A DNA stretch of 37,660 bases from Lentisphaeria bacterium (GTDB lineage: Bacteria; Verrucomicrobiota; Lentisphaeria; Victivallales; Victivallaceae): NCBI GenBank assembly GCA_017508015.1, contig JAFVZS010000103.1, positions 1 through 37,660 on the forward strand. Reading direction: 5' to 3'. The position numbers were made by a program, and so were the translations under genes. Shown in pieces: positions 1 through 37,660 of the stretch (positions within the stretch are counted from its first letter, which is position 1; each line of letters opens with the position of its first letter). Under the pieces are notes generated by a model. The model was given only the letters and a program-made list of their open reading frames with translations, was not told where the DNA came from and searched no databases.

Positions 1-90
1 GCTTGTCGCGCACTCGGTCACATACGGGGGTATGCTCCCTCGTTTGCTCCGGCGCAAAACGTGACCTTGCCGCATACTGACGGCAAATCG

Positions 91-246
91 GCCGTTGGGT
101 GGAGCGGCTCGGCGGGCGGGCGGTTGACACCGCCCTTGACAGGGGCTCCGCCCCCGTACCCCCGGTGGACAGCAGTCTGCCGGGGTTTTGTTTAGTTTGA
201 CTCGGCGGGCGGTTGACACCGCCCGCGAGTCATTCCACCCAACGGC
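91..246. repeat. Long palindromic repeat with internal hairpin
   Basis: The arms GCCGTTGGGTGGA (91-103) and TCCACCCAACGGC (234-246) are a perfect 13-bp inverted repeat. Inside the right half is a compact hairpin: GACTCG plus CGGGCGGT (199-213, with one bulged G) pairs with ACCGCCCG plus CGAGTC (218-231) around a TGAC loop. The structure is seen directly. I infer that it is a member or relative of the palindromic repeats found elsewhere in the window. Confidence 0.75.
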
Positions 247-254
247 GTTTTTGC

Positions 255-363
255 GAAGCAGTGCGCGGAAAATCCGGGTTTTGCAAGGAGGGCATGAGGG
301 AGTGTACGACTGTACTCGACCGAATGACCGACGACAGCAAGGCCCGGATTTGCCCGCAATGCT
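255..363 (+). repeat. Nested-hairpin repeat, copy 1
   Basis: This copy shares an ordered set of motifs with 17143-17266 and the complement of 12415-12538: GCAGTGCG, GGAGTGTAC, GTACTCGACC, and GCCCGCAATGC near the end. AATCCGGG (271-278) pairs with CCCGGATT (343-350), and GAG-TG-TAC (300-307) pairs with GTACTC (312-317), leaving a TG bulge. The outer sequence differs from the other copies while the pairing is kept. Confidence 0.7.
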
Positions 364-376
364 AAGCAAAAAGCCC

Positions 377-405
377 TTGACAAACCCTTTTGCTCATGCT
401 ATATT
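377..405 (+). promoter_or_regulatory. Sigma-70-type promoter for the Sel1-repeat gene
   Basis: TTGACA (377-382), a 17-bp spacer, and TATATT (400-405) make a near-consensus promoter. Transcription would start near 412 and give a leader of about 40 bases before the ATG at 451. Confidence 0.8.
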
Positions 406-450
406 ATTATAAGTTTTTTTGAAAAATGCAACCTTAAATGGAGGTATATT

Positions 451-990
451 ATGAAGTTTGGAACCAAATTGTTATTTGTTGCCGCGATGTTTTCCTGCAC
501 GTTTTTCTGCATGGCAAATGATGATCAGTTTGCCTATGACCGGGAAAACAATGAATTTTACGAGGATGCTGAAGCCGGAGATCCCCGGGCCCAGTATAAC
601 TTGGGTCTGTGTTACTTCACCGGAAAAAATGTGGAACGTTACAATTTGAAAGTTGCGGTGGAATGGTTCACCAAATCCGCCCAGCAGGGATATGCCAATG
701 CCGAGTGTTTTCTCGGTTTGTGCTACACATTCGGCCGCGGAGTGACCCAGAATTACACGACTGCCCGCAGCTGGTTTGAGAAAGCGGCAGCCAAGGATAT
801 CGCTGAAGCGCAGTACAATCTGGGCTGGTTCCATGAGACCGGCAAAGCCGGTTTTGCCGAAGATCTGGTGGAAGCTCAGGTCTGGTACCGCAAAGCGGCA
901 GCCAAAGATCATGCCCGGGCCAAATCTGCGCTGGAAAGATTGAATCAATCCCGTGAAAATGAATCCAATACGCCCTCTTATCTGCAGTAA
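451..990 (+). CDS. Exported Sel1-repeat (TPR-like) protein
   Basis: This 179-residue protein starts with a signal peptide (about residues 1-22, lysines followed by a hydrophobic stretch, ending CMA before NDD). About three to four Sel1 repeats follow from residue 38, recognised by the recurring AQYNLGLCY and A-WF-KAA patterns (AEAGDPRAQYNLG, ANAECFLGLCY, AEAQYNLGWF). Sel1 repeats form alpha-helical solenoids that usually mediate protein-protein contacts, so a periplasmic or surface scaffold role is likely. No catalytic domain is visible. A GGAGG ribosome binding site lies 8 bases before the ATG. The gene has its own promoter (377-405) and terminator (1004-1048), so it is probably transcribed alone. 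Its partner cannot be told from the sequence. Confidence 0.85.
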   Translation: MKFGTKLLFVAAMFSCTFFCMANDDQFAYDRENNEFYEDAEAGDPRAQYNLGLCYFTGKNVERYNLKVAVEWFTKSAQQGYANAECFLGLCYTFGRGVTQNYTTARSWFEKAAAKDIAEAQYNLGWFHETGKAGFAEDLVEAQVWYRKAAAKDHARAKSALERLNQSRENESNTPSYLQ

Positions 991-1003
991 GAAATAATAA
1001 TTC

Positions 1004-1048
1004 AAGAGCTGCTGCCGGAGTTGAAAAATTCGACAGCAGTTCTTTTTT
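1004..1048 (+). terminator. Intrinsic terminator of the Sel1-repeat gene
   Basis: GAGCTGCTG (1006-1014) pairs with CAGCAGTTC (1034-1042, one G-T pair). Two flanking A-T pairs extend the stem, and six T residues follow (1043-1048). It lies 15 bases after the stop codon. On the minus strand the hairpin lacks a good T tract, so it mainly serves the plus-strand gene. Confidence 0.8.
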
Positions 1049-1080
1049 CAAGGATTTTTGAGGACTTTTGAAATCGCCTC
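1049..1080 (+). repeat. 32-bp dispersed repeat, copy 1
   Basis: This segment matches 8854-8885 at 27 of 32 positions. The shared core is ATTTTTGAGGA, then TTTT, AAAT and CCTC. The GAGG and CCTC motifs can pair. It lies between the Sel1 terminator and the 3' end of the aroB-tyrA-aroK gene. Its role is unknown. Confidence 0.5.
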
Positions 1081-1095
1081 TTTTACTTGAAAAAT

Positions 1096-3642
1096 TCAGA
1101 TGCCGTACTGATCTTTATAGCAGGAAAAGATGTGTAACGCTGTCCGGTGCGGGGATGCTTCAGGAATGATCCTGACATCGGCATAAGCGGCAAAAAGTTC
1201 TCTGCGTTTCCGGTTCATCCGGATAAAAGCTTCCAGCGGATCATTTTCTCCGGCGAGAAATGGCGGCAGGCCATTTTTTCTGATTCTTTCAAAGGCAGTC
1301 TGATCATCCGTATCGATCCAGATGATAAATCCCAAAGCTTTTTTAACTTTTTCATCCACAAATGGGTTGCTCAAAGCTCCGCCGCCCAGGGCGATCACCC
1401 GTTTATGCGGAAATGCGGCCAATTCAGTCAGTACTTCCGCTTCGAGTCTCCGGAAAAATTCTTCGCCTTCGGCAGTGAAAATTTCCCGGCAGGTACGATT
1501 TTTGCCGTCGCGCTTTTGTACTTCGGCATCGCTGTCGACCAGCGGGATATCCAGAATCGCCGCCATTTCGGCACCGATGGTGCTTTTGCCGGAGTGTTTG
1601 ATACCGCACAGCACCATATTTTCCGGCAGACGGTGGGAGTTTTTGTAACAAAGCCACGAATCACGCAAATCCCGGCCGTGCCGGAAAAGTCCGGCAAATC
1701 CTTCACCGTCACCGGCTTCCAGACACCGGCGCATCTCATTCATGCTGGCCTGGAACTCATCAAGGGCCGGAAAGATCGCCTGCCGGTTGGCCATACAGAT
1801 CTCTTTCCACATTTCCGGCGAACTGGAAGCGATCCGTGAAGTATCCCGGAAACCGGTGGCACATCCGGAATAGTGACGCCGCTGTTCCGCAGCATCGCTT
1901 CTCTCAAGGATACTGCGGGTCAGAGCTGAAGCAATGATATGCAGCATGTGACTGGTATGAGCCACCAGAGCATCATGTTCAGCAGTGGATATCCGGCGGA
2001 TATGGGTATTGAGACTTTTCCAGAACTCCTCAACTGCAGCGATGCCGTATGAAGTGGAATATTTTCCCGGCACCACAAATACATCGGCATTGTCGTACAA
2101 TCCTTTGAAACCGCACCGGTAACCGCTTTTTTCCGTTCCGGCCATGGGATGGGAACCGACAAAATTGAAATCCGGAAAACTTTCTGCGGCACTCATCACC
2201 TGATTCTTGACACTGGCAATATCAGTAACGACCGCACCGGGTTTCAACAGATGGTGGTAAAGGCGGATGAATTTTTCCGTAACCGGGATCGGCAGACACA
2301 AAATCAGAATGTCAGCTCCGGCAAAAGCCGCTTCAACACTGTCATAAACGTTGTCAGCCAGACGTTGTTCAACGGCCCAGTCGCAAGCCTGACGGTTGCG
2401 GTTCCATACTGCGACCCGGTATTTGCGTTTATCAATGCTCAAAGCCAGCGATGAACCGAGCAATCCCAGACCGGCAATAACCACTTCCGGCCGGTCGTCA
2501 TCTGCAACAGCTTCTGATTCAAAGCGCATGGTATAATATTCCCGGAGTACAGCTGCGGTTTGAACCGGATCAAGATCGACCGTTTTCACCACCCCGGTAC
2601 GCAAAGGCAGCACCGCCCGGAAGCGGCCGTCGCCATTCTTTTTGTCACCTTTCATCAATTCGATGATGGAGGATATTTCCTGCCGCACCGCTGAAACCGG
2701 AAAATTTTCCGGAGCAATGGAAAAATGCTTGAGCAAATCGTACTGCTGCGAGGCACTTTCCCGGGAACACAAACCGAGTTTGCATGCGGTAAAAGCGGCA
2801 ATATCCATGCCGACTGCCACCGCTTCACCGTGAGCAAGACGGAAGTTGGAAAGGTGTTCAATGGCATGCCCGAAAGTGTGACCGTAATTAAGAAAGACCC
2901 GGCCGCTGTCACCGGATTCTTTTTCATCCTGCGACACCACCATCGCCTTGATCTGACAGGAACGTCTGACTGCATAACGGATCATTTCCGGGTCAGCGGC
3001 AATATCCGCCGGAGCATCAGCCAGCCGGGCGGCGAAATCCGCATCAAGGATCAGAGCAGTTTTGACGATTTCCGCCAGCCCGCTGCGAATTTCCCGGGCC
3101 GGAAGCGTTTGCAGCACATCGCAGTCGATCACCACCAGTTTCGGCTGATGAAAAGCACCGACCAGATTTTTTCCGTGCGGAGTATCCACTGCAGTTTTGC
3201 CGCCAACGGAACTGTCAACCATTGCCAGAAGCGATGTGGGTATCTGAATAAAATCCACTCCGCGCATAAACATGGCAGCGGCAAATCCGGTCAGATCACC
3301 GGTGACACCGCCGCCGAGAGCGGCAAACAGCGCATTGCGCCCCAGTTTCAAGGAACTGGCATAACCGCACAAAGCCATGGCATTGTCAATATTTTTGGAA
3401 GCTTCCCCGGCGGGAAAGATCCACTGATACACTGTTTTGCCGCTCTTTTCCAAAGCGGCTCTGGTACGCGGCAGATACCGGGCTGTATTGCTGTCAGCGG
3501 TGATCAGTACGTTTTTCTGAGGCAGGGCGGCAAAAGCAGCGATACTCTGCGGGGAGTCAACGGCACTGAAAATAATATCATAACTGCGTTCACCGAGTTC
3601 AACCCGGACTTTTCCGGTATCCATAATTGCAATCATTCCCAA
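1096..3642 (-). CDS. Trifunctional fusion: 3-dehydroquinate synthase, prephenate dehydrogenase, shikimate kinase
   Basis: One open frame of up to 848 residues carries three complete enzymes. Residues about 1-370 are AroB: GGGVTGD (110-116) is the NAD-binding loop, metal-ligand motifs NYGHTFGHAIE (252-262) and HGEAVAVGM (271-279) follow, then KGDKKN (331-336). Residues about 385-655 are TyrA-type prephenate dehydrogenase: a Rossmann GLGLLGSS motif (391-398) and GSHPMAGTEKSG (496-507). Residues about 675-848 are shikimate kinase: P-loop GIKHSGKST (680-688), the DSD motif near 703, and GGG at 753-755. The chain would perform steps 2 and 5 of the shikimate pathway and the tyrosine-branch oxidation in the cytoplasm. 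The longest frame opens at TTG (3642) with no ribosome binding site. ATG at 3636 or 3624 is as likely, the latter having GGGA about 12 bases upstream. The promoter is at 3678-3706. Domain assignments are secure, and the unusual feature is the three-way fusion. Confidence 0.93.
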   Translation of the reverse strand: MGMIAIMDTGKVRVELGERSYDIIFSAVDSPQSIAAFAALPQKNVLITADSNTARYLPRTRAALEKSGKTVYQWIFPAGEASKNIDNAMALCGYASSLKLGRNALFAALGGGVTGDLTGFAAAMFMRGVDFIQIPTSLLAMVDSSVGGKTAVDTPHGKNLVGAFHQPKLVVIDCDVLQTLPAREIRSGLAEIVKTALILDADFAARLADAPADIAADPEMIRYAVRRSCQIKAMVVSQDEKESGDSGRVFLNYGHTFGHAIEHLSNFRLAHGEAVAVGMDIAAFTACKLGLCSRESASQQYDLLKHFSIAPENFPVSAVRQEISSIIELMKGDKKNGDGRFRAVLPLRTGVVKTVDLDPVQTAAVLREYYTMRFESEAVADDDRPEVVIAGLGLLGSSLALSIDKRKYRVAVWNRNRQACDWAVEQRLADNVYDSVEAAFAGADILILCLPIPVTEKFIRLYHHLLKPGAVVTDIASVKNQVMSAAESFPDFNFVGSHPMAGTEKSGYRCGFKGLYDNADVFVVPGKYSTSYGIAAVEEFWKSLNTHIRRISTAEHDALVAHTSHMLHIIASALTRSILERSDAAEQRRHYSGCATGFRDTSRIASSSPEMWKEICMANRQAIFPALDEFQASMNEMRRCLEAGDGEGFAGLFRHGRDLRDSWLCYKNSHRLPENMVLCGIKHSGKSTIGAEMAAILDIPLVDSDAEVQKRDGKNRTCREIFTAEGEEFFRRLEAEVLTELAAFPHKRVIALGGGALSNPFVDEKVKKALGFIIWIDTDDQTAFERIRKNGLPPFLAGENDPLEAFIRMNRKRRELFAAYADVRIIPEASPHRTALHIFSCYKDQYGI

Positions 3643-3677
3643 GTTGTAAAGATAATTTCAAAAACTGTTTTCAACTT

Positions 3678-3706
3678 AATATAACACTTTTTTTACATTT
3701 TTGCAA
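3678..3706 (-). promoter_or_regulatory. Promoter for the aroB-tyrA-aroK fusion gene
   Basis: On the minus strand, TTGCAA (3701-3706), a 17-bp spacer, and TATATT (3678-3683) lie about 35-55 bases upstream of the start. It is divergent from the nusA promoter at 3791-3819. Confidence 0.7.
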
Positions 3707-3748
3707 AACCGGATATTATGGAAAAATTGAAACAGAAAGTTGAAATTG

Positions 3749-3787
3749 CCGTATTGCAACCGGCTTTGCTGTGATTTTGCAATACGG
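3749..3787. promoter_or_regulatory. Perfect inverted repeat between divergent promoters
   Basis: CCGTATTGCAA (3749-3759) and TTGCAATACGG (3777-3787) are a perfect 11-bp inverted repeat with a 17-bp gap. The right arm ends three bases before the -35 box of the nusA promoter. There is no T tract, so it is not a standard terminator. An operator or a DNA-looping site is possible, but no cognate regulator can be named. Confidence 0.55.
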
Positions 3788-3790
3788 TGC

Positions 3791-3819
3791 TTGACAAGCA
3801 GGGGTTTTACATATATATT
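3791..3819 (+). promoter_or_regulatory. Promoter of the nusA-infB operon
   Basis: TTGACA (3791-3796), a 17-bp spacer, and TATATT (3814-3819) form a near-consensus promoter. Transcription should start near 3826, giving a leader of about 105 bases that contains the attenuator-like structure at 3837-3892. Confidence 0.85.
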
Positions 3820-3836
3820 ATAGATTGTGAAGGTTT

Positions 3837-3892
3837 CAGACCGGACAAAAATTGTTTTTTGATGCCAAGCGGGACGGTCTGCCCGCTTTTTT
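3837..3892 (+). promoter_or_regulatory. Attenuator-like leader structure before nusA
   Basis: AAGCGGG (3867-3873) pairs with CCCGCTT (3882-3888) and runs into six T residues (3887-3892), the form of an intrinsic terminator. Its loop contains CGGTCTG (3875-3881). That segment is perfectly complementary to CAGACCG (3837-3843) at the very start of the transcript. The two pairings overlap in space: the upstream pairing encloses the left arm of the terminator and would block it. This is the layout of a terminator/antiterminator switch. In Escherichia coli, NusA is known to affect expression of its own operon. That the same happens here is inference. Confidence 0.65.
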
Positions 3893-3930
3893 AGTCCCTT
3901 GAAATGACGAAATGAGAAAGGAACGAGCCG

Positions 3931-5169
3931 ATGAGCAACGAATTATTGACTGTCATTGAATACTTGAGCCAGAATCGCAGTATCAGCCGGGAAAGCATTA
4001 TCCGGGCTTTGGAAAATGCCATTCTTTCCGCATCCAAGAAAAGTATCCACCCGGCCAGCGAACTCAAAATCAAAATCGATCCGCCGACCGGCAGGATCCA
4101 GGCCTGGGCCGTGCTGGAGGTGGTCGATCACCTGCCGCAGAATAACGATCAGATCGTACTCGACCGGGTTCTGGAACGTTATCCGGATGCCAAAGTCGGT
4201 GACCGCATTGAGTGGGAGGTAACTCCCAGCAACTTCGGCCGTATCGCCGCCCAGGCCGCCAGGCAGAACCTTTCCCAGCAGCTCCGCCGCGCCGAAAAAG
4301 AAAACGTGCAGGAGGAATTCGCCGGCAGGTTGGGGCAGATCGTTTACGGTACAGTGAAAAAGGTCGAAGCCGGCAATGTGCTGATCGACTTTCAGAAAGC
4401 TGAAGGTATTCTGCCGCTGCGTGAACAGATCCGCGAAGAGAAATATGCCGCCGGTGACCGCATCAATGCCCTGCTGATCAAAATCGATATCAACTCTGCC
4501 GGCCCGGCACTGATCGTTTCCCGTACCGCTCCGGAATTCGTCACCCGCCTTTTTGAAAGGGAAGTCAGCGAGATCCACGATGGTGTCGTTTCCATCAAAG
4601 GTATCGCCCGTGAAGCCGGTAAACGCAGTAAGATCGCCGTAGCTTCCAGCGACCCGCGGGTCGATCCGGTCGGTTCATGCGTCGGCGTGCGCGGCACCAG
4701 AGTCAAACGCATTACCGATGAGCTCGGCGCAGAACGGATCGATATCGTGCCATACGACGAAGATCTGGCAACTTATGTTTCCAACGCCCTGCTGCCGGCT
4801 AAAGTGCAGAGCGTCAAAATCGACGAGGAAAATCACGCACTGCTGGTCATTGTCGATGAGGATCAATCCAAAGTCGCTTTCGGCCGCAAGGCACAAAATG
4901 TCCGCCTCGCCGGTAAACTGGTCGGCTGGACCGTCAAACTTTGCGACGAAACCAGCAAAGAACGGGCCCCTTCCATCGAAGAACAAATGAAAATCGCCGC
5001 CGGTAAATTGAGCGAAACTCTCGGTATCGATAATGCCGATGCCGCCAAACTGGTGGCCAACGGTTTTGTCACCGTCGACGGCCTCAAAGCCGCCGATGAA
5101 GCAGTGCTCGCCGCAGTGGAAGGAATCGACCACGATGCTCTGTTCGCCGCCCTGGAGAATATCGGATGA
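3931..5169 (+). CDS. nusA: Transcription termination/antitermination factor NusA
   Basis: NusA binds RNA polymerase and nascent RNA and modulates pausing, termination and antitermination. The 412-residue protein has the usual order: an N-terminal polymerase-binding domain (about 1-125, opening ELLTVIEYLSQ), an S1 RNA-binding domain (about 134-200), KH1 (DPVGSCVGVRGTRV, 245-258), KH2 (about 300-345, with AFGRKAQNVRLA), and one C-terminal helix-hairpin-helix acidic-type repeat (about 360-412). The start is supported by AAAGGA upstream of the ATG. It is the first gene of an operon with infB (23-base gap), rbfA and a DHH phosphoesterase. The rimP gene that usually precedes nusA is absent here. 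The gene before it is divergent and unrelated. Confidence 0.96.
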   Translation: MSNELLTVIEYLSQNRSISRESIIRALENAILSASKKSIHPASELKIKIDPPTGRIQAWAVLEVVDHLPQNNDQIVLDRVLERYPDAKVGDRIEWEVTPSNFGRIAAQAARQNLSQQLRRAEKENVQEEFAGRLGQIVYGTVKKVEAGNVLIDFQKAEGILPLREQIREEKYAAGDRINALLIKIDINSAGPALIVSRTAPEFVTRLFEREVSEIHDGVVSIKGIAREAGKRSKIAVASSDPRVDPVGSCVGVRGTRVKRITDELGAERIDIVPYDEDLATYVSNALLPAKVQSVKIDEENHALLVIVDEDQSKVAFGRKAQNVRLAGKLVGWTVKLCDETSKERAPSIEEQMKIAAGKLSETLGIDNADAAKLVANGFVTVDGLKAADEAVLAAVEGIDHDALFAALENIG

Positions 5170-5192
5170 TAAGAAAAAGGAGGGCCTGAATC

Positions 5193-7244
5193 ATGGATAT
5201 TTCAGTAAAAAGTCTGGCTAAAAAATATGGCGTATCCGCCCGCGATATCATCCGGGAACTCAATGATCAGGGGTTCGATGATATCGCCGATGTCAATGAT
5301 GTGATTCCGGAGGACTCCATTGAATTGGTGGAGTCATACTTCAATGACCTTTACGACAGTGAAGAGATCGCCGCACCAAAAAGCAAACGCGGCAACGGCA
5401 AAAATCAACGCAGCAAAGGGCAGGAAAAGAACATGCCCAAAAGCAATGACAACCAGCGCCGGAATACCGCTTCAGAAACTCCGGAAAGCATCACTCTGCC
5501 TTCTCCGGTGATCGTTAAAGATCTGGCCGAAGCCCTCGGTAAACGTCCCAATGAGATCATCACTGAATTGATCAAACTCGGCGAATTGGCCGGTATCAAT
5601 CAGGCCATCAGTGATGCCAATGCCAAAAAAATCTGTTCGGCAATGGGCGTCGAACTTACTTTCGGTGCGGCTCCCAAAGCCGCTCCCAAGGCGGCTCCGG
5701 TCAAAAAAGTGCAGCCGGTCGATCCGGCAATGCTCAAGGAGCGTCCGCCGGTGGTGACCTTTATGGGTCACGTCGACCACGGCAAAACTTCCTTGCAGGA
5801 TAAGGTACGCCATACCAACGTCACTGCCGGCGAAGCCGGAGCCATTACCCAGCACATCGGAGCTTCCTCGGTACGTTTCAATGAAAAAGATATCACCTTT
5901 ATCGACACCCCGGGACACGCGGCCTTTTCCAAAATGCGCGCCCGCGGAGCCGATTGCACAGATATCGTGGTGCTGGTGGTTTCCGCCGCTGAAGGCTTCA
6001 AACCCCAGACGGTAGAGGCCATGAATCACGCCCTGGGAGCCAAAGTGCCGATCATCGTGGCGATCAACAAAATCGACCTGCCGGAAGCTGATCCGGATAA
6101 AATCCTGCTTCACATGCAGCAAAACGGCCTGACCAGTGAAGACTGGGGCGGCGATATCGGTACTGTCCGGGTTTCCGCCAGAACCGGTGAAGGTATTCCC
6201 GATCTGCTGGAGCGTATCCTGCTTGAGGCCCAGATGCTTGAACTCAAAGCCAATCCCAAGGCCACTGCCGATGGTGTCGTATTGGAAGCCCAGCTTGAAC
6301 AGGGCTTCGGACCGACCGCCCACGTGCTGATCCAGGATGGTACTCTCAAAATCGGCGACATCGCTCTTTGCGGTGAACACTACGGCCGGATCCGTACTTT
6401 GATCAACGATAAAGGCGAAAGAGTCAAATCCGTACCGCCCGGTTTCCCGGTAAAGATCGTCGGACTTTCCGGCATCCCTGAAGCCGGTGACCGTCTGGAA
6501 ATCTGTTCGTCAGATAAAGAGGCACGGCAGATCGCCGCCGAAAGACTGGCGGTCAAACGTCAGGAAACTTTGGCCAGCAGTGCGATAAATTCCGCCGAAG
6601 ACCTTTTCAGCAAATTGAATAAGGAAGAGATCAATTCACTTAATATCATCATCAAATCCGATGTCCGCGGTTCCGGTGAAGCGATCGCTCAATCTTTGGA
6701 ACAACTGCCCAGCGAAAAGATCAAAGCTGCCGTTGTAGCCAATGGTGTCGGGCCGATCAGCGAAAGCGACATCGACCTTGCCGCCGCCACCAATTCTCTG
6801 GTAGTGGGCTTCCACGTCAGAGTCAACCCCGGAGTGAATGACCTTGCCAAAAAACGCGGCGTGGAGATCCGCCTTTACAGCATCATCTATGAACTTCTGG
6901 AAGATATCACCGATGCGCTGGCCGGCAAACTTGAGCCGGAACGTAAGGAAAAAATCACCGGCGAAGCCAGAATTCTGCAAATCTTTGAATTGAGCAAAGG
7001 ACCGAAAATTTGCGGTTGCCGGGTCGATTCCGGCAGTGTCCGGGTCGGTTCCAAAGCCCGTGTCTGGCGCAACCGGGAACTGATCTACAATGGCGAAGTA
7101 GTCAGTCTGCGGCACTTCAGAGATGATGTGCGGGAGGTCAAAGCCGGTCTGGAATGCGGTATCCGTCTGGATAACTTTGCCGACTTTATCGAAGGCGACG
7201 AGATCGAATTGTACGAAATCGAATATAAGAAAGCGACCCTCTGA
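5193..7244 (+). CDS. infB: Translation initiation factor IF-2
   Basis: IF-2 is the GTPase that brings initiator tRNA to the 30S subunit and promotes subunit joining. The 683-residue protein starts with an IF2-N type helical segment ([20 protein letters not shown]). A charged, low-complexity linker (about 60-95) and a second IF2-N domain (105-155) follow, then a short PKAAPKAAP repeat. The G domain carries GHVDHGKT (192-199), DTPGH (238-242) and NKID (292-295). Domains II to IV complete the C-terminus. AAAGGAGG lies well placed before the ATG. The stop codon directly abuts the rbfA start, which suggests translational coupling. The length is at the short end for the family because the linker is short. 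Confidence 0.97.
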
Positions 7245-7604
7245 ATGGCTGAAAAAGTAGACCGGTTGACCAGAGTCAACGAATTGATCAAACGGGAACT
7301 GGCCAATTATCTGGAAAGATTTCCCGTGGAGGCCGCCGCCAATATGCTGGTATCCATTACTGAAGTGAATACCAGTGTCGATCTGCGCAATGCCACAGTG
7401 TCGATCAGTATTTTCGGCGGCAAAAACAGCAACCGTGCAGAAATTTTCAAAGAGCTCAATACCAAGCGTGTCGATATGCAGAAAGTTCTGGCCGAAACGC
7501 TGGCATTCAAGCATACCCCCGTACTGGCATTCAAACCCGATCACCGTCTGGAACTCGGTGACCGGGTACTGGCCATGCTCAATGATCCGGAGCCGGAAGT
7601 ATGA
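7245..7604 (+). CDS. rbfA: Ribosome-binding factor A
   Basis: RbfA is a small KH-fold protein that binds the 30S subunit during late 16S rRNA maturation. The 119-residue protein has the family's pattern: an opening helix (RLTRVNELIKRELANYL), the ITEVNTSVDLRNATVSISIFG strand region, and the C-terminal TPVLAFKPDHRLELGDRV segment. The ATG follows the infB stop without a gap, and its own stop overlaps the next gene by four bases (ATGA). It is therefore likely expressed by coupled translation inside the nusA-infB operon, where this gene is commonly found. Confidence 0.93.
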   Translation: MAEKVDRLTRVNELIKRELANYLERFPVEAAANMLVSITEVNTSVDLRNATVSISIFGGKNSNRAEIFKELNTKRVDMQKVLAETLAFKHTPVLAFKPDHRLELGDRVLAMLNDPEPEV

Positions 7605-8599
7605 ATAATCCTCACCCGGCCTCAACTGTCGCCGCCAAACTGATGATGGCCAAAAGAGTTCTGCTGCTGACCCATCAGCGGCCGGATGGTGATGCTTTGG
7701 GCAGTACATTCGGCATGCGGGAATTTCTCCGGGGAAACGGTATCGCGGCTGAAGTGCTGATACCCGGCCCGATACCCCACCGTTACGAAGCACTGTGCAA
7801 AGATTATTTAAGCAGAGTTTTCCCGGGGGAATTGGCCGGTTTCGATCTGTTTTGTGCGCTGGATTGCGCCAACGCCGCAAGACTTGGCAGCGGTGAAGAA
7901 TTTTCAGCGGATGATATCCGGGGCAGAAACTTCATCTGTATCGATCATCACGGAGGAAATTCGCTGGATGCCGATGATTCATGGATCGATGACCGTTGCG
8001 GCAGTACCTGCCAGATGGTTATGGAATTGATCAGCTATCTCAATCAGCCGATCAATCCGGATGGTGCCACCTTTTTACTGACCGGCATGATGACTGATAC
8101 CGGATGTTTCTGTTTTTCCAATACCAACGGTAATGTTTTGCGAAGTGCCGCACTGGCAGCAGATTACGGAGCCGATGTGGAAAAGATCGCCAACCATGTC
8201 TTTTTCAGCAAACCATTGAAACAGTTGAAATTTGAAGCTGATCTGGTGGAAAATGCTCTGCGTATCGAGTGCAGCGGACAATTCGCTTATGCCTGTATTA
8301 CCGGCGAAATGCTGGCCAAATATGATTTCGACCTGCACGAAGATGAAGGATTGATCGATATTTTACGCAGCCTGGAAGGTGTAACGATCGCCATGCTCGT
8401 ACACCGCCGGCCGGATGGATGGCGGGTCTCTTTACGCAGTAAAGATTCCAATTATCCGGTGCGTCCGGTGGCAGTGAAATTCGGCGGCGGCGGGCATGCC
8501 ATGGCTGCCGGATGCACGATCGACCTGCCGGAATTTTCCGATGTGGAAGCTGTAATCCTGCCGGAGATCCAAAAACTGCTGACCGTAAATATAAAGTGA
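7601..8599 (+). CDS. DHH/DHHA1 phosphoesterase, NrnA-like (nanoRNase/pAp phosphatase family)
   Basis: Members of this family degrade very short RNAs or dephosphorylate 3'-phosphoadenosine 5'-phosphate in the cytoplasm. The 332-residue protein has the manganese-binding DHH motifs: HQRPDGDALGS (25-35), DCAN (88-91), IDHH (114-117) and TDTG (165-168). The C-terminal DHHA1 domain has the substrate-binding GGGGHAMAAG (295-304). The start overlaps the rbfA stop by four bases. A NrnA-like gene after rbfA is a common arrangement in bacteria, often followed by truB, but no truB is present here. NrnA is the best match. A different DHH subfamily specificity, such as cyclic dinucleotide hydrolysis, cannot be excluded from sequence alone. 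Confidence 0.88.
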   Translation: MNNPHPASTVAAKLMMAKRVLLLTHQRPDGDALGSTFGMREFLRGNGIAAEVLIPGPIPHRYEALCKDYLSRVFPGELAGFDLFCALDCANAARLGSGEEFSADDIRGRNFICIDHHGGNSLDADDSWIDDRCGSTCQMVMELISYLNQPINPDGATFLLTGMMTDTGCFCFSNTNGNVLRSAALAADYGADVEKIANHVFFSKPLKQLKFEADLVENALRIECSGQFAYACITGEMLAKYDFDLHEDEGLIDILRSLEGVTIAMLVHRRPDGWRVSLRSKDSNYPVRPVAVKFGGGGHAMAAGCTIDLPEFSDVEAVILPEIQKLLTVNIK

Positions 8600-8626
8600 T
8601 GGATAATCCAGCTCTTCATCACTTTA
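8592..8626 (+). terminator. Hairpin at the end of the nusA operon
   Basis: TAAAGTGATG (8592-8601), which includes the stop codon, pairs perfectly over 10 bp with CATCACTTTA (8617-8626). No T tract follows, so it may protect the mRNA 3' end or act as a factor-dependent end and not as a classical intrinsic terminator. Confidence 0.45.
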
Positions 8627-8666
8627 AGCAAAGCAGGATGCTTGAAAATCTGCCGGTCTGTACTCC

Positions 8667-8720
8667 CCGCCTTGTCACGGCGCAGTATAACAAAGCCGGA
8701 AAGTTGTATTTTTCACAAAA
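8667..8720 (-). repeat. CCGG/GTGAC repeat module, copy 1
   Basis: The complement reads TTTTGTGAAAAATACAAC, then TTCCGGCTT, then CGCCGTGACAAGGCGG. It matches 28967-29021 almost base for base, and 20423-20466 more distantly. In this copy the flanking end motif seen at 28953 is degenerate, so it may be a decayed element. Confidence 0.7.
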
Positions 8721-8853
8721 GAGGTAATTTCAAAAGTAATTCAAAAAGAGATTGAAAAATCAGCGTTAATGAGATTAAAGCGGTAGTTTGAGCGTGGCTA
8801 TTGAATAAATAACCACCGGAAACGCTCCGTTTTAAGATCGCAACGATGAATTT

Positions 8854-8890
8854 CAAGAATTTTTGAGGAGTTTTAAAATTACCTCAAAAA
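8854..8890 (+). repeat. 32-bp dispersed repeat, copy 2, with hairpin
   Basis: It matches 1049-1080. Here TTTTTGAGG (8860-8868) pairs perfectly with CCTCAAAAA (8882-8890), leaving a 13-base loop. It lies 27 bases upstream of the nfo start, inside its probable leader. Confidence 0.5.
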
Positions 8891-8916
8891 TCAGAACATT
8901 ACCAAGGAATAAAATT

Positions 8917-9762
8917 ATGAAATTCATCGGGCCGCACGTTTCCATTTCCGGCGGAGTGGAAAATGCTCCAATCAATGCCGCCGGGTTGAATGCTTCCGGT
9001 TTTGCCATGTTCACCAAAAATCAGCGGCAGTGGAGCGCGCCGCCGATCACTCCGGAAACGGCACAGAAATTCAAGGATAACTGCTGTAAATATGGCTTCA
9101 CTGCCCAAATGATCCTGCCGCATGACAGTTATCTGATCAATCTCGGCCAGCCCGATCCGGTCAAGCGTGCCAATGCAGTCAAAGCTTTTATTGACGAATT
9201 GCAGCGCTGCCGCATCCTCGGTCTGACCATGCTCAACTTTCACCCCGGCAGCCATTTGAAACTGGTTTCCGAAAGTGAGGGATGCAAAATCATCGCCCAA
9301 AGTGTCCGTTCAGCTCTCAATGAAGTTCCTGATGTATGCGCCGTTTTTGAGAATACTGCCGGTCAGGGCAGTAATCTGGGGTACTCTTTTGAACAATTAT
9401 CCGACATGATCGCCATGGTCGGCATGCCTGAACGTACCGGCGTATGCATCGACACCTGTCATGCCTTTGCCGCCGGTTACGATTTATCTGAACCGGAAGC
9501 TTTTGAAAAATGTTTTGCAGAATTCGACCGGCTTATCGGTCTCAAATTTCTGCGGGGCATGCATCTTAATGATTCCAAAGGTGTGCTTGCCGGTCATCTT
9601 GACCGCCATGCTCCTCTCGGTCAGGGAACTTTGGGCATGGCGGTCTTTGAAAAAATCGCTCAAGACAAACGGTTTGAAAACATTCCGCTGATCCTTGAAA
9701 CTCCCGATGAAACGCTCTGGACCTCAGAAATCAGCACTCTGCGTGCCATTGCCGGAAACTGA
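8917..9762 (+). CDS. nfo: Endonuclease IV (AP endonuclease)
   Basis: Endonuclease IV cuts the DNA backbone 5' of abasic sites and removes 3' blocking groups in base excision repair. The 281-residue protein carries all nine ligands of the trinuclear zinc site, at the same numbering as the E. coli enzyme: H69, H109, E145, D179, H182, H216, D229, H231, E261. They sit in the motifs LPHDSYLINLG, NFHPGSH, ENTAGQGSNLG, CIDTCHAFAAGYD, HLNDSKG and LDRHAPLGQG. The start at 8917 is chosen because AAGGA lies before it and the protein then opens MKFIGPHVS as the family does. A longer frame from 8863 runs through a repeat and lacks a binding site. The gene converges on clpB with an 18-base gap. Confidence 0.96.
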   Translation: MKFIGPHVSISGGVENAPINAAGLNASGFAMFTKNQRQWSAPPITPETAQKFKDNCCKYGFTAQMILPHDSYLINLGQPDPVKRANAVKAFIDELQRCRILGLTMLNFHPGSHLKLVSESEGCKIIAQSVRSALNEVPDVCAVFENTAGQGSNLGYSFEQLSDMIAMVGMPERTGVCIDTCHAFAAGYDLSEPEAFEKCFAEFDRLIGLKFLRGMHLNDSKGVLAGHLDRHAPLGQGTLGMAVFEKIAQDKRFENIPLILETPDETLWTSEISTLRAIAGN

Positions 9763-9780
9763 TGCTTCCGCAGCCGTCAA

Positions 9781-12372
9781 TCACTGCTGAACTTTTTCCC
9801 GGAAATCCAATCCGTCACCGCTGATCACGGCCTCGATATCGGCACCGGCAGAGATTTCACCGGCGATGATCTTGCGTGACAGCGGCGTTTCCAACAGCCT
9901 GATCACGGCCCGTTTCAGCGGTCTGGCCCCGAAATCCGGATCATATCCGGCGGAAGCGATAAAGTCACACACTTCGTCGCTCACACTCAGAGTTATGCCG
10001 TTTTCCAGCAATCTGGCGGCCAGTTTGCTGATCTGGATCCGGGCAATATCCCGCAATTCAGCCTTGGAAAGCGTGTGGAATATGAGCGTTTCGTCGATCC
10101 GGTTGAGAAATTCCGGCCGGAAGTGGCGGCGCAATTCCAGATTGAGAGCATCTTTGAGTTTTTCCTCATCGCGGCCGTGATTTTCCAGAATCATGGCACT
10201 GCCCAGATTGCTGGTCATGATGATGATGGTGTTTTTGAAGTTCACCACCCGGCCCTGCGAATCGGTCACCCGGCCGTCTTCGAGAATTTGCAGCAGAATA
10301 TTGAAAACATCGGCATGGGCCTTTTCGATCTCATCAAAAAGTACCACCGCATAGGGACGGCGGCGGACGGCTTCAGTAAGCTGACCGCCTTCTTCATATC
10401 CGACATATCCCGGAGGCGCACCGATCAGACGGGAAACGCTGAATTTTTCCATATATTCCGACATATCGATTCGGATCATGGCTCTTTCATCGTCGAATAA
10501 CTGCCGGGCCAGCGACCGGGCCAATTCCGTCTTGCCTACGCCGGTAGGCCCGAGAAAGATGAAACTGGCGATCGGACGGGCCGGATCGTGAAGTCCGGCT
10601 CTGGCCCGCAGAACCGCATCACTTACGGCATTGACCGCCTCATTCTGACCGATGACACTGTGATGCAGAGTATCGGCAAGAGTGAGCAGTTTTTCCTTTT
10701 CACTCTGAACAAGTTTGGTCACCGGAATGTGTGTCCAGCGGCTGATGATCCGGGCGATATCCTCCTCATCGACCTCTTCTTTGAGCATTCTTTCGGCGTT
10801 TCCGGACTGGATCGCCGCTTCTGCCGCAGCGAGTTGACTTTCCAGTTTGGGAATGGTGCCGTGGCGCAATTCGGCGGCCCGTTCCAGATCGTATGAGCGT
10901 TCAGCTCTTTCCAACTGACCTCTGGCCAGATCGAGAGCTTCCCGGCAGTCACGCAATTTGGTGATAGCCTGTTTTTCATTATCGTAACGGGCCTGCAAAG
11001 CCTTACCGGCTTCCCGCAATTCGGCGGCCTCTTTTTCCAGAGCTTCCCGGCGGCGGATTCCGGAAGCATCTTTTTCATTGCGCAGACTGGTCAATTCGAT
11101 TTCCAGCTGCATAAGTTTGCGGCGGTTCTCATCCAATTCCAGCGGACTGCTTTCGATACCGGTGCGCAAAGCGGCGGCGGCTTCATCGACGAGGTCGATT
11201 GCCTTATCCGGCAGAAATCTTTCAGAAATATACTTATCTGACAACACGGCGGCGGCGACCAGTGCGCTGTCTTTGAGCCGGATGCCGTGATGCAATTCAT
11301 AACGTTCTTTCAGGCCGCGCAAAATGGAAATGGTATCTTCCACGCTTGGCGGATTGACCAGCACCGACTGGAAACGCCGTTCCAGAGCGGCATCTTTTTC
11401 AATATATTTACGGTACTCATCCAAAGTGGTGGCTCCGATGCAGTGCAATTCTCCGCGGGCAAGCATCGGTTTGAGCAAATTTCCGGCATCCATGGAACCA
11501 TCCCCGCCGCCGGCACCGACAACGGTATGCAATTCATCGATAAACAGAATGATTTTTCCCTCACCGGCAGTAACTTCTTTGAGAACAGCTTTGAGTCTTT
11601 CCTCAAATTCACCGCGGTATTTGGCACCGGCGATCAATGCTCCCATATCCAGAGCGACCACCGTGCGGTCTTTCAGACTTTCCGGCACATCTCCGGAAAC
11701 CACCCGTCTGGCGAGTCCTTCAACGATGGCAGTTTTGCCCACGCCGGGTTCACCGATCAATACGGGGTTGTTTTTGGTGCGCCGGGAAAGGATCTGAATG
11801 ACCCGGCGGATCTCCTCATCCCGGCCGATCACCGGATCAAGTTTATCCATTCTGGCCATTTGGGTAAGGTCACGGGAATATTTTTTCAAGGCCTCAAAAG
11901 TCGCTTCCGGTTCCGGGGAAGTCACCCGCTGATTGCCGCGCAAAGTCTGCAGCGTCTGCAGGATCTTATCGGCATTCAACCCGACGGAACCAAGCAATTT
12001 TGCACATTCTCCGCCATTGGCGGCCAGAGCCAGCAAAAGATGTTCGACACTGACATATTCATCGCCCATTTCGGCGGCTTTTTTCATAGCGGCATTGAGC
12101 ATGGTACTGAATTCCCGGGTCAGCATAACCTCCTGATCGCTGTGTCCTTCGACCCGCGGCAAGGCGGCAAGGGCAGCGGAAACTTTGCCGTTGAAAAGTT
12201 CCATATCGACATGATGCTGAATAAAAATGGAATTGACCAGATTTTCTTTATCTTCCAGCAGAGCTGCCAGCAGATGCAGCGGTGAAACTCCGAGATGATT
12301 GGCACTTTCGGCCAACTGTCTGGCATTGAGCAGAGCTTCCCGGCTTTTGGTGGTGAATTTTTCGATGTTCAT
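9781..12372 (-). CDS. clpB: ATP-dependent disaggregase ClpB
   Basis: ClpB extracts polypeptides from aggregates, working with the DnaK chaperone system in the cytoplasm. The 863-residue protein has the Clp N domain (1-145), a first AAA module with GEPGVGKT (207-214) and ILFIDE (275-280), and the ClpB-specific coiled-coil middle domain (about 410-530). The second AAA module has GPTGVGKT (608-615) and VVLFDE (676-681). Its length matches the family. The start at 12372 follows AAAGGAG at 7 bases and gives the typical MNIEKFT opening. The frame stays open upstream to 12738, but that part is translated repeat DNA. No CIRCE element or other clear heat-shock promoter is visible, and the leader contains a structured repeat (12415-12538). 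Confidence 0.97.
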
Positions 12373-12414
12373 ATTTTTTTCTCCTTTCATAATATCAGTA
12401 ATAAATCTAACCTG

Positions 12415-12538
12415 CGGCGGCGTCCTGCGGGCAATCTCTTGCCAAATCTGCGGACAGCGTTTGGGTCGAGTATGCTTATACACTCCCCAAAACGCCGCCT
12501 TGATTTGACTTCGACCTTGCTCCGCAATCCATCCACCG
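12415..12538 (-). repeat. Nested-hairpin repeat, copy 2
   Basis: Read on the minus strand it runs from CGGTGGATGG to GCCCGCAGGACGCCGCCG and aligns along its length with 17143-17266. Shared blocks are GCAAGGTCGA, TCAAATCAAGG, GGAGTGTA, ACTCGAC and GATTTGGCAAGAGATTGCCC. The inner arm here is GCGTTTGGG (12457-12465) against CCCAAAACGC (12486-12495), whereas the copy at 17143 has TAACGGT against ACCGTTA. Both arms have changed while the pairing is kept. It lies in the leader of clpB. Confidence 0.8.
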
Positions 12539-12678
12539 ATTGCAAACAGGCCTTTCTCTCCGTCATTGTCCGCCGGAACCTCTGTACTGTATTCATAACC
12601 GGGCGGACGTTGCTTTCCATATTTCCATTTATGATACAAGCAATTTTTGTGCCGGAAGCAATTTTCAGCACAAATAAC

Positions 12679-12707
12679 TTGAAAACAGGTGTGCAAAGGT
12701 GTATATT
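12679..12707 (+). promoter_or_regulatory. Promoter for the SpoU/TrmH methyltransferase
   Basis: TTGAAA (12679-12684), a 17-bp spacer, and TATATT (12702-12707) sit 64 bases before the chosen start codon at 12771. Confidence 0.7.
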
Positions 12708-12770
12708 TATGACCCGGCAGCGTGTCATAACTGCACACATTTACAGTTTAAGAGAAAGAAGTGGATTTTT

Positions 12771-13586
12771 ATGGAATTCGTCACGATCACCAGTGCCCAG
12801 AATCCGGCGGTGAAACATCTGGTAAAATTGCGCGACCGCCGCACCCGCGACAAAGAAAATCTGACCATACTTGAAGGTTACCGGGAGTTGACACGTTCCC
12901 GGGAGTACGGTATGGAACTGGTCGAGTGCTTCTTTTCTCCGGAACACTTTCTCGGCAGTAATGAGTACCCGCTTCTGGAAGAGATCGCCGCTTCCGGAGT
13001 GCGGGTGACCAGACTCGCCCCGCACCTTCTGGAAAAAGTCACCTACCGTGACCGGCCGGAAGGATTGCTCGCCGTAGCCAGAATGCGCTCACACGAATTG
13101 GAAAAACTTCCGGAATTTGATGCTCCTCTCTATCTGGTAGCTGAAACTATCGAAAAACCGGGCAATCTGGGTTCCATGCTCCGCAGTGCCGATGCCGCCG
13201 GTGCCGATGCCCTGATCGTTTGTGAGCGCAAAACCGATCTTTACAATCCCAATGTCATCCGGGCCAGTACAGGAGCGATTTTTTCAGTGCCGGTGGCAGT
13301 TTGCGATAATGATTCTGCTCTGCGCTATCTCAGAGAACGCAGCATAAAAATTCTGGCAGCCACCCCGCATACCGACTTCAAATATACTGATGTGGATCTG
13401 ACGCAGGGAGTCGCTGTCGTCGTCGGCGCAGAACAGACCGGCCTGACCGATTTCTGGATGGATCAGGCAGATTTGAAAGTAAACATTCCCATGCTGGGCA
13501 AAATCGATTCGTTGAATGTCGCTTCAGCGGCAACTATTTTGCTCTATGAAGCAGCAAGGCAGAGAAATTTTACAAAAAGAAAGTAA
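12771..13586 (+). CDS. SpoU/TrmH-family RNA 2'-O-methyltransferase
   Basis: This family methylates ribose 2'-OH groups in rRNA or tRNA with S-adenosylmethionine, using a knotted (SPOUT) fold. The 271-residue protein has an N-terminal RNA-binding part (NPAVKHLVKLRDRRTRDKE) and the three SpoU motifs: EKPGNLGSMLRSADAAGADA (about 128-147), VVVGAEQTG (about 213-221), and IPMLGKIDSLNVASAATILLYE (about 237-258). The start at 12771 lies downstream of its promoter. The frame is open to 12699, but that would put the start upstream of the predicted transcript. The exact target nucleotide cannot be inferred. It is divergent from clpB and stands alone. Confidence 0.9.
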   Translation: MEFVTITSAQNPAVKHLVKLRDRRTRDKENLTILEGYRELTRSREYGMELVECFFSPEHFLGSNEYPLLEEIAASGVRVTRLAPHLLEKVTYRDRPEGLLAVARMRSHELEKLPEFDAPLYLVAETIEKPGNLGSMLRSADAAGADALIVCERKTDLYNPNVIRASTGAIFSVPVAVCDNDSALRYLRERSIKILAATPHTDFKYTDVDLTQGVAVVVGAEQTGLTDFWMDQADLKVNIPMLGKIDSLNVASAATILLYEAARQRNFTKRK

Positions 13587-13625
13587 TGAGGTCGAAAAAC
13601 AACCCTTGAAGTGCAAAAAACGTCT

Positions 13626-13710
13626 GCGGATTTGCTGGGAGATTACCCGCAATTGTCCACTCATCCGTTGAATGCAGTGCAAGATGAGGCCGCAGGTAAA
13701 TCAAAGCGTA
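13626..13710 (+). repeat. Permuted nested-hairpin repeat
   Basis: The segment carries the right half of the repeat family first (GATTTG, GGGAGATTACCCGCAAT, CCAC). The left half follows (TTGAATGCAGTGCAAG, then TAAATCAAAG). This is the reverse of the order at 17143-17266. It fills most of the gap before the DAHP synthase gene. Two adjacent truncated copies would give this order. Confidence 0.55.
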
Positions 13711-13734
13711 TGAGCAACAGAGGATAAAAGTATT

Positions 13735-14751
13735 ATGATAGTCATTCTGAAGGAAAATGCTGCTGTACAAGCAGTACAATCTCTGGTAGATAATTTCAAG
13801 TCGATCGGTTTTGATGTCCATATTTCCCAGGGCAGCACCCATACGATTCTGGGGTTGATCGGCGATACCGGCAAACTGGATATCGATCAGATCAAAATGC
13901 TTGAGTGGGTCGATGATGTGAAACGCATTCAGGAGCCATTCAAAAATGCCAACCGCAAATTCCATCCGCAAGATACCGTGATAAAAGTCAAAGATGCCGT
14001 CATCGGCGGCGGGAGCATGACGGTCATCGCCGGACCTTGTTCGGTGGAAAGTGAAGAGCAGATCATCACTGTCGCCCGCAGTGTCAAAGCTTCCGGGGCA
14101 AAACTGCTGCGCGGCGGAGCATTCAAACCGCGTACTTCCCCTTACGCTTTTCAGGGATTGCGCGATGAAGGCATCAGATTGCTGCTCGAAGCAAAAAAAG
14201 ATACCGGATTACCCATCGTAACTGAAATCATGGATCTTTCCCAGCTGGAACTTTTCAACGATGTCGATGTGATCCAGGTCGGTGCCAGAAATATGCAGAA
14301 TTTTGAGCTGCTCAAACAGCTCGGCCATACCAATAAACCGATTCTCCTCAAGCGCGGTCTGGCCAATACCTATCAGGAATTGCTCATGAGTGCCGAATAT
14401 ATCATGGCATTCGGCAATGAGAATGTCATCCTCTGTGAGCGCGGCGTGCGCACCTTTGAGACCTATACCCGCAATACGCTGGATATTTCCGCCGTGCCGG
14501 CACTGAAAATACTTTCCCATCTGCCGGTGATCGTTGATCCCAGTCATGCCGCCGGTATGGCCAAATTCGTTGCGCCGCTGTCACTGTCGGCAGTTGCCGC
14601 CGGAGCTGACGGACTTATTATCGAAGTTCACAACAATCCGGCATGCGCCAAATGCGACGGTATGCAGAGTCTGACCATGCCGGATTTCGATACGCTGATG
14701 AAAAAAATCAATATTATGAAAGAGGCTCAAGTCGCCTGCAATTCACTTTGA
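13735..14751 (+). CDS. 3-deoxy-7-phosphoheptulonate (DAHP) synthase, type I-beta with N-terminal regulatory domain
   Basis: This enzyme condenses phosphoenolpyruvate with erythrose 4-phosphate, the first step of the shikimate pathway. The 338-residue protein has a ferredoxin-like N-terminal domain (1-75), as in the feedback-regulated Thermotoga-type enzymes. The barrel follows with AGPCSVES (99-106), RGGAFKPRTSPYAFQG (126-141), KRG (206-208), and DPSHAAG (268-274). GAGG precedes the ATG by 10 bases. It is followed after 19 bases by the chorismate mutase/prephenate dehydratase gene, so the two likely form an operon feeding phenylalanine synthesis. The N-terminal domain suggests allosteric control by an aromatic end product, which is known for this subfamily but not shown here. 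Confidence 0.93.
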   Translation: MIVILKENAAVQAVQSLVDNFKSIGFDVHISQGSTHTILGLIGDTGKLDIDQIKMLEWVDDVKRIQEPFKNANRKFHPQDTVIKVKDAVIGGGSMTVIAGPCSVESEEQIITVARSVKASGAKLLRGGAFKPRTSPYAFQGLRDEGIRLLLEAKKDTGLPIVTEIMDLSQLELFNDVDVIQVGARNMQNFELLKQLGHTNKPILLKRGLANTYQELLMSAEYIMAFGNENVILCERGVRTFETYTRNTLDISAVPALKILSHLPVIVDPSHAAGMAKFVAPLSLSAVAAGADGLIIEVHNNPACAKCDGMQSLTMPDFDTLMKKINIMKEAQVACNSL

Positions 14752-14770
14752 TAATCTCAGGAATTTGATC

Positions 14771-15910
14771 ATGAATATTCAATCCGCCCGCAAAGAAATC
14801 GACCGTATTGATGATGAAATATTGAAGCTTTTTTCGGAACGCATGCGTATCGGCAGTGAACTGGGAAAAATCAAACAGGCCGGTAACCTGCCGATCGAAA
14901 ACAGCGAAAGAGAACGGGAAATTCTGCTTAAAATCACTAAAGAATCCGGTGAAAATCTGCAAAGCTGCGCCAGAATACTCTTTTCCACCCTCTTTGAGTT
15001 GAGCAAATCCTGCCAACGCCGTCAAAGCAGTGAATTCGGAGATTTTTCAGAAATGATCCTCAATTCACTGAATAATACCCCGAAACTTTTTCCTTCCATG
15101 GCCAAAGTCGGCTGTTGCGGCGTGCCCGGAGCTTATGCGCAACTGGCCGCCGACCGGCTTTTTCAACTGGCGGATATCACCTATTTCAATGATTTCAATG
15201 CGGTATTTCAAGCGGTGGAAAAGGGGCTCTGTCAGTACGGAATTCTGCCGATTGAAAATTCCACTTCCGGTACGATCGATCAGGTTTACGACCTGATGCT
15301 GGATCATAAATTTCACATTGTCCGCAGCTGCCGGCTTCAGGTGCGTCATGCCTTGTTACTGCCGCCCGGAGCGGAAATTACCGATATCAAAGAGGTGATC
15401 TCTCATGAACAGGGCCTGAAACAGTGTGCCGGATTTCTGAAATCTCTCGGCAATGTCAAACGCACTGCCGCCAGCAGTACTGCGATGGCGGCCAAGATCG
15501 TCAGTGAATCCGGAAGAAAAGATATCGCCGCTATCGCCAGTTGCGAATGTGCCGGAATATACTCACTGCATATCGCGGCGGAAAATATTCAGGATCGGGA
15601 TTCAAATTACACCAGATTCATCTGCATTTCCCGGCAGCCGGAAATTTATCCCGGGGCATCGAAGATCAGTATTATGGGCGTTTTGCCGCACAAACCCGGT
15701 GCGCTGTACCGCTTGCTGGCCCGTTTCGCCGTGCTCGGTGTGAATTTGACCAAACTGGAAAGCCGTCCGCAGAGAAATGAGAACTTTGAATACATGTTCT
15801 ACTTTGACTTTGAGGCGTCTCTGGCCGATCCGCAGGTCAGACAACTGCTTGCTGAATTACTCGCAGACAATGGCAAATTTACCTTTTTGGGCAACTATTC
15901 GGAAATCTGA
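14771..15910 (+). CDS. pheA: Bifunctional chorismate mutase/prephenate dehydratase with ACT domain
   Basis: The protein converts chorismate to prephenate and then to phenylpyruvate, the branch to phenylalanine. Of its 379 residues, 1-85 are an AroQ-type chorismate mutase (ARKEIDRIDDEILKLFSERM). Residues about 110-290 are the dehydratase, with GAYAQLAADRLF, LPIENSTSGTI (159-169), SHEQGLKQC (211-219) and the catalytic TRF (281-283). Residues about 300-379 are an ACT domain with GALYRLL and ESRP (330-333), the residues that bind phenylalanine in feedback-controlled relatives. The start at 14771 has AGGA upstream. A TTG two codons earlier is less likely. It is the second gene after DAHP synthase. 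Confidence 0.94.
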   Translation: MNIQSARKEIDRIDDEILKLFSERMRIGSELGKIKQAGNLPIENSEREREILLKITKESGENLQSCARILFSTLFELSKSCQRRQSSEFGDFSEMILNSLNNTPKLFPSMAKVGCCGVPGAYAQLAADRLFQLADITYFNDFNAVFQAVEKGLCQYGILPIENSTSGTIDQVYDLMLDHKFHIVRSCRLQVRHALLLPPGAEITDIKEVISHEQGLKQCAGFLKSLGNVKRTAASSTAMAAKIVSESGRKDIAAIASCECAGIYSLHIAAENIQDRDSNYTRFICISRQPEIYPGASKISIMGVLPHKPGALYRLLARFAVLGVNLTKLESRPQRNENFEYMFYFDFEASLADPQVRQLLAELLADNGKFTFLGNYSEI

Positions 15911-15967
15911 AAATCAGACTCCACGGAAAACACCGGTCCGGCAAAACGTTTACCGGTGAGAGATTCC

Positions 15968-16092
15968 GGGAAATTTGAGAGGTTGTGAAAGCCGCATGCA
16001 CCCATAGCTTGCCTCTCAAAAATTCCCGCGCCTGCCCTCTTGCCATGCTCCACCCGGCGGCCAACAGTCAGCGGCAAATTCATGCCGCTGAC
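15968..16092. repeat. Two inverted repeats between convergent genes
   Basis: GGGAAATTTGAGAGG (15968-15982) pairs with CCTCTCAAAAATTCCC (16012-16027) with one unpaired base. GTCAGCGGCA (16067-16076) pairs perfectly over 10 bp with TGCCGCTGAC (16083-16092). They lie between the ends of pheA and the lyxose isomerase gene. They could end both transcripts, although only a short GGTTTTC follows the second hairpin. Confidence 0.55.
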
Positions 16093-16114
16093 CGGAAGGT
16101 GGGGGTTTTCTCCG

Positions 16115-16798
16115 TTAAAGAGAAGCGTAATCGCTGACAAGATAGCGGTATGGTGCTTCGTCTTCGATAATGGAAGGAAAACGTTGCTGTTCGCCGAAAA
16201 AAACGTTGTCATTATGATCGTCATTGACGGCAGAAACCTCACCGATCATGACATCGCCGCCCTCTTCGGCGTAAAAGCGGTGAAATATGTTGCGTTCAAG
16301 GAGAATGCTTTCACCGGGTTCGAGAAAGAGTTTTTCACCGGGCTGCAGGATGAGTTCTTCGCCGTCACGGGAAACCTTGACTGGAGAATCATCCAATTCA
16401 ACAGCGGAACCTTTGCGGTTGAAAAGTTCAAAAACCAGCCTGCCGCCGCCACGGTTGATGATATCTTCCCGTTTGAATTCATGGCAATGGGTCAAAGTGA
16501 CCTGATTGGAGCGTGAAATCATGATTTTCTCGGCATAAGGTTTGGGGTAACGCGGATCACCGGTAACTCCATTGCGGATAGTGAAAAGGAAGAGGCCTTC
16601 TCTGACGAAATCACCTTTTCCGAAATCGGTAAGATCCCAACCGAGGTTGCAGTCAAAAATTTCCCGGTATTTCGGATCATGCCGTTTGGCCCGCATCTCT
16701 TCAGGTGTCCAACTGGCGAATTTGGGAAGTTTGAATTGGAAAGAGGCAAAAAATTCCTCTGCCTTGCGGATTTCATTATTGATTTCTGAACGTTTCAT
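16115..16798 (-). CDS. D-lyxose ketol-isomerase (cupin-fold)
   Basis: This enzyme interconverts D-lyxose and D-xylulose using a divalent metal, usually manganese. The 227-residue protein matches the E. coli-type family across its length: MKRSEIN start, LPKFASWTPEE, NLGWDLTDFG, LFTIRNG, KPYAEKIMI, EDIINRGGG, DSPVKVS, PGESI and GEVSAVNDD. Residues H104, H106, E111 and H173 fit the cupin metal site. AAAGG lies about 12 bases before the ATG. It is the last minus-strand gene of a stretch with a class II aldolase and a sugar-type regulator. However, 619 bases of repeats separate it from them, so co-transcription is uncertain. Activity on other pentoses such as mannose-like sugars is possible in this family. 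Confidence 0.85.
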   Translation of the reverse strand: MKRSEINNEIRKAEEFFASFQFKLPKFASWTPEEMRAKRHDPKYREIFDCNLGWDLTDFGKGDFVREGLFLFTIRNGVTGDPRYPKPYAEKIMISRSNQVTLTHCHEFKREDIINRGGGRLVFELFNRKGSAVELDDSPVKVSRDGEELILQPGEKLFLEPGESILLERNIFHRFYAEEGGDVMIGEVSAVNDDHNDNVFFGEQQRFPSIIEDEAPYRYLVSDYASL

Positions 16799-16834
16799 AA
16801 TTGCATTTACCTTTAAAATTACTTTTTCAAGTCG

Positions 16835-16911
16835 CCTCTGCGCTGTCGCTTATTTTCGCCGCTTGTGGCGGCGACCAGCGTTCCGCCGCCCGCTCGGCGG
16901 CAGTTTTTTTG
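16835..16911 (+). repeat. Double-hairpin/T-tract module, copy 1
   Basis: It opens CCTCTGCGCTGTCGCTTAT. A first hairpin TCGCCGC/GCGGCGA is followed by ACCAGCGTT, a second hairpin CCGCCG (16883-16888) with CGGCGG (16895-16900), then CAG and seven T residues. The second hairpin is terminator-like on the plus strand, yet no plus-strand gene precedes it closely. GTTTGATTGTTTATTT follows, and it recurs after copy 3. Confidence 0.75.
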
Positions 16912-16944
16912 TTTGATTGTTTATTTTTTCAAGCAACGGCACCG

Positions 16945-17022
16945 TTACTGCCTCCTGCTCAAGTGTCATGCTGACGCATGACTTCGCTTACGGCAGGTGG
17001 TGTCGGCGCAATTTGCGCCGAC
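16945..17022 (+). repeat. GGCAGGTGGTGTCG hairpin module, copy 1
   Basis: It runs TTACTGCC, CTGCTCAAGT, a hairpin GTCATGC-TGAC-GCATGAC (16965-16982), TTCGCT, GGCAGGTGGTGTCG, and then a palindrome GTCGGCGCAA/TTGCGCCGAC (17002-17022). The complement of 36568-36668 has the same order with a different hairpin sequence. Module copy 2 of the double-hairpin repeat follows directly. Confidence 0.75.
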
Positions 17023-17117
17023 CTCTGCGCTGTCGCTTATTTTCGCCGCTTCAGCGGCGACCAGCGTTCCGCCGCTGGATCACGTCCGGGTAAGCACCCG
17101 GCGGCAGATTTTTTATT
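17022..17117 (+). repeat. Double-hairpin/T-tract module, copy 2
   Basis: Its first 30 bases, from CCTCTGCGC, are identical to copy 1. The first hairpin loop is TTCA. The CCGCCG and CGGCGG arms are split by a longer insert (GTCCGGGTAAGCACCCG region), and CAGATTTTTT follows. Confidence 0.75.
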
Positions 17118-17142
17118 TCACCGGCGCACCCCGCCCGCTCCC

Positions 17143-17266
17143 CCGGTGGATGCAGTGCGAGGCAAGGTCGATGCCAAATCAAGGTAACGGTGAAGGAGTG
17201 TACTATGTACTCGACTGAACCGTTATCCGCCGATTTGGCAAGAGATTGCCCGCAATGCGCCACCGG
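17143..17266 (+). repeat. Nested-hairpin repeat, copy 3 (best preserved)
   Basis: The ends CCGGTGG and CCACCGG are inverted, and the similarity extends inward (GCAGTGCGAGGC against GCCCGCAATGCG). Inside are GCCAAATC (17173-17180) with GATTTGGC (17232-17239), TAACGGT (17185-17191) with ACCGTTA (17219-17225), and GAG-TG-TAC (17196-17203) with GTACTC (17207-17212). The whole 124 bp folds as one long nested hairpin. Confidence 0.85.
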
Positions 17267-17267
17267 A

Positions 17268-17413
17268 CGCTTATTTTCGCCGCTTATGGCGGCGACCAAC
17301 GTTCCGCCGCCCGCCCGGCGGGCCGCGAAATGGGGCGACTCCGTTGTCGTCGCCCGAATACCGCTTAAGTACTCCAAAAACCTGGCGAAGACCGGCGGCA
17401 GTTTTTTGTTTGA
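17268..17413 (+). repeat. Double-hairpin/T-tract module, copy 3
   Basis: CGCTTATTTTCGCCGCTT, GGCGGCGACCA and CGTTCCGCCGCCCG match the other copies. About 75 extra bases lie before the CGGCGGCAGTTTTTT end. The extra part (GGGCGACTCC) also occurs on the minus strand near 36540. It ends five bases before the aldolase stop codon. Confidence 0.7.
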
Positions 17414-17417
17414 TTGT

Positions 17418-18257
17418 TTATTTGACTTCACTGAAAAGCTTGATCATCTCTACAGTTTTATCAAACAGAGCCTTGCTGGGCGGAATGTAGAAATTACCCG
17501 GCACTGAAGGAGTCAAGGTCGCCCTGGCTTCATCTATGCCGCGCAGAAAAGCCTTGTGGATATCCGTACAGATATTGATCTTGGCAATACCCAGTTTGAT
17601 GGCAGCATGAAGCTGATCAACTGGTGTTCCGGAACCGCCGTGAAGCACCAGCGGAATATCGACCAGCGAAGCGATTTCAGCAAGCAGATCCAAATGGAGT
17701 TTGGGTTCGCCGCGATAATCGCCGTGGACAGTGCCGATGGAAACCGCCAGACAGTCAACCGCGGTGCGTTTGACAAATTCCACGACTTCAGCGGGCACGG
17801 TCAGAGCGGAATCTGCGCTGCTGCCGGAATCTCCGCCGGTAACATGGCCGAGCTCAGCTTCAAAAGAGCAGTCTGCGGCATGGGCGATTTTGGCGGCTTC
17901 AGCAGAAATGGCGGCATTTTCTTCAAAAACAAGCGTCGATGCATCGAGCATTACAGAAGTAAATCCGCTTTTCACGCACTCTTCAACATTTTCGATGGTA
18001 CTGCCGTGGTCAAGATGCAGCGCGGCATCAATACCGTATTTGCCGACATAAAATTTAACCATATCGGCCAGGGCATCGGCTCCCCCCATGGTATTGTATT
18101 CGGCGGGACTGGCCTGAAAAATCACCGGCACATTGCAATACTGCGATGCTTTGGCGATATTCTGAATATTCAGACTTTCCCAGCACTCAAACGCTCCGAG
18201 TGCGATTCCCTTGCTGCGGGCTTGCCGCATAAGCGTATCCATTCTGTAAAGACCCAT
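17418..18257 (-). CDS. Class II ketose-bisphosphate aldolase
   Basis: Class II aldolases use zinc to cleave fructose- or tagatose-1,6-bisphosphate-type sugars to two triose phosphates. The 279-residue protein has HLDHGST (81-87; catalytic D83, zinc ligand H84), EAELGHVTGG (133-142), VHGDYRGEP (177-185; zinc ligand H178), LHGGSG (205-210; zinc ligand H206), and NICTD (228-232). The start at 18257 follows AAGGAG by 9 bases. A longer frame to 18296 overlaps the end of the regulator gene and is less likely. It lies 40 bases after the GntR/LacI-type regulator on the same strand, so it is probably that regulator's target operon. Substrate choice between fructose, tagatose or another ketose bisphosphate cannot be decided. 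Confidence 0.9.
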   Translation of the reverse strand: MGLYRMDTLMRQARSKGIALGAFECWESLNIQNIAKASQYCNVPVIFQASPAEYNTMGGADALADMVKFYVGKYGIDAALHLDHGSTIENVEECVKSGFTSVMLDASTLVFEENAAISAEAAKIAHAADCSFEAELGHVTGGDSGSSADSALTVPAEVVEFVKRTAVDCLAVSIGTVHGDYRGEPKLHLDLLAEIASLVDIPLVLHGGSGTPVDQLHAAIKLGIAKINICTDIHKAFLRGIDEARATLTPSVPGNFYIPPSKALFDKTVEMIKLFSEVK

Positions 18258-18297
18258 GATAAATACTCCTTTTTTTAAGGGTTGGATATGACACAAT

Positions 18298-19335
18298 TTA
18301 TTCTGTTACGATCTGCGGTTCGATCAACTTCCCCCGGAAACGGCGGTGGATACACTGCCATTTTTTACCTTTCCGGCATTGATTTTTCAGCATTTGCACT
18401 GCACAAGCGGCCATTTCGGCGATCGGCTGGGCATACCCGGTAACATTCAACTCCTGAAGTTTGGGCAGATGATCGACACAAAATACGGTATTTTTACGGA
18501 GTTCTTCATGAAAAAGCTCCTGAATGACCGGAGCATTGGTTCCGATCACGGCACAATTTTCATCAAGTTCCCGTTGTAAAGCTGTGGAAAATTGCTTGCG
18601 GGCGGCGGCATCGGCATGCAAAGGCAGAGAACGCACTTCACCGGTAATTCCGGGATATTCTGCAACTCTTTTTTCAAAAGCCTGGTGCCGCTCGGCATTG
18701 GAATCGATTTGTGAACCGGAATAATTCACAAAAATCAGGTGTTTTTTTCCATGACGCACTGCGGCATCAATGATCGCGGCAACGGCATGAAAATTATCCA
18801 GTCCGACATAATCAGCGTAATCTCCGGGAATGACCTGATCGAAAAATACCAGATTCACCCCTAAAATGCGCAGTCTTTCAAAAAACTGCATATTGCTGTG
18901 CTTTTCCGCCCCCCAGACAATAAGATTTTTCACCCCTCTTGAAGCCATGCGTTCTGCAATACGCAGCTGGGCGGCGGCGGTATCCGGTCTGGGAATGCCC
19001 AAAGCCAGCAGAATATCCTCTTTTTCACAGCAATCGCTGACCGCTTCGACAAAACTTCCGGAAAATTCATGCGGCAAAGTGGTGATAAGTCCGATACTTT
19101 TCAATTCACCGCAATGAGCCTGAAAAGTATCTGCCACATAGGTTCCGCTGGGACGTTTGCGCACGATGATACCGGCATTTTCCAACTGGGCAAAAGCCCG
19201 GCGCACGGTAATGCGGCTGACGGAAAAAGTTTCAGCCAATTCCCTTTCGGCAATGAGTCTGCTGCCGGGGGGATACTCCCCGGAAAGGATGCCTTCGATC
19301 AGGCGGTCACGGATAGATCCGGTAAGATCACTCAT
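18298..19335 (-). CDS. Transcriptional regulator: GntR-type DNA-binding domain with LacI-type sugar-binding domain
   Basis: The 345-residue protein joins a winged helix of the GntR family (about 1-70; AERELAETFSVSRITVRRAFAQLENAGIIVRKRPSGTYV) to a periplasmic-binding-like domain (about 75-340; SIGLITT, VGLDNFHA, HLIFVNY). This is the same architecture as AraR, which releases its operator on binding a sugar. GGAG lies 10 bases before the ATG. The promoter at 19446-19474 is covered by a 23-bp palindrome, so the gene very likely represses itself and the aldolase gene behind it. The effector is probably a sugar or sugar phosphate. Which one is unknown. Confidence 0.9.
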   Translation of the reverse strand: MSDLTGSIRDRLIEGILSGEYPPGSRLIAERELAETFSVSRITVRRAFAQLENAGIIVRKRPSGTYVADTFQAHCGELKSIGLITTLPHEFSGSFVEAVSDCCEKEDILLALGIPRPDTAAAQLRIAERMASRGVKNLIVWGAEKHSNMQFFERLRILGVNLVFFDQVIPGDYADYVGLDNFHAVAAIIDAAVRHGKKHLIFVNYSGSQIDSNAERHQAFEKRVAEYPGITGEVRSLPLHADAAARKQFSTALQRELDENCAVIGTNAPVIQELFHEELRKNTVFCVDHLPKLQELNVTGYAQPIAEMAACAVQMLKNQCRKGKKWQCIHRRFRGKLIEPQIVTE

Positions 19336-19440
19336 GCTTTTTTCACTCCGTTACTGACCTTTGATGATATCCTGCTGAATGGCCGGAAACAGCCTCACAT
19401 TCCCGGTGTTTGAAATCCTGATATTCAAATCCGCGCTTTG

Positions 19441-19463
19441 ATGGTAATATAGTATAATACCAT
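19441..19463. promoter_or_regulatory. Palindromic operator of the GntR/LacI-type regulator
   Basis: A 23-bp site has ends ATGGTA and TACCAT and inner TATA/TATA. Ten of 11 base pairs are symmetrical around a central base. It spans the -10 box and part of the spacer of the promoter. This placement fits steric repression by the regulator encoded just downstream (autoregulation), which is inference. Confidence 0.75.
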
Positions 19464-19474
19464 AAAAAAGTCAA
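19446..19474 (-). promoter_or_regulatory. Promoter of the regulator-aldolase operon
   Basis: On the minus strand, TTGACT (19469-19474), a 17-bp spacer, and TATATT (19446-19451) lie about 115 bases upstream of the regulator start. Confidence 0.75.
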
Positions 19475-19593
19475 ACTGTTCTTTCATATTTTTTCAATAA
19501 AAACTCAAGATGATTCAGAAAAGCTGTCCGGTATCTGCTCCGGCAGTTCACAGCGCAACCGGCCTGTCACGCTCCGCAATGCGGGCGTAAGTT

Positions 19594-19887
19594 TCACTTT
19601 TCATCCAGTTCCCGCAGGATCATTTCGACCGGGGTGAGGTACTTTTTTTCCTGATTGCACCGGCGGCAGCAGACGACCATATTGCCGCGGGTACTGCGGC
19701 CGCCGCGGGAAAGCGGCACGATGTGGTCAATGGTCAACTCAGCGGCCGGAAACTTCTCTTTACAGTAGTAACATTCACCTTTGCGGAAAAGTTCCTGAAA
19801 ATATGCCGTATTGCGCAACTGCCGTGCTTTGGCTCTTTCCCGTTTTACATGAGCATCATCTTTATTGATCTCAATCCACTCATCCAT
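19594..19887 (-). CDS. HNH endonuclease-domain protein
   Basis: The 97-residue protein has a charged N-terminal helix (KRERAKARQLRNTAYFQELF) and a zinc-finger HNH domain: C39-x2-C42, the catalytic-type DH at 54-55, N69, and C74-x2-C77 with N78. HNH domains cut DNA or RNA using one metal ion. Small stand-alone ones occur in restriction, mobile and repair systems, and many are of unknown role. Its ATG lies inside the end of the receiver-domain gene (overlap ATGGATGA, 8 bases), so translation is probably coupled. A longer in-frame reading to 20013 only translates the neighbouring gene in another frame. Whether it is an active nuclease is not known. Confidence 0.8.
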   Translation of the reverse strand: MDEWIEINKDDAHVKRERAKARQLRNTAYFQELFRKGECYYCKEKFPAAELTIDHIVPLSRGGRSTRGNMVVCCRRCNQEKKYLTPVEMILRELDEK

Positions 19888-20290
19888 TGACTGCCTCCGG
19901 CATATCCAGCACGCGGCGGATCTCTTTGATAACCACCGGCAGACGGTGCGGTTTGGGCAGAAAGCCGCATGCGCCCTGTTCCAGAAGATCCGACACTTCG
20001 CTTTCCGAAACAAAACCGCTGGAAAGCAGAACCTTGACCGACGGGTCGATCGCTTTCAAGCGCAGAAATGTCTGATGTCCGCCGGCTTTGGGCATGATCA
20101 TATCCAAAAGCACCAGATCGATCTGATCCGGATTGGCTTCATAAATTTCCACGGCATCCAAACCGTTTTCCGCCAGCAATACCGAATAACCCAATTCACT
20201 TAACGCATCGATCAGAAAATCCCAGATCGTTTCATGATCATCGACGATCAGAATTGTTTCATTGCCGCCGGGCAAAATATTTTCACTCAT
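19880..20290 (-). CDS. Stand-alone response-regulator receiver domain (CheY-like)
   Basis: The 136-residue protein is a single REC domain: acidic pair D17 D18, phospho-acceptor D63 (in LLDMIMP), S90 in the switch position, and K113 in LPKP. It has no DNA-binding or enzyme output domain. Such proteins pass phosphate in relays or act through binding partners. No histidine kinase gene is nearby. Its gene overlaps the HNH gene by 8 bases, which makes the HNH protein a possible output partner (inference). The ATG at 20290 has only a weak upstream GGTGTG. The promoter at 20478-20506 would give a leader of about 180 bases that includes repeat DNA. Confidence 0.88.
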   Translation of the reverse strand: MSENILPGGNETILIVDDHETIWDFLIDALSELGYSVLLAENGLDAVEIYEANPDQIDLVLLDMIMPKAGGHQTFLRLKAIDPSVKVLLSSGFVSESEVSDLLEQGACGFLPKPHRLPVVIKEIRRVLDMPEAVNG

Positions 20291-20318
20291 AAATCACACC
20301 AGATTATTTTATATTTCG

Positions 20319-20466
20319 GTAATGTCCCAAATTTTGCGAACTCCAAACAGGAACCTGTAAACAGCCGACTCCGCCAACGTGATTTGCCAACCCGGCAAAT
20401 CACGGATCGAAACAATGCACCACCGCCTTGTCACGGCACGGTACAACGAAGCCGGAATTGTATTTT
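20319..20466 (-). repeat. Degraded miniature repeat element, copy 2
   Basis: On the minus strand it carries the CCGG/GTGAC module (20423-20466), an AATGC/CCACCG segment, an 11-bp perfect hairpin CGTGATTTGCC/GGCAAATCACG (20378-20388 and 20394-20404), and the terminal motif CAAAATTTGGGACATTACC. Module order and end motif match 28953-29225. The opposite terminus is missing. Confidence 0.6.
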
Positions 20467-20477
20467 GTTTGCCGCAT

Positions 20478-20506
20478 ATTATACGCAAAAAACCTTTAAA
20501 ACGCAA
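20478..20506 (-). promoter_or_regulatory. Promoter for the receiver-HNH gene pair
   Basis: On the minus strand, TTGCGT (20501-20506), a 17-bp spacer, and TATAAT (20478-20483). It abuts the repeat element, so the element would be transcribed as part of the leader. Confidence 0.6.
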
Positions 20507-20595
20507 ATCAATTTTATAAAAATTTCCAAAAAAACCGGTATTGTCTCAATTTTTGTGAAAAATATAACCTGCAGATGAAGCATTGCTGCCGCCGC

Positions 20596-23500
20596 TTACG
20601 TAAAGACCTCGATCACCTGCCGGATTTTCAAAGCACAAATGAATCCCTTTATCTTTTCCGGCGGGATATCCAGCATGACCGCCAGAGATTCCCGGTAACT
20701 TTGCAACTGCGGAAAATATACTGCAAAATCTGCCGCTGAAGTAAATTTGTCACTCTTATAATCAAAAATTTCCGCCCATACCGGTACGCCGTTTTCCTTA
20801 TGGATAACCACCCGGTCAAAGGCACCGGGAACCATTTCTCCGGCCCGGTTGATCAACAGGAAACGCCTTTCACACCACAACTCATATTCGCCGTCAGGTT
20901 CACCAAAGATCTGTCTGACCGGCGAAGTGCTATCCATTGCCTGAATAAATATTTCAGCTGCCGCCGGTTCCGCCCCATGCACAGCACAAAACTCTGCCGC
21001 ATCAAAGGAATCTCCGGCAAAGTGCAATTTTTCAAAAAGTTCATGAACTGCCGTTCCCGTATTTTTGCCAGTAAACGGAGTAAAACGCGCTCCCGGTGCG
21101 ACAGCGGATGCCGCACTTTTTTCACCGGAAGCAGCTCTTACTTTACGGCACACTTCCCGTACCACCGGAAAAGTTACAGCCGGTTCATTGTCACCCTCAC
21201 CGGCCGGAGCGATCTCCGGAGCATATTGGATATACCAGTGCCAATCTCCGTGAGAAAAGAGCAGTTGCGCCTGATATCCGGCAAGTTCCGGCAAAGAAAG
21301 CAATTCCTGCAGTTGGGTATCGGAATTTTGCACCCCATACGGCGGGAGCTGTTCCATAAGCAGTTTATCCGGGGAAAATGCTCCGGTAATGTTATTGCGG
21401 GAGGTCAGCATGTAAAGAGCCGACTTTGCCCGGGTCATACCGACATAGAGTGCACAGCACTTTTCAAACAGCCGGTCAGACTCTTTGCGTTGCAGATGTT
21501 CAGCAAGCTGCGGCACGTTTTCGGCGATATGCTTATCAGGCAAATAGGTCACCCATGCCGGAGTTTGTATGGTATCGGCCCACTCATTTTCGCCGTAATG
21601 GATGATCTCCGCTTCCGGCAGACAACTGCCGCCGTTATAATTGTGGACGATCAGATCCGGCATGAAAACGACGTCAAATTCCAAACCTTTAGCCTTGTGA
21701 CAAGTCATGATCTGAATGGTTTCATCCAGTGAATTATCACTTTTGCCGAGGCGGTCGATCTGCCGGAGAAATTCCCCGGCACTGCCGTCAAAAGCGGCGG
21801 CGGCATCATTGAGTATCTCCAGACGGCGGCGGTCAAACGGAGTGCATTCAAGACGGAAAACCTCCAGAAAACGTTTGGCAAAACCGGCAAGTCCGTTGAT
21901 GAAAAGTTCCTCTCTGACAGCTTCATCCAGAGGCAATGCCGGATCAAATCCCAGTTTGACAGCCAGTTTTTCCCGGGTGAGCAACTCCGGAACATCTTCC
22001 GGTGCGGCAAAGCAGAGCATATCCAGAAACTTTCCGGCCTCCGCATCTCCGGGATGCTCTGCCAGGATCAGCAATTCCCGGAAAAGGCTGAATGCCATAC
22101 TGTCCACCGGCGAAACCGTACCATCCACCGACACCGGCAGTTGATATACGCTTTTCAATACCTCGGCAAATTCCCGGGCCACCGCATTGGTCGATACCAG
22201 CACCCCCACGGTCAAATGCCGCTGCAATGCCCGTGACTGCTGCAGCAGTGTATTGATCACGGCACTTTTTGCCGGGATATTCTGAGCCGACTGCGGAGAA
22301 CTTTGTGCCACATTGATCAATGCCGTATGACCGGGCATCTGCAAATCACTGCTGATATGGAATTGAAACTGCATCTGCCGCAGCACCCGGTGAAAAAGTT
22401 CAAAATTTCCGTCGTAACTGCCGAATACCGCATTGACCGTATCCAATACCGCCTGACTTGAACGGTAGGAGCGCACCAGTGAATCCGCCGGCGTATAGCC
22501 GAGCTGTTCTCCGACCGGGCGGAGCAGATTGGTAACATAATTGAAAAGTTCCGGATTGCCGTCGCGCCACTGATAGATGGATTGCTTGATATCGCCGACA
22601 CAGAAAAAGCTGCGGAATTCCCCGGTATCAAGCTGGCTGAAAAGTTCCCTGAGCAGCGGATCAAACACCCGCATTTGCACATCACTGGTATCCTGAAATT
22701 CATCGAACATATAATGACGTATCTGCCGGTCAAGACGGAATTCCAGCGAATGATCCGACGGTCCGAGAATGATCTGCCGGGTATTTTCATCCATTGCTGT
22801 CAACAGTGCCGGCAGGTCGGAAAAAGTGATATTACCGGCACTGCGCACATATTTGCCGTAAATCCGGTCAAACTCGGCGATCAAACCGAAAACCGCCAGA
22901 TTTTTGGCCCGGCACTGCCGCAGAGCCGCCGCCCGGATATGCCGGAATGCCCGGCGCAGCAACGGTGCCAGTGATGGCGGCGGCGCACACCCCCGCCAGT
23001 AGGTCAGCGGGGCATCCGCCGGATCATCCGGCCATGAGCCGCCGTTTTTCTCATTCAGGATTTTCAGCAAACTTTCCACATCGCCGTCAAGTTTGCCGTA
23101 CATCACTCCGGAAGTGCACTTTTCCAACATACCGGCCAGAGCCGTCAACCGGCGGGCCATCACCTCATTGACTGCGGATATTTTTTCAGCTTCAAACCGC
23201 AATTCTCCGGTCAATTCCTGAAGTTCCCCGGAATCGGGAAACACCGGCAAATTCTGCCATGGCACCCGGTCAAGCTGAGGTAATGAACCGTCTGCATCCG
23301 GATGGATTTTCAATTGATAGAAGTGATGGACACTTTGCGCCAGTTCATAAATGGCAGCATATATCGAGCGGGTATCCCCGGAACCGGCCTCTTTGAGCAA
23401 TTCCCGCAAAGCATCAAGCTGCACGCCGTCGGGTATTGAACGGATCCAGCGGTGTATCGTGCGGCGGAGAAAACGGTCATCGCTTTCATCGGTCATGGCG

Positions 23501-26500
23501 ATATCCCCCCAGATGCCCAGTTCCGGAGCGAATGCCTGAAGCAGCTGCATGAAAAAGCTGTCGATGGTGCTGATTTGCAGTTCCCGGGTGTGATTGCCCA
23601 ACAGTTTGCGGATCAGGGAAATCACCTGTTCATGATCCATCTGCAAACAGCGGTTTTCCGGCCGTTCCGGTTTGAGAGCCAGTTCACAAATCCGGCGGAC
23701 GATCCGGTCGAATATCTCACCGGCGGCTTTTTTGGTAAAGGTGATAGCCAGGATCGACTCCGGTTCAGCCCCGTAAGAGAGCAGTTGGATGAAACGGGAA
23801 GCCAGTGAATAGGTTTTGCCGGTTCCCGCTGAAGCGGTGATGATATTGAAACTTTTAAAGCCGTTGAAACTGCGGCATGCCGCACAATCCCCGCCGCAGC
23901 AGCCGCATTTACTGCGGATCTCCGGCGGACAATCACAACATCTGGAGCGTCCCGCGAAATCCAACTCCGGCAGAGCCGGAAAACGTTTTTGCGGCACGGC
24001 AGATTCTTTGACCGGAAGAGTTTTTCCGGCACTTTTTCCGGACTTTTCCGGCTGAATATCTTCCGCACACTCGCCATTTTCCGGTTTCAACCACCGGAAC
24101 CCCCGCAGAGCGTGGAGCGTATCCGGCTGAAGCAGCGGCACACGGAGTTTTTCCGGATCACCGGGGAGCTGCTGTTGCGGGAAATGCCGGATCTCTTCCA
24201 CGATCCGGCCGATCTCCGATTCCGCCACCGGCAAAACTTGTGCCAGATCATCAGCGGGCCATACCTCAAGGGCACTTGCCGTCACTTCCGATGGCAGAGC
24301 CAGATAGGCACACTCGATCTCCGCACTGTCGATCATCGGACAAAGTTCCCGGAATGCCGGATCGTTTTTCAACAGCAAAACGTAGGCGGGCAGCTGCAGA
24401 CGTTTGAATCCGCTCAACTGTTTCCGGCGGTCAAAACGGCAGTGTTCTTTTATCACATTATCCACTTTGCCGGTTTTGATATCGATCACCCGCAGAATAT
24501 TTTTCCGGCGGTTATACTCGATACGGTCGACCTTTCCCCGGAAAGCCGCCCCCTGAAAAATAACATATTGCTCACTGCCGCCGAATTTATATTCAGTTGC
24601 CAGCAATTCAAAACCGTCATTTTGACTTTCAAAAAGCAATTTTGCTCCGTAAGAGAGCCGTTGTTTCATATTGACCGCAAAAAGCTTGAGCAATACCGGC
24701 AACGGCGAACCGAAACGGCGGCACAATGTCGCATCGAAATTGGCATGCAAGGCTTTTTCCAGAGCTTCTGCCGAAGGGAACCGGCGGCCGGACGGTAATT
24801 TTTCAAATGCTTCATGGCAGAGTGTACCGCCCAGAGCCGGATCGGGTTCACAGCGGGAGTAATCCACGCTTTGCATTTTCAAAACATTTTCCCACCAGAA
24901 GATGAACGGGGCCGACAGATAATTGTCAAGATCGGTCACCGAAAGATTCATACGTTGATTTTCATCACGTTTGAAATCAAGTTGTGCTTTCAGAAAAAAT
25001 TCTTTATTTCCGGCGGGAGATTCTGCAACTTTCAAAGCCGGAGGGTCGCGGAAAAGTTTGGCACAGCGTGCAAGTAATGTTTTTTCCGGCAGATTTCCGC
25101 CGAAAAATATACCGGAAGGCCGCAATGCAGACCCGTCACTGCCGGAGCGCAGCACGATCAATTGCAAATCTCCATCCCGGCGTGAAGCGGAAACACCGGC
25201 CAGATGACAAAGTGACCTTGCCAGAGTTTCCCGATTGCTTCTGATTCCGATTTTCTGCCGGATGGAATCAGTCAGAAACGGGGTGAGATCGATGCGGTCA
25301 GGGAAAAATTTTTCATTCACTCCGCAAAAGATCAGCCGTTTTTGAGTAAGGAACGGCATTTCCAGACGTCCCTCAAAATAGAGAGCTCCCGGCGGCAAAG
25401 CGGTGGTGATCTTCTCATTGCGGCAATTACGGAAAAATATTTCGATCAGCGTGATCTTACTGATCGTGCCGGTCAACTTTTCCGGCAGAGCGGCGAAATT
25501 TTCCAGTGCTCCGGTAAAAAAGTCACATTCTGCATCAAAATCCACGCCCATCACCGGTGCCGGTACCGGCCGGTTGCGGTAAACATCGGTAAAAAAGTCC
25601 CGGAGAAAACCGGCCGGAGAGAGTTTTTCCGACTGTTTTTTCCAGAAAGATATGCGTTGCAGAGCTTTTTCAAGTTTCCGCCATGCCGGAAAAGCGGCGA
25701 TATGCCGGAGCGCATGATCGAAGTTATCCGGCATCATATCAAGCTGAAACTCATCAAGTTCCTGTAAAAGTTCCCGGCACTTTTCCCGGCCGCCGGCCAG
25801 ATAGATGAGAAAATCCTCCTGCCGGATCAATTCGGAAGCATAGAGAAAGTCATCGGCATTTTTGAGATATTCGAGCAAGGTTTTTCCCAAACGGCAGAGC
25901 CGCAGAGATTTCAACGGCACTCCGGAAGGATCGGCAATGGTGACCTGACGGCCCTCCTCATTTTTCAAATCGGCAAATTCCCGGGCGAAATCCTCATAGA
26001 GCGACTGGTCGGCCAGAACGATGGCACACTCTTCCGGATCAAACAGACCATGGTTTCCGGCCAGTATCATTGCCCGGCGTGCGCCGTCAGCCGGATCGAC
26101 TGCCACATGGATATTGCCGGTATCGCAGTTAAATGGCAGATTTTCCCATTTTTCAACGACCGGGACTCCCCACTCATCGTAAAGATCGGCCATATTTTCA
26201 TGATCACCGATCCAGATTTCGATCAGACCGGGGAATTTTTCATCGATCAGAGCCAGCTTCTGCTGAAGCATCTGCGGCACGTCGGGCAATCCGGCCAGAA
26301 TGATCTTTTCCACCCCGGCAAAAGCCCCGGTATCCTGCACCGCCTGCCGGTCGCAAGCCAACGGATCGGTCAGGCCGCAACCGGCCAATTCCTGACAGTA
26401 ACGGTACTCCAGACGGCTCAATTCCCCGCCCCGGCTGCCGAGCGATGCGGCTGCATCAGCGATGGAAAATCCTCCGGCAGCCAATTCCAGACGCAACTGC

Positions 26501-26877
26501 CGCAACTGACCGGCGGCGACGAAATTTTCCACCGGAACCAGACCGGCGGGAAAGATTTCCGGGAAATCCTCTTTGTGTTCCGCCGCCCGCTGCAAAACTC
26601 TGCCCCAGATGATCTCCTCTGCCACCGGTGACGGCAGATTTGCCTCCGGAAGTCCGTAATGCATAAGCAAATGAGGCGTGAGCAGCTGCGGCAGCAGCAG
26701 ACCGCGGGGATAATGTTTCAAAAGTTCTCTGCGGACATTGCTCCGGGCGACCTTTCCCGGCAGAACCAGTAATATTCTGCCGAAATCAGGCAACGCCGCC
26801 GGTTTGAGTTCAGCCAATCCGGCTGCCACGGTTACCGGCAGAGTGCATTCATTACCCAGAAAGATCCTTTTTGCCAT
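20596..26877 (-). CDS. Single-chain AddB-AddA-like helicase-nuclease
   Basis: AddAB resects double-strand breaks to start homologous recombination and destroys foreign linear DNA. It is normally two subunits. Here one 2093-residue chain carries both. Residues 1-930 resemble AddB: an inactivated helicase-like part with no Walker A motif, then a PD-(D/E)XK nuclease (GTLCHEAFEKL with H688, D784, and D799-I-K801). Residues about 1005-2093 resemble AddA: Walker A ASAGTGKT (1015-1022), TFTKKAAGE (1046-1054), FDEFQDTS (1391-1398), GDIKQSIYQWRDG (1428-1440), TCHKAKGLEFD (1725-1735) and YVGMTRAKS (1811-1819). A second nuclease follows (H1945, D2021, D2039-Y-K2041). The junction has eight cysteines (980-1001). 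Ala656 replaces the first iron-sulfur cysteine of classical AddB. The gene starts 15 bases after the aconitase stop without a clear ribosome binding site, so coupling is likely. Confidence 0.9.
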   Translation of the reverse strand: MAKRIFLGNECTLPVTVAAGLAELKPAALPDFGRILLVLPGKVARSNVRRELLKHYPRGLLLPQLLTPHLLMHYGLPEANLPSPVAEEIIWGRVLQRAAEHKEDFPEIFPAGLVPVENFVAAGQLRQLRLELAAGGFSIADAAASLGSRGGELSRLEYRYCQELAGCGLTDPLACDRQAVQDTGAFAGVEKIILAGLPDVPQMLQQKLALIDEKFPGLIEIWIGDHENMADLYDEWGVPVVEKWENLPFNCDTGNIHVAVDPADGARRAMILAGNHGLFDPEECAIVLADQSLYEDFAREFADLKNEEGRQVTIADPSGVPLKSLRLCRLGKTLLEYLKNADDFLYASELIRQEDFLIYLAGGREKCRELLQELDEFQLDMMPDNFDHALRHIAAFPAWRKLEKALQRISFWKKQSEKLSPAGFLRDFFTDVYRNRPVPAPVMGVDFDAECDFFTGALENFAALPEKLTGTISKITLIEIFFRNCRNEKITTALPPGALYFEGRLEMPFLTQKRLIFCGVNEKFFPDRIDLTPFLTDSIRQKIGIRSNRETLARSLCHLAGVSASRRDGDLQLIVLRSGSDGSALRPSGIFFGGNLPEKTLLARCAKLFRDPPALKVAESPAGNKEFFLKAQLDFKRDENQRMNLSVTDLDNYLSAPFIFWWENVLKMQSVDYSRCEPDPALGGTLCHEAFEKLPSGRRFPSAEALEKALHANFDATLCRRFGSPLPVLLKLFAVNMKQRLSYGAKLLFESQNDGFELLATEYKFGGSEQYVIFQGAAFRGKVDRIEYNRRKNILRVIDIKTGKVDNVIKEHCRFDRRKQLSGFKRLQLPAYVLLLKNDPAFRELCPMIDSAEIECAYLALPSEVTASALEVWPADDLAQVLPVAESEIGRIVEEIRHFPQQQLPGDPEKLRVPLLQPDTLHALRGFRWLKPENGECAEDIQPEKSGKSAGKTLPVKESAVPQKRFPALPELDFAGRSRCCDCPPEIRSKCGCCGGDCAACRSFNGFKSFNIITASAGTGKTYSLASRFIQLLSYGAEPESILAITFTKKAAGEIFDRIVRRICELALKPERPENRCLQMDHEQVISLIRKLLGNHTRELQISTIDSFFMQLLQAFAPELGIWGDIAMTDESDDRFLRRTIHRWIRSIPDGVQLDALRELLKEAGSGDTRSIYAAIYELAQSVHHFYQLKIHPDADGSLPQLDRVPWQNLPVFPDSGELQELTGELRFEAEKISAVNEVMARRLTALAGMLEKCTSGVMYGKLDGDVESLLKILNEKNGGSWPDDPADAPLTYWRGCAPPPSLAPLLRRAFRHIRAAALRQCRAKNLAVFGLIAEFDRIYGKYVRSAGNITFSDLPALLTAMDENTRQIILGPSDHSLEFRLDRQIRHYMFDEFQDTSDVQMRVFDPLLRELFSQLDTGEFRSFFCVGDIKQSIYQWRDGNPELFNYVTNLLRPVGEQLGYTPADSLVRSYRSSQAVLDTVNAVFGSYDGNFELFHRVLRQMQFQFHISSDLQMPGHTALINVAQSSPQSAQNIPAKSAVINTLLQQSRALQRHLTVGVLVSTNAVAREFAEVLKSVYQLPVSVDGTVSPVDSMAFSLFRELLILAEHPGDAEAGKFLDMLCFAAPEDVPELLTREKLAVKLGFDPALPLDEAVREELFINGLAGFAKRFLEVFRLECTPFDRRRLEILNDAAAAFDGSAGEFLRQIDRLGKSDNSLDETIQIMTCHKAKGLEFDVVFMPDLIVHNYNGGSCLPEAEIIHYGENEWADTIQTPAWVTYLPDKHIAENVPQLAEHLQRKESDRLFEKCCALYVGMTRAKSALYMLTSRNNITGAFSPDKLLMEQLPPYGVQNSDTQLQELLSLPELAGYQAQLLFSHGDWHWYIQYAPEIAPAGEGDNEPAVTFPVVREVCRKVRAASGEKSAASAVAPGARFTPFTGKNTGTAVHELFEKLHFAGDSFDAAEFCAVHGAEPAAAEIFIQAMDSTSPVRQIFGEPDGEYELWCERRFLLINRAGEMVPGAFDRVVIHKENGVPVWAEIFDYKSDKFTSAADFAVYFPQLQSYRESLAVMLDIPPEKIKGFICALKIRQVIEVFT

Positions 26878-26892
26878 TGTCTGCCGGCCGGA

Positions 26893-28830
26893 TCAGCAGT
26901 TGAGACGGCCGCCGGCCTTGACCAGACGGATATCATTTTCAGAAAGCGGATGAGTAAAGAGTATTTCGATCTCTTTACCATCGGCTTTGCACAATGTGCC
27001 TCTGACTTCGCTGCCGGGAGCAAGCTGACCGGGAAGTCCGGCGAATTTGAGTGAATCATTTTCCTCAATAAGCTCATAGTCGGCCGGATTTTTGAAGATC
27101 AGCGGCACAATGCCGAAGTTGATCAGATTGGCCCGGTGGATCCTTTCGATCGCCAGAGCGGCCACCACTTTGATTCCCAGATACATCGGGCAGATGGCGG
27201 CATGTTCGCGGCTGGAACCCTGACCGTAACTGTCACGGCCGATGATCACGCCGTGTTTACCGGCATCCCGCACGGCGGCGGCCCGCTGGGCGAAACTTGG
27301 TTTGCCATTTTCCGTAAAGCACTCAAAAACCACCTTGCTGTAAGCCGGAATGTTACTGCGCAGTTTAAGATGCACACCGGCAGGCATAATGTGGTCAGTG
27401 GTAATTTTGTCACCGACCTTGATCACCACGACACCGTCGAGATTTTCCGGCAGAGGATCATTTGACGGCGGCTCACCGATGGTCGGTTTGCGGATGATCC
27501 CTCTGCCCGGTTCACCTTTCTGGAAGTGTTCATCGTCGGAGGTGTAAAATTCCGGTTCGGCGATTTCGGGGAATGGCACTCCGGTTTCGCGCGGATCGAT
27601 AAATTCACCGGTAATGGCGGCGGCGACGGCAGTTTCCGGGCTGACCAGATAAGATTGATCGCCTTTGGTGCCGCTGCGGCCGGCGAAGTTGCGGTTGAAT
27701 GTACGCACGGTAATGGTGTCATCCGCCGGACTCTGTCCCTGACCGATACACGGTCCGCAGCCGACTTCCAGTATCCGCGCTCCGGCGGCGACCAGATCGC
27801 CGAGCATGCCGTTGGCGCAAAGCATTTCCAGCACCGGACGGCTTCCGGGGGCGATACCCAGAGTCACATCCGGATGCACTTTGCGGCCCTTGAGTGCCGA
27901 AGCGACCAGAGCAAGATCGCGGTAACCGCCGTTGGTACAACTGCCGACCAGCACCTGACCGACCTTTTTACCGGACAATTCTTTAACGGTTTTGATATTA
28001 TCCGGACTGGAAGGACAGGCCGCCAGCGGTTCAAGAGTATCAAGGTCGATCTCCACCACCCGGTCATATTCGGCATCGGCATCGGCGGCAAGAGCCGTAA
28101 AGTCGGCCTCACGTTTCTGACGGCGGAGAAATTCTCTGGTACGCTCATCGGCCGGAAACACACTGGTGGTCACGCCCAATTCGGCTCCCATATTGGTGAT
28201 CGTGGCCCGCTGAGGCACGCTCAAATCAGCCACACCGGGGCCGAAATATTCCACGATGGATCCGACGTTGCCCTTGGTGGTCAGAATGCTCAACAGTTTC
28301 AATATCACATCTTTGGCGGCGACCCACGGGCGGAGTTTTCCGGTCAGTTTCACGCCGATGATTTTTGGAGTGGGAATGGTAAAAGGCTGTCCGGCCATTG
28401 CCAGAGCCACATCCAGACCGCCGGCACCGATGGCGATCATACCGATGCCGCCGCCGGTGGGGGTGTGACTGTCGGAACCGATCAGGGTTTTGCCCGGTTT
28501 GCCGAATCTTTCCAGATGCAGCTGGTGACAGATACCGTTGCCCGGAGGAGAAAAGACCACGCCTTTTTCGGCGGCGACGGTTTGCAGATAGAGGTGGTCA
28601 TTGCGGTTTTCCGGTCCGTTCTGCATCATATTGTGATCGACGTAAGAGACGGATAATTCGGTGGCGACTTTGCCGGTTTTCATTGCCTCAAGTTCCAGAT
28701 ACGCCATAGTTCCGGTGGCATCCTGCGTCAGGGTTTGATCGATTTTGATCAGCAGCTGACTGTCTTTTGCCGGATCGCCGGAAACCAGATGGGCGGCAAT
28801 AATTTTCTGAACGAGTGTACCACGGGCCAT
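26893..28830 (-). CDS. Aconitate hydratase (short, Aquifex-type)
   Basis: Aconitase isomerises citrate and isocitrate in the citric acid cycle using a 4Fe-4S cluster. The 645-residue protein has the cluster cysteines C298 (GSCTNGG) and C358 and C361 (CGPCIGQG), substrate motifs GSDSHTPTGGG (118-128) and NRNFAGRSG (379-387), and the C-terminal swivel domain (about 450-645) with GRDSYGQGSSREHAA. Its length fits the short single-chain family and not the 850-900-residue AcnA or AcnB. The start at 28830 has AAGGA about 10 bases upstream. Its promoter is at 28876-28904. It appears to share a transcript with the AddB-AddA gene behind it. The two have no obvious functional link. Confidence 0.94.
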   Translation of the reverse strand: MARGTLVQKIIAAHLVSGDPAKDSQLLIKIDQTLTQDATGTMAYLELEAMKTGKVATELSVSYVDHNMMQNGPENRNDHLYLQTVAAEKGVVFSPPGNGICHQLHLERFGKPGKTLIGSDSHTPTGGGIGMIAIGAGGLDVALAMAGQPFTIPTPKIIGVKLTGKLRPWVAAKDVILKLLSILTTKGNVGSIVEYFGPGVADLSVPQRATITNMGAELGVTTSVFPADERTREFLRRQKREADFTALAADADAEYDRVVEIDLDTLEPLAACPSSPDNIKTVKELSGKKVGQVLVGSCTNGGYRDLALVASALKGRKVHPDVTLGIAPGSRPVLEMLCANGMLGDLVAAGARILEVGCGPCIGQGQSPADDTITVRTFNRNFAGRSGTKGDQSYLVSPETAVAAAITGEFIDPRETGVPFPEIAEPEFYTSDDEHFQKGEPGRGIIRKPTIGEPPSNDPLPENLDGVVVIKVGDKITTDHIMPAGVHLKLRSNIPAYSKVVFECFTENGKPSFAQRAAAVRDAGKHGVIIGRDSYGQGSSREHAAICPMYLGIKVVAALAIERIHRANLINFGIVPLIFKNPADYELIEENDSLKFAGLPGQLAPGSEVRGTLCKADGKEIEILFTHPLSENDIRLVKAGGRLNC

Positions 28831-28875
28831 AATAATAATTCCTTTCAGCATTTACAGTTGTTTACTTATGCATAT

Positions 28876-28904
28876 AATATAGCATGAGATCGCTCCGGTT
28901 TCAA
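28876..28904 (-). promoter_or_regulatory. Promoter of the aconitase gene
   Basis: On the minus strand, TTGAAA (28899-28904), a 17-bp spacer, and TATATT (28876-28881) lie about 45 bases upstream of the start codon. Confidence 0.8.
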
Positions 28905-28944
28905 TATTCCCTGCTGCCGGATAATTTGAAAAAATTATTCTCTC

Positions 28945-29232
28945 AATTTATTGTTATTGTCTTGATTTTTGTGAAAAATATAACCTTCCGGCTTCGTTTA
29001 CACTACGCCGTGACAAGGCGGTGTCGCATTACGGGCAATCTCTTGCCTCGCACTGCATCCACCGGTCGAATCTAACTTTTTTCAGTTGCTAAAACAGCCT
29101 TCGGTGGCACCTTGCGGGTAATCTCGCACCTTGCTCCTGCGCCGCAACAGTCGGGTACACAGTTTGAAAAATCACAATTTATAATCCCCCCTCTGCCTGG
29201 ATTTTACAAAATTCGGGACAGTACCAATTTAT
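28945..29232 (+). mobile_element. Miniature inverted-repeat element with flanking direct repeat
   Basis: The left end (28953 on: GTTATTGTC, then TTTTTGTG) and the complement of the right end (29207-29225, CAAAATTCGGGACAGTACC) match at about 15 of 21 positions. AATTTAT stands immediately outside both ends (28945-28951 and 29226-29232, one extra base on the left), as a target duplication would. The 273-bp body has no open frame of note. It holds the CCGG/GTGAC module (28967-29021), a short form of the nested-hairpin repeat (29019-29065) and a diverged further copy (29102-29150). No transposase is present, so movement would depend on an enzyme elsewhere. Confidence 0.65.
29019..29065 (-). repeat. 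Short nested-hairpin repeat lacking its centre
   Basis: Its complement joins GGTGGATGCAGTGCGAGGC directly to AAGAGATTGCCC and AATGCG, then CACCG. These are the two outer parts of the 124-bp copy at 17143-17266. About 77 bp of inner hairpin are absent. The outer arms still pair. Confidence 0.75.
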
Positions 29233-29271
29233 GAATAATGCCAAAATTTTATATTTTTTTCACAATTGCTC

Positions 29272-29300
29272 TTGACTTTTCAAGCGGGGCTGCTTATATT
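29272..29300 (+). promoter_or_regulatory. Promoter of the glycan-locus operon
   Basis: TTGACT (29272-29277), a 17-bp spacer, and TATATT (29295-29300) lie 48 bases before the ATG at 29348. It is 40 bases outside the right end of the miniature element. Confidence 0.8.
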
Positions 29301-29347
29301 TTTATATGTTCAACATATTTAACTTTGCGCAATGTGTGAGGGAAGTA

Positions 29348-30538
29348 ATGAAAAATGCATTGTTGAAAAGCCTCGGATGGTTTGAAAATTCCGGAGTTAT
29401 GCTTCCGGCCGACGGCTTGTGGGGCGTGGCGGAAAGAGTTGCAGTGATTTCCGGCAACAGTGCCATTGAGGAGATGAAGCGGGAATTTCATGCGTGGACG
29501 ATCCACGACGGTTACTGCATCATTGAACAGCGCCGCGCCGACTGCAACTTTGAAACAGCTTATTTGTATCTGCTGGCGTTTGAAGTTTTCGGCGATAAAA
29601 AATATTATGATATTGCAGTGAACATCCTTGATTTTCTTTACTTCCGCAGCGGCTTGCTCAACCGCAGTCAGAAAGAGTATCAGCCGGGCAGTTGGAATTG
29701 GTCACACATCAAACGGGAAAATTGTGTCTTTTTTGACGATGAAGCGTGGTGTATCTTTTTCCAGTTGGAGATCGGAGAAAAATATCCGGAACTGGAAAAA
29801 CGTTACGATATGCGTTACTGGGCACTGCTGCTGGCCGATTCGCTCCACGCCGGAGCCCAGAAGGTGATGCTGGAAAAATTCCTCACTCCGGATGGTCACT
29901 GGGTGGATTACAGCAAACACTGGCTGGGCAGTCTGGATCTGCCGCACTGGGGTTCGCTGACCTGTATGGCTCTGGCACGGGCGGATAAAGCGGCGAACCG
30001 GAAACCGGCGGCATTCATCAGACAGTATCATGAGTATCTTGAGCCGGTAATGGAAAAATTCAATCCCAGTGAAAAAGCTTACACCTGTCTGGGATCGTGT
30101 GCGGCCTACCGTTACACCCGTGACGCATTCTATCTGGAAATGGCGGTAAAATCCGGCAAACTGCTGGCGGAAAAAATGCAGGAAAACGGCAATTTGCCTG
30201 CCGAACACTACGAAGCACCGACCGGCGCACATCTGGTCGATACGATCTATACGGCCAATTGGACACTGCTGGCGATGCAGAGTTTGAAGTCGATCGCACC
30301 GGCATTTGCTCCGTATTATGAGAAGATCAAAGCACTGATACTGAGCATTCAGGATGATTCAGATGAACCGCAATTTGCCGGGTGCTGGCGGGGGATGTTT
30401 GACCTCAATGCCAACGCGTGGGGCGGCGGCGACCGTTTTGAGGGTGGAGCCGGCAGTATTTACACGGGGTGGACGAATGCTCCGATCGCTTCGGTGATCG
30501 CCATGGATATTCTTGGCAAGGATCTTTTCGCCAAATAA
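29348..30538 (+). CDS. Unrecognised helical protein, possibly an (alpha/alpha)6-type sugar enzyme
   Basis: I do not recognise this 396-residue protein with confidence. It has no signal peptide. It is rich in amphipathic helices with recurring aromatic segments (NFETAYLYLLAFEVFG, YYDIAVNILDFLYF, AHLVDTIYTANWTLLAMQ). Near the C-terminus is GGAGSIYTGWTNAPIA. The pattern suggests a helical toroid as in many sugar-processing hydrolases, lyases and epimerases. The conserved-looking polar sites are HDGY, FFDDEAW and DLPHWGS. The start at 29348 has GAGGGAAG just before it. A frame from 29306 would start too close to the -10 box. It heads an operon with a sialidase-fold protein (10-base gap) and a GntR regulator, so a role in intracellular glycan breakdown is likely but not proven. 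Confidence 0.75.
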   Translation: MKNALLKSLGWFENSGVMLPADGLWGVAERVAVISGNSAIEEMKREFHAWTIHDGYCIIEQRRADCNFETAYLYLLAFEVFGDKKYYDIAVNILDFLYFRSGLLNRSQKEYQPGSWNWSHIKRENCVFFDDEAWCIFFQLEIGEKYPELEKRYDMRYWALLLADSLHAGAQKVMLEKFLTPDGHWVDYSKHWLGSLDLPHWGSLTCMALARADKAANRKPAAFIRQYHEYLEPVMEKFNPSEKAYTCLGSCAAYRYTRDAFYLEMAVKSGKLLAEKMQENGNLPAEHYEAPTGAHLVDTIYTANWTLLAMQSLKSIAPAFAPYYEKIKALILSIQDDSDEPQFAGCWRGMFDLNANAWGGGDRFEGGAGSIYTGWTNAPIASVIAMDILGKDLFAK

Positions 30539-30548
30539 GGGTTGATAT

Positions 30549-31655
30549 ATGGAATATTCAGCAAAGATCATTTCCACCAAAGTCATTGCCAAAGCGGCAG
30601 ACAAATATCTGGCGTGGCCGACGATCATCCGCCGGAAAAACGGCGAATTGCTCGTGGTCTATTCCGGAGACCGGCTTTTGCATTGCTGCCCATACGGCAA
30701 AACGCTGCTGATCCGCAGCAGTGATTGCGGTGAAACGTGGAGTGCCCCGGAAATAATCACCGATACGCCGCTGGATGACCGGGATGCCGGAATTCTGGAA
30801 ACGGATCAGGGAACTTTGATCGTCAGCCACTTCACCAGCATCGGTTTTGAGAATCCGGATGTGATGAAGTGGGTATTTCCCGAATCTCCGGAGCTGGTGA
30901 AAGAAGCGATGGCCTCATGGGCGCATATTTCTGAAAAATTGAGTGATGAGACCCGGGATAAATTTCTGGGCAGTTGTCTGCGCCGCTCGACCGATGGCGG
31001 CAAAACCTGGGGACCGCTGCTCCGGGTGGCTCCGTCAACGCCGCATGGACCGGTCAAATTGCGTGACGGCCGTCTGCTCTATGTCGGGCGCACGATCTAC
31101 GGCCCGGATGCCGAAGCACCGCTGGCGGCAAAGAAAAGCTGTACTCCGGATCTTTCCTGTGTGGAGATCCACGAATCGGTCGATGACGGTTTGAGTTGGC
31201 ATAAGATCGGGTCGATCCCGAAAAATGAAAAGTATAAATACGGTTGTGAACCATATTGTGTGGAGTGCGCTGACGGCAGACTGGTGACATTTCTGCGGGA
31301 AACGATCATGGGAGTTTCCGAAAGCACCGATGGCGGCAGAACATGGAGCGAACCGGTGTCGACCGGCATTACCGGTTATCCGCCGCACTTTTACACACTT
31401 GCTGACGGCAGGATACTGCTGGTTTACAGCTGCCGTTTTGAGCCGAATGGACAATTTGCCCGGATCAGTGATGACAACGGGCGCACTTGGAGCGAAAGAT
31501 TTCAACTTTCCTTTGCTCCGGATGCCGATCACGGATATCCGGCCTCGACCCAGCTGCCCGACGGCTCGATATTGACGGTTTATTACGAGATAGATCAACC
31601 CGGTGAAAAAACTTCCATCAAGCTGGTTCACTGGATTCTGGAGGAGAAAAAGTAA
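30549..31655 (+). CDS. Sialidase-fold (BNR/Asp-box) protein, cytoplasmic
   Basis: The 368-residue protein is a six-bladed propeller of the sialidase superfamily. Five Asp boxes of the form S-x-D-x-G-x-x-W are visible: 57-65 (SSDCGETWS), 147-155, 210-218, 259-267 and 307-315. An arginine in the WPTIIRRKNG segment (near 28) and another near 250 could belong to the arginine cluster that binds a carboxylate. It has no signal peptide, so it should act in the cytoplasm on imported oligosaccharides. Superfamily members include exo-sialidases but also other glycosidases and non-enzymes, so substrate is open. AAGGG precedes the ATG. Its stop overlaps the next gene by one base. Confidence 0.85.
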   Translation: MEYSAKIISTKVIAKAADKYLAWPTIIRRKNGELLVVYSGDRLLHCCPYGKTLLIRSSDCGETWSAPEIITDTPLDDRDAGILETDQGTLIVSHFTSIGFENPDVMKWVFPESPELVKEAMASWAHISEKLSDETRDKFLGSCLRRSTDGGKTWGPLLRVAPSTPHGPVKLRDGRLLYVGRTIYGPDAEAPLAAKKSCTPDLSCVEIHESVDDGLSWHKIGSIPKNEKYKYGCEPYCVECADGRLVTFLRETIMGVSESTDGGRTWSEPVSTGITGYPPHFYTLADGRILLVYSCRFEPNGQFARISDDNGRTWSERFQLSFAPDADHGYPASTQLPDGSILTVYYEIDQPGEKTSIKLVHWILEEKK

Positions 31656-32350
31656 TGTTGCAGGCACTGAAATCAAAAACATTGGCCGATGATGTGGCAC
31701 AGAATCTTTTAGGTTATATCCGCCGCCACGATCTTGCTCCGGGCAGTCTGCTGCCCAAAGAGGAGGAGTTGGCCGCTCAACTCAATGTGAGCCGTCATAT
31801 CGTGCGTGAAGGGATATCCCGGCTCAAAGCCTACGGATTGATTGAATCGCGCAAATGCCGGGGCATGATCGTCACCCGGCCCAATGCCTTTGCCGGGGTG
31901 CATAAACTGGCACAGGCGGAAGTTTTTTCCGAAACGGAGTGGAAAGATTTTCTGAATTTGCGGATCGTCATGGAGATCGGCATGGCGGATTTTGTCCATG
32001 CCAAAGCGACACCGGCGGATATTGCCGAATTGCGCGAATTGGCCGGTCCCCCGACACTGAAGCATTCCGTTGCTGAAGAGGTGGCATTTCACAGCAAGTT
32101 GTTTTCCATCGGCGGCAATGTGATGGCCAATCAATTCATGGAAGCATTGGAAATGTCATTCAAGTATCAGATCGACGTTGCCGAACGTGATCCGCGGCAG
32201 GGCAAAATGACCCACCTTGACCTTTGCGATGCTTTGGAATCAGGCACTGAAGAAGAGTTTACAGCGATTTTGAAAGCACATTTCAAGCCGCATTTGGATT
32301 GGCTCTTAAATGATAAAAAGGGAGGAATCAAACTTAAAACAAAAAAATGA
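31655..32350 (+). CDS. GntR-family regulator with FCD domain
   Basis: The 231-residue protein has an N-terminal winged helix (about 10-75; KEEELAAQLNVSRHIVREGISRLKAYGLIESRKCRGMIV) and a helical C-terminal FCD effector domain (about 85-220). The FCD domain has acidic and histidine positions (EEVAFH, THLDLCDAL, LKAHFKPH) of the kind that bind a metal and an organic acid ligand. FCD regulators commonly sense sugar acids or related metabolites. The start overlaps the preceding stop (TAATG), with GGAGGAG before it. As the third gene of the operon, it probably controls this glycan locus. No clear palindromic operator is visible at the 29272 promoter. Confidence 0.9.
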   Translation: MLQALKSKTLADDVAQNLLGYIRRHDLAPGSLLPKEEELAAQLNVSRHIVREGISRLKAYGLIESRKCRGMIVTRPNAFAGVHKLAQAEVFSETEWKDFLNLRIVMEIGMADFVHAKATPADIAELRELAGPPTLKHSVAEEVAFHSKLFSIGGNVMANQFMEALEMSFKYQIDVAERDPRQGKMTHLDLCDALESGTEEEFTAILKAHFKPHLDWLLNDKKGGIKLKTKK

Positions 32351-32427
32351 ATATTGTGTCCAGTAACGAGTAGTGCAAATCAAAAAACAAGAGGATGAAA
32401 TCTCAAAAAACAAGAAAGGTCTTTAGA

Positions 32428-33165
32428 ATGAGTAATTTACTTTCTATCAAGAAAGTAAAGCCCATGGGCTTTACCCTGATCGAATTGCTGGTCGTTATCG
32501 CAATTATCGCCATTCTGGCGGCTATTCTGCTGCCTGCCCTCAATTCCGCCCGTGAACGCGGCCGTCAGGCCAGTTGTATTTCCAATCTGAAACAAAACGG
32601 TACTTCAATTTCCCAATATGCTGATGACAACAATGGCATTTGGTTGATTACTGAAAATGCCAACGACATGAAAGCCAGAGGCACTTGGAATGATATTATG
32701 GTCGATGCCGGTTACATCAATCCCGGAGCGCAGTTATTCTGCCCCAGTCTGGAACCGGGAGCGGTAGGTTCATTTACCCGTCAGCAAATGTTCAATACGA
32801 CATATCCTTATCAAAATCTGACCTATGGTGCGTGTGATGAAGGTGCCGTAAATGTAGTCAGTGTCGGTACTGTCCGGCATCTGATCGCCAAAGACATTGC
32901 CCACCCTTCTGAATACTTTTTCCTTGGTGACAGCAGAAACTCCTCAAATTTACAATATCACTGTATCCGTGGTGCTGTCAATTGGACCGGTTTCCACTTC
33001 CGCCACGCCAAAAACGCCAATACGGCATATTGGGATGGACACGTCGGCAGCAATCAGGTTGAAGCTCTGACAAGCAGTCGTTATTGGTCAACCAATTTCT
33101 ATACTTTTGACATCAATGGTGTCGGCAAGGTTTACGCCGCCCATCCGGAAGAATATACTAAATAA
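32428..33165 (+). CDS. Prepilin-like secreted protein with H-X9-DG motif
   Basis: The 245-residue protein has a short basic leader ending in G14, then [24 protein letters not shown]. This is the type IV pilin/type II secretion pseudopilin processing site and hydrophobic helix. The C-terminal part carries [13 protein letters not shown] (H193, D203, G204), the H-X9-DG motif found in large families of such proteins in Lentisphaerota, Planctomycetota and Verrucomicrobiota. The start at 32428 has AAAGG 9 bases upstream. An earlier ATG at 32395 has its only GAGG too close. These proteins often sit next to regulators and exported glycan enzymes, as here. Their exact role is not established. Confidence 0.88.
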
Positions 33166-33188
33166 TTTCTAAAAAAGAGTTTGCTATC

Positions 33189-34808
33189 ATGAAAAAAATG
33201 TTTTCAGCCGCACTGGCGGCAGGAATCGCGCTGTCGGCATTTGCCAACGGCGCAGTGGAAAATCCCTACCGCCCGCCGCGGAAAAAATTGATCGACATGA
33301 GCTGGTCGAATCCCTCCGTCGATTATCTGGTGGAAAACCTCGCCCGTATGGAACAGGAATCCCCGGTCGATGGTATCACCGTCCGCTTCGTCGGCCGCAA
33401 ACCCGGCGTGGAGGGCAAAGCCGGTGATGTCCACTGCCACAATATCATCACTAAAGATGTGTGGCAGTATGAGTGGTTCGCCGGTCAGATCGCCAAATAC
33501 AAAAATCTGAAGTTCAACCGCTTCACTGATAATTTCATCTACACCACCATGACCCCGGCAAGGAATATGGATTGGTTCGATGATGCCTACTGGGCGGCGA
33601 TCTGCAACAATTACGGGATTCTCGCGCGCATTTCCAAAGAGTGTGATATGGCCGGTATCGTCTTTGACTCCGAGGAGTACGGCGGCAAAATCTGGGGCAA
33701 CTACAAAGGCAGTGAAAGGGCCGCCGCCATCACCAAAGCCCGTCAGAGAGGTCAGGAGTGGGGCCGGGCCGTCTTTACCGCCAACCCCGATGTCAAAATC
33801 CTCTGCCTTTTCCTCTTTTCCCATGGCACATTCATCATGGGCGATGCGGAAGCCAGCACCCTTATCCACTCATTCTACAACGGGGTGATGGATGTGATGC
33901 CCGCCACGGCGACCATGATCGACGGTCATGAGTATTTCGGCTACTTCGGGAAAAACCGTGACTGTTTCGTACAGTTGAGATACGATGTGGATCACACTTT
34001 CCTTTCCCGTGTTTCGGCGAATAACTTCAAAAAATACCGCACCCAGGTCCAGCTGGCAGCTCCCCTCTATCTGGATGCGCTCACCGGAGTCAATGCCTCT
34101 TTCCACCAGTATCTGGTTCCGGAAATCGACAAACTGCCCAGACTGGAATTCATCCGTCAGGTCTTGTGGAATGCCATGTGCGTTTCCGATGAATATGTCT
34201 GGTTTTACAGCGAAAGAGGCAGTTGGTGGAGCGGTTCGCCCCATCCGAAAGCTGCCAAAAGCTGGGAACAGCAATTCCCCGGTATCAACGGTATTTTCAA
34301 TGAGATGCGCACCATCACCGCACTTGATCTGACCAATGCCAAAAATATCCTGATGATCCCGCAGTTGAATGCCGATCCGGCGGTCAAAGAGCCCGGATTG
34401 TGGAACTTCTGGCGGCAGAATGTCAAAAACCCCAACGGCACTTCCGGCTGGAAAGACGGCAAAGCCTATATCACCGGCCCGCAGAGCAACTCCTGTGTCA
34501 ATCAGCGCGTGGCAGTCAAAGCCGGCAAACGTTATTTGCTCCGGGTGGAGGCCAGAAGCCGTTCACCGCAGAATAACGGATTCATCTATCTGGGCGTGGC
34601 TTTCCGCGATGCGCAGAATAAGTTCCTGCCGCTGCGCCGCGAGATCCGCATCCAGCCGCTCAAAAGCGGCAACTGGGAAGAGATGGTCTTTTTGATCACC
34701 GCCCCGGAAGGTGCCGTGCACGCCTCATACATGCTCGGTGTAAAAGGATTGCTCAACGGAGAAGTGATCGAATTCCAGCATCCGCAATTCCTCGAACTTG
34801 CCGACTGA
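33189..34808 (+). CDS. Secreted protein of unknown family, paralog 1 (possible glycosidase)
   Basis: This 539-residue protein has a signal peptide (about 1-19, ending AFA). A large N-terminal domain (about 25-375) looks like an alpha/beta barrel: strand-like segments end in acidic motifs such as VFDSEEYGG (158-166) and VSDEYVWFYSERGSWW (332-347). A C-terminal beta-rich domain (about 405-539; GKRYLLRVEARS, IYLGVAFRD, WEEMVFLITAPEG) looks like a jelly-roll carbohydrate-binding module. E162, E163 and E342 are plausible catalytic acids (inference). I cannot name a glycoside hydrolase family. It starts 23 bases after the prepilin-like gene, with a weak AAGAG before the ATG. A close paralog follows. 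Confidence 0.8.
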   Translation: MKKMFSAALAAGIALSAFANGAVENPYRPPRKKLIDMSWSNPSVDYLVENLARMEQESPVDGITVRFVGRKPGVEGKAGDVHCHNIITKDVWQYEWFAGQIAKYKNLKFNRFTDNFIYTTMTPARNMDWFDDAYWAAICNNYGILARISKECDMAGIVFDSEEYGGKIWGNYKGSERAAAITKARQRGQEWGRAVFTANPDVKILCLFLFSHGTFIMGDAEASTLIHSFYNGVMDVMPATATMIDGHEYFGYFGKNRDCFVQLRYDVDHTFLSRVSANNFKKYRTQVQLAAPLYLDALTGVNASFHQYLVPEIDKLPRLEFIRQVLWNAMCVSDEYVWFYSERGSWWSGSPHPKAAKSWEQQFPGINGIFNEMRTITALDLTNAKNILMIPQLNADPAVKEPGLWNFWRQNVKNPNGTSGWKDGKAYITGPQSNSCVNQRVAVKAGKRYLLRVEARSRSPQNNGFIYLGVAFRDAQNKFLPLRREIRIQPLKSGNWEEMVFLITAPEGAVHASYMLGVKGLLNGEVIEFQHPQFLELAD

Positions 34809-34819
34809 TTTGCCCCGGC

Positions 34820-34857
34820 ACTGTTTGCACTTCAAAAACCTTTGAAGTGCAAACAGT
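34820..34857. terminator. Perfect 17-bp hairpin between the paralogs
   Basis: ACTGTTTGCACTTCAAA (34820-34836) pairs perfectly with 34841-34857 around an AACC loop. It lies 11 bases after the first paralog's stop and 32 before the next start. No T tract follows. It may stabilise the upstream mRNA, reduce read-through, or set the ratio of the two proteins. Confidence 0.5.
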
Positions 34858-34889
34858 TATCCATTACAACCCCCTTGGTATAAACTGCT

Positions 34890-36491
34890 ATGAAAAAATC
34901 TCTCTTTGCCACACTTGTGCTCATTTTTTCGGGAATTTGTCTCGCCGCTCCGGTGGAAAATCCCTGGACTCCCAAAAAGAAAAAAATTATCGACATGAGC
35001 TGGTCGAATCCTTCCGTCGACTACCTCGTTGAAAACCTCGCCCGCATGGAATCCGAAGCCCCCATCAATGGTATCACCGTCCGCTTCATCGGCCGCAAAC
35101 CCGGCGTTGAGGGCAGAGCCGGTGAAGTCCATGCCCACGCCATCATTACCAGAGATGTGTGGCAGTATGAGTGGTTCGCCGGTCAGATCGCCAAATACAA
35201 AAATCTGAAGTTCAACCGTTTCACTGATAATTTCATCTACACCACCATGACCCCGGCAAAGGATATGGATTGGTTCGATGATGCCTACTGGGCGGCGATC
35301 TGCAACAATTACGGGATTCTCGCACGCATCACCAGAGAGTGCGGCATGACCGGTATCGTCTTTGACCCGGAAGAATACGGCGGCCAGATCTGGCGGCGTT
35401 ATCCCGGTCACAGCCACGGTGAAGCCATTGCCAAGGCCCGTCAGAGAGGCCGCGAATGGGGCCGTGCCGTTTTCGGAGCCAACCCCGATATCAAACTGCT
35501 CTGCCTTTTCCTCTTTTCCAACGGCACATATCTCAATGGCGATCAGGTCAACCACACGCTGTCGCACTCCTTTTTCAACGGCGTCTACGATGTGCTGCCG
35601 GCCACGGCAACCATGATCGAAGGGCATGAGTATTTCGGTTACTTCGCCAATACCGATGCCGAATTTGATAAGCTTCGTACCGACCTTGACCGCACTTTCC
35701 TGCCCCGGGTGGCGGCGGAAAACTACAATAAATACCGCACTCAGACCCAGTTGGCCGCCCCGATCTATCCGGATGAGATGGTCAACCCCAAACATCCCTG
35801 TTACAACTATCTCAAACCGGAAGTTGAGCAGACCCCGTTCCCTGAATATCTGCGGCAGAATCTGCAGAGAGCATTGAATGTTTCCGATGAATATGTCTGG
35901 GTATACAGCGAAACCGGCTGCTGGTGGAGCAAATCACCGCATCCGAAAGTTAAGGGCTCCTGGGATCAGCAATTTCCCGGCACCAACCGGATATTCATCG
36001 AATTGGCCAACCCGGATTTCCTTGCTGCCGGAGCCCAAAATCTGGTGGAAGTACCGGCGGCCGGTATGGGTAAATGGATGTTCTGGACGGCGATCAACCA
36101 TCAGGGCAGAGGTATCTGGCAAAACGGTGTCGTATCCATTACCGGGGTGAAACTGCGCGGTTCTGTGCATACGAGCATTCCGGCGATCGCCGGCCACGAA
36201 TATATGCTCTCAGTCGAAGTGCGTCCCAAGAGCCCCGCAATCACCGGTTCAGCCAGTCTGAGTGCCTCATTCCGGGCGGTGAATAATGCGTGGATGCGGG
36301 CTCCGGGACAGGAAAAAGTGGTGCAGATGCGCAGCAAACAGCGCGGCGAATGGGAAACGCTCACGATCCGCATTGTGGCTCCGGAAAACTGCAAACTGCT
36401 CTATTTCCAGATGGGAGTTGCCGGGTTGAAGGATAACGAGGCCGTCGAATTCCGCAATCCGCGGCTGATCGACCTCACCACAGCAGAATAA
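34890..36491 (+). CDS. Secreted protein of unknown family, paralog 2 (possible glycosidase)
   Basis: The 533-residue protein has a signal peptide (about 1-19, ending CLA before APVENP) and the same two-domain plan as the preceding gene. The barrel-like domain is closely similar (MSWSNPSVDYLVENLARM, RKPGVEG, VFDPEEYGG at 157-165, VSDEYVWVYSETGCWW at 331-346). The C-terminal beta domain (about 400-533) is much more diverged. This suggests shared chemistry but different carbohydrate or surface binding. A 177-bp block (35153-35329) is nearly identical to 33455-33631. I see no good ribosome binding site before the ATG at 34890, so expression may depend on coupling or on a leaderless-like start. 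Confidence 0.8.
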   Translation: MKKSLFATLVLIFSGICLAAPVENPWTPKKKKIIDMSWSNPSVDYLVENLARMESEAPINGITVRFIGRKPGVEGRAGEVHAHAIITRDVWQYEWFAGQIAKYKNLKFNRFTDNFIYTTMTPAKDMDWFDDAYWAAICNNYGILARITRECGMTGIVFDPEEYGGQIWRRYPGHSHGEAIAKARQRGREWGRAVFGANPDIKLLCLFLFSNGTYLNGDQVNHTLSHSFFNGVYDVLPATATMIEGHEYFGYFANTDAEFDKLRTDLDRTFLPRVAAENYNKYRTQTQLAAPIYPDEMVNPKHPCYNYLKPEVEQTPFPEYLRQNLQRALNVSDEYVWVYSETGCWWSKSPHPKVKGSWDQQFPGTNRIFIELANPDFLAAGAQNLVEVPAAGMGKWMFWTAINHQGRGIWQNGVVSITGVKLRGSVHTSIPAIAGHEYMLSVEVRPKSPAITGSASLSASFRAVNNAWMRAPGQEKVVQMRSKQRGEWETLTIRIVAPENCKLLYFQMGVAGLKDNEAVEFRNPRLIDLTTAE

Positions 36492-36567
36492 GGCAGTGTC
36501 TCGCCGACACGAGATACATCCGCCTTGGGCCGGGGAAGATGGAGTCGCCCTGTACCGCGACCCGCCG

Positions 36568-36668
36568 TGCGGGCGGCGAAATATAAACGACACCACCTGC
36601 CGACAGCGAAGTTGCGCAATTTATTTGCGCAACATTTGAGCGCAGGGCAGTAAAAATGTGCGGCAGGT
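36568..36668 (-). repeat. GGCAGGTGGTGTCG hairpin module, copy 2
   Basis: The complement shares TTACTGCCC, GCTCAA-TGT, ACTTCGCT and GGCAGGTGGTGTCG with 16945-17002. Its hairpin is GTTGCGCAA/TTGCGCAAC (36611-36619 and 36625-36633), different in sequence from GTCATGC/GCATGAC in the other copy. The outer arms ACCTGCCG (36595-36602) and CGGCAGGT (36661-36668) also pair. Beyond it toward 36500 is a trimmed copy of the double-hairpin module. It lies just upstream of the last gene. Confidence 0.75.
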
Positions 36669-36714
36669 TGACGTACCATTTGAGTCAGAAAAATTAAGAT
36701 GGAAAGAAAATGCC

Positions 36715-37660
36715 ATGTCCAGAAGTGAATGGTTGTTTGAGTCGGGTGAAAACAATCCCCGCAACTCCGAGGGCTCTTTTGTAACCTTGAATGACGGCAG
36801 GATCCTTTTTGCCTATTCCCGTTACACCGGCAAAACGCAGGAAGATCATGCCGATTGCGAAATCGCCTGCTGTTATTCAAATGATGACGGAATCACCTGG
36901 AGCAAACCGGAAACCATGTTCACCAATGAAACCGGCGGTAAAAATGTGATGTCGGTATCGTTTCTGCGACTGCATTCCGGCCGGATAGTGATCTCCTGTC
37001 TGTCAGAAAAGTTCCTGCCCGGTGAAACGTATTCCAGTTTGATCCCGGTCTGCCGTTACTCTGACGATGAGGGCAAAACGTGGAGCGAAATCAAATTGAT
37101 GTCCACCTTTTCCAACCGTACCGGTATGAATAATGACCGCATGATCCAGTTGAAAAGCGGCCGGATCATCGCTCCGGTCTGGCGCACCGTGGTAGTTGAC
37201 ACCCCCAAAGGCAACGATTTCCTGCCCCGGATAACTTCGATCATCTATTCGGATGATGACGGCGAAAACTGGTATGGTTTCCCCGGTGCGGTCTTCCCGG
37301 TCAACGGCAGTATGACCGGTATGCAGGAGCCGGGAGTCGTCGAATTGAGTGACGGCCGGATTTTGATGTGGATGCGCACCGATCTGCTCTGCCAGTACCA
37401 CTGTTATTCATCCGATCAGGGCGAGACCTGGAGTCAGGCCCTGCCGTGGAAACCATTTCCCTGCACCGTGACCCCGTTATCTGTCAAGCGTGATCCGGCC
37501 GACGGCAAATTGATCGGTATCTGGAGCGACGGCGACCCCCGGTGGGGCGTGAAGATCGTACCGGAAGATTCATGGGACCGCACCCCGTTTGCCATGGCAA
37601 TCAGCCGCGATGAGGGTAAAACCTGGGGCGAAAAGGTGCTGCTGGAAGATGACCCCCGCC
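36715..37660 (+). CDS. Sialidase-fold (BNR/Asp-box) protein, 3' end outside the window
   Basis: An open frame from ATG 36715 runs without a stop to the window end (315 codons), so the gene is cut. Translation gives Asp boxes SNDDGITWS (55-63), SDDEGKTWS (116-124), SDDDGENWY, SSDQGETWS and SRDEGKTWG, plus repeated LSDGRI-type strands. These are the marks of the sialidase superfamily propeller. There is no signal peptide. It is a different subfamily from the protein at 30549-31655. GGAAAG lies about 9 bases before the ATG. The two other frames at nearby ATGs close quickly, which supports this start. The gene continues the glycan locus. Confidence 0.88.
   Translation, partial: MSRSEWLFESGENNPRNSEGSFVTLNDGRILFAYSRYTGKTQEDHADCEIACCYSNDDGITWSKPETMFTNETGGKNVMSVSFLRLHSGRIVISCLSEKFLPGETYSSLIPVCRYSDDEGKTWSEIKLMSTFSNRTGMNNDRMIQLKSGRIIAPVWRTVVVDTPKGNDFLPRITSIIYSDDDGENWYGFPGAVFPVNGSMTGMQEPGVVELSDGRILMWMRTDLLCQYHCYSSDQGETWSQALPWKPFPCTVTPLSVKRDPADGKLIGIWSDGDPRWGVKIVPEDSWDRTPFAMAISRDEGKTWGEKVLLEDDPR

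Follow-up and report, generated by a model that had tools for sequence, protein, structure and literature searches.

The window, by which we mean the whole 37,660-nucleotide stretch analysed here, is contig JAFVZS010000103.1 of a Lentisphaeria bacterium. Its source genome is a MAG of 1.49 Mb in 121 contigs, 61% complete, and every genome compared with it is also a MAG. The minus strand encodes one very long protein, in which an AddB-like half is followed by an AddA-like half (Table 1). The ORF opens with ATG and, at the coordinates given by the original prediction (which named no strand), has no internal stop across its 2093 codons. The upstream neighbor is an aconitase gene, an adjacency that is kept in eight of the ten species carrying the fused gene, and the two genes are probably co-transcribed. 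A small HNH protein gene lies downstream of the fused gene, again in eight of the ten species. In the window this HNH endonuclease-like ORF (19594-20013, minus strand) and a response-regulator receiver ORF on the same strand (19880-20290) overlap.

Table 1. Features of the fused addB-addA gene and its upstream neighbor (window coordinates).
Feature	Residues	Coordinates	Strand	Remarks
Fused addB-addA gene	1-2093	20596..26877	-	2093 aa + stop, unbroken ORF, ATG start
AddB half	1-929	24091..26877	-	inactivated helicase-like domains, then nuclease
AddB PD-(D/E)XK nuclease	645-893	24199..24945	-	PDDEXK_1 E 1.7e-20 (Pfam)
Variable linker	930-977	23947..24090	-	low pLDDT; predicted disordered
Cysteine module CxCP..CxC..C	978-1004	23866..23946	-	directly before helicase motif I
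AddA SF1A helicase motor	~1005-1915	21133..23865	-	UvrD-helicase E 5e-37
AddA PD-(D/E)XK nuclease	~1930-2093	20599..21090	-	within AddA profile match
Aconitase gene		26893..28851	-	15 bases upstream of addB-addA; PRK07229 854 bits

The second half had been predicted to hold a full UvrD-type helicase and a second nuclease, and both were found there. Pfam UvrD helicase domains span residues 1007-1827, and motif I (SAGTGKT, 1016-1022) and motif II (DEFQDT, 1392-1397) are invariant in the 10 fused proteins. The profile of this half matched Bacillus AddA (3u44_A) end to end with an E-value of 2.5e-83, with RecB behind at 1.4e-58. The half thus combines SF1A motifs with an intact Walker A and DExx box, a C-terminal nuclease, and a better score for AddA than for RecB, the features by which we assigned it to AddA. 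Its nuclease residues H1945, D2021, D2039, K2041 and Q2057 are invariant in 30 AddA sequences from several phyla. The predicted model of this half (pLDDT 80) agrees with the AddA identity, and UvrD-type motors score as well as AddA when matched against its motor part alone.

For the first half the sequence models gave a weak match, addB_alphas of NCBIfam at an E-value of 1.8e-9, confined to the nuclease part. The residues of this nuclease (H688, D784, D799, K801 and Q828) do not vary among 30 AddB sequences drawn from several phyla; D784, D799 and K801, together with D2021, D2039 and K2041 of the second half, lie exactly where they had been predicted and are invariant in the ten fused orthologues. 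An AF2 model of residues 1-1002, which includes the linker (the AddA half was modeled separately), reached a mean pLDDT of 87. Its top five structural matches were all Bacillus AddB chains, with RecC and AdnA next; 4cei_B was matched with a Foldseek E-value of 2.9e-24 and a VIA-align Z of 19.9 over 829 residues at 4.5 A. The predicted fold of this half has the arrangement that defines AddB, inactivated helicase-like domains ahead of a PD-(D/E)XK nuclease. As predicted, it carries no Walker A (G-x4-GK-[ST]) in any of the ten fused proteins, and the Fe-S-type C-x2-C-x(4-7)-C pattern is absent from all ten AddB halves as well. Both Walker A and the Fe-S cysteines occur in subsets of AddB only, and neither is required. 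The profile search with the AddB half yielded no sequence alignment to Bacillus AddB, and therefore the Bacillus ionic-latch residues E129 and R629 (PMC4824097) could not be mapped onto the fused protein. In NCBIfam the second half matched models of AddA and RecB-like proteins, and the first half weakly matched the AddB model; every one of these matches falls below the curated cut-offs, so automatic annotation may miss the AddB-AddA name. Sequence profiles and predicted models identify AddB as the first half and AddA as the second; the two nucleases and the single helicase motor are all intact.

The MAG sources, and split sister genes that are only a few bases apart, could hint that two neighboring genes had been read as one through an assembly or base-calling artefact. 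We looked for a missed stop or frameshift near the junction and found none. The same unbroken frame occurs in nine further congeneric species, giving ten fused ORFs of 2082-2115 aa, and the orthologues are 42-65% identical to the window protein. These genes come from separate MAGs and different assemblies, agree on the frame, and form one clade; their linker is new sequence devoid of stops, which in two of the genes also lacks any start codon. Ten independent frames refute an assembly error or missed stop, and the chance of an artefact is negligible. A separate start for AddA is impossible in the two genes L006 and L011, as the roughly 105 codons spanning the junction contain no ATG, GTG or TTG. 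No conserved internal start was found, and none is common to the remaining fused genes. In four congeners that are 90-95% complete (G015, G021, G017 and G010) the fused gene is present in a single copy only. A putative second AddBA on contig C60 of G012 equals that of G021 in both score and frame length and was treated as cross-contamination. We also searched the 61% complete genome of the window for separate addA and addB genes and found none; the only other UvrD-like match was a frame of about 700 aa.

The two halves are joined by a linker that shows the highest nonsynonymous divergence of all regions and is nevertheless free of stops in all ten species. Divergence is moderate across the domains, rises to high values in the linker only, and drops back to a low level in the cysteine module; judged by these rates, all the domains are under purifying selection. 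With about 50 residues, the linker is plausibly long enough for a heterodimer-like arrangement of the halves. An exposed, fast-evolving segment that is predicted to be disordered may also be a site of cleavage, in which case the fused protein would be a precursor and the working enzyme would remain a normal AddAB heterodimer, with only synthesis coupled by the fusion. We consider this unlikely, as a tether would be expected to be disordered in any case, and no cleavage-like motif is evidently conserved among the linkers of the ten fused proteins. The predicted fixed 1:1 ratio of the two subunits follows from the gene structure, and it holds as long as the finished chain is not cleaved.

The cysteine module that follows the linker is conserved in all ten fused proteins, and the four split congeneric AddAs begin with its CxC...CxC core in their N-terminal region. 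The AddA of other Lentisphaeria and of the outgroups lacks the module, which is thus limited to this genus, in fused and split forms. Since the split congeneric AddAs carry it too, the module predates the fusion. It matched no Pfam family (zinc_ribbon_6 at an E-value of 0.95 provides no evidence). The cysteine pattern suggests a possible metal site, and our guess is that the module may stabilize or tune the motor.

To trace the origin of the fusion we built one tree for the AddA half and another for the AddB half. In both, the fused proteins form one clade (SH-aLRT 99 and 98, respectively), which indicates a single fusion event. In the tree of the concatenated halves the fused clade obtained 100/100 support, with the split congeners and other Lentisphaeria outside. 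Terminal branches within the clade measure 0.24-0.71 changes per site, and therefore the fusion is not recent. Four congeners (G002, G006, G016 and G026) carry addB followed directly by addA as split genes. In G016 both genes share one frame, interrupted by a lone TGA that is followed by six bases and then the ATG of addA. The fusion arose a single time, when an addB-addA operon in one genus of uncultured gut Lentisphaeria lost the stop codon of addB, and it has been kept since. Several other long frames were rejected as fusions: in G007 (1500 aa), G352 (1766 aa) and G310 (1422 aa) the frames merely overlap; in G016, G051, G341 and G355 in-frame stops separate the halves; and G787 (1980 aa) was set aside on its differing frame lengths alone.

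The original prediction had proposed to look for the same fusion in related genomes, and it was found in ten species of this one genus. Of the 34 genomes that represent the genus, 10 carry the full-length fused frame, which was found nowhere else. No further fused AddBA ORF appeared in 137 genomes of the order or 198 of the class, and none in samples of 388 genomes of the phylum and 392 of Planctomycetota. A scan of GTDB species genomes with an alignment as the query (a single-protein query gave no match) placed all fused ORFs among the best 80 matches in the same relatives; fusions in more distant phyla are possible. Among these 80 matches the closest named relative is SUWG01000001.1 (65% identity), and the nearest named relatives are MAGs of Lentisphaerae/Lentisphaeria, several of them from sheep colon. 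One split-gene congener, labeled Victivallaceae, came from horse faeces (n=1). AddAB and RecBCD are known to replace each other (PMC1193525), and in this genus an AddAB match was found in 15 of the 34 genomes (one of them, G007, of a distant type), RecC (PF04257) in 17, and both in none. The two genomes with neither are both incomplete. RecC was not found in any fused genome, the 61% complete genome of the window included. The GC-rich, congener-labeled G007 (contig C283, L118/L046) carries an AddAB unlike that of the rest of the genus, acquired by horizontal transfer or present through contamination.

The best explanation of the whole, to which we assign a probability of about 0.87, is a natural AddB-AddA fusion of single origin that performs AddAB-type end resection. 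In Bacillus AddAB one SF1A motor works with two nucleases, each dedicated to one strand, and once Chi is bound the 3′ strand is protected against the AddA nuclease (PMC4824097). The fused protein keeps all the catalytic parts, and for this reason a Bacillus-type reaction explains it best. Its chain runs from the AddB scaffold, which in Bacillus is a Chi-scanner-type domain, and the AddB nuclease through the linker of about 50 residues and the cysteine module to the AddA SF1A motor and nuclease, and would fold like the AddAB heterodimer. The enzyme would load on double-strand ends and unwind them with its single AddA motor, while the AddA nuclease would cut the 3′-ended strand and the AddB nuclease the 5′-ended strand, leaving 3′ overhangs prepared for RecA. 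The role is likely end resection of the ordinary AddAB type, with the two halves held at a 1:1 ratio; we infer the activity, the strand assignment, the Chi response and the uncut chain as the working form. As defense systems share UvrD motors, and PADLOC models of GajB and of a DRT helicase match the motor, the protein might instead be a dedicated anti-phage helicase-nuclease and not a housekeeping repair enzyme. This seems very unlikely, as the PADLOC matches cover no more than short stretches of the UvrD motor that these systems have in common, and the protein is the sole AddAB- or RecBCD-type enzyme found in the fused genomes. The conserved setting beside aconitase and the descent from the ordinary addB-addA of the order also fit a resection enzyme better.

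In comparison with known systems, the AddAB of Bacillus subtilis (PDB 3u44, 3u4q, 4ceh, 4cei and 4cej) has the same folds, one AddA motor and two PD-(D/E)XK nucleases, but is made of two polypeptides, whereas the enzyme described here is one ORF in ten species. The fused AddB also differs from that of Bacillus in lacking Walker A and the C-x2-C-type Fe-S cysteines, and the AddA part in having the extra N-terminal cysteine module. The closest homologues are the split addB-addA pairs of the four congeners, alike in gene order and in the AddA cysteine module but with addB and addA as distinct genes, either overlapping or spaced by a few bases; the pair of G016 is one in-frame TGA away from fusion. 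RecBCD performs the same task with a RecB-like motor and nuclease and a RecC-like scaffold fold, to which the AddB half was matched more weakly (Z 16.6). RecC has no nuclease, whereas the AddB half keeps one. Mycobacterial AdnAB is, like the fused enzyme, a two-nuclease helicase complex, but of two chains; AdnA matched the AddB-half model with a Z of 16.9, compared to 19.9 for AddB, and AdnB scored below AddA in the profile search.

The single-chain AddB-AddA is a rare natural rewiring of the well-understood AddAB. The original prediction knew of no such class, and we found no paper on a natural AddB-AddA fusion in the open-access literature, which does not prove priority; the main survey of the distribution of AddAB and RecBCD is reportedly that of Cromie in 2009. 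AddAB serves as a model for coordinating one motor and two nucleases at a DNA break. The fused form and its two-gene sisters allow a direct test of subunit dissociation or exchange, for example at or after Chi, and offer a one-gene enzyme for single-molecule work. Matched states, one fused and one a single stop codon short of fusion, may serve the study of how repair enzymes become fused.

A comparable joining was seen in the alternative enzyme of the genus. In one congener (G020, contig C192, L047:5913-12110, minus strand) RecC and RecB lie in one ORF of at least 2066 aa that runs off the contig end and has new linker sequence without a stop; this was seen in one MAG only. In G005 and G032, the closest relatives of G020, one in-frame stop separates the RecC and RecB genes. 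We found no natural RecB-RecC fusion in the open-access literature. A doubtful joint reading would be that the single-chain form was selected in this genus and alters the enzyme by keeping AddB and AddA fixed to each other, with the RecC-RecB ORF as a parallel outcome; the cysteine module, placed between the AddB nuclease and the AddA motor, may then replace the missing AddB Fe-S staple or gate the handover of DNA between the halves.

Elsewhere in the window, an 848 aa ORF (1096-3642, minus strand) combines 3-dehydroquinate synthase, prephenate dehydrogenase and shikimate kinase in an AroB-TyrA-AroK-like fusion. The ClpB ORF (9781-12738, minus strand) has about 125 extra residues ahead of the start of the ClpB model, which may be a start-site artefact. 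On the plus strand, BNR-repeat (sialidase-like) proteins are encoded at 30549-31655 and 36658-37659 near a GntR regulator, a region that is possibly a glycan-use locus.
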